64,000 nt of DNA. Origin: Candidatus Nitrosopumilus sp. Lineage in GTDB: Archaea > Thermoproteota > Nitrososphaeria > Nitrososphaerales > Nitrosopumilaceae. Below the pieces are notes generated by a model. It searched no databases and was not told the DNA's origin. It saw nothing but the letters and a program-made list of their open reading frames with translations. How positions within the stretch are numbered: the first letter of the stretch is position 1; every line of letters starts with the position of its first letter. A program made the position numbers and the translations under genes. The stretch is taken from the NCBI GenBank assembly GCA_013215285.1, contig JABSRD010000002.1, positions 1 to 64,000 of the forward strand, written 5' to 3'. Below are positions 1-64,000 of this stretch, piece after piece.

Positions 1-1
1 G

Positions 2-418
2 ACACAGCCAACTGGAAACATGAGGGCCACAAACTATAGGTTCATGCCTCTGATCAGGATGGCTTGTACCTGTATTGGAGCAGGAGATTGGAATGTAAAT
101 GAGATGATAAAAGAAGTCAAAAATGGCTATCTGATTTCAAACATGAAAGTACCATCAATTGACATGAAACGATACAATTGGAGTATTTCATGCCAATACG
201 CACAAAGAATTGAGAACGGAGAGATTACGGATCTGCTAAGAGATGTAATTGTTATGGGCATAGCCCCAGAATTTTTTGAATCAATTGATGCTTGCGGAAA
301 TGATTTTACAGTAAGACCAATTACCAATTGTGGAAAAGGAGATCCCATGCAATCAATGATAATGGGAAATGGTGGACCATCAATACGAGGAATTGCAACA
401 GTAAAGAGTGTAAATTAG
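2..418 (+). CDS. tldD: TldD/PmbA-family metalloprotease, C-terminal part (5' end outside window)
   Basis: The open frame enters from the window edge with no stop (reading T-Q-P-T-G-N before the first Met at 20), so this is the last ~138 codons of a longer gene. The NMRA-N-Y-R-F-M segment, the later FESIDACGNDF stretch and the G-x-GDPMQ glycine-rich end match the C-terminal domain of TldD/PmbA proteins. These are zinc-dependent peptidases known in bacteria for microcin maturation and CcdA degradation; the archaeal substrate is unknown. The zinc-binding part lies outside the window. The gene is followed after 3 bp by a DNA glycosylase gene on the same strand, so they are probably cotranscribed. 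The family call is confident; the physiological role is not. Confidence 0.8.
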   Translation, partial: TQPTGNMRATNYRFMPLIRMACTCIGAGDWNVNEMIKEVKNGYLISNMKVPSIDMKRYNWSISCQYAQRIENGEITDLLRDVIVMGIAPEFFESIDACGNDFTVRPITNCGKGDPMQSMIMGNGGPSIRGIATVKSVN

Positions 419-421
419 AAA

Positions 422-1015
422 ATGAAAAAAAAATTAGAAATAGTAAAACAAAATGTCATAAAATGTATAAAGTGTGATCTTTGTAAAACAAGAACTAATT
501 CAGTTCCAGGTAAAGGGAATTTTCAATCAAATGTAATCTTTGTTGGAGAAGCACCTGGAAAAAATGAGGATAAAACAGGTGAACCTTTTATTGGAATTGC
601 AGGAAAAAAACTTACAATTGCACTAGAAGAAGCAGGGATTACAAGAGATGAAGTATATATTACAAATATTGTAAAATGTAGACCTCCAAATAACAGAGTT
701 CCAAGCAATATAGAAAGAAATACATGTCAAGAATATCTTAAAGAAGAAATTTCCATAATCAAACCAAAAATAATTTGTATTTTAGGAAATACTGCATTTA
801 ATTCAATTTTAGGAGGTTCTGAAATCACAAAATTTAGAGGAAAGGTAGCACGAAAAAATAATCTATTGTATTTTATTACAATTCATCCAGCTGCTACAAT
901 ATACAATCAAAAATTGGTTGGGGTGTTGAAAGAAGATATTATAAAATTATTTAATTTAATCAGAGAATTAAAAAATGATAAAGATATCACAGTAGACATT
1001 GAATATACTTCCTAG
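422..1015 (+). CDS. udg: Family 4 (4Fe-4S) uracil-DNA glycosylase
   Basis: Removes uracil produced by cytosine deamination and so starts base excision repair. The 197-aa length is normal. Visible family marks are a GEAPG motif at residues 42-46, a G-x-PFIG-x-AG segment near 53-61, the KCRPPNNR loop near 85-92 and an HPAA motif near 155-158. Four cysteines fit the iron-sulfur cluster ligands: Cys18, Cys21, Cys86 and Cys102. The start is the ATG directly before a run of Lys codons. The gene follows tldD by 3 bp and overlaps the next glycosylase gene by 17 bp, so the two repair enzymes look translationally coupled. Confidence 0.92.
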   Translation: MKKKLEIVKQNVIKCIKCDLCKTRTNSVPGKGNFQSNVIFVGEAPGKNEDKTGEPFIGIAGKKLTIALEEAGITRDEVYITNIVKCRPPNNRVPSNIERNTCQEYLKEEISIIKPKIICILGNTAFNSILGGSEITKFRGKVARKNNLLYFITIHPAATIYNQKLVGVLKEDIIKLFNLIRELKNDKDITVDIEYTS

Positions 1016-1559
1016 AGAATTTTATTTTCAAGATACAGTTAGTGTTGCAAAAAATCTTCTTGGAAAAAGAATCGTGAGAAAGATTGGAAGACATAAGATG
1101 ACTGGCATTATCACAGAAACTGAGGCATATAGGCATAAAGATGACTCTGCAAGTCATGCCTTTAGAAAAATTACTGAGAGAAACAAAGTAATGTTTGGGG
1201 ATGTTGGTATGGCTTATGTCTATTTTACATATGGAATGCATTATTGCTTTAATGTAGTAGCAAAACACCCTAAAATCAAAGCTGGTGCAGTTCTTATTCG
1301 TGCAATCGAACCTGAAAAAGGAATTAAAATGATGCAAGAAAATAGAAAAATTACAAATTTAAAAAATCTTACAAATGGGCCTGCAAAATTGACTCAAGCA
1401 TTAGCGATAACAAAAGAACAGTATGGAGTGGATTTAACAAAAAATTCAAAATTATTCATCACAGAAGGGATAAAAAAATCTGAAGAAATTTTTACAAACC
1501 CTAGAATTGGAATTAAGGAATCTACGGATAAATTATGGAATTTCAAAATTAAAATTTAA
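999..1559 (+). CDS. mpg: 3-methyladenine DNA glycosylase (AAG/MPG family)
   Basis: Excises alkylated or deaminated purines such as 3-methyladenine and hypoxanthine. The protein is 186 aa, normal for the family. Recognisable marks are the opening LPREFY segment, AKNLLGK near residue 18, TETEAY near 40 (containing the catalytic Glu region), DSASHAF near 49-55, the MFGDVGMAYVYFTYGMH block and the VLIRAIEP segment. It overlaps the upstream UDG gene by 17 bp in another frame and ends overlapping the convergent DedA-like gene by 4 bp. Together with UDG it forms a small base-excision-repair unit. Confidence 0.92.
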   Translation: MNILPREFYFQDTVSVAKNLLGKRIVRKIGRHKMTGIITETEAYRHKDDSASHAFRKITERNKVMFGDVGMAYVYFTYGMHYCFNVVAKHPKIKAGAVLIRAIEPEKGIKMMQENRKITNLKNLTNGPAKLTQALAITKEQYGVDLTKNSKLFITEGIKKSEEIFTNPRIGIKESTDKLWNFKIKI

Positions 1560-2089
1560 TTTTCTTCTTCTTCGTTATTTTCATCCAAAGTCCAAGGGGC
1601 AAATTTTGCCATTATTCGTTGCCAATCTAATTTTAAAAGCAAAATAATGATTGCAGTCATTATTGCCGCAAAAATAGCAATCCCAATGTAAACAGGTGTA
1701 GTGTCATCAACATTTTCCAAGAAAGGTTCTACGAAAGACAATCCAACATAGTGTGAAATAAAGACTATGATATAGCTAAGAACAATTTTACCAGTAAGTG
1801 TTGCAACAAAAAATCTTTTGGGGTTATACTTTGCAAGTCCTAATGGGATAAATATAATATCATCAGGCATAGGGGTTGCTGCAGCAACAAATGCAGCCGC
1901 CGCACCATATCTTTTAACTAGTCTTTCAAACGGACGCATTCTCTTTCTAGTTTTTTCATTCATAATTTTTCGACCACCAAAACTAACAAAAAAGATAATT
2001 TGTTTTGCAGCAGTGGCAGTGATGGCAGATAATAATGCTAAAACATGTAGATCATATTGATTTCCAACAGACATTGTAGCAAGTAACAA
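1556..2089 (-). CDS. DedA/VTT-domain membrane protein, N-terminus displaced by an apparent frameshift
   Basis: The 177-aa reading frame from ATG 2089 holds several hydrophobic helices and the Phe-Gly-Gly-Arg-Lys and A-A-A-T-P-x-P segments typical of DedA/SNARE-associated (VTT) proteins, which include lipid scramblases or flippases. Upstream codons in the same frame read FSYSFVPLPGFLLLAT, and P-L-P-G is the conserved N-terminal family motif, yet this frame hits TGA before any start. A normal ATG at 2196 in the next frame reads MEFGDIFPFATDDGYLILD and would join the P-L-P-G segment if one base were added near 2116-2135. The real gene is therefore probably 1556-2196 (about 213 aa), with a 1-nt deletion or sequencing error. 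A VTT paralogue lies divergently at 2452. Confidence 0.7.
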   Translation of the reverse strand: MLLATMSVGNQYDLHVLALLSAITATAAKQIIFFVSFGGRKIMNEKTRKRMRPFERLVKRYGAAAAFVAAATPMPDDIIFIPLGLAKYNPKRFFVATLTGKIVLSYIIVFISHYVGLSFVEPFLENVDDTTPVYIGIAIFAAIMTAIIILLLKLDWQRIMAKFAPWTLDENNEEEEN

Positions 2090-2196
2090 AAATCCAGGTA
2101 ATGGAACAAAGGAATAAGAGAACCAAAGAAATTGACTAAATCTAAAATAAGATATCCATCATCTGTAGCAAATGGAAAGATATCACCAAACTCCAT
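2090..2196 (-). other. Out-of-frame N-terminal segment of the DedA-like gene
   Basis: From ATG 2196 the frame encodes about 30 residues (MEFGDIFPF, then an acidic and hydrophobic segment ending near F-F-G-S). It then runs out of frame relative to the membrane protein. The distance from 2196 to the Met at 2089 is 107 nt, one short of a multiple of three, so a single missing base explains the break. Confidence 0.55.
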
Positions 2197-2451
2197 AAAT
2201 CAGACTATTTTTAGGCGGTATTTAATGAAAACTGCTACTTTTGAGGATCAAAAATATTAAACAATTTTAAATATTTAGATTCAAATTTAGAAATTTCATA
2301 TTTATACAGATTGGTGTTATTTAATATCAAAACTTAAAAAAATTCTCAAAGAAGAGATAAAATAATTGTAAATTGAAGGAAAACCAAATGGAAATTAGAT
2401 ATCTCAAAAACTATGATATAATGATTTGTTCAAAATGGGGTTAAATCAATT

Positions 2452-2958
2452 ATGAGTTATGAATTATTTATGGAGTATTATCAACAGGCCCAAGAAATTC
2501 TAGCTAATAATACATTTCAAGAATATGGCATAATTGGTTTATTCCTTAATTCGTTATTGTCAGCTACTGCATTACCATTACCAACTGAAATTCTTACATC
2601 AGCTTTATTGATAGGTGGTGAAAATATTATTTTGGTAGGGAGTGTATTAGTTGTTGGGTCTACAATTGGAGGAGTGTTAAATTATTTTATTGGATTTGGG
2701 GGGAAAAAATTATTCAATAAATTCAAGAAAACAAAAAACGAAAAACAAGATGAACACAAAAAGAAACATAATAAATTACTAGATAAATTTGGCTGGAGTG
2801 CAATATTTTTTGCTGCATGGATTCCAGTGATAGGTGATTTGATTTTAATTTCTGCAGGTGTACAAAAAATGAAGTTTAGTAAATTCTCAATCTTCATGAT
2901 ATCAGGTAAAATAGTTAAGACAGTTATTGTAGTGGCAGGATTAGGAACGTTATTTTAA
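2452..2958 (+). CDS. DedA/VTT-domain small membrane protein
   Basis: A 168-aa protein of the SNARE-associated/VTT (DedA, YqaA-like) family. It shows an amphipathic N-terminal helix, a re-entrant segment containing A-L-P-L-P-T-E near residues 41-47 (the family P-x-P-x-E-x motif), a glycine-rich second helix, a central Lys-rich cytoplasmic loop, the F-A-A-W-I-P-V-I-G-D motif near 122-131 and a final helix. Family members act in membrane lipid translocation or envelope maintenance; the substrate here is unknown. It is divergent from the DedA-like gene ending at 1556. A TATA-like element (TGATATAATG, 2414-2423) lies about 33 bp before the ATG. Confidence 0.8.
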   Translation: MSYELFMEYYQQAQEILANNTFQEYGIIGLFLNSLLSATALPLPTEILTSALLIGGENIILVGSVLVVGSTIGGVLNYFIGFGGKKLFNKFKKTKNEKQDEHKKKHNKLLDKFGWSAIFFAAWIPVIGDLILISAGVQKMKFSKFSIFMISGKIVKTVIVVAGLGTLF

Positions 2959-2989
2959 GAAATATTCTAATAAAAATAACACAAATACA

Positions 2990-3142
2990 AATATCAATAG
3001 TGTGATTAAATCAAATTTTAACAGGTAAAATATCATGAACATATAATTGAAACATCATTAAAAATTTTAAAATATCAAGTAAATTTTGGAGAATGTATCA
3101 TTTTTTTTTCGATCATAATAGAACAATATCATTAAAATATCA
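2990..3142. promoter_or_regulatory. Cluster of five AATATCA heptamers upstream of the 3163 gene
   Basis: Identical heptamers begin at 2990, 3029, 3071, 3125 and 3136, all in the same orientation, in the ~200-bp spacer before the small gene at 3163. Spacings are 39, 42, 54 and 11 bp. The spacer is very AT-rich, but five exact copies exceed what I would expect by chance (roughly 0.1). This could be a regulator binding array. No regulator is identified. Confidence 0.3.
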
Positions 3143-3162
3143 TCTTTTTACAACTCAAATAG

Positions 3163-3537
3163 ATGGCAAAAAAAGATTTTGAGTATATTTGTAATTCCAT
3201 AGCCAGCATAAGCCCATTTATCAGATTTGTGGGGGTAATTGGCGATAGAGGGGAACTGTTAGCCTACAATAGAAGGACAGAGTTGATTCCACTGTTAAAT
3301 GAAAAGAACACACATTTCCAATTTTCACATATTGCGATGAAGACAGATTTGGAAGGATTTTTTGATAAAAATCTAGGTGAGATTGAATTTGTTTGGGAAG
3401 AAAGAAAGAAAGTGCAAACCATTTCTTTTGCAGTTAAAAAATCACGAGTATGGGTATCTATTGATAAAAAAGTGATCAGATCAGAAATGTTGAGAATTAT
3501 TGACGTATGTTTACCAATTGTTAAAAAATATTCTTAG
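3163..3537 (+). CDS. Conserved small thaumarchaeal protein (DUF6659-like)
   Basis: A 124-aa soluble protein opening with a Cys-containing helix (FEYICNSIASI), then I-R-F-V-G-V-I-x-x-R-G-E-L-L-A near residues 20-34, and a beta-rich C-terminal half. The pattern resembles thaumarchaeal proteins grouped as DUF6659, which I recall as roadblock-like in outline. That assignment is from memory and is tentative. It has no operon partners: the spacers are ~200 bp upstream and ~290 bp downstream. The upstream spacer holds five AATATCA copies. No function can be assigned. Confidence 0.6.
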   Translation: MAKKDFEYICNSIASISPFIRFVGVIGDRGELLAYNRRTELIPLLNEKNTHFQFSHIAMKTDLEGFFDKNLGEIEFVWEERKKVQTISFAVKKSRVWVSIDKKVIRSEMLRIIDVCLPIVKKYS

Positions 3538-3824
3538 ATATTGAAGTATACCTATTATGGGATTAATTTAGATTCATTAAGTATGACTGATGGTCTAAAA
3601 CATATTTTAGAACATAAAAAGAAAACACAAGAATAAATTATTTGTAAAATATTACCATAAAAATATGAAAAGGTAGATTCTATTCAGTAATTAGTTGGGC
3701 ATATTACTTTTAGAAAATATTAGTTATGAAAAATTTACAAAGTAAAATCAATGAAAATGTAAAAATAGATTAGAAAAGAGTCACTCAAAAATATGTATAA
3801 ACCATATCTTAATTCAAGATTAAA

Positions 3825-4763
3825 TTATTTTTCATCTTCATAGAGCCAACACCTAACGTATCCAGTTTTTGTTTTAAATTTAGGAGGGAGTTCTTTACAT
3901 TTTTCAAATGCTTCTGGACATCTATCTATAAATCTACATTCTGTTGGTGCGTCAAGTAAACTTGGAGGAATACCTTTAATGTATTTTGGAATGTTTCCTT
4001 TTAGAGTCGGAATAGATTCTAAAAGTCCTTTAGTGTAAGGATGCTTTGGGTTTTTGTAAATCTCTTCAGAAGAACCAAGTTCTACCATTTGTCCACCATA
4101 CATGATTCCAATTTTATCGGCAATTTCAGATAAAACTGCCAAATCGTGCGTAATTAACATTAAAGACATGCCAGTTTTTTTCAGAGTTTTCAGTAAATTC
4201 ACAATTTGAGCTTGAATAAGAACATCAAGTGCAGTAGTAGGTTCATCAGCTATCACAAATTTTGGTTTTAAAATTAATGCCATAGCAATTACTACTCTTT
4301 GTTTCATACCTCCACTTAGTTCATGTGGGTATTTTTTTAAAACAAGTTTATCTAAACTTACAGAAGTAATAGCATCTAAAATTGCTTGTTTATAGTCTCC
4401 ATGAAAATTATGTTGTTTTAAAATTTCAAGAAATTGTTCATTAATAGTAAAAACTGGATCTAATGCATTCATTGCACCCTGAAAAATCATAGAAATTTGT
4501 TTCCATCTATATTGTTCATTAAAATCAGATTCAGACATATCTAAAAGGGAGTTGCCTTCAAAAATTATTTTACCAGTAGTTGTACCACCAGAAAGCATTC
4601 GTATAAGGGATAACCCCAAGGTGCTTTTTCCACATGCACTCTCACCTGCAATTCCTATTGAAGTTCCAGAGCCTAATTCAAAATCTACATCATCAACTGC
4701 ATAAACAGGTCCTTTTGATGAATCATATCTAGACGATAGACCACTAACAATTAGAAATGTCAT
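3825..4763 (-). CDS. Oligopeptide/dipeptide-type ABC transporter ATP-binding protein (OppD/DppD family)
   Basis: The 312-aa protein is a complete ABC ATPase. Walker A is GESACGKST (residues 40-48), with Ala where the family usually has Gly. The Q-loop lies in MIFQGAMNALDP, the signature is LSGGMKQR, Walker B plus D-loop is VIADEPTTALD and the switch His is in LITHDLAVL. The C-terminal Opp/Dpp extension with C-R-F-I-D-R-C-P-E-A and later Cys residues is present; in characterised relatives it can bind an Fe-S cluster. No permease, binding protein or second ATPase is adjacent, so the partners must be elsewhere. A TATA element at 4786-4795 predicts a leaderless transcript. Confidence 0.85.
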   Translation of the reverse strand: MTFLIVSGLSSRYDSSKGPVYAVDDVDFELGSGTSIGIAGESACGKSTLGLSLIRMLSGGTTTGKIIFEGNSLLDMSESDFNEQYRWKQISMIFQGAMNALDPVFTINEQFLEILKQHNFHGDYKQAILDAITSVSLDKLVLKKYPHELSGGMKQRVVIAMALILKPKFVIADEPTTALDVLIQAQIVNLLKTLKKTGMSLMLITHDLAVLSEIADKIGIMYGGQMVELGSSEEIYKNPKHPYTKGLLESIPTLKGNIPKYIKGIPPSLLDAPTECRFIDRCPEAFEKCKELPPKFKTKTGYVRCWLYEDEK

Positions 4764-4785
4764 ATTAATTCTAGAATCAAACTAG

Positions 4786-4795
4786 GATTTTTATC
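4786..4795 (-). promoter_or_regulatory. TATA box of the ABC ATPase gene
   Basis: GATAAAAATC on the minus strand is centred about 27 bp upstream of the ATG at 4763, the spacing expected for a leaderless archaeal mRNA. Confidence 0.45.
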
Positions 4796-4806
4796 TTACA
4801 CTAAGG

Positions 4807-4814
4807 GATATAAA
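4807..4814 (+). promoter_or_regulatory. TATA box of the NusA-like/aspS operon
   Basis: GATATAAA lies about 36 bp before the ATG at 4847. The predicted transcription start near 4836 would leave a leader of roughly ten bases. Confidence 0.45.
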
Positions 4815-4846
4815 CAACATTATCAGAACGATAAAAGTTGATTCAA

Positions 4847-5362
4847 ATGAAACTGCCAATTTGCTATTTTGATGCAAAAAATAATGTTCTTTGTCCTCAA
4901 TGTGAAGGAAAGGTGGATTCAGGAATACTCACACAAGCAGATGTAGACGCATCAATTATTCTTGCAAATATAGCAAAATCAAATAATGAAGTTAAAGATT
5001 TTACATTATACTCATGTAAGGAATTTGAAGGGAATTTTGTACTATCACTTGCAAAAAATGACATCATGAAAATTAGGCAAAGTCGTACCATGTACAGATT
5101 ACTTCAAGAGCAATTCAAAGGGAAAATTTGGCTAGTAGAGGCAGAGGAAACAGACAATAAATTCATTGAAGACCTGTTTTTCCCTACCAAGATTTTATCA
5201 ATTAACTCAGTTTGGGCACCAGGAGGGGTTCAAAAAACAAGAGCTGTAGTATCAGGTAAATGGACACAAAGATTTCCCATAGATACTAAAAAAGTGATAC
5301 AGATTGTTAAAAATGCCCGAAACCTTGACATTGAGATAGAATTCGAGGATAAAAGACAGTGA
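4847..5362 (+). CDS. Archaeal NusA-like KH-domain protein (putative transcription elongation/RNA-binding factor)
   Basis: A ~171-aa protein starting MKLPICYFD and carrying CPQCEGKVDSG, the short Cys-pair head typical of an archaeal KH-domain family annotated as NusA-like. A KH-type RNA-binding fold follows, and a second basic domain ends with DIEIEFED. The frame also permits a TTG at 4838, but the ATG at 4847 matches the family N-terminus and suits the TATA position, so I use it. The first Cys of the usual zinc pair appears replaced (C-Y-F-D), leaving Cys at positions 6, 16 and 19. The stop is 6 bp before aspS, so the two are an operon linking RNA metabolism with tRNA charging. The molecular role in archaea is not settled. 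Confidence 0.7.
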   Translation: MKLPICYFDAKNNVLCPQCEGKVDSGILTQADVDASIILANIAKSNNEVKDFTLYSCKEFEGNFVLSLAKNDIMKIRQSRTMYRLLQEQFKGKIWLVEAEETDNKFIEDLFFPTKILSINSVWAPGGVQKTRAVVSGKWTQRFPIDTKKVIQIVKNARNLDIEIEFEDKRQ

Positions 5363-5368
5363 AATAGT

Positions 5369-6655
5369 ATGGTTTTTGTAAAAACTCATGATATCGCAGA
5401 ACTGACATCTGAATTAATTGGAAAACAAGTAGTGTTAGGTGGTTGGATTGAAGATCTTAGAAAATTAGGAAAAATGACATTCATTACTTTACGTGATGTA
5501 TCAGGAATTTCACAAATAATTGTAAAAGGGGAATTAAATGAAAATTTAGGAGAAATTAATCGTCAAAGTGTTGTAAGTGTAAAAGGGATAGTACAAGAAA
5601 CTAAAGCAAGAGATTTTGCTTTTGAAGTAAAAGCTGAAGAAATAGAAGTTTTAGGAAAAGCAATCCATCCATTACCAGTTGATCCTATTGGTAGATTAGA
5701 AAGTAATATCGATACAAGACTTAACCATCGTGCATTAGATATGCGAAATCAAAAAACAGCTTCAATTTTCAAATTAAGACACCATGTATTACAAGCATTA
5801 CGAAAAATATTATCAGAGAAAAAATTCATAGAAATCACCACCCCAAAAATCATTGGGAGTGCAAGTGAAGGTGGAGCAGATCTTTTTTCATTAGATTATT
5901 TTGGAAAAACAGCATATCTTGCACAAAGTCCACAATTATACAAAGAACAAATGACAATTGGGTTGGAAAGAGTTTTTGAGATTTCAAATTTTTACAGAGC
6001 AGAAAATTCTCATACAGGTAGACATCTAACTGAATTTACTAGTATCGATATTGAAGCAGCATTTATGGATTATGATGATGTCATGGATGTTTTAGAATAT
6101 TTAGTAATTGAGGTGTACAAATTTGTATCAGAGAATTGTAAAAAAGAACAAGAGGTAATTGGGCATACCATAGAGGTTCCATCAACACCATTTGAGAAAA
6201 TTACTTACAAACAATGCATTGAGGAATTAAAAAAAGAAGGTGAAAAAGTAGAGTTTGGGGATGATTTAATGGATGCACATCTCAGAATTATTGGAAAAAA
6301 TCATCCAGGATTTTATTTTTTAACTGACTGGCCAATGAAATTAAAACCATTTTACATTAAAGAAAAAGATGATGATGCAACATTATCACGTTCCTTTGAT
6401 TTACAATATGGATTTCTTGAATTATCTTCAGGTGGAACTAGGCTTCATGATTCAGAATTACTAAAAACAAGATTAAAGGAACAAGGATTAGATCCAATAC
6501 AATTTGAAGATCATCTCAAGACATTTGATTGGGGAATGCCTCCACATTCAGGATGGGGAATGGGATTAGATAGATTGATGACCGTATTAATTGGAATTGA
6601 TAATGTCCGCGAAGTAGTATTGTATCCAAGAGATCCTGATAGACTTAGACCATAG
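5369..6655 (+). CDS. aspS: Aspartyl-tRNA synthetase (archaeal type)
   Basis: Charges tRNA-Asp with aspartate, and possibly tRNA-Asn if non-discriminating, which I did not resolve. At 428 aa it has the archaeal/eukaryotic length without the bacterial insertion. Visible are the N-terminal OB-fold anticodon domain (GGWIEDLRKLGKMTFITLRD), class II motif 1 (FIEITTPKI), motif 2 around YRAENSHTGRHLTEFTSID, and motif 3 near the end (GWGMGLDRLMTVLIG). It follows the KH-domain gene by 6 bp and probably shares its promoter. Confidence 0.95.
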   Translation: MVFVKTHDIAELTSELIGKQVVLGGWIEDLRKLGKMTFITLRDVSGISQIIVKGELNENLGEINRQSVVSVKGIVQETKARDFAFEVKAEEIEVLGKAIHPLPVDPIGRLESNIDTRLNHRALDMRNQKTASIFKLRHHVLQALRKILSEKKFIEITTPKIIGSASEGGADLFSLDYFGKTAYLAQSPQLYKEQMTIGLERVFEISNFYRAENSHTGRHLTEFTSIDIEAAFMDYDDVMDVLEYLVIEVYKFVSENCKKEQEVIGHTIEVPSTPFEKITYKQCIEELKKEGEKVEFGDDLMDAHLRIIGKNHPGFYFLTDWPMKLKPFYIKEKDDDATLSRSFDLQYGFLELSSGGTRLHDSELLKTRLKEQGLDPIQFEDHLKTFDWGMPPHSGWGMGLDRLMTVLIGIDNVREVVLYPRDPDRLRP

Positions 6656-6693
6656 TAATTCAGATTTTTATTGCATAGTATTCACATCAAATC

Positions 6694-6942
6694 ATGATTG
6701 AACCAAGTGATGCAAAAAAAGTTGTAGAAGTAATTGGGAATAATCTGATAGGAGTATCACATGATTCAAATAATTTCCAAAAATTACCAGATTCTTTTTG
6801 GGGTTATTTTGCAAGAGGTCATGATAAAAAAGGTACATTTGGAGTGATCATCACATATTCTGAAGACGGAAAAGACGTTGATGAGTTAATCAAAATGTAT
6901 GAAGAATGGGCAAAAAAGAATAAAACTGCAAAATTAGAATAA
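6694..6942 (+). CDS. Small hypothetical protein
   Basis: An 82-aa soluble protein without recognised motifs. It has an N-terminal helix (SDAKKVVEVIG), a hydrophobic beta centre containing G-T-F-G-V-I-I-T-Y and a C-terminal acidic/basic helix. Codon use and length fit the small orphan proteins common in thaumarchaea. It is 38 bp downstream of aspS and ends directly against the convergent zinc-ribbon gene. Function unknown. Confidence 0.6.
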   Translation: MIEPSDAKKVVEVIGNNLIGVSHDSNNFQKLPDSFWGYFARGHDKKGTFGVIITYSEDGKDVDELIKMYEEWAKKNKTAKLE

Positions 6943-7074
6943 TTACTTGGTTCCACTCAAAAGTTTACGATAACCTTCACACTCTTTGCAAACAGGTTTT
7001 CCCTTGTATTTTGGATTACCAGTGGTGATTTTGAGTGTGGCTGTGGCAATTTTACATATACAACATACTACCAT
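6943..7074 (-). CDS. 43-aa Cys4 zinc-ribbon-like microprotein
   Basis: The frame from ATG 7074 to TAA 6943 encodes MVVCCICKIAT, then a basic central stretch, then KPVCKECEGYRKLL and a short tail. Two C-x2-C pairs (Cys4/Cys7 and Cys29/Cys32) would bind one zinc ion. An AT-rich TATA-like element near 7095-7105 lies about 27 bp upstream. The convergent gene stops exactly where this one ends, with no gap. The size and Cys spacing suggest a real small zinc-binding protein; its partner (nucleic acid or protein) is unknown. Confidence 0.65.
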   Translation of the reverse strand: MVVCCICKIATATLKITTGNPKYKGKPVCKECEGYRKLLSGTK

Positions 7075-7122
7075 TTAGAATGTAGTAAAAAATCTAATTA
7101 ATAAAAATTGGGATTGTTATTT

Positions 7123-8136
7123 TTAGAGATTATCAGTAATTTGTTTGGTAAATTCTAAAGTGGTACTATCACCCCCAATATCTTTAGTCTTTATACCAGA
7201 TTTTACCAAATCAAAGATTGTAGATTCTAACTTTTTCCCTACTTCAATACATTTAGAGTCATTATGTTTAGAGCCAAGCCAATCAAACATCATTTTGATA
7301 GAAAGTAAAAATGAAGAGGGATTCGCAACATTTTTTCCAGCTATATCAAATGCAGCTCCATGTACAGGTTCAAACAATGCAAAATTATCGCCAATATTTG
7401 CAGCAGGTGCCATTCCTAATCCCCCTACAACTTGGGAAGATTCATCAGAAAGAATATCACCAAACAAATTTGTGGTAACTACAACATCAAATTTTTGTGG
7501 TTGACGAATTAAATTCATAGCACATGCATCAACATACATTTCCTCAAATGTAATTTCAGGATAATCTTTTGAAACATCAGTGCAAGCTTTTGCAAATAGT
7601 CCATCAGTTATTCGCATCACGTTAGATTTATGAACACATGTTACTTTTTTCATAGAATTTCGTTGCATTGCAGTTTCAAAAGCATATTTCGCAATTCTTT
7701 TTGATGCAGTCACAGAAATAATTCTCAATGCAACTGCAGAATCACCTAAACTGAATTCCTTACCGATGTAAAGATCCTCAGTATTTTCTCTAACAATTAC
7801 CATATCAATATCATCACGCAATGCTGGCATGTGAGGGTATGATTTTGCAGGTCTAATATTGGCATAAAGATCAAGCATTCTTCTTAATACAACTATCACA
7901 TCAGCTGCACTCTCACCCACAGGTGCCTTCAAACATACGTCAGAGTTTTTTATCACATCAACTGTTTCATCAGGAAGTGCTTTTCCTGTTTGTTCAAGGG
8001 CTTTATCACCTGCAGATAATTTTGTAATTTCAAATTTTAAATCAAATTTATCATGGATTGTATTTAATACAGAAATTGCAGAATCAGATAATTCAGGACC
8101 AATTCCGTCACCAGTGATTAATGAGATTTTGTACAT
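7123..8136 (-). CDS. leuB: Isopropylmalate/isocitrate-type dehydrogenase, probably 3-isopropylmalate dehydrogenase
   Basis: A 337-aa beta-decarboxylating dehydrogenase with the opening GDGIGPE (residues 9-15), LRRMLDLYANIRP substrate region, VRENTEDLYIG loop, a K-S-N-V-M-R catalytic-lysine segment, TNLFGDILSDE metal-binding Asp region and the EPVHGAAFDIAGK nucleotide loop. The family includes isocitrate, isopropylmalate, homoisocitrate and tartrate dehydrogenases, which the sequence alone does not fully separate. The neighbouring leuA, ilvN and ilvB favour leucine synthesis. It is divergent from the PII-like gene and has its own TATA element at 8159-8166. Confidence 0.85.
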   Translation of the reverse strand: MYKISLITGDGIGPELSDSAISVLNTIHDKFDLKFEITKLSAGDKALEQTGKALPDETVDVIKNSDVCLKAPVGESAADVIVVLRRMLDLYANIRPAKSYPHMPALRDDIDMVIVRENTEDLYIGKEFSLGDSAVALRIISVTASKRIAKYAFETAMQRNSMKKVTCVHKSNVMRITDGLFAKACTDVSKDYPEITFEEMYVDACAMNLIRQPQKFDVVVTTNLFGDILSDESSQVVGGLGMAPAANIGDNFALFEPVHGAAFDIAGKNVANPSSFLLSIKMMFDWLGSKHNDSKCIEVGKKLESTIFDLVKSGIKTKDIGGDSTTLEFTKQITDNL

Positions 8137-8158
8137 GTTTTTGAATATTAAGAGGGAA

Positions 8159-8166
8159 TTTTAAAT
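8159..8166 (-). promoter_or_regulatory. leuB: TATA box of leuB
   Basis: ATTTAAAA on the minus strand is centred about 26 bp from the leuB ATG, indicating a leaderless transcript. It lies within ~25 bp of the opposite-facing PII TATA element, so the two promoters are back to back. Confidence 0.45.
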
Positions 8167-8186
8167 GATTAGAAGAGTAATAACAG

Positions 8187-8195
8187 TATAAATAT
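8187..8195 (+). promoter_or_regulatory. TATA box of the PII-like gene
   Basis: TATAAATAT lies about 39 bp before the TTG start at 8230, predicting a short leader of about 13 bases. Confidence 0.4.
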
Positions 8196-8229
8196 TGAAA
8201 AAACAAAAAATTTTTGTGGTAAATAAATC

Positions 8230-8553
8230 TTGAAAAAAATCGAGGCAGTGGTCAGAACCATAAAGATTCATGAAATTCAACATCAACTTATAAAAATAGG
8301 GATACCAACATTCTCAATTTATCAGGTACAAATTACAGGAATTCATGAAGGATTGAAAAATAAAACAAGTGATTATATTCCAAAATTAAAAATTGAAATT
8401 TTATGTGCAGATAAAGACGAAGATAAAGTCATTAATGCAATACAAAAAGCTGGACAATTTGGAGAAAAAGGTGACGGGGTAATATTTACATATGATATTA
8501 ACAAATTAGTGAAAATTAGAACTGCCGAAGTCGGTGAGAGTGCTCTTCAATAA
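8230..8553 (+). CDS. PII-family nitrogen/energy sensor with a shortened T-loop
   Basis: 107 aa, opening MKKIEAVVRTIKI and ending with the G-D-G-V-I-F-T-Y and V-K-I-R-T-A-E segments that mark PII proteins (GlnB/GlnK), which bind ATP, ADP and often 2-oxoglutarate. The region between strand 2 and strand 3 (residues ~37-53, GIHEGLKNKTSDYIPKLK) is about eight residues shorter than in GlnB/GlnK. It lacks the G-R-Q-K-G and Y-R-G-x-x-Y motifs, including the tyrosine uridylylated in proteobacteria. No amt ammonium-transporter gene is adjacent. It is divergent from leuB and downstream-convergent with leuA, so a link to leucine or 2-oxoacid metabolism is possible but inferred. The start is TTG. Confidence 0.8.
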   Translation: MKKIEAVVRTIKIHEIQHQLIKIGIPTFSIYQVQITGIHEGLKNKTSDYIPKLKIEILCADKDEDKVINAIQKAGQFGEKGDGVIFTYDINKLVKIRTAEVGESALQ

Positions 8554-8557
8554 TAAA

Positions 8558-10072
8558 TTAGTTAACCTGTTTTTCCTTAAGCATCTTTTTAAGCATGATT
8601 CTATTAATTCCGTCGATTACAGCTTGAACACTAGTAGTTACAATATCCTCACCGACTGATTTTGATGAAACTCTATTTCCTTGTGCATCCTCCACACTAA
8701 TTGTTACTTCACAAAGTGCAGTAGAGCCACCGCTAATTGATGCCAAACCATAATCTTTGATTCTCAATTCTGAAATCTTTCCAGTTATCTTTTGAATTGC
8801 ATTTAGTGCTGCATCTACTGGACCAACACCATAATCAGTTCCAATAAACTCTTTTCCATCAATGTTTAATTTCACAAATGCATAAGGCATTATTCCAATT
8901 CCAGTTGATACTGAAAAGCCAGTTAATTGAACAATTCTTTTGATTCCTTTCTCCCCTAACACATCACTTGCCATAGATAACAACTCTACATCGGTGATTT
9001 GTTTTCCTTGATCACCTAACACTTTGATTTTATCAAGAATCTGTTGAGATTGTTCTTCTGTTGGTTTGACTCCAAATTCAGCAAGCATTGCATTCATTCC
9101 ATGAATTCCTGCATGTTTTCCAACACTAAGTCGTCTCTTTCTTCCAACTAATTCAGGACTGATTGGTTCGTATGTGAGAGGGTTACTCAATATACCATGA
9201 GTGTGAATTCCAGATTCATGTCCGAATGCATTGTCTCCAACTATAGCCTTGTTTGGCTGAACTTTGATACCTATAATTTTTGAAATATACCTAGATGTTT
9301 CATAGATTAATTCAGATTTAATGTTAGTTTCATATTTTTGTTCATATGGTAAACATTTCAATGCCATGGAAAATTCTTCCAAGGATGCATTACCTGCACG
9401 TTCCCCAATTCCATTAATTGTAACATGTGCACAAGATGCTCCTGCGTGGACTCCAGATAATGCATTGGCAACTGCCAATCCAAAGTCATTATGACAATGA
9501 ACGCTTACTGGGAGTTTTGTTGCAGCAATTGCATCTTTAGTAATTTCTGCAATATACTCAGGAGTGGAATATCCCACAGTATCAGGAATATCAATTCTGT
9601 CAGCCCCAGCTTTTGCAACTTCACCAAATACTTTTTTTAAAAATTCTCTATCAGTTCTCGTAGCATCTTCAGCTGAGAATTCAACTTGAAGACCACGTGA
9701 TTTTCCATACTCCACAGCTTCAATTGCTTTTTCAAGTGCTTGGTCTCGAGTCATATGGAGTTTATACTCTAAATGAATGTCAGAAGTTGCAATGAATGTG
9801 TGAATGTAATTTAGACCAGCGTCAACTGCAGAGTCAATATCTGTTTTGATGGTTCTTGTCAATCCCGCAATTTCACAAGATAATCCTTCACTAGTAATCA
9901 TTTTTACTGCTTTTAATTCACCATTAGAAATTACTGGAAACCCAGCTTCTATTGCATCAACTCCAAGTGCATCAAGTTTTTTAGCAATAGATAATTTTTG
10001 ATCTGGTGATAAAGAAACTCCGACAGTTTGTTCTCCGTCTCTTAATGTTGTATCAAATATTCTAATTTTCAT
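8558..10072 (-). CDS. leuA: 2-isopropylmalate synthase-type enzyme
   Basis: A 504-aa alpha-isopropylmalate/citramalate synthase. The catalytic HMGL-like TIM barrel starts IRIFDTTLRDGEQTVG, with the metal-binding S-V-H-C-H-N-D-F-G-L-A segment near residues 200-210 and GIGERAGNASLEE. The C-terminal ~130 residues form a LeuA-type allosteric regulatory domain (GTDYGVGPVDAALNAI). It condenses acetyl-CoA with 2-oxoisovalerate in leucine synthesis; a citramalate or homocitrate role cannot be excluded. Its ATG overlaps the ilvN stop by 4 bp, so ilvB-ilvN-leuA is one operon. Confidence 0.9.
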   Translation of the reverse strand: MKIRIFDTTLRDGEQTVGVSLSPDQKLSIAKKLDALGVDAIEAGFPVISNGELKAVKMITSEGLSCEIAGLTRTIKTDIDSAVDAGLNYIHTFIATSDIHLEYKLHMTRDQALEKAIEAVEYGKSRGLQVEFSAEDATRTDREFLKKVFGEVAKAGADRIDIPDTVGYSTPEYIAEITKDAIAATKLPVSVHCHNDFGLAVANALSGVHAGASCAHVTINGIGERAGNASLEEFSMALKCLPYEQKYETNIKSELIYETSRYISKIIGIKVQPNKAIVGDNAFGHESGIHTHGILSNPLTYEPISPELVGRKRRLSVGKHAGIHGMNAMLAEFGVKPTEEQSQQILDKIKVLGDQGKQITDVELLSMASDVLGEKGIKRIVQLTGFSVSTGIGIMPYAFVKLNIDGKEFIGTDYGVGPVDAALNAIQKITGKISELRIKDYGLASISGGSTALCEVTISVEDAQGNRVSSKSVGEDIVTTSVQAVIDGINRIMLKKMLKEKQVN

Positions 10073-10560
10073 GCCCCGCTCCGTTGTAAAGCAGCAACAC
10101 CAGTTCGTGCAACATCAATAATTCCAAATGGTTTTACTAATTCTTCAAATGCCTTAATTTGATCAGGAGTAGCAGTTAATTCTACCATGATTGAATCTTT
10201 TTTGACATCATGAACTTTACCACCATATGCATTTGCTAATTTATTAACATCCATACTATCATTAGCATTACTTAGCTTAATCTTAAAAATACTTAGTTCA
10301 CGATATACTGTCTTGTGCTCATCTAATCGTTTAACATCTATAGTATCAATCATTTTATCGAGTTGTTTTATTATTTGGTCTATTCTCTTTTCATCACCAA
10401 AAGTAGTAATTGTCATTCTAGAATAATCAGGATTCTCAGTTACACCAACTGAAATACTATCAATATTGAAATTTCTAGCCCTAAAAAGATGAGTTATCTT
10501 AAACAAGATTCCAGGTTTATTTTCAACTAAAATAGAAAGAATTGCCCACATGATATTCAC
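10069..10560 (-). CDS. ilvN: Acetolactate synthase regulatory (small) subunit
   Basis: 163 aa with the N-terminal ACT domain (AILSILVENKPGILFKITHLF and FNIDSISVG) and the usual second domain. It binds IlvB and confers feedback control by branched-chain amino acids in characterised systems. The frame allows a GTG at 10560, sharing one base with the ilvB TAG stop. The ATG at 10551 (MWAILSILVENKPG) matches homologous N-termini better, so the true start may be 10551. It overlaps leuA by 4 bp downstream. Confidence 0.92.
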   Translation of the reverse strand: MNIMWAILSILVENKPGILFKITHLFRARNFNIDSISVGVTENPDYSRMTITTFGDEKRIDQIIKQLDKMIDTIDVKRLDEHKTVYRELSIFKIKLSNANDSMDVNKLANAYGGKVHDVKKDSIMVELTATPDQIKAFEELVKPFGIIDVARTGVAALQRSGA

Positions 10561-12272
10561 TATGAAGGTAATATCATTTCCGAAAGTGAAGTTCCTGGTG
10601 CAACAAATGGTAATACGTCTTCTTCAGGATCAATTGGAATATCAATAACAGTTGCAACATCACTGCTTAAAGCAGTCTTGATTGCTTTGTCAAGTTCATC
10701 CATTGATTGTGCTCTAATTCCTTGAGCTCCATAAGATTCAGCTAATTTTACATAATCAGGACAGTGTTGTTGGTCTACTCCAATCATTCTTCGATCATAG
10801 AAAGTTCTTTGCCATTGAGCAACCATTCCCAATATTGAATTATTTAAAATAAAAACAATTACTGGAATATCTTCTAAAACAGCAGTTGCAAGCGAATTTT
10901 CAGTCATAGCAAAACTTCCATCACCTGCAATATCTACAACTGGTACATCAGGTCTTGCAACTTTAGCACCAATTGATGCAGGGAATCCCCAACCCATAGT
11001 ACCAAGTCCAGTTGAACTAAAGAAAGTGCCAGGTTGAATTACATCATAAAATAATGATGCCCACATTTGATGTTGTCCTACTTCAGTTGTAATGATAGAT
11101 TCTTTTGGTAAAATTTCTCGAAGTTTTCTTAAAATTTTTGCAGAACTCATTTCACCAGGATGAATCTTCAAGTTTTCTTTCCAGTATGCTTTAGTTTCTT
11201 TAACGTGTTTAATCCAAATACTCTCTTCAGTTTTTTTGATAGATCTTTGCAAAAGTAACTTTATCATTATTCGAAGTGATGTTTTAACATCTCCAACTAC
11301 TACAACCTGAGCTGTTTGGTTTTTACCAATCTCTGCAGGATCAACATCCATATGAATAATCTTAAGTCTCTTCTCAAAAGCCTCAAAGGTTCCAATTGAT
11401 CTATCAGAAAATCTAGTTCCTATAGCTAATACACAATCAGCTTCTGTCATCATTTTGTTTGCCTCTGCATGTCCATGCATTCCGATTGGACCTAATGACA
11501 AAGGATGAGTCTCAGGAAATGCACCTTTTCCTTTGAAAGTAGTAACTACAGGAAGCATGAGTGCTTCTGCAACAGCTTGTAATTCTGCAAATGCTGATGA
11601 AATTATAGTTCCTCCACCAGCTAAAATAATTGGTCTTTCTGAATTGAGTAACATATCAAGTGCTTTTTCAACTGCAACAATATCAGGATCAGTCCAAGGA
11701 TGATAACCTTGTATTTTAAATTCCTCTGGAAATGTCATTTCTGCTTCATTTATTTGAACATCTTTTGGAATGTCAATTAGTACAGGACCAGGTCTTCCAG
11801 TTTCTGCAATATAGAATCCTTTTCTTACAACTTCAGGAATTTCTCCTGCAGTTCTTGGTTGAAATGAATATTTTACAACAGGATTCGCCATTCCAATAAT
11901 ATCACTTTCTTGAAATGCATCACGTCCAATCATGTTAACAGCTACTTGACCAGTAACTACAACCATAGGTGATGAATCAGCTTGTGCAGTTGCAATTCCA
12001 GTTAATACGTTGGTGGCACCAGGTCCAGATGTTGCAAAACAAACACCAGGTTTTCTGCTAATTCTACCAAAACCATCAGCCATATGAGCTGCTGATTGTT
12101 CATGTCTTGCTAAAATATGTCTAATGTCACATCTAGCAAACTCATCATACATTGGAAGATTTGCACCACCAGGTAAGCCAAATACTTGTTTAACGCCTTC
12201 CTTTTCCATAGCCTTCATCAAGGCCTTTGCACCAGTCATAGTTTCCATTTTATTCATCAAATTTTTCTCCAT
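10560..12272 (-). CDS. ilvB: Acetolactate synthase catalytic (large) subunit
   Basis: A 570-aa thiamine-diphosphate enzyme that forms acetolactate or acetohydroxybutyrate for valine, leucine and isoleucine. The N-terminal domain carries VFGLPGGANLPMYD, the catalytic Glu region in RHEQSAAHMADG and CFATSGPGATN. The central domain shows the FAD-binding-like region with LGPIGMHGHAEAN. The C-terminal domain has the ThDP motif beginning GDGSFAMTENSL and ending in I-L-N-N. It is first in the ilvB-ilvN-leuA operon. Acetohydroxyacid synthase is the more precise name when ilvN is present. Confidence 0.95.
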   Translation of the reverse strand: MEKNLMNKMETMTGAKALMKAMEKEGVKQVFGLPGGANLPMYDEFARCDIRHILARHEQSAAHMADGFGRISRKPGVCFATSGPGATNVLTGIATAQADSSPMVVVTGQVAVNMIGRDAFQESDIIGMANPVVKYSFQPRTAGEIPEVVRKGFYIAETGRPGPVLIDIPKDVQINEAEMTFPEEFKIQGYHPWTDPDIVAVEKALDMLLNSERPIILAGGGTIISSAFAELQAVAEALMLPVVTTFKGKGAFPETHPLSLGPIGMHGHAEANKMMTEADCVLAIGTRFSDRSIGTFEAFEKRLKIIHMDVDPAEIGKNQTAQVVVVGDVKTSLRIMIKLLLQRSIKKTEESIWIKHVKETKAYWKENLKIHPGEMSSAKILRKLREILPKESIITTEVGQHQMWASLFYDVIQPGTFFSSTGLGTMGWGFPASIGAKVARPDVPVVDIAGDGSFAMTENSLATAVLEDIPVIVFILNNSILGMVAQWQRTFYDRRMIGVDQQHCPDYVKLAESYGAQGIRAQSMDELDKAIKTALSSDVATVIDIPIDPEEDVLPFVAPGTSLSEMILPS

Positions 12273-12441
12273 AATTTTAATACTGTTAAAATTTTGAGCA
12301 TACTTTACAGTAAAAGAACAACTTGCAAATGTTTTGTAAGTGGTCTAGTTAATTTTGTGCTCATTGAAATCAAAAAAGTATTCAATTAATAATTAATAAA
12401 GATTATCAAAAAAATAATCGTGGTTATCGTATCAGTACAGA

Positions 12442-12451
12442 AGATTTAAAC
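12442..12451 (+). promoter_or_regulatory. TATA-like element upstream of the NTF2-like gene
   Basis: AGATTTAAAC lies about 35 bp before the TTG start at 12481 in the divergent spacer with ilvB. It predicts a leader of under ten bases. Confidence 0.4.
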
Positions 12452-12480
12452 TGATATTTTCAATATTTGAAACGGTTGTC

Positions 12481-12885
12481 TTGTTAGATACTGAAGAAAT
12501 CATCAAAGTAATTGAAACATTATTTCAAGCAGGAGTGACGAAAGATCTAGCATCTCTAAGAGACATACATCTCAACGATCCTAAATTTTCAAGTTTTAGT
12601 GATTTGCCACCATATGATCTAAAAGACTATCAAACTACAATAGAATTAGAGGAATTACGATTTGTGAGTATTTCAGATTATTCCTATGAAATAAAAAATC
12701 CAAAAATTAGTTTGTTTGGTAATACAGCTGTTGTTGCTTTAGAATTAATTCAACAGGGAATGTTAGTCGATAACAAAGCATTCACTGGAGAACATATGAA
12801 AATTATTGGACGAGCAACGTTTGTACTAGTAAAACAACCAACATGGAAAATTGCACACATTCATCTTTCAAAAATTGAAGGGTGA
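12481..12885 (+). CDS. NTF2/SnoaL-like fold protein
   Basis: A 134-aa protein with the order helix-helix-beta sheet: EEIIKVIETLFQAGVTKDLASL, an H-L-N-D-P-K-F-S-S-F-S-D-L-P-P-Y active-cleft-like segment, then beta strands with ALELIQQG and a final W-K-I-A-H-I-H-L-S-K strand. This fits the SnoaL/DUF4440 NTF2-like superfamily. Those proteins range from small-molecule isomerases to binding domains, so no reaction can be assigned. The start is TTG. It converges with the aldolase gene, leaving one base between the two stops. Confidence 0.7.
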   Translation: MLDTEEIIKVIETLFQAGVTKDLASLRDIHLNDPKFSSFSDLPPYDLKDYQTTIELEELRFVSISDYSYEIKNPKISLFGNTAVVALELIQQGMLVDNKAFTGEHMKIIGRATFVLVKQPTWKIAHIHLSKIEG

Positions 12886-12886
12886 A

Positions 12887-13894
12887 CTATTTCTTTGTTA
12901 AATCAGGTTTGTTTGATTTGTTTTGATTAGGTTTGTTTTGATTAGGTTTGTTTTGATTAGGTTTGTTTTGATTAGATTTGTTTTGATTAGGTTTGTTTTG
13001 ATTAGGTTTGTTTGATTTGTTTTGATTAGGTTTGTTTGATTTGTTTTGATTAGGTTTGTTTGATTTGTTTTGATTAGGTTTGTTTTGATTCTTTGATTTA
13101 TGTTTAGAATCTTCACTAGCTAATTTTTGGTATAGTTTGAATGCTTGATCAACATTTGAATTTCCATGAACTATTGCTCTAACTGCTCTAATCATAGCAA
13201 CTGGGTGTTCTGATTGCCAAACATTTCTGCCAATATCAACTCCTACAGCTCCTGCTTTGATAGAATTGTATGTTAATTGTAATGCATCACGTTCTGGAAT
13301 TTTCTTTCCACCTGCAACAATGATTGGAACAGGACATGATTTAACGACTTTTTCAAAATTATCACAATAATAGGTTTTAACAATATGTGCTCCTTGTTCA
13401 GCTGCCATTCTACAAGCCAAAGAAAGATATCTGGCATCTTTACCCATATCTTTTCCTACAGCAGTTACAGCTAAAACTGGAATTCCATATCTTGCAGCCC
13501 TGTTAACTAATTTTCCAAGGTTAACAACAGTCTGATATTCATATTTTGAACCGACAAAAATTGACATTGCAAGAGCACTGGCATTTAGTCTAATTGCTTC
13601 TTCAATAGAAACCGTAATATCTTCTTGAGATAAATCATCTCCAATAATACTAGAACCTCCAGAAACTCGCAATACCATTGGAGTGTCAGTAGTTGCAGGA
13701 ACCGATGTTCGTTGAACACCTCTTGTAACCATCAATGAATCACAATATTTCAAAAGAGGGGCAATTACATTTTTTGGGTTTTCTAACTTTTCAGTTGGAC
13801 CAAGAAAGTATCCATGGTCAACTGCTAACATTAATGCACGATTATTTTGAGGTTTAATGATTTTTGATAATCTATTTTGTAATCCCCAGTCCAT
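12887..13894 (-). CDS. LsrF-like class I aldolase/thiolase with a long NQNK-repeat C-terminal tail
   Basis: Residues 1 to ~262 form a complete DeoC/LsrF-type class I aldolase barrel: MDWGLQNRLSKI, AVDHGYFLGP, VTAVGKDMGKDARYLSLA, the Schiff-base lysine region I-V-K-T-Y-Y, VAGGKKIPERDAL and GVDIGRNVWQSEHPVAMI. The match to E. coli LsrF (3-hydroxy-2,4-pentadione 5-phosphate thiolase) appears closer than to fructose-bisphosphate or ADTH aldolases. No other lsr genes are present. The final ~70 residues are a low-complexity tail of ten N-Q-N-K-P/S-type units, highly polar and presumably disordered. The gene is 45 bp downstream of an MDR dehydrogenase, probably in one operon. Confidence 0.85.
   Translation of the reverse strand: MDWGLQNRLSKIIKPQNNRALMLAVDHGYFLGPTEKLENPKNVIAPLLKYCDSLMVTRGVQRTSVPATTDTPMVLRVSGGSSIIGDDLSQEDITVSIEEAIRLNASALAMSIFVGSKYEYQTVVNLGKLVNRAARYGIPVLAVTAVGKDMGKDARYLSLACRMAAEQGAHIVKTYYCDNFEKVVKSCPVPIIVAGGKKIPERDALQLTYNSIKAGAVGVDIGRNVWQSEHPVAMIRAVRAIVHGNSNVDQAFKLYQKLASEDSKHKSKNQNKPNQNKSNKPNQNKSNKPNQNKSNKPNQNKPNQNKSNQNKPNQNKPNQNKPNQNKSNKPDLTKK
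12905..13090 (-). repeat. In-frame tandem repeat encoding NQNKP and NQNKSNKP units
   Basis: Ten contiguous units: four 24-bp units (N-Q-N-K-S-N-K-P) and six 15-bp units (five N-Q-N-K-P, one N-Q-N-K-S), 186 bp in total. All lengths are multiples of three, so copy-number change would keep the aldolase frame open. The units are nearly identical at DNA level, suggesting recent slippage or unequal exchange. Confidence 0.9.
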
Positions 13895-13939
13895 ATCTCT
13901 TCGATTTTGAAAGAATAGAAATACCTTTCTTAAGCTTTC

Positions 13940-14968
13940 CTATTTTGTAATAATTATTTTCATTGCATTATCACCACTACGTGCATGATCAAATGCTTTT
14001 TGAGAATCAATAATGGGGTAAGTGTGAGTGATTAATTGTTTAACACCAATTTGTGAAGATTCAATTAAATCCAAAGAGTCTTTTGTGTCTTGATCAGATG
14101 CAGCATAACTTGTTACAAGAGTAATTTCCTTAGAATAAATTTTATTCATATCCAAATCTAATTTAGAATCTTTAGATGGAACACCAAACATCATAACAGT
14201 TCCACCTTTTCGTACCATGTCAATTGCATCCTCAAGCGCCTTTAGGCTACTTGTAGCAATAATTGCCACATCCACACCTCGCCCATCAGTATGATCTAAA
14301 ATTATCTGGTTTTTATTCTCATGCGTAGAGTTGATTGATTCAGTTATGTTAAATTTTTTGGCAAAATCTAATCTGAAATCATTTACATCAAAACAAAAGA
14401 TTTTAGAGAATTTTTTGATCTTTGCTAACATTACATGCATCATTCCAGTTGGACCAACACCAAAAATTGCAACAGAATCGTTTTCATGATAAGTAAATTT
14501 GGTCCATGCTCGAACACAACATGCCAAAGGTTCAATCATTGCAGCCTCTTCAAAACTCAAAGAATCAGAAATTTTTAGAACCCCACCATGAGATACGTTC
14601 CATGCAGGTACAACATATTCTTCAGATAAACCACAAGGTGAAAGATTAGTTTCAGAGTATTTTATACACATTGTTTCATTTCCATGATTACAAAAATGAC
14701 AATCATAACAAGGAACATGATGGTGAGTAAACACTCTATCACCTTTTTTGAATTCTGTAACATCAGAACTTACATCTAAAACCACACCTGCAGGTTCATG
14801 ACCTAAACGCATAGATGGTTGTCCATATTGACCAAAAACTTTTTCCAAATCAGAGCCACAAATACCACAAGCATGCATCTGAACTAAAATATCACCAGGT
14901 TCCAATATTGGTTTTTGAGTATCATCAACAGTGATTACTGATGGTCCTTTAACAGATGCAGTTTTCAT
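13940..14968 (-). CDS. Zinc-dependent medium-chain alcohol dehydrogenase (sorbitol/threonine dehydrogenase-like)
   Basis: A 342-aa MDR-superfamily protein. The catalytic zinc site is in C-G-I-C-G-S-D (near residues 34-40) and GHEPAGVV. The structural zinc lobe has Cys residues in VPCYDCHFCNHGNETMC. The Rossmann motif is GVGPTGMMHVMLA. It oxidises an alcohol or polyol with NAD(P); the substrate cannot be read from sequence. It lies 45 bp upstream of the LsrF-like aldolase on the same strand, so the pair may handle a sugar- or diketone-like metabolite. That is inference. Confidence 0.85.
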   Translation of the reverse strand: MKTASVKGPSVITVDDTQKPILEPGDILVQMHACGICGSDLEKVFGQYGQPSMRLGHEPAGVVLDVSSDVTEFKKGDRVFTHHHVPCYDCHFCNHGNETMCIKYSETNLSPCGLSEEYVVPAWNVSHGGVLKISDSLSFEEAAMIEPLACCVRAWTKFTYHENDSVAIFGVGPTGMMHVMLAKIKKFSKIFCFDVNDFRLDFAKKFNITESINSTHENKNQIILDHTDGRGVDVAIIATSSLKALEDAIDMVRKGGTVMMFGVPSKDSKLDLDMNKIYSKEITLVTSYAASDQDTKDSLDLIESSQIGVKQLITHTYPIIDSQKAFDHARSGDNAMKIIITK

Positions 14969-15008
14969 GGTAAAACATTGAGGTATTGATTATAAGTAGA
15001 TTAAAAAA

Positions 15009-15302
15009 TTATACACCAAGAATTTTCTTCAACATTACCCTATAATCAATTTCAGTTTTCTCACTTCCAGTTGCAGGTAATGCAAAAACAAGTGTAGATT
15101 TTTCAGATCGTAATGTAGTTAATTCATCATTAATGGATTCTGTAATATCATCACTAACAAGAACTAATCCAACATCAGAATCATCAGTCAATCTTTTAAT
15201 TTCACTTAAAGCATTTTGAGGATTTTCAGAAATTATGCCTGGAATTCCAGCTAATTGGAAACTTGTTACAAACGATTTACTTCCAACAGTAAATATTTTC
15301 AT
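15009..15302 (-). CDS. atpF: A-type (V-type-like) ATP synthase subunit F
   Basis: 97 aa with the compact alpha/beta fold signature of subunit F/NtpG: MKIFTVGSKSFVTSFQLAGI at the start, a central V-G-L-V-L-V-S-D-D-I strand-turn and a C-terminal Y-R-V-M-L-K-K-I-L-G-V helix. It is part of the central stalk of the archaeal rotary ATP synthase. No other ATP synthase subunit gene lies within this window, so it is detached from the main cluster or at least not next to it. The gene is 40 bp downstream of the MDR dehydrogenase start region on the same strand. Confidence 0.85.
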   Translation of the reverse strand: MKIFTVGSKSFVTSFQLAGIPGIISENPQNALSEIKRLTDDSDVGLVLVSDDITESINDELTTLRSEKSTLVFALPATGSEKTEIDYRVMLKKILGV

Positions 15303-15391
15303 AGTTGTAATTTCTGTTTATTCTAATTTAACCCTTTTTGGCAGGTACAAGATCAGGAAAGGTTGATTTAGTTTAAAAATTCAACAAATTC

Positions 15392-15691
15392 ATGGCAGAA
15401 ATTGATACTCAAAAAAGCATCTATCTATTCCTTCATGGAAAAATGGATCTAAAAGAAAAAGCAATGAAAGCACTTACTGCAAAAGGATTTGTAGCCGATA
15501 AAGTCATTATGGCTTTACCAGACAAAGTTGGAAATGTAGGAGACTACATGGCAATGTTATGGATGCCACCAAATCCGGATCACATCAAGATTCAACAAAT
15601 TACCAAAGTTGAAGAAGTGGAATCAACAGATGTGACTGGCAGTTGGAAAGGTGTTTCAAAAGACGATATAGACACTATACCGTTAGAATAA
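15392..15691 (+). CDS. Conserved hypothetical thaumarchaeal protein
   Basis: A 99-aa soluble protein. Its N-terminal half reads like an alpha/beta unit (IYLFLHGKMDLKEKAMKALTAKGFVADKVIMALP), and its C-terminal half has M-A-M-L-W-M-P-P-N-P-D-H and a Trp-containing tail. I recognise no family. It is divergent from atpF and convergent with the next gene (2-bp gap). Function unknown. Confidence 0.6.
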   Translation: MAEIDTQKSIYLFLHGKMDLKEKAMKALTAKGFVADKVIMALPDKVGNVGDYMAMLWMPPNPDHIKIQQITKVEEVESTDVTGSWKGVSKDDIDTIPLE

Positions 15692-15693
15692 AG

Positions 15694-15945
15694 CTAACTG
15701 AATCCAGCGCCAAACTCATTACCTTTTTCTAAAATATCTCCAGATTCAGAACTTTTTAATTTTCTAAACAAGAGTGTTTCATAAACTAGCTTCAGTGCAT
15801 CCTCATCATTAAGACCACAGTCGGTCTTAATTTGATTTTTGTATTTTTCTAATTTTGTTACATCTTGTTCATCTAAAGAAAGATTGTCATGAACCATTAA
15901 ATTTGCAATTTTCTCAATTTCAGAATTTAGTTGGTCATCATCCAT
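15694..15945 (-). CDS. Small acidic hypothetical protein
   Basis: An 83-aa acidic, helical protein (MDDDQLNSEIEKIANLMVHD, LSLDEQDVTKLEKYKN, LNDEDALKLVYETLLFRKL). It has no transmembrane segment or metal motif. It lies 48 bp downstream of the SWIM-domain gene on the same strand. It resembles other small thaumarchaeal orphan proteins; no function is inferred. Confidence 0.55.
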   Translation of the reverse strand: MDDDQLNSEIEKIANLMVHDNLSLDEQDVTKLEKYKNQIKTDCGLNDEDALKLVYETLLFRKLKSSESGDILEKGNEFGAGFS

Positions 15946-15993
15946 AACAGTTTATTTAATTTCTGGTTATTAACATATTCTAATAACAAATAA

Positions 15994-16296
15994 CTACAAA
16001 TCAGAAATCAATCCTAAAAGGAAATCAGAAAATTCGTCATCAGAAAAAATAATTTTTTCAATTTTGTTTTCTTTTTGAGCAAGTTCAGCTGATTTTAGGT
16101 GATAACAAGTAGTTTTTCCATTTAATTTACCAAAATAAAATCCAGGACAGGAGCAATAACTAGCATCAGGATCAATCCAATGTTCTTCCCCTTTTCCTAC
16201 AACTGTCCATATCTTTCTTTGACTAGGCTCAAAAACATGTAGCTTAATACGTTTTTCAGAAACCATAGTTTCAATTCTATCAGAATCTTTGTTCAC
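15994..16296 (-). CDS. SWIM zinc-finger protein
   Basis: 100 aa. The centre carries the SWIM pattern C-x-C-x(n)-C-x-H: Y-C-S-C-P-G-F followed about 13 residues later by T-C-Y-H. An upstream R-K-I-W-T-V strand and W-I-D-P-D-A-S turn are typical of SWIM units. SWIM domains bind DNA or proteins and are found in archaeal proteins linked to recombination and repair. The start is GTG at 16296; an internal ATG at residue 11 is an alternative. It is divergent from a phosphoesterase gene. The partner is unknown. Confidence 0.75.
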   Translation of the reverse strand: MNKDSDRIETMVSEKRIKLHVFEPSQRKIWTVVGKGEEHWIDPDASYCSCPGFYFGKLNGKTTCYHLKSAELAQKENKIEKIIFSDDEFSDFLLGLISDL

Positions 16297-16330
16297 AAGG
16301 ATTTAATCAGATATCTAAAGTATAACTTTG

Positions 16331-17077
16331 ATGCTACAAACTAGAATAATTCCATCAAAACCTGCGTTGATTGTACAAGGTATTAAAAAAAATCTTATAA
16401 TTACAGATATTCATATTGGATTTGAAAATAGTATGACCTCAAATGAAATTTTCATAGGAAAAAATTCAACAATAAATGAAACCATACAGGAGTTATCAGA
16501 AATTATAGATGTGGAAAAGCCAGATTCAGTAATTTTGTTAGGGGATATCAAATCAAGTATAAAAAATATTAGTAAAAGTGAATGGTATGAAGTTCCATTA
16601 TTTTTTGAAAAAATTAAACAGAAATGTGACGTGGTATTAATCCCAGGAAATCATGATGCAGATATTCAGAAATTAGTTCCAGATGACATCACAATGATTA
16701 GTTCAACCGGAATGGTGGATGAAAATGTATTATTTACACATGGGCATACGATGCCTTCAGAAAATTTTTCTCATGTAGAAAAAATCATTATGGGGCACAT
16801 ACATCCAGTATTTTTTCAAGAAGATTCAGTAATGAATGGTCAAAGAGTATGGATTTCATTAAAAATTGAAAAAAAGAAAATATTTCCATCAACATCAGGT
16901 GAACTGGAAATAATTATTGTTCCTTCATTTAATCGATATTTCTATGCTACACATAAAAGAACCTACAAAAAATCAACATCACCAATTATTGAAAGGTTAG
17001 AAATTTTGTCTGCAAAAATTGTTTCGTTAGATGGAATCATACTAGGAGATGAATCAATCATAAAACAAGTATTGTAG
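16331..17077 (+). CDS. Calcineurin-like metallophosphoesterase
   Basis: About 248 aa with the complete metal-binding motif series: D-I-H-I-G near residue 27, LLGDIKS, PGNHDAD, FTHGH and GHIHPVF. The dinuclear metal centre is therefore intact. Archaeal relatives are annotated as ICC-like or Lhr-associated phosphoesterases; the substrate is unknown and no helicase gene is adjacent. A TTG at 16328 precedes the ATG at 16331 in frame; I use the ATG. It converges with carB. Confidence 0.85.
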   Translation: MLQTRIIPSKPALIVQGIKKNLIITDIHIGFENSMTSNEIFIGKNSTINETIQELSEIIDVEKPDSVILLGDIKSSIKNISKSEWYEVPLFFEKIKQKCDVVLIPGNHDADIQKLVPDDITMISSTGMVDENVLFTHGHTMPSENFSHVEKIIMGHIHPVFFQEDSVMNGQRVWISLKIEKKKIFPSTSGELEIIIVPSFNRYFYATHKRTYKKSTSPIIERLEILSAKIVSLDGIILGDESIIKQVL

Positions 17078-17104
17078 AATATTTTATGTTAGTAGTTTTT
17101 AGAA

Positions 17105-20100
17105 TTAATTAAGTTCATCATAAGGCTGAATTGGTTCTATAGTAGTTTTATTATCTTTAAGCCACTCCAAAGTGTTTACAAAAGAATCAGCTAATTCAAT
17201 AGTTGTTAAAACAGGAACGCCCAATTCTAAAGATTTTCGTCTAATCTGATATTCATCATCTAGCATTCCCACATATTTTTCCAATGTTGAAGTACTAGGG
17301 ATATTTATGATAAAATCAATTTTTCTTTCATATAGAAGATCAGCAATATTTGGTTTTCGTTCAGGTTCTGAAATTTTATAAACAATTTCCACCTCACCAA
17401 TTTTTTCTTCAAAAAATTCTGCAGTATGTTCAGTTGCTAAAATTTTGAATCCAAGGTGTTTGAGTTTTGCAATAGTTGTAACAAGTTTTTCTTTGTTTTG
17501 TGAACCTCCAACAGTTACAAGCGCAGTACCCTTATCTGGTAAATTATAGCCCACGGATGTCAAGCCTTTGGCTAATGCATCATAGAAACTAGTACCAAAA
17601 CAAGCAGCTTCACCAGTTGACTGCATTTCAACACCTAAGGTAATATCTGCACCATCTAATTGCATAAAGGAGAATTGTGGAACTTTAATGCCATAATTAT
17701 GAATCTTTTGCCATTTGTTTTCAGGGATTTTAGGTAGTGGTTTATCCAAAATAGCCTTAGATGCAAGAGAAATTAGGTTTGTTTTAACGAGTTTTGAAAC
17801 AAATGGCATGGAACGAGATGCACGTATGTTTAATTCAATTACATAGACATGATCATCATGAACCAAAAATTGTAAATTAAATGGTCCTTTAACATTAAAG
17901 GTCAATGCAATTTTTTTACTGTACTTATTAATGGTCTCTATAATTTTATTACTTAGACGCCATGGAGGAATGCACATCATAGCATCACCGGAATGAACAC
18001 CAGCACTGTCAATATGTTCAACTATTGCACCAATTACAACTTCTTTGCCATTACTAATTCCATCTACATCGACTTCAAGTGAGTTTAACATGAATTTTGA
18101 TATTACAACAGGATGATCAGGTGAGACATCAGTGGCTTCTTTGACATATGTTTTTAATTCGTCTTGAGACCAAACAACTTTCATTGCAGCTCCAGACAAA
18201 ACATAGGATGGTCTGACAATCACTGGAAATGCAACTTCTTGTGCAAATGTTTTAGCTTCATTTAGGTTTGAGAATGCTTGCCAACGTGGTTGCGGTATGT
18301 GTAGTTTATCAAGTTCAGCACTAAACTTTGAACGATCTTCAGATCTATCAACATCATGAGCAGCAGTTCCCAAAATAGTAATACCATGTTGTGCAAGACC
18401 AGGAGTTAAGTTATTTGCAGTTTGTCCCCCGACACAGGTGATTATGCCTTTTGGATTTTCAAATTCAGCAATATCTAAAATTCTCTCTTGAGTTAATTCT
18501 TCAAAGTATAATCTATTACAAATGTCATAATCAGTAGATACAGTTTCAGGATTGCAATTTACTACAGAGATACTTTTCTCGCCATTTTCTTGTAATCCCC
18601 AAACCATGTTAACTGTACCCCAATCAAATTCTACACTACTACCAATTCGATATGGTCCTGCACCAAGTACAATAATTCCTTTTTCATCTTTAGGGATTAT
18701 CACATCATTTGAATGACCACCATATGTTAGATAGAGATAGTTGGTTGCTGCAGGCCATTCAGCAGACAGTGTATCAATCTGTTTTACAGAAGGAATTACG
18801 CCTAATTTCTTTCGTAAAGTACGAATTTCATCAGGAGATTTGTCTTTAGCACGAGCAATTTGTTTGTCTGCAAAGCCCAATTTTTTGGCTTCCCATAGAA
18901 GTGATTCATCTAGATCAGATGTCTTCAATTTCTCTTCAAGAGTTACAATATTTTTTATTTTTTCTATAAACCAAGGATCAACTGTAGATAGTTTGTAAAT
19001 TCGTTCAACAGATATTCCCATCTTTAATGCAATTGCAACATGATATAGAATATGATCATCATGATGAGATAGTTTATAGTCAATTTCTTCTTCAGTGTAT
19101 TTTTTTCCATTTACACGATTCAAAACTAATCCATCATTCCCGATATCCAACATTCGAATTGCTTTTTGAAATGATTCCTCAAAAGTTCTGCCAATTGCCA
19201 TTACTTCTCCAACAGACTTCATTGAAGGCCCTAGTCTTCTGTTTACTAGTTCAAATTTTTCAAAGTCCCATCTAGGATGTTTGCATACAATATAATCAAG
19301 CGAAGGTTCAAAACATGCAGTTGTATTTTTTGTAATTTTGTTTACAAGTTCGGATAGATTGTAACCCAATCCAATTTTTGCAGACATGTATGCCAAAGGA
19401 TATCCAGTTGCTTTACTTGCAAGTGCTGAAGAACGTGAAAGTCTAGGATTAATTTCAATTGCAACATATCTATCAGAATCAGGCGCAAGTCCATATTGAA
19501 TATTACATTCGCCTACAATTCCAACATGTTTTGTTGCACGTAATGCTGCAGAACGTAACATGTGATATTCATGATTATCAATTGTTTGTGATGGAGCAAC
19601 TACAATGTTATCACCAGTATGTACTTTCATGGAAAGGACATTTTCCATATTACAAACAATTATGTTATTTCCATCATAATCTTGCATTACTTCATATTCA
19701 ATTTGTTTCCAATGTCCAATGTATTCTTCAATCAGCACTTGACTTACAATACTTGCCTTGAGACCTCGCTCAACAATCTCATGAAGTTCAATTTCATTAT
19801 ACGCAACACCGCCACCTCTCCCACCTAGAGTGTATGCAACTCGAATTATAACAGGATATGATAGTTCTTCTGCAGCATTTTTAGCATCGTCAAAATTAGT
19901 GACAGTTTTACTTTTCAAAACAGGCATACCACATTCAGCCATGGAATCTTTGAAGAGTTGTCTATCCTCGGTGTTCTTAATTCCTTGAATTTGAGTTCCA
20001 AGTACTTTTACACCATATTTTTGAAGGATATCTGAATCATCTAATTTGACCCCACAGTTAAGTGCAGTTTGTCCTCCATATGCCAACATAATTCCATCAG

Positions 20101-20347
20101 GTCTTTCTTTTTCAATAATTGATTCCACATACTCTACATTTACTGGAAGAAGATACACTTGATCTGCAAATCTAGTATCAGTCTGGATAGTAGCAATATT
20201 TGGATTGATTAGAACACTGTTTATTCCATCTTCATGAATGGCTTTAAGACATTGACTTCCAGAGTAATCAAATTCTCCAGCTTCTCCAATTTTAATAGCA
20301 CCGCTTCCCAGAACAAGAATTTTTTTAATAGTTTCATTTTTTGGCAT
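17105..20347 (-). CDS. carB: Carbamoyl-phosphate synthase large subunit
   Basis: A 1080-aa synthetase that makes carbamoyl phosphate from bicarbonate, ATP and ammonia for pyrimidine and arginine synthesis. Two homologous ATP-grasp halves are visible: the first begins ILVLGSGAIKIGEAGEFDYS with GRGGGVAYN, the second begins near IIVLGAGPYRIGSSVEFDW. The C-terminal methylglyoxal-synthase-like allosteric domain follows (ALVTVGGSQNKEKLV onward). Length is normal. The start ATG is 4 bp after the carA stop, so carA-carB form one operon. Confidence 0.97.
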   Translation of the reverse strand: MPKNETIKKILVLGSGAIKIGEAGEFDYSGSQCLKAIHEDGINSVLINPNIATIQTDTRFADQVYLLPVNVEYVESIIEKERPDGIMLAYGGQTALNCGVKLDDSDILQKYGVKVLGTQIQGIKNTEDRQLFKDSMAECGMPVLKSKTVTNFDDAKNAAEELSYPVIIRVAYTLGGRGGGVAYNEIELHEIVERGLKASIVSQVLIEEYIGHWKQIEYEVMQDYDGNNIIVCNMENVLSMKVHTGDNIVVAPSQTIDNHEYHMLRSAALRATKHVGIVGECNIQYGLAPDSDRYVAIEINPRLSRSSALASKATGYPLAYMSAKIGLGYNLSELVNKITKNTTACFEPSLDYIVCKHPRWDFEKFELVNRRLGPSMKSVGEVMAIGRTFEESFQKAIRMLDIGNDGLVLNRVNGKKYTEEEIDYKLSHHDDHILYHVAIALKMGISVERIYKLSTVDPWFIEKIKNIVTLEEKLKTSDLDESLLWEAKKLGFADKQIARAKDKSPDEIRTLRKKLGVIPSVKQIDTLSAEWPAATNYLYLTYGGHSNDVIIPKDEKGIIVLGAGPYRIGSSVEFDWGTVNMVWGLQENGEKSISVVNCNPETVSTDYDICNRLYFEELTQERILDIAEFENPKGIITCVGGQTANNLTPGLAQHGITILGTAAHDVDRSEDRSKFSAELDKLHIPQPRWQAFSNLNEAKTFAQEVAFPVIVRPSYVLSGAAMKVVWSQDELKTYVKEATDVSPDHPVVISKFMLNSLEVDVDGISNGKEVVIGAIVEHIDSAGVHSGDAMMCIPPWRLSNKIIETINKYSKKIALTFNVKGPFNLQFLVHDDHVYVIELNIRASRSMPFVSKLVKTNLISLASKAILDKPLPKIPENKWQKIHNYGIKVPQFSFMQLDGADITLGVEMQSTGEAACFGTSFYDALAKGLTSVGYNLPDKGTALVTVGGSQNKEKLVTTIAKLKHLGFKILATEHTAEFFEEKIGEVEIVYKISEPERKPNIADLLYERKIDFIINIPSTSTLEKYVGMLDDEYQIRRKSLELGVPVLTTIELADSFVNTLEWLKDNKTTIEPIQPYDELN

Positions 20348-20351
20348 TAAT

Positions 20352-21491
20352 TTATTTCTCCATTAGATGTTTTAGCTCTTCAAAGATGAATTTGCAATCA
20401 TAAGGACCAGGTGCAGCTTCTGGATGAAACTGTACTGCAATACAATTTTGTTTTTTATGTTTTATTCCTTCAACTGTTTTGTCATCTGCATTTGTAAACC
20501 ATAAATTAAAATCAGATTTTTCAAGAGACTCAAGAATTATTCCATATCCATGATTCTGACTAGTAACATACACTTGATTATTTTCTACATTGACACAGGG
20601 TTTATTTTGTCCTCGATGTCCATACTTTAGCTTGTAAGTTTCAGTATTTCCTGCAATACCAATTATTTGTGCACCCAAACAAATACCCAATGTAGGAATA
20701 TTATTTTCAATTAATTTTTTAGCAGTATCAATTGTAGCAAGACATTTTTTTGGATCACCAGGACCACTGCTAAGTACAACTCCTTTAGGATGGTAAGACA
20801 TTATTTTATCATATGAGGTATTCCATGGAACCAATATTGCGTTGTATCCAATTTCTCTAATATTTCGTAAAATTGCATTTTTTGCACCAGTGTCTATTAT
20901 TACAACAGATTTATCATCATGACCAAAAATTTGTTCTTGTTTTGTAGATACAACATCCATGAATTGTTCTGAATCATAATGGGTTGATGATACAAGTTCT
21001 GTTTTGATTTTTTCTACGTCAATTTCAGAATCAGATACTACAAGTGCCGCCATCATAACACCCCCTGTTCGAAGTTTCTTGGTTAACTCACGAGTATCAA
21101 TTCCAGAGATCCCAGGCACCTTTTCATTATTCATCCACTCATCAAGAGTCATTGAAAGATTCCAATGACTTGCAGTTAAAGACAATTCATGAACCACTAA
21201 ACCACGAACTTGAATTTTGCCAGATTCAAAAAATTTTGGTATACCATCATCGTCTTTAATGGATGGATCAGGAACACCATAATTTCCAACTAAAGGATAA
21301 GTCAAAGTAAGGATTTGGCCACTGTATGAGGGGTCAGTTAATGCCTCAGTGTATCCAACCATCCCAGTATTAAAGACAATTTCACCAAAAATAGTTGCAG
21401 AAAAACCAAATCCTTGACCATCAAGAACAGTACCATCATCAAAAATTAGTTTTCCAAACTTTTTTGCGTGGTTTGATTTCTTTGTAGTAAT
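20352..21491 (-). CDS. carA: Carbamoyl-phosphate synthase small (glutaminase) subunit; conserved N-terminus lacks a canonical start
   Basis: The glutaminase domain is intact: the catalytic Cys in LGICLGAQIIG and the His/Glu pair in VQFHPEAAPGP. The first in-frame ATG (21362) would begin inside the conserved N-terminal domain at M-V-G-Y-T-E. Upstream, the same frame continues to encode clear CarA sequence: FGKLIFDDGTVLDG, then F-G-E-I-V-F-N-T-G. It stays open until a TAA just before 21501. No in-frame ATG, GTG or TTG exists there. I propose an ATT start at 21491, preceded by a GAGGG element, giving 379 aa, a normal CarA length. A base error that destroyed an ATG is the alternative. Confidence 0.85.
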   Translation of the reverse strand: MTTKKSNHAKKFGKLIFDDGTVLDGQGFGFSATIFGEIVFNTGMVGYTEALTDPSYSGQILTLTYPLVGNYGVPDPSIKDDDGIPKFFESGKIQVRGLVVHELSLTASHWNLSMTLDEWMNNEKVPGISGIDTRELTKKLRTGGVMMAALVVSDSEIDVEKIKTELVSSTHYDSEQFMDVVSTKQEQIFGHDDKSVVIIDTGAKNAILRNIREIGYNAILVPWNTSYDKIMSYHPKGVVLSSGPGDPKKCLATIDTAKKLIENNIPTLGICLGAQIIGIAGNTETYKLKYGHRGQNKPCVNVENNQVYVTSQNHGYGIILESLEKSDFNLWFTNADDKTVEGIKHKKQNCIAVQFHPEAAPGPYDCKFIFEELKHLMEK

Positions 21492-21582
21492 TGTTACCCT
21501 CGTAAAGTCGGAATTAATGTGAATTTAAGTTTTGTGTGAAATGGGAATGGAAAAATTTTGATCGCAGGAAAATATCTAATGT

Positions 21583-22776
21583 CTAAAGAGCTTTAAACTC
21601 TTCACTCCATTTATGATAAGCACGAATCATTTCAAGAGAAACACTTGGTTTTCTTCTCGTCATAATATCTTTGAAATCAGTTGTAGTTAGTTCTCGTGGT
21701 TGCACTGGATCCTCACCTTCAATTGGTTCATGATAATCAGGAGCATCAAAAATTTCATGAACGGTTTTGATTTGGGCTGCTTGACAAATATCTTTAATAT
21801 CACTTGCACTATATCCGTCAAATAATTTTGCCAATTCTGCAGGATTTACTTTGTAATCTTTTCTTAGAGGTTCAGTATATTGTTCAAAGAGGCTTTTTCG
21901 AGCTTCTAATGATGGAAGTGAAACATAAATTCTCTTTTGGAATCGTCTTAGGAAAGGCCAATCAAGGCTCCAAGGTTTGTTTGTTGCGCCAATTACATAT
22001 AGCATCAAATCTTTTCCTTTGCCATTTACACCATCCATTTCAGTTAAAAATTGATTTTTAGTTCGTACCTCTCCACCAACTTCACTACTTCTAGAGCCCA
22101 ATAAGGAATCAACTTCATCTACAAACAAAATAACAGGTTTTCCTTCTTTTTCAGCATACTTTCTTGCCATAGCAAATAATTTTGAAACATTCTTTTCTGC
22201 TTCACCCAACCATTTGCTCATCATCGAGGATGCATCTACATTAATGAAATAACCATCCATTTCATTTGCAGTAGCAGCTGCAAGCATAGTTTTACCGGTG
22301 CCAGGAGGCCCATAAAGTAACATTCCTTTTGGCCATCCAAGTGGAAATAGATCAGGTCTTTTTGTAGGATAAATTATTGATTCACGTAATGCACTTTTAG
22401 CATCGTCTAAACCAATTACTTGGGACCAAGTAACATCAGGTTTTTCTTTCATAATAAGATCTTCAAAGTCATTTTCTGATTCTTGTCTCTGAACAGATTT
22501 CTTTTGATCTGCTTCAGAAGCTTTAGGGTCAACTGCAGGTTCTACACCATGAGCCTGCTGTAATGCATTTATTCGATTATGATACGATGTGCATCTGTCT
22601 TTGTAAATTTGGTTAAGTTTGCTAGTTGGATATAGTTGTAATAATTTTACAAGTGCGTCAATAGCATGTTGATAATGAGTAATGGCCATTCCACGTGCTC
22701 CTTGAGAGTCAAATTTGATAGCTTCAGAAGCATATTTGCTTGCTGTGTTTTCTAATTCTTGGGGGGCTAAACTCAT
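21583..22776 (-). CDS. cdvC: CdvC, Vps4-like AAA+ ATPase of the ESCRT-type division system
   Basis: 397 aa. An N-terminal MIT domain (residues ~1-75, three helices) is followed by a charged linker and a type I AAA+ module. Walker A is GPPGTGKT (156-163), Walker B is VILFVDEVDSL (215-225), the second region of homology contains GATNKPWSLDWPFLRRF with the arginine finger pair at 277-278, and a C-terminal Vps4-like helix is present. It remodels or disassembles ESCRT-III/CdvB polymers at the division site. It is the last gene of a three-gene operon, 5 bp after a helical protein gene that follows a CdvB-like gene. CdvA and canonical CdvB are not in this window. Confidence 0.93.
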   Translation of the reverse strand: MSLAPQELENTASKYASEAIKFDSQGARGMAITHYQHAIDALVKLLQLYPTSKLNQIYKDRCTSYHNRINALQQAHGVEPAVDPKASEADQKKSVQRQESENDFEDLIMKEKPDVTWSQVIGLDDAKSALRESIIYPTKRPDLFPLGWPKGMLLYGPPGTGKTMLAAATANEMDGYFINVDASSMMSKWLGEAEKNVSKLFAMARKYAEKEGKPVILFVDEVDSLLGSRSSEVGGEVRTKNQFLTEMDGVNGKGKDLMLYVIGATNKPWSLDWPFLRRFQKRIYVSLPSLEARKSLFEQYTEPLRKDYKVNPAELAKLFDGYSASDIKDICQAAQIKTVHEIFDAPDYHEPIEGEDPVQPRELTTTDFKDIMTRRKPSVSLEMIRAYHKWSEEFKAL

Positions 22777-22781
22777 CTAAA

Positions 22782-23285
22782 TTACCTTGCAGTGTGTCCT
22801 TTGGGATTTTGTTGGTATTCTAGGGTGTTAATCTCCGTAGTAAAATTGGTTAAATTAATTGCACTTGTTTCATGCTTGGTGTAATCAGGTCCATCATGAT
22901 ATCGTTCTTTAAAATCAGATTTCTCAGAAATGTGGGTGTGCATATCTTTGACTTTGTTTATAGAATCCTCAGCTGAGATAATTAATTCAGAAATTTCATC
23001 ATCTAATCCACTTATAGAATTTGCAGTGTCAGAAATTATAGAAGTAAAGTGCTTTAGAATTGAGGCCATATCTTTTTTGTCGGTATATTTGCACAACATA
23101 AAATCAGCAATTCCTACAATTTTATCTAAATCTTGTAATTCCTCTAAAGAAAGTTTATCTATTTTATCTTCATCAGTGAGTTTAAAGGCAGATAACTTTT
23201 TGTCAATTTTTGAAGAAATCGCTCTAATACGTTCAACATCCTTTGAAAATATACGATTAGAATTTAGTAAAGTCAAGTATTGCAT
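22782..23285 (-). CDS. Helical protein encoded between the CdvB-like protein and CdvC
   Basis: 167 aa, predominantly alpha-helical: a first helix region around residues 10-40, a second (LSLEELQDLDKIVGIADFMLCKY), a third (ILKHFTSIISDTANSISGLDDEISELIISAEDSINKVKD, given as its boundaries) and a polar C-terminal tail of about 45 residues ending K-G-H-T-A-R. I do not recognise the family. It overlaps the upstream CdvB-like gene by 13 bp and precedes cdvC by 5 bp, so the three are almost certainly cotranslated. A role as an adaptor or ESCRT-III-related partner of CdvC is inferred from position only. Confidence 0.65.
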   Translation of the reverse strand: MQYLTLLNSNRIFSKDVERIRAISSKIDKKLSAFKLTDEDKIDKLSLEELQDLDKIVGIADFMLCKYTDKKDMASILKHFTSIISDTANSISGLDDEISELIISAEDSINKVKDMHTHISEKSDFKERYHDGPDYTKHETSAINLTNFTTEINTLEYQQNPKGHTAR

Positions 23286-23836
23286 AATTTAAAAAAATCA
23301 AGATTAGGATACTGCTTATTAATTTTAGAGTCTACCATCAATTTTACTTTATCAAGTAAAATTGAAGATTCTTCGTTTGATTGACTAAAATCAAATCTTG
23401 CTTTTGTAAGTACAGCCGAGTCCAACACAATACTTCCTAAATGAACAGACAATTCAGATAATTTTTGACTACAATAAGGAACAATTCCAAATAATTGGGC
23501 ACTAACCATTCTAATCATAGGTATTGAAGAAGGGAAAATTTTAGGAATGTTATATACACCAGATATATTTCCAATTCGTTTTTGAATTTGAAAAAGAATT
23601 TCTAAAGAAAATACTATAATTTTCTCTAATTCAATTGCTTTGCGAATAACATCATCAGTATTATTAAAATCAGAAACCAAATCCTTATTTGATTTTTTTA
23701 AATCGTGTTTTTTTATCTTAAGAATCTCAATAATTTCATCTAATAAATTGATAGAGTATGCTAATCTTGGAACAAGTGAAACTGAATTAGATATATTTTC
23801 ATATTCAAGTGTATCAACACTACATTTTACCAACAT
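23273..23836 (-). CDS. Divergent ESCRT-III/CdvB-like (Snf7-fold) protein
   Basis: 187 aa. A leading helix (SLVPRLAYSINLLDEIIEILK) is followed by a long basic helix, a second long helix (IRKAIELEKIIVFSLEILFQ, continuing I-Q-K-R-I), then P-x-x-P-M-I-R-M-V-S-A-Q-L-F-G-I-V-P and K-L-S-E-L-S-V-H-L-G-S-I-V-L-D. This order mirrors the helix 1/2 hairpin, the central helix and the L-x-x-I-x-S-x-L-x-x-I-x segment of archaeal CdvB. Similarity is by pattern, not by search. It heads the operon with the helical protein and cdvC, the likely ATPase partner. No clear MIM2 proline motif is seen at its C-terminus. Confidence 0.6.
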   Translation of the reverse strand: MLVKCSVDTLEYENISNSVSLVPRLAYSINLLDEIIEILKIKKHDLKKSNKDLVSDFNNTDDVIRKAIELEKIIVFSLEILFQIQKRIGNISGVYNIPKIFPSSIPMIRMVSAQLFGIVPYCSQKLSELSVHLGSIVLDSAVLTKARFDFSQSNEESSILLDKVKLMVDSKINKQYPNLDFFKLCNT

Positions 23837-23889
23837 ACAATATTATTGATCAAGATTTTGTATTTGAGGACAGTGTAACAAATAATTTA

Positions 23890-23903
23890 GTAACCACAGT
23901 TAC
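23890..23903. promoter_or_regulatory. Short inverted repeat between the Cdv operon and the TrmB-type gene
   Basis: GTAAC-CACA-GTTAC forms a 5-bp-arm palindrome in the divergent spacer, about 90 bp from the TrmB-type start. It could be an operator, but the arms are short. Confidence 0.25.
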
Positions 23904-23995
23904 ACCTAGCTGTAGATACAATTTTGAATTTTTTTGAGTGTTTATGTAAAGGAATTTAGCTCTCAATTTTACCTAATAACAAATCAATGTAAATC

Positions 23996-25156
23996 ATGGT
24001 AAATGAGCATGCATTAACAGTCAGTTTAGAAGAATTTGGATTAAGCAAGTATGAAGCACAAGCATACGTATCTTTAATTGCTAAAGGGACAATATCTGCA
24101 AGTGAATTGGCCTATTATTCAGAAATTCCAAGAACAAAAGTTTATCCAACTTTGTTGAAATTAGAAAATAAAAAACTGGTGATAATTTCAAAGAGTAAGC
24201 CAATAATGTGTACTGCAATTGCACCAGAAGATGCATTTGATGGAATAATTCATGAGCAAATCAACAAGGTTACTGCTATGAATACACTAGTTTCAAATTT
24301 GAAGAAGGCAAGTGAGGAAAGTAGAAAATCAAAAGGGTCAGAGGAAAAAAGATATTTTCATCTTAGTGCAAATAATGTTTTAGGGCGATTACAAATCATG
24401 ATTGAGGGTTCAAAATCATCAATTAAAATAATGACAGACCAGTGGGGTTTTGGATTATTAGCTGAATGCAAAGAACAATTATTATCAGTATTACGTCGAA
24501 ATTTGGACGTTAAGATTCTCATATCCCCAACTCAGATTTGTTCTGAAATGTTTAGAAGCATTCCAGATGGAATAGAAATTAGAGCATCAGAGATTACACA
24601 AAATTGTTTCATTTTTGATGAAACTGAATTATTGATGATAAATAATAATAACGGAAAAGGAGCAATTTTCTCATCAACTGAAATTCTTGGAGTTAATCAA
24701 GAAAGAATATTTTCAAGTATCTGGAAGAATGCACTAAAAACAAGAGCTCTTGCAGATATGACAAAGACAGAAGCTCAAGAAATTTACAAAATTATCAAGA
24801 CAATAAATGAAATAGGTTTGATGCATATTTTAAACTCCACAATGGTGTCAAAAAAACCAGAATTTGACATGTTCAAATTATTAGAAAAAAATGGAATTTC
24901 TTTAAAGTCAAAATCACTTGATGACATTATAGAAATGATGGATGCAGTTATGCAGATTACTTGTTCAGGACATGTAAATTTTGAGGCAAACACCAAAAAC
25001 ATTACAGTTGAATCAAAACTAAACAGTGGACATTCACTACCATGGGTTTCTATTTTGGATGGATGTTTACAAAAACAAGGTTACAAAACGAGAACAGTGT
25101 ATCAAAACAATTCCAATAAAGGCGAAAAAATCTACATTAAGATAAGTAAAAACTAA
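23996..25156 (+). CDS. TrmB-family transcriptional regulator
   Basis: 386 aa. An N-terminal winged helix (residues ~10-75: LEEFGLSKYEAQAYVSLIAK, I-P-R-T-K-V-Y-P-T-L-L-K-L-E) is of the TrmB/SugR type. It is followed by a coiled-coil-like stretch and a phospholipase-D-like effector fold (around residues 120-250, I-K-I-M-T-D-Q-W-G-F). An extra C-terminal region of ~110 residues is beyond the usual TrmB core. The ligand is unknown. It is divergent from the CdvB-like/CdvC operon across a 160-bp spacer, so regulation of that operon is possible. Thaumarchaea carry many TrmB paralogues. Confidence 0.85.
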   Translation: MVNEHALTVSLEEFGLSKYEAQAYVSLIAKGTISASELAYYSEIPRTKVYPTLLKLENKKLVIISKSKPIMCTAIAPEDAFDGIIHEQINKVTAMNTLVSNLKKASEESRKSKGSEEKRYFHLSANNVLGRLQIMIEGSKSSIKIMTDQWGFGLLAECKEQLLSVLRRNLDVKILISPTQICSEMFRSIPDGIEIRASEITQNCFIFDETELLMINNNNGKGAIFSSTEILGVNQERIFSSIWKNALKTRALADMTKTEAQEIYKIIKTINEIGLMHILNSTMVSKKPEFDMFKLLEKNGISLKSKSLDDIIEMMDAVMQITCSGHVNFEANTKNITVESKLNSGHSLPWVSILDGCLQKQGYKTRTVYQNNSNKGEKIYIKISKN

Positions 25157-25183
25157 AATCAGCCAAAAATAGGCATAAAAGCC

Positions 25184-25639
25184 TTGATTGAGGAAAAACT
25201 AGAGTCATTAGGAATAACACTTCCAAATCCTCCAACGCCTGCAGGATCATATGTTCCAGTAATCAGAACTGGAAATTTACTTTTCATCTCAGGACAAATT
25301 CCCATGGAAAATGGAAAGGTGATTTTCAAGGGAAAGGTTTCAGATGATAACTTGGAGACTGCTCAAAAATCTGCAAAAATGTGTGCCATAAACATTTTAG
25401 CGCAAATTAAAAGAGAAGTCGGAGATTTAGATAAAGTATCCAAAATAGTAAGATTGTCAGGATTTGTTAATTCTGTTTCAGAATTTACACAACACCCAAA
25501 AGTTATCAATCCAGCTTCAGATTTGTTTTTTGAAATATTTGGTGAAAAAGGAAAGCATTCTAGAATTGCAGTTGGAGTTGCAAGTTTACCATTAGGTTCA
25601 ATGACTGAAATTGATGCAATTATTGAAGTTTCAGAATAA
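25184..25639 (+). CDS. RidA/YjgF-family protein
   Basis: 151 aa with family marks G-S-Y-V-P-V-I-R-T-G-N-L-L-F-I-S-G-Q near residues 22-39, a central N-I-L-A-Q-I helix, and a C-terminal R-I-A-V-G-V-A-S-L-P-L-G segment that includes the family Arg. It is of the longer YjgF-like subgroup rather than the 125-aa enamine/imine deaminase type, so 2-aminoacrylate deaminase activity is plausible but not assured. The start is TTG, 27 bp after the TrmB-type gene, so it may be cotranscribed with it. Confidence 0.85.
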   Translation: MIEEKLESLGITLPNPPTPAGSYVPVIRTGNLLFISGQIPMENGKVIFKGKVSDDNLETAQKSAKMCAINILAQIKREVGDLDKVSKIVRLSGFVNSVSEFTQHPKVINPASDLFFEIFGEKGKHSRIAVGVASLPLGSMTEIDAIIEVSE

Positions 25640-25671
25640 ATGAATTCTTTAAGAATTTTAATTAGAATGAA

Positions 25672-26151
25672 TCAAACAATTTTTTGTAATTGTTGTTCTT
25701 GTTTTAATTTGTAAGCAGTTAATCCTGCAAATCCAAAAATTATCACCAATCCAACATAAGCTAAAACTTGACTATATTCAATCAACACTGCAGATACGCC
25801 AGTTCCAACAATTCCTAGAAGTAATGATAATACATACAACCACCAACCGCAACAACCTAGTGGAACTAGAGAGAAAAATGAGAAAAATGATGTGGTTGCA
25901 ACGCTTCCGGAATTTCCACCAAAAGCTTTTTTCTGTATATTTAGTTTACATCCCAATGATTTACTTTTTTCAGACAAGAAAACTTGTAGTCCTATTCCAA
26001 TACCCACTCCAATTATAACTATAGAATTTATTTGAAATGCTGCACTAATTGCTGCAAGTGGTTCTAATGCAGTAGTTGTAATTACAACTACTGAAAGATA
26101 TACAATAATTGTAATAATTCCAACAATTATTGCTTTTTGAATTGGTCGCAT
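25672..26151 (-). CDS. Four-helix membrane protein with a Cys-Cys-Gly-Trp-Trp motif
   Basis: 159 aa with about four transmembrane helices (residues ~7-28, 42-58, 88-118, 128-147). A G-C-C-G-W-W-L-Y motif sits at the middle of the third, and a second Cys lies in the preceding loop. I do not recognise the family; the paired Cys near the membrane could bind metal or form a disulfide. It starts one base after the stop of the DUF3179 gene, so the two products probably act together at the membrane. Confidence 0.7.
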   Translation of the reverse strand: MRPIQKAIIVGIITIIVYLSVVVITTTALEPLAAISAAFQINSIVIIGVGIGIGLQVFLSEKSKSLGCKLNIQKKAFGGNSGSVATTSFFSFFSLVPLGCCGWWLYVLSLLLGIVGTGVSAVLIEYSQVLAYVGLVIIFGFAGLTAYKLKQEQQLQKIV

Positions 26152-27258
26152 CTATTCATCACCAAAAACTAGAGTTTCAGGATGAAATGCTACCCATGCA
26201 AACCAAAATCCAGGCTCAATTGGGATTCGCTCTAATTGTTTTCCCTCATATTTACCAGAAATTGATAATCCATCATAATTCCATTCAGAATTAGTTAGGG
26301 TGTCAGTAATTTTATTATCAGCATACACAAAATCTAATATTTGATCATCAATTGTTCTCTCAAAAGCACGAGAGTTTTGAGAAAACAAAGAAACAAGCAT
26401 TACAGGAATCTCACCAATAGAATCATTGAGAATAATATTTGATTCAATATCATTTTGTTTGTAAGCTTTGTAAATATCATCTCGATTAAATCCAAGAATT
26501 ATTTCTTTAGGAACCATTCTATCATCGCTATAATCTACTGGAAACATTATTCGTGGTTCAGTGTAATAACTTCCATAAGGATCAGTAGCGTACGAACGAA
26601 TATGTCCGGTATCAGTTGTCATTACTAATGTATCAGAATGAAGTATTTTCCAATCACCCCAAGTAATAACATCAAACGGAATTATGTTTAGCTGATATCC
26701 ACTTAATTCTCCTTTTACTGCCATGCCAAGTGCTTGACTCCAATAAGATTCAGTTAATCTATCATACATCAACAAATTACTGTTGTATAGTTTTCCTGAA
26801 GTTCCAAATTCTACTTCTTGCCCATCAATAATTCTCTCAAATACCTGATTCGTATAACACAAAGGACAGTAAGTGACAGATACTGGAGTTCCTCCAACTT
26901 TGTCATTTACTATTTCATGCCAAACCAAAATAAAGAGAGGATAAGCTTTTGATTCTCCATTAATTTCTAATCCGATTACAACATCAGAATCAGACATAAA
27001 GTTTGAGTTCTGTACATCTGCAAATATAGGATTATCAATTGATGGGATTCCATCTTTTGGTGGACCTCCACCTCTAATCTTATCAAGAGGTATGAGATGT
27101 TTGACACCATTAGTCTCCATCAGAGTAAGTGTAGACTTAAAATTGGCAGAAGTGGGATTAGTAATGCTAATTTCAGTAGATTCATCTTGAAATGAAATAG
27201 CTAATACTACAAGCATTACACTAACTACAACAATTGGAACAAGTATCTTTAGATTCAT
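26152..27258 (-). CDS. DUF3179-domain membrane-anchored extracytoplasmic protein
   Basis: 368 aa. An N-terminal transmembrane anchor or signal (residues ~5-23) is followed by the DUF3179 domain. Recognisable segments are A-Y-P-L-F-I-L-V-W-H-E-I-V-N-D, V-T-Y-C-P-L-C-Y-T with a C-x2-C pair, and L-Y-N-S-N-L-L-M-Y-D-R-L-T-E-S-Y-W-S-Q. The C-terminal region contains W-N-Y-D-G and F-W-F-A-W. The function of this domain is unknown. It is directly followed by the four-helix membrane protein gene. Confidence 0.85.
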   Translation of the reverse strand: MNLKILVPIVVVSVMLVVLAISFQDESTEISITNPTSANFKSTLTLMETNGVKHLIPLDKIRGGGPPKDGIPSIDNPIFADVQNSNFMSDSDVVIGLEINGESKAYPLFILVWHEIVNDKVGGTPVSVTYCPLCYTNQVFERIIDGQEVEFGTSGKLYNSNLLMYDRLTESYWSQALGMAVKGELSGYQLNIIPFDVITWGDWKILHSDTLVMTTDTGHIRSYATDPYGSYYTEPRIMFPVDYSDDRMVPKEIILGFNRDDIYKAYKQNDIESNIILNDSIGEIPVMLVSLFSQNSRAFERTIDDQILDFVYADNKITDTLTNSEWNYDGLSISGKYEGKQLERIPIEPGFWFAWVAFHPETLVFGDE

Positions 27259-27281
27259 CTTTAAAGAAATGTTGTTTGTAA

Positions 27282-27293
27282 AATATTAAAAAA
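27282..27293 (-). promoter_or_regulatory. AT-rich TATA element of the DUF3179 operon
   Basis: TAATATTTTAC on the minus strand is centred about 29 bp upstream of the ATG at 27258. Confidence 0.35.
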
Positions 27294-27355
27294 TTGTTCC
27301 AAGTTTGTTTAGGATATGGGTAAATCCTTTTAATGAATAATAAAAATGTCTAGCC

Positions 27356-27778
27356 ATGAATGTAGATGCTACTCTAAAAGGAAATGTATTACATGATATT
27401 ACTCATTGGGGAATTAGAGCGTCAATTGGAGCTATATTCATCATACATAGTTTAAAGAAATTTGATCCTAGTTGGCAGGAATGGTTAATCAGTATTGGAA
27501 TTCCACCAGAAATGCAATTACCAATTGCATTAGCAGAATTAATTGGAGGAGTTTTGCTAGTAGTTGGAGTATTAACCAGAGTTACAGGCTCTATTTTTGC
27601 AGTAATTTTACTAGGTGCAATATTTCACATTAGATGGGAAAAGGGATTTTTTGTTTCTCAAGGAGGATGGGAATGGGATTTGGTAATGTTAGCTGTAGTT
27701 CTTACAATAATTACTGCAGGGCCAGGAAGAATATCAATTTCACATTTGGTTAAAAGAATCCCTAGATTCTTACAGTGA
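27356..27778 (+). CDS. DoxX-family membrane protein
   Basis: 140 aa with four hydrophobic helices in the DoxX pattern: R-A-S-I-G-A-I-F-I-I-H-S-L-K-K-F near residues 21-36, a P-I-A-L-A-E-L-I-G-G-V-L-L-V-V-G-V-L-T-R segment, then F-A-V-I-L-L-G-A-I-F-H and a final helix pair. DoxX proteins occur as small subunits of quinol or thiosulfate oxidoreductases or as stand-alone redox-stress proteins. No large-subunit partner is adjacent. It is divergent from the DUF3179 gene and converges without a gap on the DHH gene. Confidence 0.85.
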   Translation: MNVDATLKGNVLHDITHWGIRASIGAIFIIHSLKKFDPSWQEWLISIGIPPEMQLPIALAELIGGVLLVVGVLTRVTGSIFAVILLGAIFHIRWEKGFFVSQGGWEWDLVMLAVVLTIITAGPGRISISHLVKRIPRFLQ

Positions 27779-28873
27779 TTATTTTATTTTTTTATTTAAT
27801 TCTGTGATAAATTGTTTTATTTTTGGCTTTGGAACTACTGCACCACATGCTTTGTCATGTCCACCACCAGAACCACCAAGACTAGTAGCTAAAAGATTTA
27901 CAATCTTTCCCAAATGAACTTTGCAGTTTTTAGAGCCTCTAACTGAAACAGCATAAATTCCATGATCAACACGTTCTTTGTATGCAACGCCTACATCTTT
28001 TCCAGATAATCCCATCACAAAATTAACAGCACCACTTGCACCAGCATCTAAAATTTCCATGTGACCAAGATTCGACATAGTTTTCATTCCTTTCTTCACT
28101 TTAGCAATCATTTGAGATAATTTTTCTACCTGAATTTGAGCAAATTCAAAGGTATTTGGAATATCATGAGGGAATTTAGATTCGGATAATTCTTCTACTA
28201 AATATAATAAATAATCAGGTTCTCTTTGACGTCCAACGATATTGTATGTAAGAACAGTAGCGCTAATTAATGCAAATTGTCTATCATATATTTGAAGTAA
28301 TTTTGAACCTAATGGTCTGTCTTCCATATAATCAGTAATGGCAGCACAGGTTGCAACAAATGAAGCATGATCATTTAGTTTTGATTTGAATGCATGATAA
28401 ACCTGTACAGTAGTACACTCATTAATATCATGAATCACTTTGACTTTAATTTTTTCTAATGCTTTAACAACAGTAGGATCAATGTCATGATGGTCAATGT
28501 AAGTAACTACAACTTTATTTTTTCTAAGAGTTGTTAAAATATCAACGAATTCATCTTGGGTTTTTTTACTTAATCCCAAATCACAAATATATAATGATTT
28601 TAATTTTTTATCTCGAACTACTTGCTGTAATGCCTCCATTTGACCAGGATAATCAACTAAAATTGCATCGCCACCAAATGCTTGACGAATCAATGCAGCA
28701 GAACTAATACCATCATTATCTTCCTTATGAGAAATACAAATTACTTTAGAGCGTAACGTCTTTGTTGTTTTTTTAGGTGCTGTCTTTTTAGTTGTTTTTT
28801 TAGGTGCTGTCTTTTTAGTTGTTTTTTTAGGTGCTGTCTTTTTAGTTGTTTTTTTAGTTTTAGAGACAGTCAT
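27779..28873 (-). CDS. DHH-family phosphoesterase with a lysine-rich repeat head
   Basis: 364 aa. Residues ~40 onward form a DHH/DHHA1 phosphoesterase: motif I as S-H-K-E-D-N-D-G-I, C-D-L-G-L, then D-H-H-D-I-D, and a C-terminal G-G-S-G-G-G-H DHHA1 motif. Such enzymes hydrolyse nanoRNA, cyclic dinucleotides or single-stranded nucleic acid. The first ~38 residues are three K-K-T-T-K-K-T-A-P repeats plus flanks, strongly basic like histone H1 tails and likely to bind nucleic acid. A TATA element at 28897-28906 predicts a leaderless start at ATG 28873. Confidence 0.85.
   Translation of the reverse strand: MTVSKTKKTTKKTAPKKTTKKTAPKKTTKKTAPKKTTKTLRSKVICISHKEDNDGISSAALIRQAFGGDAILVDYPGQMEALQQVVRDKKLKSLYICDLGLSKKTQDEFVDILTTLRKNKVVVTYIDHHDIDPTVVKALEKIKVKVIHDINECTTVQVYHAFKSKLNDHASFVATCAAITDYMEDRPLGSKLLQIYDRQFALISATVLTYNIVGRQREPDYLLYLVEELSESKFPHDIPNTFEFAQIQVEKLSQMIAKVKKGMKTMSNLGHMEILDAGASGAVNFVMGLSGKDVGVAYKERVDHGIYAVSVRGSKNCKVHLGKIVNLLATSLGGSGGGHDKACGAVVPKPKIKQFITELNKKIK
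28755..28857 (-). repeat. 27-bp tandem repeat encoding KKTTKKTAP units
   Basis: About three to three and a half near-identical 27-bp units at the start of the DHH gene, all in frame. The encoded tail is about half lysine and carries Ala-Pro hinges. Confidence 0.8.
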
Positions 28874-28896
28874 TTAGATTGAAAAAATTATGAACC

Positions 28897-28906
28897 TTAT
28901 TTAAAT
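28897..28906 (-). promoter_or_regulatory. TATA box of the DHH gene
   Basis: ATTTAAATAA on the minus strand is centred about 28 bp from the ATG at 28873. Confidence 0.45.
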
Positions 28907-28919
28907 TAAGAATGGAAAA

Positions 28920-29111
28920 TTAAGATTCTCTAAATGATTTTTTGATAGGGTTGTTAATCAAGGAACTAGAGTCAATATAGACATCATACAGAGATAATCC
29001 ATCCATCTGTGTTTGATAGTCAATTTCTTGAATTTTGTGTAATTCCTCCATAGATGCATCAAGTATCAAATCATCTAATTTTTGTAAACGTTTTCGTTCT
29101 ATTGGAGTCAT
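28920..29111 (-). CDS. Small helical hypothetical protein
   Basis: 63 aa with a basic N-terminal helix (TPIERKRLQKLDDLILDASM) and an acidic middle (EELHKIQEIDYQ). No family is recognised. It lies upstream of the DHH gene with ~46 bp between them and is divergent from citrate synthase. Reading-frame length and position make it likely real, but support is modest. Confidence 0.5.
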   Translation of the reverse strand: MTPIERKRLQKLDDLILDASMEELHKIQEIDYQTQMDGLSLYDVYIDSSSLINNPIKKSFRES

Positions 29112-29197
29112 TTAATTTTTGATTAAGAATTTTCATTTATGACCAGAAGTTGTCAGATTAGACTAATTACTAAATTTCACATACATGATTTTGGAGA

Positions 29198-29207
29198 AAA
29201 TATAATA
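29198..29207 (+). promoter_or_regulatory. gltA: TATA box of citrate synthase
   Basis: AAATATAATA is centred about 27 bp before the ATG at 29230, indicating a leaderless mRNA. Confidence 0.5.
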
Positions 29208-29229
29208 GAAGATTTCTGATAGGCTCAAT

Positions 29230-30393
29230 ATGGAGACTAAAAACATCGGTTTACGAGGAATAGAGGTAGCAGATACCAAAATCTCGAATATTGATGGTGA
29301 AAAAGGCAAGCTCATTTATCGAGGATTTGATATTTTAGATCTTACAAAAAACTCAACCTTTGAGGAAACAGCATATCTATTACTTTACGATAATCTACCA
29401 ACTAAACCACAATTAGACGAGTTTAGTACAAAATTGATTGAGGCAAGAGAAATTCCAAAACAAATGCAAAGAAACATGGCAAATTGGAGAAAGGATGCAG
29501 ATCCTATGGATATGCTTCAAGCGTTCATTGCAGCACTTGCAGGGTATTATGATGAAGAATTTTCAAATAAAGAAGCAAGTATTGATAGAGCAATTAATCT
29601 AATTGCAAAAGTCCCTACAATTGTTGCAAGTTGGCAAAGAATCAGAAGTGGTTTAGAAGTAGTAGATCCTGATCCAACACTTAGTCATGCTGCAAATTTC
29701 CTTTACATGATGTCAGGGGAGAAACCAGATCCAGAGGTTGAAAAAATATTTGATATATGTTTAATTCTTCATGCAGATCATACTTTCAATGCATCAACAT
29801 TCACTGCAAGACAAGTTGCATCAACTAGGGCACATATGTATTCAGCAACTAGTGCAGCGATCGGGGCACTAAGTGGGGAATTGCATGGAGGTGCAAATAC
29901 AGAAGTTATGAAAATGTTGTTAGAAATTAAAGAAGTGTCAAAAGCTGAAGCGTGGGTAAAAGAAAGTATGAAAAAAGGAGATAGAATCATGGGAATGGGT
30001 CATGCAGTATACAGAACTTATGATCCAAGAGCACAAGTGTTAAAAAAATTATCAAGAAAACTTGCAGAGAAAACTAAAGAGCCATGGTTTGCAATTACCG
30101 AAAAAGTTGAGAATGTAACAATTACTGAAATGAAATCTCAGAAAGACAGAGACATTTATCCCAATGTGGATTTGTATAGTGCTTCACTTTACTATATGCT
30201 AAAAATTCCAGTTGACCTCAATACCCCAATATTTGCAATTTCAAGAGTCGTAGGATGGGCATCTCACATTATTGAAGAGAAATTTGCAGAAGCTGCACCA
30301 AAACCTGCACTATACAGACCAAAGGCAACATATGTTGGAAAATACTGCGGTCCAGAAGGTTGTGAATACAAAACACTAGACTTGAGAAAATAA
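29230..30393 (+). CDS. gltA: Citrate synthase
   Basis: 387 aa, the archaeal/Gram-positive length. It condenses acetyl-CoA and oxaloacetate at the entry of the TCA cycle. Visible are the start GLRGIEVADTKIS, Y-R-G-F-D-I, the first catalytic-His region L-H-G-G-A-N near residue 220, G-M-G-H-A-V-Y-R-T-Y-D-P-R-A and the P-N-V-D-L-Y-S-A-S catalytic Asp region. A 2-methylcitrate synthase role is possible in close relatives but less likely. It has its own promoter and ends 3 bp from a convergent small gene. Confidence 0.95.
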   Translation: METKNIGLRGIEVADTKISNIDGEKGKLIYRGFDILDLTKNSTFEETAYLLLYDNLPTKPQLDEFSTKLIEAREIPKQMQRNMANWRKDADPMDMLQAFIAALAGYYDEEFSNKEASIDRAINLIAKVPTIVASWQRIRSGLEVVDPDPTLSHAANFLYMMSGEKPDPEVEKIFDICLILHADHTFNASTFTARQVASTRAHMYSATSAAIGALSGELHGGANTEVMKMLLEIKEVSKAEAWVKESMKKGDRIMGMGHAVYRTYDPRAQVLKKLSRKLAEKTKEPWFAITEKVENVTITEMKSQKDRDIYPNVDLYSASLYYMLKIPVDLNTPIFAISRVVGWASHIIEEKFAEAAPKPALYRPKATYVGKYCGPEGCEYKTLDLRK

Positions 30394-30396
30394 TTT

Positions 30397-30603
30397 TTAA
30401 TTTCTTGTACTAAGCCACTCTTTTGCTTTAGAGTTAACATCATGTTTGTACAACACTTCAAAAACCATATCATAAAACGAGATACCTTTTTTCTGTGCCT
30501 GATCATCTAGCCATTTTATTCCATCTGCTAATTCTGGATCATATTCAGAAAATTCAACGAGTTCATCTACCATCTTAGAGAAGAAGGCTTGAGATTCAAT
30601 CAT
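30397..30603 (-). CDS. Small acidic hypothetical protein
   Basis: About 68 aa from the ATG at 30603 (MIESQAFFSKMVDELVEFSE). A longer frame from a TTG at 30657 exists, but that start would lie on the TATA box, so I prefer the ATG. The protein is helical and acidic, ending W-L-S-T-R-N. It is compact, has no known motif and converges with citrate synthase. Similar short proteins are frequent in thaumarchaea; the role is unknown. Confidence 0.55.
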   Translation of the reverse strand: MIESQAFFSKMVDELVEFSEYDPELADGIKWLDDQAQKKGISFYDMVFEVLYKHDVNSKAKEWLSTRN

Positions 30604-30645
30604 GAATACACATTTCAATATAGGATCATAAATGAAGGATTCAAA

Positions 30646-30654
30646 ATATATAGA
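30646..30654 (-). promoter_or_regulatory. TATA box of the 30603 small gene
   Basis: TATATATTT on the minus strand lies about 47 bp upstream of the ATG at 30603. It overlaps the alternative TTG start, which argues against that start. Confidence 0.4.
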
Positions 30655-30679
30655 CAAAACACCGCTTTTTGGTTGACAA

Positions 30680-31090
30680 TTGCACCATATTTTTTATGCT
30701 AATGGAGATGCAAAGGAAATTTCATGGGTTGTTGAAACTAATAATTCCACAATTAGACAAAAAAGAGAGCATGTGGAAATTTACAAAAATAAAGTGACAG
30801 AAATACAATCAAAGTATATTGCAATTCATGTTGGTTTGTTTTGGGGAATTGGAGTATTCATTATAAAAAATGAAGACAGTGTTAAAATAAAATTAGATGA
30901 AAAAGTAATGTATGATCATTTTATGTCTAATTCAAAAATTGAAGATAAATTCATAGAAAAACGAATTCAATTCATTAGACAATTAATAGAACAAAAAAAA
31001 TTAAAAATAAAATTTCAAATTATAGATACAGATGAAAATTTAGCTAGAAAAATTTCCAACACAAAAGAGCTTAAGACCAAAAACGATTAG
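30680..31090 (+). CDS. Conserved hypothetical thaumarchaeal protein
   Basis: 136 aa from a TTG start (HHIFYANGDAKEISWVVETN). It contains I-A-I-H-V-G-L-F-W-G-I-G-V-F-I-I-K-N near residues 47-64, then D-E-K-V-M-Y-D-H-F and a C-terminal basic helix with I-R-Q-L-I-E-Q-K-K-L. The alternating strand/helix pattern resembles an RNase H-like fold in outline, but the catalytic acidic set is not clear. I do not assign a function. It is divergent from the small gene ending at 30397 and followed by a ~295-bp spacer. Confidence 0.6.
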   Translation: MHHIFYANGDAKEISWVVETNNSTIRQKREHVEIYKNKVTEIQSKYIAIHVGLFWGIGVFIIKNEDSVKIKLDEKVMYDHFMSNSKIEDKFIEKRIQFIRQLIEQKKLKIKFQIIDTDENLARKISNTKELKTKND

Positions 31091-31385
31091 TTATTTGGTG
31101 ACAGCTCATTTGCATTGTTAATTGTGTTATATCCCAGATTCATAAAAGAAGGAGTTATTCAATTTTATTGACAACAGTAAAAATTCAATTAAAGCGATCA
31201 TGTAAAATTTTTAAAGAGTTAGTGAAAATTTTGTAAATATTTGAAGAAGTGTTAATTCAGTTACTTCAGAGTTTGAATTTGATATAAAAAATAATATGTA
31301 AAAATTCAATTAGAGGAAAATTGAAATTATGAACGTAATAATGAAGATTAGATTTATTTAGTCTGCATAAAGTTTTAGATTAATT
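31091..31385. other. AT-rich spacer upstream of the blue copper gene
   Basis: The 295 bp hold no supported gene. They contain a perfect 15-bp direct repeat (GTAAAAATTCAATTA at 31177-31191 and 31298-31312, 121 bp apart) and a TATA-like element near 31351-31360. Confidence 0.6.
31351..31360 (+). promoter_or_regulatory. TATA box of the blue copper protein gene
   Basis: GATTTATTTA is centred about 30 bp before the ATG at 31386. Confidence 0.4.
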
Positions 31386-32639
31386 ATGACAAGTATGGAC
31401 AAAGCTGGAATTGTAACAGTTATTACAATTCTAGTAATATTTTTGGGAGTTGCAGCCGCAATGAGCGCATCTCAAAATGCAGGTCCAGTTGTTTCAACTC
31501 CAACAGATTCAACAAGTCAAATGGACAAAGATGAAGCCCCTACTAAGCCAATAAAATCTGGTTGGGATAGATTAACATCAAACATTGATCCTGGTGTTGG
31601 TCATGAATCACATCAACTAGCAATCATTTTGGCACCAAGCGACAAGGTATATTCAGGTACACTCAAGTACGATGCATCTGAACGAATTCAACTAGTTACT
31701 TTGCATGGTCCATTAGCAGATGGGGAAGACAAAGGACAAGCAATTTGGACACCTGACGGTAAAACAAAGTTTGCATTAACATTTGTTGATCCAAAGAATT
31801 CAGGTGGTAAATGGCAATTCTCAGGAAATGCTTTAGCAGTTCACACAATGAATACAGAACCATTCATAGTTGATTACAAAGTAGATTATACTGAAAAACC
31901 AATGTCAGATACTGTAATGACTAAAACAGTTACAACAGTACAAGATCCTGGTGTTGGTCATGAATCACATCAACTTGCAGTGCTACTTGCACCATCAAGT
32001 GATGTATATTCAGGAATTCTTTCATACTCTGCTTCTGAAGATATTCAACTAGTAACACTCAGAGGGCCAATCGGTGCTGATGAAAAACCAGCAAAGACTT
32101 GGACACCTGACGGTAAAACTATCTTTGAATTAACATTTGTTGATCCAAAGAATGCAATGGGTTCATGGGAATTCTCAGGAAATGCTTTAGCAGTTCACAC
32201 AATGTACACAAATCAAGCAACTATTAGTTATTCTGTAAGTGCAACTACAACTGCAGGAAAAACCGTAGTACTTGAAGATAAAATCACTGTGGAAGAATCT
32301 ACTAATGCAGAAACCATGATGGAAGAAACAGCAGGACCAGTAACACACAGTGTCGACGCTCCACTAGGAACTTCAGTTCCAGGATGTGAAGAAACTAATT
32401 CATGCTTTTCACCAGCTGACATTACAATTAATGCTGGAGATACAGTAGAATGGTTTAACGTAGACACAGCAGCACATACAGTTACAGGTGGAAGTCCAGC
32501 TGATGGCCCATCAGGTGTATTTGATAGTAGTTTACTAATGGCAGATGCATCTTATGCATTTACATTTGAAGATACAGGTAGTTATGATTACTTCTGTATG
32601 GTTCATCCATGGATGATTGGTAGTGTAACAGTGAGCTAA
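31386..32639 (+). CDS. Membrane-anchored plastocyanin-like blue copper protein with two duplicated N-terminal domains
   Basis: 417 aa. An N-terminal membrane anchor (residues ~7-27) is followed by two homologous beta domains, each opening DPGVGHESHQLA and closing S-G-N-A-L-A-V-H-T-M (around residues 68-157 and 187-275). A linker leads to a C-terminal type 1 copper domain with ligands in A-A-H-T and Y-F-C-M-V-H-P-W-M (His, Cys, His, Met). Such cupredoxins are abundant in ammonia-oxidising archaea and are thought to carry electrons outside the membrane. The function of the duplicated domains is unknown. Confidence 0.9.
   Translation: MTSMDKAGIVTVITILVIFLGVAAAMSASQNAGPVVSTPTDSTSQMDKDEAPTKPIKSGWDRLTSNIDPGVGHESHQLAIILAPSDKVYSGTLKYDASERIQLVTLHGPLADGEDKGQAIWTPDGKTKFALTFVDPKNSGGKWQFSGNALAVHTMNTEPFIVDYKVDYTEKPMSDTVMTKTVTTVQDPGVGHESHQLAVLLAPSSDVYSGILSYSASEDIQLVTLRGPIGADEKPAKTWTPDGKTIFELTFVDPKNAMGSWEFSGNALAVHTMYTNQATISYSVSATTTAGKTVVLEDKITVEESTNAETMMEETAGPVTHSVDAPLGTSVPGCEETNSCFSPADITINAGDTVEWFNVDTAAHTVTGGSPADGPSGVFDSSLLMADASYAFTFEDTGSYDYFCMVHPWMIGSVTVS
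31587..32207 (+). repeat. Duplicated domain region within the blue copper gene
   Basis: A 32-bp block beginning at 31587 recurs exactly at 31944. A second shared block (encoding G-N-A-L-A-V-H-T-M) closes each unit. DNA-level identity in the blocks suggests gene conversion or a fairly recent duplication. Confidence 0.75.
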
Positions 32640-32644
32640 CCAAA

Positions 32645-32667
32645 ATTTTTCCTTTTTTCTTATTTTA
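32645..32667 (+). terminator. Oligo-T terminator after the blue copper gene
   Basis: Runs of 5, 6 and more T separated by single C or A follow the stop by about 6 bp, as in archaeal intrinsic termination. They overlap the very end of convergent uvrC. Confidence 0.45.
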
Positions 32668-34246
32668 TCTGATTTTTACGTATAGTTCTATTATATGCCA
32701 CCCCAAATCGATGAGTTTCATCGCGGGCATATTGTAAAATTTTCAGAGATGCCTCATTTTTAGGAATTATAATAGAATTCTTTTTCTTTGGTACAAAAAC
32801 TTCCTCATTTTCTTTAGCCAATGAAATACACGATAGTTTTAATCCAAGTGATTCTAAAGATTTCAACGCAGCATTTAGTTGTCCTTTACCACCATCAATT
32901 AATATCAAATCAGGGAGTTCAGAGTGTTCTTCTAATAATCTATAATATCTTCTTTTAATAATTTCTCCAATCATTGCAAAATCATCTCGTCCAGATACTG
33001 TTTTAATTTTAAATTTTCTATATCCAGATTTATTTGGAATTCCATCTACAAATCTTGACATGGATCCTACAGCAAAATCATCACCATGATTTGAAATATC
33101 AAAACATTCAATGATATTAGGAACTACAGACAAATTTAGAATTTCTTTTAATTCAATCAAACCAGGATTTCCACCTTTTGAATGAATTAATTTAATATTT
33201 TTTAAAATTAAATTCAAGATATCTTTTCTTTTTCCTTTATTTGGAGTCAATATTTTTACAGAAAAACCAGATTGTTCTGAGAGTAATAATTCTAATAATT
33301 TTTGATTTTCAGGTAATTCACTAAGAAGAATAAATTTTGGAATTTTATGTGTAGAATAATATTGATAAAGAAAATTTGAAAATGAGTTATCTCCCACCAA
33401 ATCAAAAAAGAATTTGTCACTATCTCTAATCACCCCATTAATCATTCTAAAATTCATTACAGTTGCAACTTGTTCTTGTATACCTATTCCAAAATATTCT
33501 TCATCCGAATTTTTAACATATTCCATTTTTTGTTTACTTTGAAGATTTCCAAGTCTAATCAAAGTGTCACGAATATCTTTTGCACGCTCAAATTGTTGTA
33601 ATTCTGAAGCTTGATGCATCTCTTCTTCTAATTTTTTTGTAAAAATTTTTGTCTGATTTTTTCCTTTAAGAACATCTTCTAATGCAGATACATGTTTTGG
33701 GTATTGTTCTTGAGCATCTTTAAATTCACAAGGCCCTTCACAATTTCCTAAATGGTATTCTAAACAGATTTTTTTTGGAAGTGTTTTACAAATTCTAATT
33801 TGAAATGATTTTCTCAATGTACCAATTGTAAGTAATTTTGAGCTGCCTTGAGTAAAGGGGCCAAAAGTTTTTCCCTTTCCCAAAAATTTTCCATCCCTAG
33901 TTCTTCTTGTAACTAGTAATCGAGGATATTTTTCATCAGAGATTCTAAGATATGTGTATCTTTGTTGATCTTTTAATTCGATGTTGAATTTTGGGCGGTA
34001 TTTTTTTATCATATTTGATTCTAAAAGAAAAGCCTCACTTTCATTATCAGTTAAAACAAATTCAATATCAAAAATATTTTCTACAAGTTTCTGAGTCTTG
34101 TAATTTTGATTTTTTACAAAATATGATTTTACTCGATTTTTTAGATTCTTTGCCTTGCCAATATAGATAATTTTTTCATTAGAATCCTTCATCAAATAAA
34201 TTCCAGGATCAGTTGGAATTCTAATTTTAGAAATATTAAAAGTCAT
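32660..34246 (-). CDS. uvrC: UvrC excinuclease subunit lacking the C-terminal HhH domain
   Basis: 528 aa. The N-terminal GIY-YIG nuclease is visible (P-G-I-Y-L-M-K-D with I-Y-I-G-K-A-K-N, residues ~14-37). A Cys-rich region (C-K-T-L-P-K-K-I-C-L-E-Y and C-E-G-P-C) may carry the Fe-S or zinc site. The UVR motif (F-E-R-A-K-D-I-R-D) and the RNase H-like 5' nuclease domain (C-F-D-I-S-N-H-G and I-D-G-G-K-G-Q-L) follow. It stops at R-D-E-T-H-R-F-G-V-A-Y-N-R plus seven residues, where bacterial UvrC continues with ~70-80 residues of tandem helix-hairpin-helix. The convergent neighbour ends 20 bp away, so no missing exon or frameshifted tail fits. uvrA overlaps its start by 4 bp. Confidence 0.93.
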   Translation of the reverse strand: MTFNISKIRIPTDPGIYLMKDSNEKIIYIGKAKNLKNRVKSYFVKNQNYKTQKLVENIFDIEFVLTDNESEAFLLESNMIKKYRPKFNIELKDQQRYTYLRISDEKYPRLLVTRRTRDGKFLGKGKTFGPFTQGSSKLLTIGTLRKSFQIRICKTLPKKICLEYHLGNCEGPCEFKDAQEQYPKHVSALEDVLKGKNQTKIFTKKLEEEMHQASELQQFERAKDIRDTLIRLGNLQSKQKMEYVKNSDEEYFGIGIQEQVATVMNFRMINGVIRDSDKFFFDLVGDNSFSNFLYQYYSTHKIPKFILLSELPENQKLLELLLSEQSGFSVKILTPNKGKRKDILNLILKNIKLIHSKGGNPGLIELKEILNLSVVPNIIECFDISNHGDDFAVGSMSRFVDGIPNKSGYRKFKIKTVSGRDDFAMIGEIIKRRYYRLLEEHSELPDLILIDGGKGQLNAALKSLESLGLKLSCISLAKENEEVFVPKKKNSIIIPKNEASLKILQYARDETHRFGVAYNRTIRKNQIK

Positions 34247-37062
34247 TTTTTTAATAGTTTTTTCAGATACTTTCCAGTATAACTCCCAGGAGATTTTGCA
34301 ACGTCTTGAGGAGTTCCAGTAGATACAATTCTACCTCCCTCATCACCACCTTCAGGTCCAAGATCAATTAACCAATCAGAATTCTTGATTACATCCATGT
34401 TATGTTCAATTACTACTACTGTATTTCCCAAATTTACCAATATGTTAAGCACATCTAGTAATTTTTGAACATCTGCAAAGTGCAAACCAGTAGTAGGCTC
34501 ATCTAAAATATACAAAGTTTTTCCAGTACCTCGTTTTGATAGTTCTGAAGCAAGTTTGACTCTTTGAGCTTCACCACCAGATAGTGTGGTAGATGATTGC
34601 CCGAGTTTGATGTACCCTAAACCAACATCATAAACGGTCTGTAATTTTCGTTTTATTGCAGGAATATTTTCAAAGAAATTCAATGCCTCATACACAGTCA
34701 TCCCTAAAACATCTGAAATATTTTTGCCCTTAAACAATACAGATAATGTCTCAGAATTATATCGTTTACCTTTACATTCATCACATTTTACATAAACATC
34801 AGATAAAAACTGCATTTCAATTCGTTTAACTCCATCACCATCACAAGCAAAACATCTACCAACAGCTACGTTAAATGAAAATTGTCCTGGAGTATATCCA
34901 CGTTCTTTTGATAATTCAGTATTTGCATAAAGTTCTCTAATAGGAGTAAATGCTCCAATGTAAGTGGCAGGGTTTGAGCGAGGAGTTCTACCAATAGGGG
35001 ATTGATCAATTGCAATAACTTTATCTATATTTTCCAAACCAATAATTTCTTTATGACTTCCAGCCCTAACATTTGATTTGTAAAAATGGTTTTCTAACAC
35101 TTTGAGTAAAATATTGTTAATCAACGTAGATTTACCAGAACCAGAAACACCAGTTACAGAAACAAAAAGACCCAATGGAATTTCAACATCAATATCTTTA
35201 AGATTATTTTCTGATGCTTTCTTAATAATTAATGAACCAGAAGGATTACGAATTTTATTTTTTAATATTATCAAAGAATTATCCTTCAAATAATTTCCAG
35301 TGATTGATTTATTCCCTCTGAGCATTTTATTTATTGTTCCTTCAAAAACTACACTTCCACCATGGATACCAGCACCAGGACCTAAATCAATTATCCAATC
35401 CGAATTTCGTATAACTTCCTCGTCATGCTCCACAACAATCACAGTATTTCCCAGATTACGCAGCTTTGTTAGCGTTTTAATGAGTCGTTCATTATCACGT
35501 TGATGTAATCCAATTGTGGGTTCATCAAGAACATACAATACACCCGTAAGATTAGAACCAATCTGAGTCGCCAGTCTGATTCGCTGAGATTCGCCACCAG
35601 ATAGTGTCAAGCTTAATCTATTTAATGTAAGATAGTTCAGACCAACATTTATTAAAAATTCTAGACGTTCTTTAATTTCTTTTAGAACATCTCTTGCAAT
35701 ATGTTGTTCAGTTTCAGTTAATTTCAATGTAGCAAAGAAATCATAACAATGATCAATTGAGAGACCACAAACATCCATTATCCCCTTATCATTAATTTTT
35801 ACTGCAAGTGATTCAGGTTTTAATTTTTTACCATTACAAGTGGTACAAGGAGTGTCACGCATGAATTGTTTTAACCATTCACGTTTTGATTCAGAATCAG
35901 TTTCCATGAAAACACGATGTAGATTTGCAAGTACACCTTCAAATGCATTAGTGTACTGCCAAGAAGAATCACCAGATTTTGAACGATAATTAAAATCAAT
36001 TAAATCATCAGTCCCATGTAAAATAATATCAAGATGTTTTGATTTTATTTTTTCAATAGGTGTCATTAGATCGAAACCAAATTTTTTTCCAACAGCTTTT
36101 AATGCTTGTTTTCTAAATGATGAAAATCGTCCACTCCATGGAACAATTGCACCATCCAAAATGGATTTGCTTTTATCAGGAATTACTAAATCTGCATCAA
36201 ATTCCATTTTAACACCCAACCCATTACATGTTTTACACATACCAAATGGTGAATTAAAAGAAAAAGTTCGAGGCTCTAAATCACCCACAGTTAATCCACA
36301 ATAAGGGCATGCATTATTTTGTGAGAAAATTTTTTCTGTTTTATCAGAGGTAATCATCACATCTCCTTTTGATGCATTAATTGCAGTTTGAATCGCTTCA
36401 AAAAGCCTGGATCTTTCAGACTTTTCAGCAACAAGTCTGTCAACTACAATCTCAATATTATGCCATTTTTGTCTATCAAGTGATGGAATATCATCATCTA
36501 AGCTCAAAATATCCCCATTTAGGCGTATTCTAGAATAACCATCTTTTTTGATTTGTTCAAATAATTTTTCATATGTTCCTTTTTTTCTTTGAATTAAAGG
36601 AGATAAAATCAGAATTTTTTTACCTTTAAAATCTTGAAGAACAGAGTCACAAATTCTTTCAATTGTTTGAGTGGAGATTTTTCTACCACAGTTTGTACAA
36701 TAAGGAATACCAATTCTTGCAAAAAGTAATCTCATGTAATCATAAATTTCAGTTGTTGTTCCCACAGTAGAACGTGGATTTTTACTAGTAGTTTTTTGTT
36801 GAATAGAAATTGCGGGGGACAAACCTTCAATGGAATCAACATCAGGTTTATCCATCAGTTCTAAAAATTGTCGTGCATATGCAGAAAGTGATTCAACATA
36901 TCGCCTTTGACCTTCAGCATAAATGGTATCAAAAGCTAATGTTGATTTACCAGAACCAGATAGTCCACTAATAACTACTAATTTATTTTTTGGGATATCA
37001 ATATCTAGATTCTTTAAGTTGTGATGTCTAGCCCCACGAATTTTTAATTTATTTTCCACCAT
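34243..37062 (-). CDS. uvrA: UvrA excinuclease ATPase subunit
   Basis: 939 aa, normal for UvrA. The damage-recognition ATPase has two ABC modules (Walker A G-L-S-G-S-G-K-S-T and G-V-S-G-S-G-K-S-T; signatures LSGGESQRIRLA and LSGGEAQRVKLA). Zinc modules contain C-P-Y-C, C-K-T-C, C-F-A-C and C-D-E-C pairs. It overlaps uvrB by 14 bp upstream and uvrC by 4 bp downstream, forming a tight uvrB-uvrA-uvrC operon. UvrABC is bacterial in origin and occurs in some archaea, including thaumarchaea, presumably by ancient transfer. Confidence 0.97.
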   Translation of the reverse strand: MVENKLKIRGARHHNLKNLDIDIPKNKLVVISGLSGSGKSTLAFDTIYAEGQRRYVESLSAYARQFLELMDKPDVDSIEGLSPAISIQQKTTSKNPRSTVGTTTEIYDYMRLLFARIGIPYCTNCGRKISTQTIERICDSVLQDFKGKKILILSPLIQRKKGTYEKLFEQIKKDGYSRIRLNGDILSLDDDIPSLDRQKWHNIEIVVDRLVAEKSERSRLFEAIQTAINASKGDVMITSDKTEKIFSQNNACPYCGLTVGDLEPRTFSFNSPFGMCKTCNGLGVKMEFDADLVIPDKSKSILDGAIVPWSGRFSSFRKQALKAVGKKFGFDLMTPIEKIKSKHLDIILHGTDDLIDFNYRSKSGDSSWQYTNAFEGVLANLHRVFMETDSESKREWLKQFMRDTPCTTCNGKKLKPESLAVKINDKGIMDVCGLSIDHCYDFFATLKLTETEQHIARDVLKEIKERLEFLINVGLNYLTLNRLSLTLSGGESQRIRLATQIGSNLTGVLYVLDEPTIGLHQRDNERLIKTLTKLRNLGNTVIVVEHDEEVIRNSDWIIDLGPGAGIHGGSVVFEGTINKMLRGNKSITGNYLKDNSLIILKNKIRNPSGSLIIKKASENNLKDIDVEIPLGLFVSVTGVSGSGKSTLINNILLKVLENHFYKSNVRAGSHKEIIGLENIDKVIAIDQSPIGRTPRSNPATYIGAFTPIRELYANTELSKERGYTPGQFSFNVAVGRCFACDGDGVKRIEMQFLSDVYVKCDECKGKRYNSETLSVLFKGKNISDVLGMTVYEALNFFENIPAIKRKLQTVYDVGLGYIKLGQSSTTLSGGEAQRVKLASELSKRGTGKTLYILDEPTTGLHFADVQKLLDVLNILVNLGNTVVVIEHNMDVIKNSDWLIDLGPEGGDEGGRIVSTGTPQDVAKSPGSYTGKYLKKLLKK

Positions 37063-39001
37063 TTTTAAATTGAATCTCCTTTTCTAGTCTTTTTATTCTA
37101 TCTCTACAATCTATAGCTCGCTCAAAATCTAAATCTTCAGAATATTTTTTCATCTGTGCTTCTAAATCAATAACATCATTGGTAAGGTCATGAATTGATT
37201 TTAGTTTTGATTCATCTAATTGAGTTTCTTGATCTGGAACTGATTTAATGATTGTTTTAGGAGTAATGCCATGTTCTAAATTATATTGTGTTTGTTTTTC
37301 TCTACGACGAATTGTTTCATTCATAGCGTTTTTCATAGATTTTGTATTAGTATCAGCGTACATTATTACAGTACCATGTTCATTTCTTGAAGCACGGCCA
37401 AATGTTTGAATCAAACTAGTAAAATTTCTCAAAAACCCTTCCTTGTCTGCATCCAAGATTGCAACTAAAGAGACTTCAGGAATATCCAATCCTTCTCGAA
37501 GAAGATTGATTCCAACTAGAATGTCAAATTCACCTAAACGTAATTGACGTATAATCTCAGTTCTTTGCAATCCTTCAATTTCTGAATGCATGTAACGCAC
37601 CCTAACCTGTTTTTTTGACAGGTATTCTGCAAGATCTTCTGCCATCCGTTTAGTCAGAGTAGTGACTAAAACACGCTCAGAATTCTCCACTCTTTTATGA
37701 ATCTCATCAATCAAATCATCCATTTGATTTTTGGATGGTCGAATCTCGACTTTTGGATCAAGTAAACCAGTAGGTCTAACTAGTTGTTCAACAATTTTTG
37801 AAGATATTTTTTTCTCATACTCAGAAGGGGTTGCAGATACAAAAATGGTATTTGTAAGATATTCTTCAAATTCTTCAAATTTTAATGGGCGATTATCATA
37901 TGCACTAGGAAGTCTAAATCCATAAGTTATTAGTTGATTTTTTCTTGAATGATCTCCTTTGTACATTCCATGAAGTTGCGGTAATGTTACATGTGATTCA
38001 TCAATTACTAAAAGATAGTCATCACCAAAAAAATCCATCAAACAAAATGCTTTTTCTCCTGCCTTTCTCCCATCAAAGTGTCTAGAATAATTTTCAATTC
38101 CAGAACAATAACCCAATTCCTCAATCATTTCCAAGTCATAGTTAGTTCGCATTTCAAGTCTTTGTTTTTCCAATTCATTTAATTTTGGCAGACATTTTTT
38201 TAATTCATATTTAATAGACTTGACAGCTTTTTTTATAACATCTTTTGCAATTAGATAATGTTTTGCAGGAAAAATTTTAATCTGGGAAATTTTTCTTTTT
38301 TCCTTTAAAGATACATGATCAAGTAAAGTAATTTTTTCTACTTCATCACCAAATAAAGAAATTCTAATCAAATCTTCAGAATATGCAGGGGTAACATCAA
38401 TTGTATCCCCTTTAACTCTAAAATTTCCAGGTGCAACCTCAGTATCATTTCGCTCATATCTAGCATCAACAAATTTTCGAATTATCTCACTTCGTTTAAT
38501 CTCATCACCGGTGTTAATTGTAATTGCCAAATCTCCCCAATCTTTAGGATTGCCAAGGGAGTAAATGCAGGAAACGGTGGATACAATTATCGTAGGCTCC
38601 CCTGAAAGAAGCATTGCAGTTGCCTCTAATCTTAATTTTTCAATTTTCTCATTGATTTGAGTATCTTTTTCTATATAGGTATCAGTTTGTGGAAGATAGC
38701 TTTCAGGTTGGTAATAGTCATAATATGATACAAAATATCCAACATTGTTTTTTGGAAAAAATTGTTTTAATTCTGAATAAAGCTGTGCTGCAAGAGTTTT
38801 GTTATGAGATATAACCAAAGTATTTTTTCCAGTTCGTGCAATTACATTTGCAACTGAAAAAGTTTTACCGCTTCCAGTAACTCCAAGCAAGGTTTGAACT
38901 GTTCTTTTTTTAACACCCTCAACTAATGCATCAATTGCTTGAGGTTGATCTCCAGTAGGAACAAAGTCTGATGATAATTCAAATTGAGATATTTGTTCCA
39001 A
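37049..39001 (-). CDS. uvrB: UvrB excinuclease helicase-like subunit
   Basis: 650 aa. It has the Walker A motif L-L-G-V-T-G-S-G-K-T-F, the beta-hairpin region with Y-Y-D-Y-Y-Q-P-E, D-E-S-H box, helicase motifs V and VI (GINLLREGLDIPEV and Q-T-F-G-R-A-S-R-N) and a C-terminal UVR helix (MKKYSEDLDFERAIDCRDRI) that would contact UvrC. The frame starts with TTG at 39001; a TATA element at 39023-39033 places transcription start at that TTG, suggesting a leaderless TTG start. It is the first gene of the uvr operon. Confidence 0.97.
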   Translation of the reverse strand: MEQISQFELSSDFVPTGDQPQAIDALVEGVKKRTVQTLLGVTGSGKTFSVANVIARTGKNTLVISHNKTLAAQLYSELKQFFPKNNVGYFVSYYDYYQPESYLPQTDTYIEKDTQINEKIEKLRLEATAMLLSGEPTIIVSTVSCIYSLGNPKDWGDLAITINTGDEIKRSEIIRKFVDARYERNDTEVAPGNFRVKGDTIDVTPAYSEDLIRISLFGDEVEKITLLDHVSLKEKRKISQIKIFPAKHYLIAKDVIKKAVKSIKYELKKCLPKLNELEKQRLEMRTNYDLEMIEELGYCSGIENYSRHFDGRKAGEKAFCLMDFFGDDYLLVIDESHVTLPQLHGMYKGDHSRKNQLITYGFRLPSAYDNRPLKFEEFEEYLTNTIFVSATPSEYEKKISSKIVEQLVRPTGLLDPKVEIRPSKNQMDDLIDEIHKRVENSERVLVTTLTKRMAEDLAEYLSKKQVRVRYMHSEIEGLQRTEIIRQLRLGEFDILVGINLLREGLDIPEVSLVAILDADKEGFLRNFTSLIQTFGRASRNEHGTVIMYADTNTKSMKNAMNETIRRREKQTQYNLEHGITPKTIIKSVPDQETQLDESKLKSIHDLTNDVIDLEAQMKKYSEDLDFERAIDCRDRIKRLEKEIQFKNGGK

Positions 39002-39022
39002 CAGATAAAATCTTCAAAAACA

Positions 39023-39033
39023 GAATTTAAAGC
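39023..39033 (-). promoter_or_regulatory. uvrB: TATA box of the uvrBAC operon
   Basis: GCTTTAAATTC on the minus strand is centred 27 bp upstream of the TTG start of uvrB. Confidence 0.5.
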
Positions 39034-39054
39034 AATGGTGATAACAAACTAAAA

Positions 39055-39687
39055 TTACCATACAGGTTCATCAATCATTTTTAGACCATCATCATTTACT
39101 TCAAAGCCCATAATTTTCAAGGTTTGTTTAGAAGATGAGGAATTTTTTTCCAAAATCTTTTGTGCCAAAGCCATCCTGTCTTTGGAATTCATATTCTGAC
39201 CAATTTTGTATTTACCATGTATGGTTTGTGGAGTTACCTTGATTATTGAAACAGCATCGAGAACTTTCATATCAGGTTGAATTGGATCATATTGTCCCTC
39301 AGGCTGATATTTTTCCATTAAACCATTGAGAACAATGGTTTTTTCTTCTCTATCAATTACAAAAGAGCCAATCCCTTTGATTACAACACTGATGTACAAA
39401 GTATCTGCCAATGAAGCATTATGGGGATCCTCAAAATAAGAAGGAAGGAATTCTAATTCCCTGTCTGCTTCAAAACCGACCTTATTGTTTCGATTAAGAT
39501 TATCTAATTTTTCACCTTTAACATGTGAATGCATGTAAATTGCATCATTTAGAAAAACAAAGTTCATGGGAATTGTTTGAGGAAAACCATTTTTATCAAT
39601 GGTGGAAATTCTTCCAACATGTTCTTCATTAAGAAATTCCTTGATTTTTTCATATGAATTTATTTGTAGAATTCCAGTTAATTGCAC
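39055..39687 (-). CDS. Pyridoxamine-5'-phosphate-oxidase-like FMN/F420-binding protein
   Basis: 210 aa. The first ~140 residues form a split-barrel flavin-binding fold (H-V-G-R-I-S-T-I-D-K-N-G-F-P-Q-T-I-P-M-N-F near residues 23-43, then H-S-H-V-K-G-E-K and N-K-V-G-F-E). A C-terminal helical extension follows. The family binds FMN, F420 or haem; the reaction is unknown. The start codon is GTG. It sits upstream of the uvr operon on the same strand with a 53-bp gap that contains the uvrB TATA box, so it is likely a separate unit. Confidence 0.8.
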   Translation of the reverse strand: MQLTGILQINSYEKIKEFLNEEHVGRISTIDKNGFPQTIPMNFVFLNDAIYMHSHVKGEKLDNLNRNNKVGFEADRELEFLPSYFEDPHNASLADTLYISVVIKGIGSFVIDREEKTIVLNGLMEKYQPEGQYDPIQPDMKVLDAVSIIKVTPQTIHGKYKIGQNMNSKDRMALAQKILEKNSSSSKQTLKIMGFEVNDDGLKMIDEPVW

Positions 39688-39749
39688 AATTTAATCCCAA
39701 CAAATAATATTATAAATCCAGATCACAAAATACACAATGGGGAAATACT

Positions 39750-39974
39750 ATGAATGATCCATATCTTAACGAATTAAAAGCTGATTTCGAGGATTACGAA
39801 AATCAATTAAAAAAATTAAAAAAGAAAGTTCTAAAAGCAAAATCTTTAGAAGAACAAGCAAAAATAATCAAAAAAATTGATTCAATAGCAAGAGTAATGG
39901 AAGCTAATCAACAACAAGCAAAAAGAGTAACAAAATCTAGACTAAAAGAAAAAAAGTCAAAAGCAAAAAAATAA
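39750..39974 (+). CDS. Lysine-rich coiled-coil protein
   Basis: 74 aa, almost entirely charged helix: LNELKADFEDYENQLKKLKK, a middle helix with EEQAKIIKKIDSIARVM and a basic tail (LKEKKSKAKK). It is predicted to form a coiled coil and to bind nucleic acid through its lysine tail. TATAAAT near 39710-39716 lies ~35 bp upstream. No family is recognised. Confidence 0.6.
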   Translation: MNDPYLNELKADFEDYENQLKKLKKKVLKAKSLEEQAKIIKKIDSIARVMEANQQQAKRVTKSRLKEKKSKAKK

Positions 39975-39975
39975 T

Positions 39976-40068
39976 CTAATCGTCAGCATCTAATTCTTTA
40001 GCCATTTCTTTAATTTTTAAAATTGTACATGCCAATTCTGTACATTCATGTTTAGATTCTACACTCAT
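39976..40068 (-). CDS. 30-aa putative microprotein
   Basis: ATG 40068 to TAG 39976 encodes MSVESKHECTELACTILK, then KIKEMAKELDADD. It has two Cys residues and an acidic end. Codon use looks coding-like and it fits exactly between its neighbours, but at this length chance is possible. Confidence 0.35.
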   Translation of the reverse strand: MSVESKHECTELACTILKIKEMAKELDADD

Positions 40069-40160
40069 AGTGAATAATCATAAAAATAATCAAAAAGGAA
40101 CAACATTCTAAAATTTGACTTTTATCATCCAAACTTTTCATTAATTAAAACTGCTAAAAT

Positions 40161-40589
40161 ATGGGAATAATTCAAGTGAGATTAATGCAGGAAACCGATA
40201 AGGAGTATGAGGAAGCTACAATTCAAGTCTTAAAGATTTTAGAAGAGTGGGGATCTGCATCAAAATTTATCTGGTTTAGAGAGTTACATAGAATTACAGA
40301 TATCGATAAAGGTTTACTGCGAAATATTCTCAATGAATTAAAAAAATCAAAAGAAGTCAAAGATATGCACGGTGTAAACAATAGGATATTTTTTTGTCTA
40401 AAAAGATATTACATCAAATGTAGAGATATTGAATTTAGATTCAAAGGAAAAACAATCATGTTAAGGGATGGCAGTAAAACAAAAATCATTCAAGGTTCAA
40501 CAAAATCTACAGAACGTACAAGAAAAAGATTGGAAAAACAAAAAAATAAACGTAAAGCAAAAGCAAAAACCAAATTAGCAAGGCACTAA
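40161..40589 (+). CDS. Winged-helix-like protein with a basic tail
   Basis: 142 aa. Residues ~15-85 have the helix/strand rhythm of a winged helix (ATIQVLKILEEWGSASKFIW, GLLRNILNELKKSKEVKDMH, then R-I-F-F-C-L). The tail is strongly basic (T-R-K-R-L-E-K-Q-K-N-K-R-K-A-K-A-K). It is probably DNA- or RNA-binding. It does not match a named family I can confirm. It converges with the next small gene, 1 bp apart. Confidence 0.55.
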   Translation: MGIIQVRLMQETDKEYEEATIQVLKILEEWGSASKFIWFRELHRITDIDKGLLRNILNELKKSKEVKDMHGVNNRIFFCLKRYYIKCRDIEFRFKGKTIMLRDGSKTKIIQGSTKSTERTRKRLEKQKNKRKAKAKTKLARH

Positions 40590-40590
40590 A

Positions 40591-40824
40591 TTATAAGGAA
40601 TCTTCAGATTTTCTTTGCATTAAATTAAATTCAGCACGTTTGAGTTTTGATGATTCTGTAACATCTTCAGTCATGTCATACAATTGATGAAGTTCCATAT
40701 TTGGAGTCAATTCATCTTCTTTTTCATCTTTTAATTCATGTTCCATGTTTGCCAAAATTTCAACATTTTCCTCTAAAATGTCAAGGCATTTTTTTACGGT
40801 ATCAGGAAGTTCGTCATCCATCAT
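40591..40824 (-). CDS. Small acidic helical protein
   Basis: 77 aa, acidic and helical (TVKKCLDILEENVEILANME, H-E-L-K-D-E-K-E-D-E, then a basic C-terminal segment KLKRAEFNLMQRK). No motif is recognised. It converges with the basic winged-helix-like gene, whose product has the opposite charge; interaction is conceivable but unsupported. Confidence 0.5.
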   Translation of the reverse strand: MMDDELPDTVKKCLDILEENVEILANMEHELKDEKEDELTPNMELHQLYDMTEDVTESSKLKRAEFNLMQRKSEDSL

Positions 40825-40880
40825 ATTTTCTAAGAGTAAGTAAAGTAAATGGTTTTCTGTATGTAATAGAATAGAACGTC

Positions 40881-41987
40881 TTATTGTTTGGCTATTTCTC
40901 TGAGTTTTGGCATTACATGAGTTGCAAATTTGTCAATAGAGCCAAAGTAGTTCTTACCCCAAAATCGAATTACAAAGTGGTTGACACCAGCTTTCATGAA
41001 TTTCTCAAATATTGGAATTATATCTTCAGGAGTACCAATTGCAGTTGAAGAACGAGCAACATCATCAGGCATCTTAGTTGCAGCCTCTCTCATCTTCATA
41101 ATCCAAGATTGATCAGACATGGAATATTCTGTAAAGTATTTAACAAAATCAAATCCTTCAATTTCTTTTAATCCGTGAACTCTCAAGATTTCAGGCTTGA
41201 ACAAACTTACTTTGACTGCTTCTTTCATTTTTGCCCAAGATTCTTCTGCATCTTCAGAAAAGTATACATCAATATCAAGTGCAAATTGGAAGTTGTCTTT
41301 TTCTTCTTGTGTTCTATTATTTTCATTCATTGATTTTTCAATTTGCGCTTTATGATCTGCAAAGAGTACTGGAGTATAACCGATTGGTAGCCAACCATCA
41401 CCAAGTTTTCCAGTTAATGCTAGTGTGCGTTTTCCACCAGATGCCATGTAAGTTGGTGGTCGTGGTTTTCTAATTGGAGGTGCTTGCAAACATGCTCCTT
41501 CAAGTTTGTAATATTTTCCATCATAACTTACTACGTTATCAGGAGTTGATTCATACAGTTTATGAATAACTTCAATTTGTTCTTCCCATTTTGAAACTGG
41601 TTTTTCAAATGGAATACAAAATTCTTTTAAATTTTGAGCCTCACCTGCACCAATTCCAAGAATTGCTCTACCCTTTGAAACTCTATCAAGAGTAATAGCA
41701 GCTAATGCGATGTTTGATGGATGTCTTCTAATTGCATCAGTAACACAAGTTCCTAATTCTACATTTTGTGTAACTGCAGCAATTGCAGACAACATCACCC
41801 AAGGATCTAAAACTACTGCATTTTTCCATTGTGGTACATTGGTGTGGTCCATATAGAAAATTGAATCATAACCAGTTTTATCAGCAAGAATGCAAGCTGT
41901 CAGAATTTGGTCTTCAGTATAACCGGCTCTTGCAACATTCAGTCCGTTTTGAATACCAAATTTTAGCTTTTTTTCACTCAAGTACAT
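40881..41987 (-). CDS. LLM-class flavin/F420-dependent oxidoreductase
   Basis: 368 aa luciferase-like TIM barrel: K-F-G-I-Q-N-G-L-N, L-A-D-K-T-G-Y-D-S-I-F-Y-M-D-H, V-E-L-G-T-C-V-T-D-A-I-R-R-H-P, G-I-G-A-G-E-A-Q-N and P-T-Y-M-A-S-G-G-K-R-T-L. This is the pattern of F420-dependent methylene-H4MPT reductase-like and related dehydrogenases. Thaumarchaea have many paralogues and make F420; the substrate is unknown. It is a single gene with its own promoter region. Confidence 0.85.
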   Translation of the reverse strand: MYLSEKKLKFGIQNGLNVARAGYTEDQILTACILADKTGYDSIFYMDHTNVPQWKNAVVLDPWVMLSAIAAVTQNVELGTCVTDAIRRHPSNIALAAITLDRVSKGRAILGIGAGEAQNLKEFCIPFEKPVSKWEEQIEVIHKLYESTPDNVVSYDGKYYKLEGACLQAPPIRKPRPPTYMASGGKRTLALTGKLGDGWLPIGYTPVLFADHKAQIEKSMNENNRTQEEKDNFQFALDIDVYFSEDAEESWAKMKEAVKVSLFKPEILRVHGLKEIEGFDFVKYFTEYSMSDQSWIMKMREAATKMPDDVARSSTAIGTPEDIIPIFEKFMKAGVNHFVIRFWGKNYFGSIDKFATHVMPKLREIAKQ

Positions 41988-42081
41988 TTACGTCAAATTA
42001 TTAGAATAAAAGGTTTAATCAAGCTGCCAATTTCGCAGTATATTAAGAAAATAGAAAAAGGGTAAAAAATTATTGAATTTT

Positions 42082-43026
42082 TTACAAATTACCTGTTTTG
42101 ATATCTTCAAGACACTTTACAACATCATCTTTTGATATTGGAATTGGATTTGGATCCAAATGCCCCCTATCAGTCATAACTGTATCTGCAGCTTCTGAAA
42201 CATCAGTTTTGAGTTCCAATTTATCAAAACCGAGTTTTTCCATAGCCTCTTTGAATCTATCATAGAAGATTGATTTGTTATGCTTGTGTGCAACTGTAGT
42301 ACAAGACGAAAGTGAAAAACCATGAGGTACACCTTCATTTGAGAATACATAGGACAAAGCATGTCCAAGTGTTGTAGAGCAATTACCAAATCCCATGCCA
42401 GATAACATTGAACCATATGGGTAGTTCTCTGGTTTGTCATTCATAATTGCGTCATAAAGAATCTCAAATGCTTGTTTACATAGAGTTCTAGTCAAGTCAT
42501 TACCAAGTTTGCTATCATAGCCTTCAGTAGCTTGAGCACATGCATCACAAACAGAATTTTTAAGAACTTGTTCTGGAGTACCATCCATAAAATATGAATC
42601 AACTACAGCCATGTCAGCTAAAAATCTGTCTTCATGTAACAATTTCTTTTTTCCATCAAATTTTAGAACACAATAAGTTGTCATTTCAGCTCCAGTTCCA
42701 AATGTTGTTGGAATTAGAATTTTTTCTTTTTTCAATTCAGGTGCAGCATATTTTACTACATCCATTGAACTTCCACCACCCAGTCCAATTAAGACAGATG
42801 GATTTTTGTCTTTGAATAGTGAAATGACTTTATTGACATCATCAATTGATGGTTCAGGTTTTACTTGATCATACAACATGTAATCCTGAATTCCCATTTT
42901 TGCTAACCATTTATCAGACAGTGCTGGAGGAACGGTTGTAACAACTAGGGCATTTTTAGGATACTCTGTTTCACCAAGTGCATTTTCTCCAAAGTTGATA
43001 ATTTTTGGAATACGAATTGTATGCAT
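42082..43026 (-). CDS. Iron-containing alcohol dehydrogenase; candidate malonic/succinic semialdehyde reductase
   Basis: 314 aa group III Fe-ADH. Marks are the nucleotide-binding G-L-G-G-G-S-S-M-D-V, the P-T-T-F-G-T-G-A-E-M-T segment and metal ligands in a G-H-A-L-S-Y stretch and P-H-G-F-S-L. It is shorter than typical 380-aa relatives. The N. maritimus malonic semialdehyde reductase of the 3-hydroxypropionate/4-hydroxybutyrate cycle is, as I recall, an Fe-ADH 22 genes from cdvC (Nmar_1110 versus Nmar_1088). This gene occupies that position here. The family call is certain; the pathway role comes from synteny recalled from memory. Confidence 0.85.
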   Translation of the reverse strand: MHTIRIPKIINFGENALGETEYPKNALVVTTVPPALSDKWLAKMGIQDYMLYDQVKPEPSIDDVNKVISLFKDKNPSVLIGLGGGSSMDVVKYAAPELKKEKILIPTTFGTGAEMTTYCVLKFDGKKKLLHEDRFLADMAVVDSYFMDGTPEQVLKNSVCDACAQATEGYDSKLGNDLTRTLCKQAFEILYDAIMNDKPENYPYGSMLSGMGFGNCSTTLGHALSYVFSNEGVPHGFSLSSCTTVAHKHNKSIFYDRFKEAMEKLGFDKLELKTDVSEAADTVMTDRGHLDPNPIPISKDDVVKCLEDIKTGNL

Positions 43027-43077
43027 AAATCACAGACGTCATTGATTATTATTATATCTTGCATTATGAAGTGAGTT

Positions 43078-44355
43078 ATGATGATTCAAAATTTTGAAGA
43101 GTTGGCAACTAGTGATAAAAAAAAAGATTGTTTAGAAATTTTAGAGTCAGGGCTTCAAGCAGCAAATCCAGAAAATATTATTCCAATGTATGTTACACCT
43201 AATGAAATCAAAATTGGGAATAAATCAATAAAGATTGAAAAATATTCCAACATCTATTCAGTGGCATTTGGAAAAGCAGGTGATTCTATGACAAGAGCAC
43301 TTAATGCAATTATTCCCATAAAAAGTGGAATTATAGTAATTCCTAAAGGTTCAAAATCAAGAATTAAAGGAAAAAAGTTCCAAATTTTCAATTCTAGGCA
43401 TCCCAAACCAGATCAAACAAGCATAAAGGCTGCAAAAGAAGTCATGAAATTTCTTCAAAATAAACGAAGTGACGAATTAGTAATTTTTCTTGTTTCAGGT
43501 GGAGGATCATCATTACTTGCATTACCAGATGGAATCACTCTTGATGACAAAATCTATGTTACAAACTTTCTTTTAAAATCAGGAGCAACGATTCAAGAAT
43601 TTAATTGTGTTAGGAAGCATTTATCAAAAATCAAAGGGGGTAAACTAGTTGAAAATATGAAATGTCAAGGTGTTAGTTTAGTAATGTCAGATGTTGAAGG
43701 AGATGATCTTTCATCTATTGCATCAGGTACAACATACATGGATGATACAACATCTTCAGATGCGTTAGATATTTTAGACAAATATAAAATTAAAAGAAAA
43801 ATGCCTTTAGAAGTTTTAGTGGTTTTAGAAAAAGGAAGACATAAAGAAAGTTTAGAAACTAAAAAGAAAGAAAAAATTGAAAATTATATCATTGCAAACA
43901 ATAATGATTGTTTGAAAGCTATGGAAAAAACAGCAAAAAAGATGGGCTACAAAGTTATCACAATGCAAATTTTTGGCGATATTAAAGAAGCAGTAACAAA
44001 AATTCTTGAAAATATTTCAAAAGATGAAAAAACATGTATTATTTTTGGGGGTGAAACAACAGTACGGGTTCTAGGAAAAGGAATGGGTGGACGAAATCAA
44101 GAATTGGTTTTAAGAATTTTAAAAAATACTCAAAAATTAAAAAAAATAGTTATTGCATCCATGGGTACAGATGGAATAGATGGAAATTCTGTTTTTGCTG
44201 GAGCCATTACAGAAAATACAAAAATGGATTCAGCAATAATGAAAGAATTTCTAGTAAATAGTGATTCGGGTAGATTTTTCCAAAAACAAAAAGCCAACAT
44301 CATTACTGATTTTACTCACACAAATCTCATGGATATAGGCGTGATTTTGAGATAA
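43078..44355 (+). CDS. Glycerate 2-kinase (MOFRL family)
   Basis: 425 aa. The N-terminal DUF4147 domain carries V-A-F-G-K-A-G-D-S-M, L-V-S-G-G-G-S-S-L-L-A-L-P, and C-V-R-K-H-L-S-K-I-K-G-G-K-L. The C-terminal MOFRL domain has F-G-G-E-T-T-V-R-V, G-M-G-G-R-N-Q-E-L and S-M-G-T-D-G-I-D-G-N. In archaea this enzyme yields 2-phosphoglycerate from glycerate and can feed gluconeogenesis. It is divergent from the Fe-ADH across 51 bp. Confidence 0.92.
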   Translation: MMIQNFEELATSDKKKDCLEILESGLQAANPENIIPMYVTPNEIKIGNKSIKIEKYSNIYSVAFGKAGDSMTRALNAIIPIKSGIIVIPKGSKSRIKGKKFQIFNSRHPKPDQTSIKAAKEVMKFLQNKRSDELVIFLVSGGGSSLLALPDGITLDDKIYVTNFLLKSGATIQEFNCVRKHLSKIKGGKLVENMKCQGVSLVMSDVEGDDLSSIASGTTYMDDTTSSDALDILDKYKIKRKMPLEVLVVLEKGRHKESLETKKKEKIENYIIANNNDCLKAMEKTAKKMGYKVITMQIFGDIKEAVTKILENISKDEKTCIIFGGETTVRVLGKGMGGRNQELVLRILKNTQKLKKIVIASMGTDGIDGNSVFAGAITENTKMDSAIMKEFLVNSDSGRFFQKQKANIITDFTHTNLMDIGVILR

Positions 44356-44403
44356 ATTATGAGCTTTTAATATCATAAAGGCGTATTCTAACCAGATAAA
44401 ATA

Positions 44404-44640
44404 ATGTTAGAGAAACCATTCAATCCAGATTTACTATACAACAGAGTTGTTCATTTCTATATTGACAAAAAGGGATTTTCTAAAGATAAGGCAAATTCAA
44501 TTGCTCAATCAGTTGTACAAAAAGAAGCTCAAAGAAGAATTTGTAAAAATGAAAAATGCAAACATTTCTCACATGATCATATTAGAAATGCCGAAACATG
44601 TCTAGTTGAAAATTGTCAATGCAATGAATTTACTAAATAA
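44404..44640 (+). CDS. Small Cys/His-rich thaumarchaeal protein
   Basis: 78 aa. An N-terminal helix (FNPDLLYNRVVHFYIDKKGF) leads to a Cys/His cluster: R-I-C-K-N-E-K-C-K-H-F-S-H-D-H, then E-T-C and N-C-Q-C. Five Cys and several His could bind one or two zinc ions. It is not a named zinc-finger class. It overlaps the 3' end of the convergent nuclease gene by 8 bp. Function unknown. Confidence 0.65.
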   Translation: MLEKPFNPDLLYNRVVHFYIDKKGFSKDKANSIAQSVVQKEAQRRICKNEKCKHFSHDHIRNAETCLVENCQCNEFTK

Positions 44641-45613
44641 AGTCATCTAAAGAATTTTTTACCAAAGGCTGTGCACTAATTCCTCTTTTCCTCAAATCTT
44701 CTGCAAATTCATCAACAAAACCATGTATAGTGTAAACTTGTTCAGCATCAGATTGCATTACCATATCTACTAATTCATTATAATCAGAATGATCACTCAT
44801 TGGAATAGAGTAATCAGTTCGTCGTCCAAAAGAGAATTTTTTTGATTGTGCCCAACCGCTAAATCCTATTGTTACTGCACCATACTTTGATTTCATATCT
44901 TGAACAAATTTATTTTTGCTAGACATTAAAGGGGCAATCATCACCCAAGGTTTTTTTTCTAGTAAAGCATTTTTTTCAGCTTCAGAATGTCCAATTCCAT
45001 CTTTTAGAGGAACACCTAATTTTTGGTGAAGTGAATTCATTTCTTTGACAGAGTCATGAAAGTAAAGAGGTCCCCAATGTCCAAAGAGTTGAGTAATAGT
45101 TTGAGCCTTACCAAGCTGATACCCCATCAAAATTACAGGTATTCCTTTACTGTAAAGCCCAGAAATTAATTCATTTACTTGTTTTTTAATTTCATCTATT
45201 TTAGGAAAAGTAAATTCGGGTAAACCAAATGTACATTCAGTAATCAGAGTTTTACATTTGGGAATTTTGGCACCATGAAGAAACCCTCTATCTCTTGTAC
45301 AAATATCGCCAGTATAGAAAATATCATCAAATAATAGCCCTTTTGCCCCAAGAATATGACCACTATCAATTAAAGAAAAATCATCAAGGGATTCAACATG
45401 ATTTTGCATTTTAAATCCTCGAAGATTAGCAATTTCATTTGTTTCAATTGAAGATAAGATGGTTCCACCATTTTTTGTTGGAAGGTGGTCAATGTGTGCA
45501 TGTGAGACAAAATTAATCCCTAAAGCGTCAGAATTTTTTGGATCCAAGTAAACACGTTTTTCATTAACCTCACACAGGATTCCATTTTTTGTCATCCTGA
45601 CTTTTCTAGACAA
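44633..45613 (-). CDS. Metallo-beta-lactamase-fold nuclease (mRNA 3'-end-processing/ligase-associated exonuclease type)
   Basis: 326 aa. The MBL core is V-S-H-A-H-I-D-H-L-P (H-x-H-x-D-H) near residues 36-45, followed by D-S-G-H-I-L-G-A and Y-T-G-D-I. The second half has the C-T-F-G-L-P and D-H-S-D-Y metal-site segments of the SNM1/Exo_lig/beta-CASP-related group. Archaeal relatives are annotated as mRNA 3'-end processing factors; DNA exonuclease activity is the alternative. The frame starts at TTG 45613, well placed from the TATA box; ATG 45595 is an alternative start. Confidence 0.8.
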   Translation of the reverse strand: MSRKVRMTKNGILCEVNEKRVYLDPKNSDALGINFVSHAHIDHLPTKNGGTILSSIETNEIANLRGFKMQNHVESLDDFSLIDSGHILGAKGLLFDDIFYTGDICTRDRGFLHGAKIPKCKTLITECTFGLPEFTFPKIDEIKKQVNELISGLYSKGIPVILMGYQLGKAQTITQLFGHWGPLYFHDSVKEMNSLHQKLGVPLKDGIGHSEAEKNALLEKKPWVMIAPLMSSKNKFVQDMKSKYGAVTIGFSGWAQSKKFSFGRRTDYSIPMSDHSDYNELVDMVMQSDAEQVYTIHGFVDEFAEDLRKRGISAQPLVKNSLDDFI

Positions 45614-45635
45614 TAAAAACAGGGGGATTAGATTT

Positions 45636-45645
45636 GATATAAATC
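45636..45645 (-). promoter_or_regulatory. TATA box of the MBL nuclease gene
   Basis: GATTTATATC on the minus strand is centred about 28 bp upstream of the TTG at 45613. Confidence 0.45.
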
Positions 45646-45765
45646 ACAAGTGTTATAGAAGTAAACCTCAGATCAAGTAATTTTTTTGTTATATCTATGA
45701 GGGTTTTTTGAGTGTCATATTAGTTTGAAAACTAGTAATCCTAAAAATCTTATTTAATTTAGAAA

Positions 45766-47907
45766 TTACAAGTCAAAAACAACGCTAGCAGTATTCCCAA
45801 CAGAGTCTTTAACGGTTACAGTATAAGTGCCAGGAATGTGTTTAGATTTTGCAGTCCACAGTAAATCAAATTCACCATTTTTTATAGTTGGAATATTTTT
45901 TTGAAAAACAATAGTCCCTTCCTCAGATTCAATTGTGATAAATACATCTTGTTTTTCAGTTGTAAATCCTTCAATAGTAACAAAGGTTCCAACAGATGAT
46001 GAAATAATTTCAGTTACACTAATACTAAGATCTTCTACTCCCAAAGAGACAACTTGAAATTCATAATTCTCTGAAATGGTACCGCTCTGAGATCTAATTA
46101 CCCAATTTCCAAAAGATGCATCAGAAGGAATAGTGAAAGTCTTTACAAACAAATTACCATTTTTATCTGCGAATGTCTCTTTTTGATTTATCAAAAATCC
46201 ATTAGAATCAATCAAGAACAAATCAACAAAGGTATGAGGTGCAGAAGTCCCCAGTACAGATATCAATTGAGTGGGGCTATACTTTTTTTCTAGAATATTC
46301 AAGTCAATAGGCATGGAATTAGAGGGTAAATCAACAGTAAACATATCAAAGTCCTGATAACCAGCCATGGAAACTAATACAGTATACACCCCTAGATAAA
46401 ATTCTGACAAGTTTAGATAGTAATTTCTTTTTCCATCAGGACCAAGTTCTACATTATCAGTAAATTTTTCATGGTCATTTTCATCAAGAATTGAAAGTGT
46501 GACATCTTGTGAAGGATCACCAGTAATTCCAATTAGGGCAACATCATTACTGAAATAATTTACATTGTTTAATGCAGTAGAAATAATTTTTTTTGGGTAT
46601 TGGCCCAAACCAACAAAGATAATTTCAGATTCACCTTCCTGAAATACATATAGAACATATGTTCCCTGTAAAGTTGAAGAGAAGGTAGAATATTCAACTT
46701 TAAAAAAACCAGAAGGAGCAACAACAAAATTTGTGGATAAAACTTCACTTCCTTTAGGATTAACAAGTTTTATGGTAATATTCTTGTCAGGGATAGCTGT
46801 TCCATTAAAGATCATTAAATCTTCAGGAAAAAATGTTAATTTTGTTGAAGAAACATGAATTTGTTTTGATAAAACCACATCCCAAGACTTGAGAATAGTA
46901 TTTTTTCCATCACTGATTTGGGTAGTGTACGTATCTATTGGAGTATCAAGTGGAACAATATTTGAAATAGACCAATCCCCCATAGAATCAGAGTTTGTTG
47001 TTTTAGTAGAAAAAAGATTCCCAAAAGAATCAGTTGTTTTTATTATTATCAAAGTGTCAGGGTTTACGGTTCCAGAAAATTCTATTTTTTCTGTTCTAAA
47101 AAATTTGTCTTGAATTTCAGAAACAGTTAGATCAATATTTTTAGAAACTTTTTTTTCAATATCAGTCAAGTTGATACGAATTATTTTTTCATTTTCTAAA
47201 ACATCTTTTAAAATCAAATTTATTTGTCCAATTTTTGTTTTTGTTGGAATTTTAGAAGTTGATATAAAATTTCCATCATCATCTGTTTCAAAAGATTGAA
47301 GTAGGCTAGTATCTAAAAATAATTTCAAAATAGAATTAGGTGCAAAATTATCACCAATAACACGAATTGTTGATCCTGGATGAATTGATTTTGGAGCGAC
47401 AGTAAAAACAGAATCAGATAGAATTCCAGTTGCATCTTCGACTAATTGGGGTTCATTTATGCCTAAAGATGATTCAAAGTTAGGCAAAGTTTGCCCAAGA
47501 TCTATAGAATTTCCATCATTGCCCAAAACATCCCATTGAAATAAAGGGTTTGATTTTTCTGAGATAATTCCAAACTTTACAATTTCATTTTGTTTTAATG
47601 GCTCCAAAGATGTAAAAATTATCACGTTTTGGGAATTTACAGTTGCAGTCCAACCATTTTCAGATTTAAAGGAGATAATATTATTATCAACAATCCAAAT
47701 TCTAATTGTTTTAATTTCTTTAACCCCAGAGTTGGTGAATTCAATTATAGATGTATTTTCAAATGAAAAACTTCTAGTGTTAATTTTTTCTTCATCAGCG
47801 AAAATATCATTTGGAACAAAATCAAGCATCATAAATGATGTAGACAATAAAATTAGAAGAATGAATACATGTGATGAATTATTAAATTTGTGAAAAATGA
47901 TATTCAA
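45766..47907 (-). CDS. Secreted multi-domain beta-sandwich protein
   Basis: 713 aa. An N-terminal signal sequence (hydrophobic core V-F-I-L-L-I-L-L-S-T-S-F near residues 14-25) is followed by tandem Ig-like/IPT-like domains. They include S-I-H-P-G-S-T-I-R-V-I-G-D-N-F-A-P-N and several I-x-G-T-x-x-P or V-L-G-T-S-A-P-H units. It ends at G-N-T-A-S-V-V-F-D-L without a transmembrane helix or sorting motif. Such proteins are likely cell-surface adhesins or envelope parts. The TTG start follows the stop of the giant surface gene after one base, so they are translationally linked. Confidence 0.8.
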   Translation of the reverse strand: MNIIFHKFNNSSHVFILLILLSTSFMMLDFVPNDIFADEEKINTRSFSFENTSIIEFTNSGVKEIKTIRIWIVDNNIISFKSENGWTATVNSQNVIIFTSLEPLKQNEIVKFGIISEKSNPLFQWDVLGNDGNSIDLGQTLPNFESSLGINEPQLVEDATGILSDSVFTVAPKSIHPGSTIRVIGDNFAPNSILKLFLDTSLLQSFETDDDGNFISTSKIPTKTKIGQINLILKDVLENEKIIRINLTDIEKKVSKNIDLTVSEIQDKFFRTEKIEFSGTVNPDTLIIIKTTDSFGNLFSTKTTNSDSMGDWSISNIVPLDTPIDTYTTQISDGKNTILKSWDVVLSKQIHVSSTKLTFFPEDLMIFNGTAIPDKNITIKLVNPKGSEVLSTNFVVAPSGFFKVEYSTFSSTLQGTYVLYVFQEGESEIIFVGLGQYPKKIISTALNNVNYFSNDVALIGITGDPSQDVTLSILDENDHEKFTDNVELGPDGKRNYYLNLSEFYLGVYTVLVSMAGYQDFDMFTVDLPSNSMPIDLNILEKKYSPTQLISVLGTSAPHTFVDLFLIDSNGFLINQKETFADKNGNLFVKTFTIPSDASFGNWVIRSQSGTISENYEFQVVSLGVEDLSISVTEIISSSVGTFVTIEGFTTEKQDVFITIESEEGTIVFQKNIPTIKNGEFDLLWTAKSKHIPGTYTVTVKDSVGNTASVVFDL

Positions 47908-47908
47908 T

Positions 47909-50900
47909 CTATTCTAAAAGTGCTTTTTCAAAGTTAACAGTTGCTTTTATAATTCCAATAAAGTGTCCATCATCATCATTAACAGATACAGACAGTTCAG
48001 CAGTATAAACTCCAGAATATCCTTCACTGTTAGAACCAGACATCACATAAACACCATCAGTTTTAGTATTACTCCACCATGATTCATCATTTTGCATATA
48101 GTCCTGAGTCTTTTCTGTAATTATCACATTTGCACCATATGCATTTGTGATTGCAATACTAGTTAATGGAACAAGATCATCTTTATGATGTTCAATTATT
48201 GCCTTTGCCATTAATGCAGAATCATTATCCATCAAGGTGGCCATAAATGGAGTTATAGTATTTGGATTTTGGCTCCATTTGATATCTCTTTGAGTAGTTA
48301 GTTCATATAGATTTTCAAAGGTTTCAAATTCATCATTGGAATTAATTAGTTCCTTTTGAATTTCTGCATTATTTGCCAATGATCTTAATGTTCTAATTTT
48401 ATCTTCCAAATCTCCAAGATTTGCTTGTCTGAAATAATCACTAGAATCATTAAATTTGAATTTTATATTATCAGATAATGAATCTGTATTTAGAGTAAAT
48501 TCTTCTAGTTCAGACTGTGGTTGGACATTAAATGAACTGGTCCTATCATTATTAGATAGTGCACCAGTACGTTTCAAGTATTGCAATGCGTTAACAAATT
48601 CTTCTTGGTTCACTTGATCATCTAATATCCATTTAACTAAATGTTTGACATATGGAGGAATCTGTTCACCTTTGATTCCAAATTTCGACAAGACATCTGC
48701 GTCAGATGCAGTTTCTACATCATAGCCACCCCACTGCTTTAGAACAGAAAGTTGTCCATCAGTCCATGTCTTAGTTTGAAGTTCAACTTCTGGAACTGGT
48801 TCTGAAATTCCCGGAACTGTTTCTGATGTTCCCGGAGTTGCTTCTGGTACGACAGACTCTGATTCAGGTTCTGTATCAGATATTCCTGATTCAGGGGTTA
48901 TGGATATAATATTACTTGATTGTTCAGAGATTGTAACCATTAATGCATCAGGTAAGAGGAATTGTACAGAGTTTCGTTTAATGTCCCATGCTCTGAATAA
49001 TACATCAGATTGTGGAATTTCATCTTTAAAGATCACTGTAAAGTCAAACACAGACTTATTTCCAGAAATTGAAGGAACTACATTAGCAGTTGCTATCAAA
49101 TTATGTGGATCTATTATTTCTAATCCTGACTGTTCATCATAAATTACAATAGTTTCAGTTAGGTCATTTAGAATTTGTGAACCATGTTGGTTTACATATA
49201 GTTCAACATGTTTCATATTTCCTGCACCTGAATTTTCATATACTGTTAGAGTTGTTTGTGACTCCTCTCCAGTTTTGATTTGTGCAGTATGAATAGTCTC
49301 AAATTGATAAGATTGGTAGTTTACTCCATCATACCTTAATGGGAATTCATTTTGGGTAAATCCAACACTGAATGATGGTGGAGTACTATCGCCGCTTCCG
49401 CCACCGCCACTAGAACCAGAACCACCAAATCCGGAGAAGTGTTTAGTCCAAATATCAGTATTTACAAAACATGCCTCTCCATCAAGTATAGCAGTGCCAG
49501 TTATTGTTCCAATGAAAGTATCTGCAGTTGCAGAATTAATAACAGTTACATCACAAGCTTGAATTTCTAAAGTAGCACCTGCGGCATTAATTGAGAATAC
49601 GGTTCCTGCCAATCCAGGAATTGTAATTTTAACAGGTACACTAAATGTTAAATCAACATCAGGATCACCGAATTCAACTACATCTACATTAGATAAATTT
49701 AGATCAGGGAAAGCCGTTGCAAACGCAGCATCTGGGACTTTTATAGAAACAGTAACTTCAATTGTTTCAGATGCACTAAATCCACTAACTTCAACTGATG
49801 GTGGGAATTCTATTGTTGCAGTACTACTTTCTACAGTAATTGTAGTTGCGGGGAATGTGGCAGTTCCAGCGCCACTATCGGTAAATGCTGAAACATCAAC
49901 TATCGGAGTTGTTCCTGCAGGTGCAACAATTGTTTCAATTAAAGTGTCATCAGTTAAAGCAATATCCACAGTACCATCACTATCGGTATCAGTAAGTGTG
50001 GCAGTTGTTATTTCAGTTGCATCAATAGTTGCTGCAATTACTTTAGTGCCAGAATTACCTAATAGATTTCCTGCAAGATCAGTTACAGTTGTTTCAATAT
50101 CAAAGGTAATTCCTGAATCAGTTCCACTAGATGATGCAGTTGCTGTAGACCAAATTACAGTGATGCTTGGAGTAGTAGAACCAACAAGTGAAGAACCAGT
50201 TTCAGTACTTTGAGCTCCAACTGTAATTGAAGTATATTCTCCAGCAGAAGTAATTACAGGTTCATTATAAGCAACAACTATTGATTTAGTACCAGATACA
50301 AATGCTTCAACAAATAGTGGTGCAGTGTTATCAACTGTAAAAGTAGCGCCAGAAGTTGGTGTAGAAACAACTAGATTTCCTGCAGCATCTTCAGCAGTTG
50401 CCATTGCAACAGTGGCAGTTCCATCACCTGTACCTACTGTATGAGCAAAAGTGTAAACTGTTGTAGATGATTTTACCATATTGGTCGTAGCAATGGTGTT
50501 TGCTCCAGAGATTGAGAGTTGTGGAACTGGTGAATCTGCTACGGCTTCATTAAAAGTTGCAGTAATTGTTACAGGTGCACCTGACTTGTATGGTCCTGCT
50601 GTAGAATATGTGATTGCAACAGTTGGAGCAGTAAAGTCAAAGGTTACTCCACCAGAATCAAGTGTAATATCAGGTGAACCAGATCCTGCATTTCCTGCAA
50701 GGTCTGCAAATGTTACAGATACTGCTGCAGTACTAGCATCAACTACATCAGCTTCTGCTGTAGTGTATGTGGCACTCCAGGATGTAGCACTACCAAGGTC
50801 AGTTGGGCCAACATCAGGTGCTTCACCAGCTATAGTAATAGTTGGGGTTGTAATTGCTTCATTGGTTGTAAATGTCAAAGTTAGAACATCGCCTTCAGCA

Positions 50901-51940
50901 GATAGTGTTGCATCAGAACCTCCAGATACTAAATCAAGATTAGTGATTGCAGTTGGTGCAATACCATCAGTGGCAGTTACTGTAGCACTTACCAATGGTA
51001 TAGTATCATTATCTTGAATATTGCCTGCAGTGTATATTACGTCAGGGGTCTGATCTGCAACGGATGGGTGAGTAAAGATGATTGAAGTATCATCAGCTAG
51101 TGTACCACCACCAGTTGCACCAGAGATATTTGCAGTTGCAGCAGTTGCCGTTTGGCCAGCAAATGTCCACTGAGATAATGTCAAAGTACCATCAACTGGT
51201 TTACTAAATGTTACAGTTGTTTGAGTATTAAAATTAGATACTGCAGTGTATGTCGGAGCACCTAGAGTATTAACTACGGATTCACCACTAAAGTCCAGCA
51301 AAACGTTTCCTGATGTCTCTGAGAAGGATCCTGTTGCTCTAGTGTAAGAGATAGTTATAGTGTCAGTGTCAGTAACTGTTGCACCTGTAATTCCAAGTGT
51401 GATAGTAGTACCAGAAGTGGATACAATTGAACCAATTGAACCGCTAGCTACTCCTCCAAGTGTAAAGTCACCAATTGCTGCTGAATTATCAGATACAGAT
51501 GTGTCTACAGTGATTTCAATTTGTGTATCGGAAATAGTTGTTGCACTGCTAAATGCTGGACGAGTAGAATCAATTCCAGGTGCAGTTCCAGCAACTATGC
51601 TTGTAATTTCAGTACCGATATTGCTTGAACTGTCTTGAAGTGTAATACTAACAGTTAGTGCATTTGCATCCAAGACATCACCATCACCTACACCTACAGT
51701 ATCAGTAATGGTATATTCACCACCAGAAGTTTCAGCAAAGACTGCAGTTTGTCCGTTAATTGATTGAGTACCAGATGCTGTTAATCCTGTTTCAGCACCG
51801 CCAGCAGTTACAGTAACTACGATTGGATCACCAATTGCTGCAGTGTTACCTGATGTTGGAGATACAGAAGTTACAGTGAATGTTGGAGCTGTAGTGTCAA
51901 GTGTGTTTGATACTGCTTGTGGAGTGACAAAGTCTGCCAA
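47909..51940 (-). CDS. Fragment 4 of the giant surface protein, C-terminal part
   Basis: 1343 aa by first ATG; the frame is open upstream to the TGA at 52091. It holds several ~100-aa repeats (T-A-P-T-F-T-V and L-T-L-T-F-T-T-N-E-A type units), a Gly/Ser hinge (GFGGSGSSGGGGSG), a conserved domain of ~200 residues, a Pro/Glu-rich linker and a helical segment. That segment (I-P-P-Y-V-K-H-L-V-K-W-I) resembles C-terminal modules of thaumarchaeal surface proteins. It has no terminal membrane anchor. Confidence 0.75.
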   Translation of the reverse strand: MADFVTPQAVSNTLDTTAPTFTVTSVSPTSGNTAAIGDPIVVTVTAGGAETGLTASGTQSINGQTAVFAETSGGEYTITDTVGVGDGDVLDANALTVSITLQDSSSNIGTEITSIVAGTAPGIDSTRPAFSSATTISDTQIEITVDTSVSDNSAAIGDFTLGGVASGSIGSIVSTSGTTITLGITGATVTDTDTITISYTRATGSFSETSGNVLLDFSGESVVNTLGAPTYTAVSNFNTQTTVTFSKPVDGTLTLSQWTFAGQTATAATANISGATGGGTLADDTSIIFTHPSVADQTPDVIYTAGNIQDNDTIPLVSATVTATDGIAPTAITNLDLVSGGSDATLSAEGDVLTLTFTTNEAITTPTITIAGEAPDVGPTDLGSATSWSATYTTAEADVVDASTAAVSVTFADLAGNAGSGSPDITLDSGGVTFDFTAPTVAITYSTAGPYKSGAPVTITATFNEAVADSPVPQLSISGANTIATTNMVKSSTTVYTFAHTVGTGDGTATVAMATAEDAAGNLVVSTPTSGATFTVDNTAPLFVEAFVSGTKSIVVAYNEPVITSAGEYTSITVGAQSTETGSSLVGSTTPSITVIWSTATASSSGTDSGITFDIETTVTDLAGNLLGNSGTKVIAATIDATEITTATLTDTDSDGTVDIALTDDTLIETIVAPAGTTPIVDVSAFTDSGAGTATFPATTITVESSTATIEFPPSVEVSGFSASETIEVTVSIKVPDAAFATAFPDLNLSNVDVVEFGDPDVDLTFSVPVKITIPGLAGTVFSINAAGATLEIQACDVTVINSATADTFIGTITGTAILDGEACFVNTDIWTKHFSGFGGSGSSGGGGSGDSTPPSFSVGFTQNEFPLRYDGVNYQSYQFETIHTAQIKTGEESQTTLTVYENSGAGNMKHVELYVNQHGSQILNDLTETIVIYDEQSGLEIIDPHNLIATANVVPSISGNKSVFDFTVIFKDEIPQSDVLFRAWDIKRNSVQFLLPDALMVTISEQSSNIISITPESGISDTEPESESVVPEATPGTSETVPGISEPVPEVELQTKTWTDGQLSVLKQWGGYDVETASDADVLSKFGIKGEQIPPYVKHLVKWILDDQVNQEEFVNALQYLKRTGALSNNDRTSSFNVQPQSELEEFTLNTDSLSDNIKFKFNDSSDYFRQANLGDLEDKIRTLRSLANNAEIQKELINSNDEFETFENLYELTTQRDIKWSQNPNTITPFMATLMDNDSALMAKAIIEHHKDDLVPLTSIAITNAYGANVIITEKTQDYMQNDESWWSNTKTDGVYVMSGSNSEGYSGVYTAELSVSVNDDDGHFIGIIKATVNFEKALLE

Positions 51941-52090
51941 AAAGTTGCCTACTGCATCATCAATGGAACCACCTGCTCTAGTATAATCAATAGTTACAAC
52001 ATCATCATCAGCAATTGTTGCAGTGATGACGTTAAGTGTGATTGTAGTGCCAGAGACAGATGCAATTGAACCAATTGTAGCACCAGATAC

Positions 52091-53743
52091 TCATCCTAGG
52101 GTAAAGTCATTAAAGTCTGCAGAGTTATTAGATACAATTTCACTTGTAGTAATTGCAATTTGGGTAGTGGAGACAGTTGTTGCACTGACAAATATTGGAT
52201 CTCCGGGTAATGTCTGAGTTAGAGCATCTACAAACTCTGTACCTTGATCAAATATATCAAATAAATTACCAGTTACAGGTATAGTATAGGTAATAGCAGG
52301 AAGATTATCACTTGTTACACCAGTGACAGTTAATTCCATAGTATCCATACCACCAGGATCAGATACTGCAGTTACAGTACCTTCATCTAGTGTCCAGTTA
52401 GCATCATCATTATCTTGACCAGAAACAGTTTCACTCCAAGTTACCTCAATCAGACCATCAGTAAGTTTTATGGCAGATATCATAACAGGTGCTACATCAT
52501 CTAATGCTACACCACTCTCATCATCTGGCACAGCATTTGGGGTATTGGTGGTTTCTAGATCCTCTAAAGCACCATTTGCTAAAACATAAGCAACATTAGG
52601 AGTTTCATCGGTCCCAGTAAGTCCAGAAATGGTTAGAGACACAAAATTATCAATACCTGCAGGATCAGATACAGCAGTTACAGTACCTGCACTTAATGTC
52701 CACTGATCAATAGACGTATCAGCAAGACCATCAATATCTTCACTGAAAATAACATCAATGTTAGTAGTAGATGTTCTGATAACTTCAACGACTACAGGAA
52801 TTGCAGTTACAGCTTGATTAGTAAAGTTATCTACATCATTTCCTGCAGCATCCTGAAAAGTTGCGCCACCACTGTTTGACATAGTTATTAAAACTCCAGA
52901 TTCTGTTGCAGATTCAGTTTCATTTACTACTACATCAACAAAGAAAAGTGTTCCACCAGGATCAGACACAGTTTGTGCAGTACCACCACTGGCACCACTA
53001 AAACTGTAATCACCAGCAGCTTGTGATGTGCCATCAATGAATTCACTAAAGTAAATTCTGTAAACTGATTGACCACCACCATCATTAGAATCAATCAGGG
53101 CAGCACGTACTACAACAGCTGGTGCCTCATCAACTGCAGTTGCACTGAGGGTTCCAGCAGCTGCTTCATTAGCAGTCACATCAGATATAGCACCAACAAT
53201 ATCTACGAAAGGAGTCTCATCAGTGTCAAATGTATCTGCAGAGAAATTAAGATCAACACTATCATTATCGGCGTTGTTTGCATCATCATTAATGAAAGTA
53301 ACAGACGTTGGTACATTCCCATCTACAAGAAAATCAGCAGCTATAATCGTAGCAGTATCAACATCATCAGCATCAAAGCGCACATTAACAGTAGCATCAT
53401 CAAGCAAAGCTGCCCCATTAAGTGCTGGAGCAGTACTGTCAAGAGTAAATGTGCTGCCAGATGTTTGATCAGCAATACCACTACCAGCTGTTTGTCCATC
53501 ATCAGTAAATGTAGATAGAATTGTAATATCAGGAGAAACAGGTGTTATAGAGTTGAGTTCTGCCTCATCAGTGTCAGATAGTGTGACAGTTAAGATATTC
53601 AAACCTGTGCCAGAACGTGCAACAGCAGAACCAGCATCAATTGTTACAGTAGTACTTGGAGGAGCAGCTTCAATTACAATTTCATTAAGTGCAACAACAT
53701 TACTGCCAGGAACAGTTACAGGTTCATCATAAGTTAAAACCAA
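52091..53743 (-). CDS. Fragment 3 of the giant surface protein
   Basis: 550 aa by first ATG; the true frame begins upstream at A-N-I-A-Q-T near 53845. Repeats include L-V-L-T-Y-D-E-P-V and T-A-P-A-L-N-G. It ends at a TGA after D-F-N-D-F-T-L-G and is in the same frame as fragment 4, so this break is a single codon change rather than an indel. Confidence 0.7.
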   Translation of the reverse strand: MVLTYDEPVTVPGSNVVALNEIVIEAAPPSTTVTIDAGSAVARSGTGLNILTVTLSDTDEAELNSITPVSPDITILSTFTDDGQTAGSGIADQTSGSTFTLDSTAPALNGAALLDDATVNVRFDADDVDTATIIAADFLVDGNVPTSVTFINDDANNADNDSVDLNFSADTFDTDETPFVDIVGAISDVTANEAAAGTLSATAVDEAPAVVVRAALIDSNDGGGQSVYRIYFSEFIDGTSQAAGDYSFSGASGGTAQTVSDPGGTLFFVDVVVNETESATESGVLITMSNSGGATFQDAAGNDVDNFTNQAVTAIPVVVEVIRTSTTNIDVIFSEDIDGLADTSIDQWTLSAGTVTAVSDPAGIDNFVSLTISGLTGTDETPNVAYVLANGALEDLETTNTPNAVPDDESGVALDDVAPVMISAIKLTDGLIEVTWSETVSGQDNDDANWTLDEGTVTAVSDPGGMDTMELTVTGVTSDNLPAITYTIPVTGNLFDIFDQGTEFVDALTQTLPGDPIFVSATTVSTTQIAITTSEIVSNNSADFNDFTLG

Positions 53744-53760
53744 AATTCCAGCATCAACAT

Positions 53761-54312
53761 CTACAACCCAAGTAGATAGTACAGGTTCAGCAGCGTCAGT
53801 AGATCCAGAAGCTGCAGAACCAGCAGTTTGTGCAATATTTGCACATTAACATTACCATTACTAAATGGTGCAAGGGATGCATCCTCAATTACAACGTCAA
53901 TTAGAGTAGGATTATTTGAGATTGCTTTAAGACCAAGTTCGTCAGTTGCACTCATTGCATATACTACAGATGTTGTACCTGCATCACCAGTAGAACCTAC
54001 ACTGCCAGTTTCATCTAGTTGATAATCATCATCATGTGCAGATGCATCCTCAAAGATGAAATCACCCAAGTTAACTGCAGTGATTGTATCCATTGGTTCA
54101 TTAAAGTTGAAAGTTACAGTATTTGCAGAATAATCGATTGCTACAGTAAATGTTGGGGCAGAGGCATCCCTAGCATAAGTTGCACCAGTAGTTTGAGTAG
54201 AAACTGATGGACCAGTTTGACCATCAGTAGTAAAAGTAGCTGCAAGAGTAATGTCAGGAGTGGCAAGAGTCTCACTGTTTAATTCTACCCAGTCAGCTCC
54301 AGAAAGATCCAC
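53761..54312 (-). CDS. Fragment 2 of the giant surface protein
   Basis: 183 aa by first ATG. The real frame extends upstream from G-D-T-V-T-R-S-G (near 54355). It contains A-T-F-T-T-D-G-Q-T-G, homologous to a segment of fragment 3, and loses frame at N-V-N-V near 53845; the last ~25 residues are a Leu-rich artefact. Confidence 0.65.
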   Translation of the reverse strand: MDLSGADWVELNSETLATPDITLAATFTTDGQTGPSVSTQTTGATYARDASAPTFTVAIDYSANTVTFNFNEPMDTITAVNLGDFIFEDASAHDDDYQLDETGSVGSTGDAGTTSVVYAMSATDELGLKAISNNPTLIDVVIEDASLAPFSNGNVNVQILHKLLVLQLLDLLTLLNLYYLLGL

Positions 54313-54314
54313 AG

Positions 54315-54980
54315 TTAAGATTTCAAGATCGTCACCACTTCGTGTAACTGTGTCACCAGATCAAGAGTTACAGTAGTAGCATCAGGATGAATAATAATAT
54401 CACTTGCACTAAGGGTGCTAGGATCAGTTACAGGTTCATCAAATGTTAAAATCAAAGTTTCTGCTGCAAAGTCAACTACCCAAGTTGAAAGTGTTGGAGC
54501 AGTAGTCTCAAAGTCAGGGCCAGCATCAGTTCCAGTTTCATTGTCAGCATTTGGAATAGGTGAACCAGTATTATCTTCAATAAAGCCTGCAGGATATTCA
54601 ATGGTGGCACTTGCACTGAAAGTTCCATCCCAGGTTGTCATACATGCGAGTCTATCAGTTGCATCTAATGTTATAGTAATAGTTTCTGTTTGACTAGCTA
54701 ATGCCCCATCATTGGTGACAAGACTGCCAGTGCCCAATGTACAAATCAAACTGCTATCATCAAAAACTTGAACTTGATCAGCATTTGCATTATGTGCTGA
54801 AATAGTAGAACCACCACCGGCATCCCACAATGTTTCAAATGTACCATCAAAGCCTTGAACAATATCAATAGTAGTAGTTCCAGCTGTAGGTGCAGCTGCA
54901 AATGCATCCTGCATTGGAACTACAGATACAACACCAAGTATCAGAATTATCGACAATAATGAAAGATTAAATCGATTCAA
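54315..54980 (-). CDS. Fragment 1 of the giant surface protein: signal peptide and first repeats
   Basis: 221 aa from a TTG start. A clear signal peptide (residues 1-29, ending D-A-F-A-A) is followed by beta domains with L-I-L-T-F-D-E-P-V, a motif repeated in fragment 3. Out-of-frame reading begins after V-T-L-D, giving a nonsense tail. Confidence 0.7.
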   Translation of the reverse strand: MNRFNLSLLSIILILGVVSVVPMQDAFAAAPTAGTTTIDIVQGFDGTFETLWDAGGGSTISAHNANADQVQVFDDSSLICTLGTGSLVTNDGALASQTETITITLDATDRLACMTTWDGTFSASATIEYPAGFIEDNTGSPIPNADNETGTDAGPDFETTAPTLSTWVVDFAAETLILTFDEPVTDPSTLSASDIIIHPDATTVTLDLVTQLHEVVTILKS

Positions 54981-55268
54981 GAAGAATTACTCCAATTTAC
55001 AATATAATTACCATTAACTGTAAGTGCCCGTACCCATGTTCTAGTCGTAAAATTCACCGAATGGCGTCTATTAAAGATAGTGCATACTTTAAGCAAATTG
55101 TAACATTAAGAAAGTAGACTCAAAACTCAAGGTTTGACTAGAACACAAATGAGAGTTGAATCAATTAATCATATCAAAAATTACACATAGCCTCAAATGT
55201 CAAAAAAAACAGAGTCAATCTACAAAAATTAGAATTTTCCAAACTTAGACATATAGAGTTAGAATTAA
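54981..55268. other. Divergent intergenic region between the surface gene and purN
   Basis: The 288 bp hold no gene I can support. They contain the surface-gene TATA element (55001-55010), a locally less AT-rich patch around 55025-55065 and further AT-rich spacer before the TTG of purN. Confidence 0.6.
55001..55010 (-). promoter_or_regulatory. TATA box of the giant surface gene
   Basis: TAATTATATT on the minus strand is centred 25 bp upstream of the TTG at 54980, supporting that start and a leaderless transcript. Confidence 0.45.
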
Positions 55269-55910
55269 TTGCAGGCTGAAATTACTAATCAACAATTGCT
55301 AAATCTAGGAATTTTAATCTCAGGTCGTGGTAGTAACATGGAATCCATTTTAAAATCAATTAAGAAAAAAAAGATTCCAATTAATGCTGCAGTAATAATT
55401 TCAAACAAACCTGATGCAAAGGGTCTAAAAATTGCAGAAAAACTTGGAGTAAGTATCGAGGTAATTGAGAGTAAAGGATTCAAGAACAGATGGGAATATG
55501 ACAAAAAAATAATTTCTACTTTGATAAAATATGGGGTAACTCCAAAAAATGGTCTCGTATGTCTTGCAGGATTTATGAGAATTATCAGTCCAGAATTTGT
55601 AAAAAAATACAAAAACAGAATCATCAATATTCATCCAGCTTTACTTCCATCATTTCCAGGACTTGATTCTCAAAAACAAGCACTAGATTATGGTGCAAAG
55701 TATTCAGGATGTACAGTACATTTTGTAGATGCAGGAATGGATACAGGTCCAGTAATAATTCAAGCAATAGTCAAAGTCAAAGAAAATGACACTGTAGAAA
55801 CACTGTCAAAAAGAATTCTAAAAGAGGAGCATAAGATTTATCCTGAAGCAGTGAATCTTTTTGCAAGAAAAAAGATCAAAGTCGTAGGACGAAGAACAAT
55901 TATCAGCTAA
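55269..55910 (+). CDS. purN: Phosphoribosylglycinamide formyltransferase (GART, PurN type)
   Basis: 213 aa. It transfers the formyl group of 10-formyl-tetrahydrofolate to GAR in purine synthesis. Visible are L-G-I-L-I-S-G-R-G-S-N-M near residues 13-24, the catalytic Asn-His region I-I-N-I-H-P-A-L-L-P-S-F-P-G near 117-130, and V-D-A-G-M-D-T-G-P-V-I with the essential Asp. The start is TTG. It converges with the cupin gene with a 4-bp overlap. Its donor is likely supplied by the nearby folD product. Confidence 0.95.
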   Translation: MQAEITNQQLLNLGILISGRGSNMESILKSIKKKKIPINAAVIISNKPDAKGLKIAEKLGVSIEVIESKGFKNRWEYDKKIISTLIKYGVTPKNGLVCLAGFMRIISPEFVKKYKNRIINIHPALLPSFPGLDSQKQALDYGAKYSGCTVHFVDAGMDTGPVIIQAIVKVKENDTVETLSKRILKEEHKIYPEAVNLFARKKIKVVGRRTIIS

Positions 55911-56227
55911 GTATCAGGTCCGCCAAAAAAATACAACACTTTGAGTTCCTTTGAATTCCCATGAAAATAGTGCTTAACGTCTTTTGCTACAAAGAACAAT
56001 TTGTCCTTTGAGACTTTGTAATCCTTGTTTTTGATTTTCAAAAAACCATTCCCCTCAATCACATAATATACCTCATCACTAGAATGTGGAACTTGAGTGT
56101 CTTCTTCCCCAGGTGCTAAAACTAAAACGCCAGCAGCTAAACTATCTCGATTAATAAAAGTGTGAAAATAGGAATTGCTTTTTTTAATTTTTTCCAAATA
56201 AGTGGATAAATCAAATTCTAGCTTCAA
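55907..56227 (-). CDS. Small cupin-domain protein
   Basis: 106 aa. It has a single cupin barrel with metal-binding motif 1-like H-S-S-D-E-V-Y-Y-V-I-E-G-x-G near residues 48-61 and motif 2 with H-Y-F-H-G. Two further His could complete a metal site. The catalytic or binding role is unknown. TTG 56227 follows the stop of the monooxygenase-like gene after 1 bp, so they are coexpressed. It overlaps purN at its 3' end by 4 bp. Confidence 0.8.
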   Translation of the reverse strand: MKLEFDLSTYLEKIKKSNSYFHTFINRDSLAAGVLVLAPGEEDTQVPHSSDEVYYVIEGNGFLKIKNKDYKVSKDKLFFVAKDVKHYFHGNSKELKVLYFFGGPDT

Positions 56228-56228
56228 C

Positions 56229-56513
56229 TTATTCAGCAGCTACAGTGTATGTTTTTCTCACAGGATCTGCACTCATAAAGGAATGTCCTTTTGGATGAAT
56301 TTTTTCGTGTTCAGGACTTTGATGCATTTTGATGAAGGTGTCTTTACTTTCATGCTCCACAATTATCCTATAACTTCCATCACCGGATTTTAGAAATTTT
56401 CTTGATACAAATCCAGGAAAGCTAGACAATACCTGATTTGATTCAGAAAACCAACTTTTGAAATCATCTTCAGCGCCCTCTTTGAGTTGAATATCTGCTA
56501 TCATTACAAACAT
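56229..56513 (-). CDS. Antibiotic-biosynthesis-monooxygenase (ABM) domain protein
   Basis: 94 aa ferredoxin-like fold: F-V-M-I-A-D-I-Q-L-K-E-G-A-E near the start, then S-W-F-S-E-S-N, F-P-G-F-V-S-R-K-F and I-I-V-E-H-E-S-K-D-T-F. ABM proteins are cofactor-free monooxygenases, haem-degrading enzymes or haem binders. It is coupled to the cupin gene (1-bp gap), and a pair of small barrel proteins may act on the same unknown compound. Confidence 0.75.
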   Translation of the reverse strand: MFVMIADIQLKEGAEDDFKSWFSESNQVLSSFPGFVSRKFLKSGDGSYRIIVEHESKDTFIKMHQSPEHEKIHPKGHSFMSADPVRKTYTVAAE

Positions 56514-56605
56514 GTAATGACTAAAAAAAATCCCATTTAATTTCTTTTCGAAGATTTTCAGAAAAGAATTCCAAGAATTAAATATCTACAAATCAAAAAC
56601 AGGAC

Positions 56606-57469
56606 ATGACAGGAGTCAGAATTGATGGTAAAATTATCGCCCAAGCAGTAAAGGATAGAGTCAAACAAGCAGTTGAAGAATTAAAAAAACAAGGCATCAA
56701 TCCGTGCCTGGCCACAGTACTAATTGGAGAGAATCCAGCTTCTGCCACATATGTGAGAAACAAGCACAAAGCATGTGAAGAGGTAGGAATTATTACCAAA
56801 GACCACAAGCTTGATGCAAATATCACCCAGTCAGAATTAACTAAAATTATTGATGAATTAAATTTAGATAGTACAGTTCATGGAATTCTAGTACAGCTCC
56901 CATTACCTGAGCAATTAGATGAATTTACCACCACCTCAAGAATTTCACCATTAAAAGATGTAGATGGTTTAACGCCACATAATGCAGGGTTACTTACAAT
57001 GAAAAAAGCAGCACTAGTTGCATGTACACCATCAGGAATAATGGAGATGTTTGATTATCACAAAATTGATTTAGAAGGAAAAAATGTTGTATTAATTAAT
57101 CGAAGTAATCTTGTAGGAAAACCACTATATCAATTATTATTGGAAAAAAATGCTACAGTTCTAACATGTCATTCTAAAACTAAAAATTTAACAGAGCTTT
57201 GTCAATCTGCAGATATTATAATTACAGCAGTAGGGGATAGAAACAAGTTCACATTAACTCCTGAAATGATTAAAGATGGGGCAGTTGTTATTGATGTTGC
57301 AATATCAAGATTCCAAGAAAAATTAGTCGGAGATTCAGATTATGAGAAAATTATCCAAAAAGCATCATTTGCAACACCAGTTCCAGGAGGAGTCGGACCC
57401 ATGACAGTTGCCATGCTATTAAAAAATACAATTACTGCCGCATCATTGAGTACTCAAATTGGAAGATAG
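56606..57469 (+). CDS. folD: Bifunctional methylenetetrahydrofolate dehydrogenase/cyclohydrolase
   Basis: 287 aa, standard FolD length. It interconverts 5,10-methylene-THF, 5,10-methenyl-THF and 10-formyl-THF. Family marks are G-E-N-P-A-S-A-T-Y-V-R-N-K with catalytic Lys, V-Q-L-P-L-P near residues 92-97, V-D-G-L-T-P-H-N-A-G, V-L-I-N-R-S-N-L-V-G-K-P and T-P-V-P-G-G-V-G-P-M-T. It overlaps the cyclo-ligase gene by 11 bp, so folate one-carbon interconversion is encoded as a unit. Confidence 0.96.
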   Translation: MTGVRIDGKIIAQAVKDRVKQAVEELKKQGINPCLATVLIGENPASATYVRNKHKACEEVGIITKDHKLDANITQSELTKIIDELNLDSTVHGILVQLPLPEQLDEFTTTSRISPLKDVDGLTPHNAGLLTMKKAALVACTPSGIMEMFDYHKIDLEGKNVVLINRSNLVGKPLYQLLLEKNATVLTCHSKTKNLTELCQSADIIITAVGDRNKFTLTPEMIKDGAVVIDVAISRFQEKLVGDSDYEKIIQKASFATPVPGGVGPMTVAMLLKNTITAASLSTQIGR

Positions 57470-58022
57470 TGAAAACAAAAAATCACTTCGAAATCTCCTT
57501 TTAGAAAAAAGAGACAACACATCATATGATTTGTTAAAAATTGCTAGTAATAAAATGCAAAAAAAATTAAAGAAAATTTATGCATTTAAAAATGCTCAAA
57601 AAATCGGTGTGTACTATCCAATAGGAAGTGAGATTTTAACACAAAACATTATTCAAGAATTAATCAGTAATGGGAAAGAAGTATTTTTGCCCAAAGTGAT
57701 AGATGAAAAAATGGAATTTAGACGAATTACTGATTTTTCAAGCCTAGAAAGAGGAAGTTTTGACATAATGGAGCCAAGAGATGACTGTAAAGTGAATAAC
57801 AGTCTAGATGTTATTTTGGTTCCAACTGTAGGTATATCCCCAACAGGGGTAAGATTAGGGTATGGTCATGGATTTTATGACAAATTCTTAGCAGAACACA
57901 AAACTACAACGATATCTCTAATTTTAGAAAAACAAATTATAAAAAATATTCCAAAATCAGAACACGATATTCTCATGGATTGGGTGGTAACTGAAGATAG
58001 AATGTTTGAGACTCAAAGATAG
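57459..58022 (+). CDS. 5-formyltetrahydrofolate cyclo-ligase
   Basis: 187 aa. It recycles 5-formyl-THF to 5,10-methenyl-THF using ATP. Visible are I-G-V-Y-Y-P-I-G-S-E-I near residues 48-58, V-F-L-P-K-V, and the P-loop-like G-V-R-L-G-Y-G-H-G-F-Y-D-K-F-L. The start is TTG, inside the end of folD. It converges with purD, overlapping its end by 10 bp. Its product enters the FolD pool used by PurN. Confidence 0.92.
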   Translation: MEDSENKKSLRNLLLEKRDNTSYDLLKIASNKMQKKLKKIYAFKNAQKIGVYYPIGSEILTQNIIQELISNGKEVFLPKVIDEKMEFRRITDFSSLERGSFDIMEPRDDCKVNNSLDVILVPTVGISPTGVRLGYGHGFYDKFLAEHKTTTISLILEKQIIKNIPKSEHDILMDWVVTEDRMFETQR

Positions 58023-59275
58023 TCTAGACCTTTTTGACCAATATCTTTTCTGCAATATTTATGAGGCCAAGTAATTTTTTCTGATGCTAAATACGCATTT
58101 TTAATTGCAGACTCTAAAGAATCACCTAATGCGGTAACTCCTAAAACACGCCCCCCATTTGAAAGAATTTTTCCATCAACCTTTTGGGTTCCTGCATGAA
58201 AAATATATGCATAATTTGGAACAGAATCAAATCCAGAAATTTCTTCATTTTTTGCATAGGATTCAGGATATCCATCTGACGCTAAAACAACACATACTGC
58301 AGATTGATTTTTCCAAGTGGTTTGAGGCATTGATGAGAGTGTGCCATCAACACTTGCAACAAAATAATCATACAAATCAAAATCCATTCTCATTGTAATT
58401 GGCTGACATTCAGGGTCACCCATTCTCACATTATATTCTAAAACATATGGTTCATTATTTCTAAGCATTATTCCAGCATACAAAAATCCCTTGAATATGA
58501 TTCCTTCATTTTTCATAGATTGAATTGTTTTATCAATAATTTTTTCTTGTATTTTTTTTGCCAGTACATCATCAATGATTGGAGTTGGAGAGTATGCACC
58601 CATACCGCCAGTGTTAGGACCTTTGTCATTATCAAAAATTCTTTTATGATCCTGACTTGTCGCCATAGGAATTGCAGTCTCACCATCAGATAGCGCAATG
58701 TATGATGCCTCAATTCCATCTATTCGCTCTTCAATTATGATTCGATTCCCAGCATCACCAAATGTTTTTTTTACTAAAATTGTCTGAATCGCAGATATTG
58801 CCTCATCATCACTATTACAAACAATTACACCTTTCCCGGCAGCAAGACCATCAGCCTTTACAACTACATTGTAATCAAGGGACTTTACATAATCTTGAGC
58901 TTTTTTGGCATCATCAAAGATTTCAAATTCAGCTGATGGAATATTATTTCGTTTCATGAAATCCTTGGCCCAAATCTTACTTGATTCGAGTTGTGCTGCA
59001 AGTTTAGAGGGACCAAAAACTTTGAGATTACGCTGATTAAATTTATCAACAATTCCAGCAGCTAGAGGATCCTCAGGTCCAACTACAGTAAAACAATTGT
59101 TTTTCTGGGCAAAATCAGCTAATCCATCTAAATCATCCACATTAATTGGGACATTATTTTCAGTACCACCATTTCCAGGAGCAGTAAAAACAGTTTCAAT
59201 TTTACTGCTTTGAGACAATTTCCAAGACAATGCATGTTCACGTCCACCAGAACCAATCACCAAGATGTTTACCAT
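58013..59275 (-). CDS. purD: Phosphoribosylamine-glycine ligase (GAR synthetase)
   Basis: 420 aa ATP-grasp enzyme that makes GAR, the substrate of PurN. Visible are V-L-V-I-G-S-G-G-R-E-H-A-L in its usual form (N-I-L-V-I-G-S-G-G-R-E-H-A-L), V-V-K-A-D-G-L-A-A-G-K-G-V, G-P-N-T-G-G-M-G-A-Y and Y-N-V-R-M-G-D-P-E-C-Q. The frame includes a TTG codon one triplet upstream (59278); I use ATG 59275. The promoter faces away from ileS. Confidence 0.96.
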   Translation of the reverse strand: MVNILVIGSGGREHALSWKLSQSSKIETVFTAPGNGGTENNVPINVDDLDGLADFAQKNNCFTVVGPEDPLAAGIVDKFNQRNLKVFGPSKLAAQLESSKIWAKDFMKRNNIPSAEFEIFDDAKKAQDYVKSLDYNVVVKADGLAAGKGVIVCNSDDEAISAIQTILVKKTFGDAGNRIIIEERIDGIEASYIALSDGETAIPMATSQDHKRIFDNDKGPNTGGMGAYSPTPIIDDVLAKKIQEKIIDKTIQSMKNEGIIFKGFLYAGIMLRNNEPYVLEYNVRMGDPECQPITMRMDFDLYDYFVASVDGTLSSMPQTTWKNQSAVCVVLASDGYPESYAKNEEISGFDSVPNYAYIFHAGTQKVDGKILSNGGRVLGVTALGDSLESAIKNAYLASEKITWPHKYCRKDIGQKGLDYL

Positions 59276-59295
59276 CAAGGATTATTATTTCTCCA

Positions 59296-59305
59296 ATTAT
59301 ATAAT
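59296..59305 (-). promoter_or_regulatory. purD: TATA box of purD
   Basis: The palindromic ATTATATAAT is centred about 25 bp upstream of the purD ATG. Confidence 0.45.
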
Positions 59306-59330
59306 CCAAATCTTGTAAAACCAATTTAGC

Positions 59331-59337
59331 TTTATAA
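59331..59337 (+). promoter_or_regulatory. ileS: TATA box of ileS
   Basis: TTTATAA is centred 28 bp before the ileS ATG at 59362, predicting a leaderless mRNA. Confidence 0.45.
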
Positions 59338-59361
59338 TGCCACAAACATAGCAAAATCTAG

Positions 59362-62300
59362 ATGGAGTTTTCCACAAAATTTGATGCAAAGGCAATTGAA
59401 GTTCAAATAAAAGAGCACATCAAATCAATTGATATTGAAAAACTGATTTTTGAATCAGATAAACCTGAAAAAATTAGATTCATTGAAGGGCCCCCAACTA
59501 TGAATGGTGTTCCACATGCAGGACATCTCAGAGGACGAGTCATCAAAGATTTGTGGTATAGATTTAACACATTACAAGGAAAAAAAATCAAATTCAACGG
59601 AGGTTGGGATACACAAGGGCTCCCAGTAGAATTACAGGTGGAAAAAGAGTTAGGAGTTACAGGTGGAAAAACTGAAGCAATAAAGCAATTCGGTATTGAG
59701 AGAATTGTTTCTGAATGCAAAAAAATTGTTCAAAAATACAACAAAGAATGGGTAATAGTTGATGAGTTACTTGGAATGTCATTTAATCATGATAAAGCAT
59801 ATTGGACTTTTAGAGATGAGTTTATTGAAAGAGAATGGCAAGTGCTGAAAAAAGCATATGAGAATGGAATTTTAGAAGAAGACTTTACTGTAATTGCATA
59901 TTGTCCTAGTTGCCAGACATCACTTAGCCATTCAGAAGTTAATCAAGGGTATGCAGAAGTTAAAGATCCATCACTGTACTACAAAGTAAAACTAGTTGAT
60001 GAAGATGCATTTTTGATAGTATGGACTACCATGCCATTCACTCTAGTTACAGATGCGATGGTTGGTTTTCAACCTAAAGAGGATTATGCATATGTCAAAG
60101 TGGAAAACGAAACATGGGTTATTGGAAAAACAAGACTAACAGAATTCATGGCAGAGGTAAAAATTGAGGAGTATAAAATTGAAAAAACAGTAAAAGGTTC
60201 AGAATTTGAAGGAAAAAAATACATTCATCCTCTATTGAATTTAATTCCAGAATTAAACAAATATTCAAAATCAGAAAATTATCATGTTGCAGTATCTGAA
60301 CCATTTGTTGATGCAAGTACAGGAAGTGGTCTAGTTCATCTATCCCCTGCAAACGGAGAAGAAGATATCAAAATTGCAAACAAAAGAAAGGTCAAAATTT
60401 TCAGCCCTATTGATGATGAGGTAAAATTTACTTCTCAAGCAGGGAAATACCAAGGAATGTTTGTCAGAGATGCAGATAGAACAATTGTTGATGATCTAAA
60501 AGAATGCAATGCCCTAGTAAAAATTGGGAAAATAAAACACAAATATCCACTATGTTGGAGATCACACCATCCCATTGTATGGCTTGCAAGAAGAGGATGG
60601 TTTTACAAATTAGATAGATTGGATAACAAGGCAATAGATGCTGCAGAAAGTGTAAAGTATTTTTTTGAGCAGCCAAAAAACAGATTCCTTGGAATCATCA
60701 AGGAGAGGCATCCATGGTGTATTTCACGAGAAAGAATTTGGGGATGTCCATTACCTGTATGGAATTGTGAAGATTGTGGTGAAAAAAATTGGTTTTTTAC
60801 AAGAAAAGAGATTGTTGATGCTGCAGAAAACTTGCCAGATGGTCCAGACTTTGAATTACATAGACCTTGGATTGATAACATTACTGTAAAATGTAAAAAA
60901 TGCGGCAGTGTCAAAACAAAAAGAGAAGAGTATGTTCTAGATACATGGCACAATAGTGGAGCTGCTCCATATTCATCATTGACAGATGAAGAGTATGCAA
61001 AAGAAATTCCTGCACCATTTTTTACTGAAGGAATTGATCAAACCAGAGGATGGGCATACACATTACTTATTGAAAATGTAATTTTAAACAATAATTCAAC
61101 TCCACCATACAAGGCGTTTTTGTTTCAAGGACATGTTCTTGATGAAAAAGGAGGTAAGATGAGTAAAAGTAAAGGGAATGTTTTGGATGGTGCAGAATTA
61201 TTACAAAAATATCCAGCAGATTTGATAAGATTTTATTTTATGTGGAAGGCAAGCCCGATTGAGCCATTAAGTTTCAGTACAGATGAATTAATGTCAAGAC
61301 CATATCAAGTGATCAATACACTGTACAACTTGCATCTTTACTTTAAGCAAAATAGTGAATATGATAATTTTGACCAAACAAACACAGTTGAATGGGCAAA
61401 ACAAAATAATTTGTTAACATCACCAGACATTTGGTTATTATCAAAACTGCAAAAATTAACACAAACAATGACACACAAAAATCAAACTTGTAAATTTCAT
61501 GAAAGTGCAAAAGCAATTGATGATTTTATCATAAATAGTCTAAGCCAAACATACATTCCAATTACCAGGGGGGAATTATGGGATGATAGTGAGGAAAAGA
61601 AAGACAGTAGACTTGCAATCTATGCAGTGTTAAGTAAAACACTCAAAACACTAGATATTTTGATTCATCCATTCTGCCCATTTACTAGTGAATATCTCTA
61701 TCAAACAATATTTGACGGGAAACAAAGCATTCTACTTGACAAATGGCCACAATACCAAGAATCACTAGTAAATGAAAAAATTGAGGAGTCATTTGATATT
61801 ATGAAAGATGTTGTATCTGTTTCATCTGCAGCACGAATGAAAGGAAAACTAAAGAGAAGGTGGCCACTTAATGAGGCACAAATTTGTGTTAAAAAAGATC
61901 AAAAAGTCAAACTTGAATCATTATCAGAGTTATTGCAATCTCAATTAAATGTGGAAAAATTCAGCATTGTTGAAACTGAAAAAGAATCAGGGTTAGAACA
62001 AATTTTAGAATTAAAACAAATAGGATTGCCAGTAAAAGCAGTAATTGAATTAGAAAGAAAAAGAATTGGGCCCAAAGCAAAGCAACACATGGGAAAACTA
62101 GTAACAACATTTTCTGAAACAAATCCTGAAGAAATTATTTCAGCATTACAAAAAGTTGGAAAATATGATTTTGATATTGATGGAGAAATAATTACATTAG
62201 ATAAAGAAGATTTTATTATTGATTTTGATGCAACTGAAAACTTTGCAGTATCAAAAAGAGATGATTACATTGTATTCATTTCAACATCACGAAACAAAGA

Positions 62301-62559
62301 GATGATGGCAAAAGGATTGGTAAAAGATATTGCAAGAAGACTACAAACTCTAAGAAAAGAAAGAGGATACAATCCAACAGATGTGTTAGATGTTGCATCA
62401 ATTCTAGATTTGGAACAAGAGTCACTTGAAATGATTAAAGAAAAATCAAAAGAATTAGCATTCTTAGTTAGAGTGAAACAAGTGAATTTTACAGAATCAT
62501 GTAAAGAATACAAAGATGATGACATTGATGGTCAAAAAATAAGAATTTCAGTTGAATAG
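59362..62559 (+). CDS. ileS: Isoleucyl-tRNA synthetase
   Basis: 1065 aa class I synthetase. The HIGH motif appears as H-A-G-H (near residue 52), the KMSKS motif as G-G-K-M-S-K-S-K-G-N near residue 595, and the CP1 editing domain with W-T-T-M-P-F-T-L lies between. Zinc-site Cys pairs are visible in N-C-E-D-C-G and K-C-K-K-C-G. The C-terminal anticodon-binding and archaeal/eukaryotic-type extension is present. It charges tRNA-Ile. A single gene with its own promoter. Confidence 0.97.
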   Translation: MEFSTKFDAKAIEVQIKEHIKSIDIEKLIFESDKPEKIRFIEGPPTMNGVPHAGHLRGRVIKDLWYRFNTLQGKKIKFNGGWDTQGLPVELQVEKELGVTGGKTEAIKQFGIERIVSECKKIVQKYNKEWVIVDELLGMSFNHDKAYWTFRDEFIEREWQVLKKAYENGILEEDFTVIAYCPSCQTSLSHSEVNQGYAEVKDPSLYYKVKLVDEDAFLIVWTTMPFTLVTDAMVGFQPKEDYAYVKVENETWVIGKTRLTEFMAEVKIEEYKIEKTVKGSEFEGKKYIHPLLNLIPELNKYSKSENYHVAVSEPFVDASTGSGLVHLSPANGEEDIKIANKRKVKIFSPIDDEVKFTSQAGKYQGMFVRDADRTIVDDLKECNALVKIGKIKHKYPLCWRSHHPIVWLARRGWFYKLDRLDNKAIDAAESVKYFFEQPKNRFLGIIKERHPWCISRERIWGCPLPVWNCEDCGEKNWFFTRKEIVDAAENLPDGPDFELHRPWIDNITVKCKKCGSVKTKREEYVLDTWHNSGAAPYSSLTDEEYAKEIPAPFFTEGIDQTRGWAYTLLIENVILNNNSTPPYKAFLFQGHVLDEKGGKMSKSKGNVLDGAELLQKYPADLIRFYFMWKASPIEPLSFSTDELMSRPYQVINTLYNLHLYFKQNSEYDNFDQTNTVEWAKQNNLLTSPDIWLLSKLQKLTQTMTHKNQTCKFHESAKAIDDFIINSLSQTYIPITRGELWDDSEEKKDSRLAIYAVLSKTLKTLDILIHPFCPFTSEYLYQTIFDGKQSILLDKWPQYQESLVNEKIEESFDIMKDVVSVSSAARMKGKLKRRWPLNEAQICVKKDQKVKLESLSELLQSQLNVEKFSIVETEKESGLEQILELKQIGLPVKAVIELERKRIGPKAKQHMGKLVTTFSETNPEEIISALQKVGKYDFDIDGEIITLDKEDFIIDFDATENFAVSKRDDYIVFISTSRNKEMMAKGLVKDIARRLQTLRKERGYNPTDVLDVASILDLEQESLEMIKEKSKELAFLVRVKQVNFTESCKEYKDDDIDGQKIRISVE

Positions 62560-62570
62560 ATGTTTCAAAT

Positions 62571-62579
62571 GTATATAAC
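62571..62579 (+). promoter_or_regulatory. Distal TATA element between ileS and the Dps-like gene
   Basis: GTATATAAC stands just after the ileS stop, followed by overlapping palindromes AGTGCACT (62581-62588) and ACTGCAGT (62586-62593). It could drive a long leader or a small RNA upstream of the Dps-like gene. Confidence 0.35.
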
Positions 62580-62655
62580 AAGTGCACTGCAGTCCAACTT
62601 TTTATCTATGTTAATTAGAAAATAAAATTAATATTTCCAGAGGAGTATATTAGGT

Positions 62656-62681
62656 CCCCAACCGATATTTCCCCAAATCCC
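62656..62681 (-). other. G-run cluster (possible two-tetrad G-quadruplex) upstream of the Dps-like gene
   Basis: On the minus strand four G-runs (3, 4, 2 and 4 G) occur in 26 bp with loops of 4, 7 and 2 nt. On the plus strand this is a C-rich patch unusual for this AT-rich DNA. It lies about 65-90 bp before the ATG. Confidence 0.35.
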
Positions 62682-62710
62682 TCTTGAGATTAATGTTCTA
62701 AATTTAATGA

Positions 62711-62720
62711 AATATTTTTA
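62711..62720 (+). promoter_or_regulatory. Proximal TATA element of the Dps-like gene
   Basis: AATATTTTTA is centred about 30 bp before the ATG at 62746, supporting that start over the upstream ATG at 62707. Confidence 0.4.
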
Positions 62721-62745
62721 TTACAATCATAATGTATACAAGAAA

Positions 62746-63333
62746 ATGTCCGAATCAAAAACACCAAATGTTGTTGGAATTAACGTTCTAAAACAAAATG
62801 GCCTGGATGTCGATGAATTGTTAAAAGAGTTAATCAATAATGCTGCAGTTGAATTTACGGCATACTATTACTTTACCAATCTCAGAGCGCATTGTACAGG
62901 CATGGAAGGAGAAGGACTCAAAGGAATCATTGAGGATGCAAGATTAGAAGATCTTAGCCACTTTGAATCATGTCTTGAGAGAATCTATCAATTAGGAGGT
63001 AAACTTCCAAATGATGCAACTGAATTTATCAAAATGTCAGGTTGTGAATTCTTACAGCTTCCAGCAAATCCAACAGACTACAAAGAAATCCTACAAAAAT
63101 GTCTCAAAGCCGAACAGGGGGCATTAGTTAACTGGAACAAAATTTGCCAGATGACATTAGGAAAAGATCCTACAACATACGATATTGCAAAAGATATTCT
63201 AGCAGAAGAGATCGAACATGAGTCTTGGTTCCTAGAACTAATCTATGGAAGACCATCAGGACACATGAGAAGAAAGTATGCTGGAGAAAGACCACATACC
63301 AGAAAACACTCTAGAGCACTAGATATGGCATAA
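62746..63333 (+). CDS. Dps-like (DpsL) ferritin-superfamily protein
   Basis: About 195 aa. The opening T-P-N-V-V-G-I-N-V-L-K matches the start of Sulfolobus-type Dps-like proteins. A ferritin four-helix core follows, with N-N-A-A-V-E-F-T-A-Y-Y-Y-F-T, E-D-A-R-L-E-D-L-S-H-F-E, and the second metal-ligand set E-E-I-E-H-E-S-W-F-L-E-L. The K-M-S-G-C and Q-K-C Cys residues are candidates for the DpsL disulfide pair. It stores iron and protects against peroxide. The frame also permits ATG 62707, but that start would sit in the TATA element. Confidence 0.88.
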   Translation: MSESKTPNVVGINVLKQNGLDVDELLKELINNAAVEFTAYYYFTNLRAHCTGMEGEGLKGIIEDARLEDLSHFESCLERIYQLGGKLPNDATEFIKMSGCEFLQLPANPTDYKEILQKCLKAEQGALVNWNKICQMTLGKDPTTYDIAKDILAEEIEHESWFLELIYGRPSGHMRRKYAGERPHTRKHSRALDMA

Positions 63334-63344
63334 ATGCCAAATCA

Positions 63345-63356
63345 TTTTTTTCTTTT
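63345..63356 (+). terminator. Oligo-T terminator after the Dps-like gene
   Basis: Seven T, then C, then four T lie 11 bp after the stop codon, the pattern of archaeal intrinsic termination. Confidence 0.45.
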
Positions 63357-63446
63357 AGATTCATTACTAGTGTTACTTTATTGATGACAAATAGTGAAGA
63401 TGAATTGTTTTATCAGGGTTAAATAGAAAAATGTCGTATTGAAAAC

Positions 63447-63785
63447 ATGGTTAAACAAATCAGTCTTGATGCCTGGCAAATACAACAATTAACTGATTTG
63501 TTAAAAAAAGGTTCAAACATTGTTACAAAAACAAATAGACCTATTGTTTTGTACAGACAAACCTTAGAAGAAGAGGATGAATCTTATGAAGAAATAGTAT
63601 GCACTCTTACCAAAGGATATGTGATTGAACAAATGGTGACATCGGGAGGAATTCTAGTTCCAAGCTTTCAACAACAATTTGTATTTACAATTGAAGAGTA
63701 TCCACAAGAATTATTGAGAAAAAGTAAAGATCGCTTTTTAGAAATGATTGATTTTCTTGAAGAACAAATTAAGATAGCATCATAG
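63447..63785 (+). CDS. Conserved hypothetical protein
   Basis: 112 aa soluble protein: a helical start (L-D-A-W-Q-I-Q-Q-L-T-D-L-L-K-K-G), a middle strand pair (R-P-I-V-L-Y-R-Q-T), a hydrophobic strand with Y-V-I-E-Q-M-V-T-S-G-G and a C-terminal acidic helix. I do not recognise it. It lies 31 bp upstream of the succinyl-CoA ligase gene and may be cotranscribed with it. Confidence 0.55.
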   Translation: MVKQISLDAWQIQQLTDLLKKGSNIVTKTNRPIVLYRQTLEEEDESYEEIVCTLTKGYVIEQMVTSGGILVPSFQQQFVFTIEEYPQELLRKSKDRFLEMIDFLEEQIKIAS

Positions 63786-63816
63786 TTAATAAAACCGTAA
63801 AATTCATGAGTTTTGC

Positions 63817-64000
63817 ATGCAATTACTAGAGTTTCAGACTAAAGAATTATTTCGAGAATATGGAATTAATTTACTGGATAGTATAGCATCTACAAATATT
63901 GAACAGGGACGAAAAGATGCGAAAAAATTAGGTTATCCATTTGTGATTAAAATTCAGGTACCAGTTGGCGGTAGAGGAAAAGCTGGAGGTATTCAAATGT
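63817..64000 (+). CDS. sucC: Succinyl-CoA ligase (ADP-forming) beta subunit, 5' part (gene continues beyond window)
   Basis: The 61 codons present read MQLLEFQTKELFREYGI, then D-A-K-K-L-G-Y-P-F-V-I-K-I-Q-V-P-V-G-G-R-G-K-A-G-G-I-Q. This is the ATP-grasp N-terminus of SucC, where K-x-Q-V-x-x-G-G-R-G-K-A-G-G is diagnostic. It forms or cleaves succinyl-CoA. Another acyl-CoA ligase of the same fold is possible until the rest is seen. Confidence 0.85.
   Translation, partial: MQLLEFQTKELFREYGINLLDSIASTNIEQGRKDAKKLGYPFVIKIQVPVGGRGKAGGIQM

Follow-up and report, generated by a model that had tools for sequence, protein, structure and literature searches.

Four abutting open frames on the minus strand of a contig from Candidatus Nitrosopumilus, a marine ammonia-oxidizing archaeon, raise the question of whether they encode four proteins, one protein assembled by recoding, a surface antigen that is switched off, an intact gene disrupted by faulty assembly, or a single gene that the organism has lost. 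The frames fill 7072 nt (positions 54980–47909) of the window, the 64,000-nt stretch of contig JABSRD010000002.1 analyzed here. We consider it likely that this large gene once specified an accessory surface protein and recently became a pseudogene through two frame breaks and a stop codon. Its parts, and the partner gene beside it, are as follows:

54980–54315, minus strand: first piece (p1), 221 aa from a TTG start, with the secretion signal MNRFNLSLLSIILILGVVSVVPMQDAFA and the first repeats
54355–54362, minus strand: first frame break, 1 nt short relative to a paralogous repeat
54360–53761, minus strand: second piece (p2), 199 open codons, the last ~20 of which lie outside the real frame
53843–53850 (about), minus strand: second frame break, in an inter-domain stretch
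53845–52094, minus strand: third piece (p3), 584 codons, with repeats of about 100 aa
52093–52091, minus strand: TGA, in frame within a repeat; the paralogous copy reads a sense codon here
52090–47912, with its stop at 47911–47909, minus strand: fourth piece (p4), 1393 codons, with more repeats and a conserved C-terminal module
45766–47907, minus strand: partner gene, intact, 713 aa, a secreted Ig/MG2-type protein

The four-frame structure, its coordinates and its arithmetic had been put forward in the original prediction, and a recheck of the frames confirmed all three. The length of 7072 nt equals 1 modulo 3, for which the minimal reading is two 1-nt losses; restoring them yields a single gene of ~2357 codons with one TGA still in its frame (the earlier total of 2358 codons counts the final stop codon too). 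The earlier proposal that all junctions can be located from homologous repeats holds for the first break and for the TGA, whereas the second break falls between domains and its position derives from the frame switch only. At the first joint, residues 162–207 of p1 align to residues 21–70 of p3 (E 4e-10) and residues 1–104 of p2 align to residues 71–175 of p3 (E 2e-16), such that the two target segments abut exactly. Likewise, the end of p3 and the start of p4, which flank the TGA, align to one and the same repeat internal to p4 (E 1e-10 and 4e-12). GC content at codon positions 1/2/3 carries the same signature in all pieces (0.51/0.48/0.20 in p1, 0.56/0.43/0.24 in p2, 0.57/0.47/0.15 in p3 and 0.49/0.49/0.16 in p4). 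Because repeats align across these two joints, because codon-position GC is equal in all pieces, and because a signal peptide is found only on p1 while the proteins of relatives, which share the C-terminus, are each encoded by one open frame, we treat p1–p4 as one gene, the three signals being taken as independent. Annotation pipelines would list four unrelated proteins across the same interval.

The signals that join the pieces also bear on the possibility that the region yields four separate functional proteins: each piece does have a possible TTG or GTG start, but the earliest starts available to p2, p3 and p4 fall inside the very repeats that align across the joints, and with secretion confined to p1 and one protein encoded in relatives we regard this as very improbable. 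Programmed recoding, in which two frameshifts and TGA read-through would produce the full-length protein, could draw on downstream frames that stay open for hundreds of codons; yet the X XXY YYZ slippery heptamer is absent at both breaks, the orthologues (L065 and L029) are single open frames, and three recoding events in one message are, to our knowledge, unprecedented, all of which makes it extremely unlikely. Reversible on/off switching of a surface antigen has the appeal that the protein is large and variable, its ectodomain having been replaced between sister species with leader and C-terminus kept. The phase-variation-like inactivation entertained in the original prediction nevertheless finds no simple repeat or homopolymer at any lesion (the first break lacks one, as do the others), no inverted repeats and no further copies of the gene's DNA in the genome that could act as donors, and switching back would require all three independent lesions to revert at once; we give it hardly any credence.

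The main rival to a pseudogene is that the gene is intact in the organism and that all three lesions are sequencing or assembly artefacts of the draft, an explanation that we judge unlikely. The source assembly is indeed a draft of 23 contigs, and large repeat-containing genes are classic trouble spots. The earlier suggestion that long repeats make misassembly plausible is, however, refuted by k-mer and repeat analysis of the large gene, which finds no exact direct repeat of at least 18 nt (the longest being 17 nt), no exact repeat above 12 nt spanning any of the three lesions, and no tandem repeats at the lesion sites, leaving short-read repeat collapse without a substrate; nor does the gene hold any A/T run of six or more or any G/C run of five or more. 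As a yardstick for frameshifts, the open reading frames (ORFs) of two complete relatives (G007 and G013) were aligned to the 132.9-kb contig, on which 100 conserved ORF alignments, together 66.7 kb, ran their full length without interruption or frameshift. Had this sequence broken at the rate of the large gene (twice in 7072 nt), it should show ~19 breaks, which rules out assembly-wide indel errors; even so, the 95% upper limit that these 66.7 kb set on the frameshift error rate (~4.5e-5 per nt) would still admit ~0.3 errors in a 7-kb gene. Three lesions in one gene against none in 66.7 kb of conserved coding sequence could still mean a local problem, but at DNA level the large gene occurs once in the genome (elsewhere it matches only 177 nt within the partner gene), assembly errors do not usually take the form of nonsense substitutions, and the same cassette decays independently in a sister species. 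Given the lack of a repeat or homopolymer substrate and the absence of frameshifts from the rest of the contig, the three lesions are probably real in the organism.

The gene's relatives and neighbors allow the breaks to be placed in time and in genomic context. The cassette formed by the large gene and its partner sits between two conserved neighbors, and its surroundings in the window comprise:

44633–45613, minus strand: left flank, a ligase-associated exonuclease family gene (Xnuc), conserved neighbor
45643–45656, plus strand: left-end copy of the hotspot core, degenerate
54981–55290, minus strand: leader/promoter region upstream of the large gene, also conserved in the sister species (local score 188 against a shuffled maximum of 36)
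55267–55275, plus strand: right-end hotspot core, AATTGCAGG
55296–55910, plus strand: right flank, purN (likely start 55296), conserved neighbor

Nitrosopumilus sp. HM_N (locus L065, genome G065) has the same order of Xnuc, partner, large gene and PurN. There, the large gene is open and encodes 870 aa, with a C-terminal module 60–63% identical to that of the broken copy and a repeat ectodomain that is unrelated to it; the flanks and leader are the same, ~300 bp upstream of the gene being conserved between the two orthologues. In that species, it is the partner gene (L065:1790–3892, minus strand) rather than the large gene that carries a premature in-frame TGA, at codon 596. The cassette is hence decaying in both lineages, through a different gene in each. 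A groundwater metagenome genome (L029) supplies a third version, open and 1471 aa long, and serves as outgroup for the C-terminal module, in which we count 47 lineage-specific amino-acid changes in the broken copy against 56 in the intact one. The module comparison also displays a third-position excess (dN 0.25, dS 0.58). Because the module is not evolving faster than in the intact copy, the inactivation appears recent relative to the species split, in a test whose scope is the C-terminal module, the ectodomain (p1, p3) having essentially no relatives. Searches of 95 genus genomes turned up essentially no homologue of the N-terminal pieces, and the p3 repeats have one weak match in the genus and are otherwise without relatives there. 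A profile scan of genome contigs returned six named loci (an earlier scan with a 1392-aa piece gave no match), and a scan of viral contigs gave no matches. One surface cassette is thus represented in an undamaged state and with damage to either of its genes, which makes surface-protein turnover comparable between species.

Among the three options offered in the original prediction, a recent pseudogene is the best supported, given the intact orthologue at the same locus, a contig elsewhere free of frameshifts and the lack of relaxed evolution in the module. The pseudogene reading builds directly on the broken frames, the single gene across the joints, the intact orthologue between the same flanks and the hotspot. 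We propose that the original product would have been a secreted protein of ~2357 residues, running from a signal peptide through an array of ~100-residue repeats (the variable ectodomain) to the conserved C-terminal module, and that in this lineage two small losses that broke the frame, together with one nonsense mutation, recently inactivated it. Only a short secreted stub of ~220 codons would now be translated, without export of the conserved C-terminal module. The two-gene surface-protein cassette itself would be accessory cargo in a chromosomal integration hotspot of Nitrosopumilus, and its loss looks like ordinary decay of such cargo. Microbes commonly lose large accessory surface proteins through decay, so the break alone is of little consequence; the useful context is a defined integration site, in a genus of global importance, with empty and differently filled versions across 76 genomes.

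In 67 of the 76 genomes with Xnuc and PurN on one contig, the gap between the two genes is about 60 bp. The other nine hold 1.1 to 26.9 kb of different DNA (9.7 kb in the source genome, 5.2 in G065, 3.8 in G013, 3.5 in G016, 2.5 in G052, 2.4 in G051, 1.1 in G082, 14.6 in G045 and 26.9 in G018). The empty site in relatives is clear, and its single core, AATTGCAGGTTTGATC, is duplicated at the ends of filled sites in several genomes, as a 12-bp exact direct repeat in G045, G013 and G052, as 9 bp in G065, and with a degenerate left copy in the source genome. The 14.6-kb insert of G045, bounded by the 12-bp repeats, carries two tyrosine-recombinase genes, one of them beside the right end. In several genomes, relatives of that enzyme also sit on the opposite side of Xnuc, no more than about 300 bp away, and Xnuc is thus flanked by integration activity on both sides. 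We infer that the cassette arrived by site-specific integration. No integrase lies between 45614 and 55295, for which reason we class the cassette as hotspot cargo rather than a whole element. Thaumarchaeal elements that integrate between genes and carry S-layer proteins of the Ig type are already documented (PMC6563490). Like those cryptic integrated elements, the locus has its cargo between two genes, at a site where tyrosine-recombinase elements insert; unlike them, it has no integrase between its ends, and its left end repeat is degenerate. A more ambitious scheme, in which the Xnuc–PurN junction would be a genus-wide docking site swapping surface and secreted-protein cassettes mobilized in trans by tyrosine recombinases, with ectodomains exchanged wholesale, leader and C-terminal sensor module kept, and inactivation of either gene a recurrent, selected shedding of surface structure, strikes us as decidedly doubtful.

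Several further observations concern the hotspot. Integrases akin to the G045 enzyme, ~280 bp downstream of Xnuc, lie at G052:C5:3857–4903, G078:C43:3359–4393, G096:C17:27305–27547 and G076:C57:1025–1306, some of them decayed. The 26.9-kb insert of G018, which carries housekeeping genes, may have arisen by rearrangement instead of being an element. The hotspot was traced at 45614–55295 in the window and at L065, L085, L086, L093, L115, L116, L118 and L119.

What the large protein did may be approached through its C-terminal module, some match to which occurs in 77 of the 95 genus genomes and in which three parts can be distinguished:

48923–49435, minus strand: conserved beta-sandwich domain, with an Ig-like fold predicted at moderate confidence
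48566–48760, minus strand: helical W/K motif, QLSVLKQWGGY...IPPYVKHLVKWIL...EFVNALQYLKRTG, common to thaumarchaeal surface proteins
47924–48415, minus strand: Cache-like sensor domain, with homology to the extracellular dCache domain found in histidine kinases of Nitrosopumilus

An AlphaFold model of the C-terminal 463 aa is of low confidence overall (pLDDT 52), with the beta domain reaching about 75–84, and Foldseek matches to immunoglobulin folds support the predicted fold only. The Cache-like domain (47924–48415 in the window; L008, L044 and L046) also ends giant surface proteins, recurs in small secreted proteins that bear an IPxWIK motif, and forms the sensor of membrane histidine kinases. 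In three relatives of the module (L029, L067 and L069), hexapeptide-type repeats (GTVIExGVTIESGV...) stand between the beta domain and the helical motif and probably form a left-handed beta-helix stalk.

An open frame of 2781 aa with the same conserved module lies at 402–411 kb of G043, which we take to be N. maritimus SCM1, a position compatible with the Nmar_0455–0459 region. Large adhesion proteins of ammonia-oxidizing archaea (AOA), 1000–3000 aa long, are irregularly distributed, are induced in biofilms of N. maritimus (Nmar_0455–0459) and have a presumed location in the S-layer (PMC12448741). The large protein resembles them in being secreted, in falling within 1000–3000 aa, in lying beside other surface proteins and in its patchy occurrence, and by this analogy of size, secretion, neighbors and distribution it would belong among them; it differs in being broken, in its Cache-like C-terminal domain and in its locus. 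Judging from its architecture and from the same analogy, it most likely would have mediated attachment or cell–cell contact.

The description of the gene as encoding a major envelope protein is not supported: the surface cassette is present at the Xnuc–PurN locus in 2 of the 76 genomes, and a sequence search of a PDB library (which may not include the N. maritimus S-layer protein NmSLP) found no relative of the large protein. Nor is an identity as the AOA major S-layer protein supported, the large protein not being genus-wide, as its cassette count and its N-terminal pieces attest. With NmSLP (Nmar_1547; PMC11153153) it shares a secreted multi-domain array, probably Ig-like, and differs from it in being accessory rather than universal. 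The partner gene, in turn, was tried as an S-layer anchor of the SlaB type. Nitrososphaerota SlaB has a C-terminal transmembrane segment (PMC11153153), whereas the partner protein, which ends in ...GNTASVVFDL, has no such anchor and scores 35 bits against the SlaB NCBIfam model, whose curated cut-off is 700 bits; the assignment failed. A Pfam Dioxygenase_N match was below cut-off and was discarded.

Very long open frames of 7310 codons (G052:C35, ~218 kb), 7210 codons (G051:C37, ~23 kb) and 9668 codons (G043:C1, ~948 kb) match the conserved beta domain. On the source contig, in-frame stops elsewhere are confined to accessory or secreted genes: four in-frame-stop matches were checked, three of which look like real accessory-gene stops and one of which (107527) is a probable shadow frame, and the remaining stop-containing alignments begin upstream of the real start or duplicate the same loci. 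The three in-frame TAA codons, at contig positions 80904, 127947 and 132294 (L071:16904, L074:9947 and L074:14294), interrupt otherwise open genes for a secreted coiled protein, a plastocyanin-like secreted protein and a short secreted protein, and suggest that the genome holds more pseudogenes of exported proteins.
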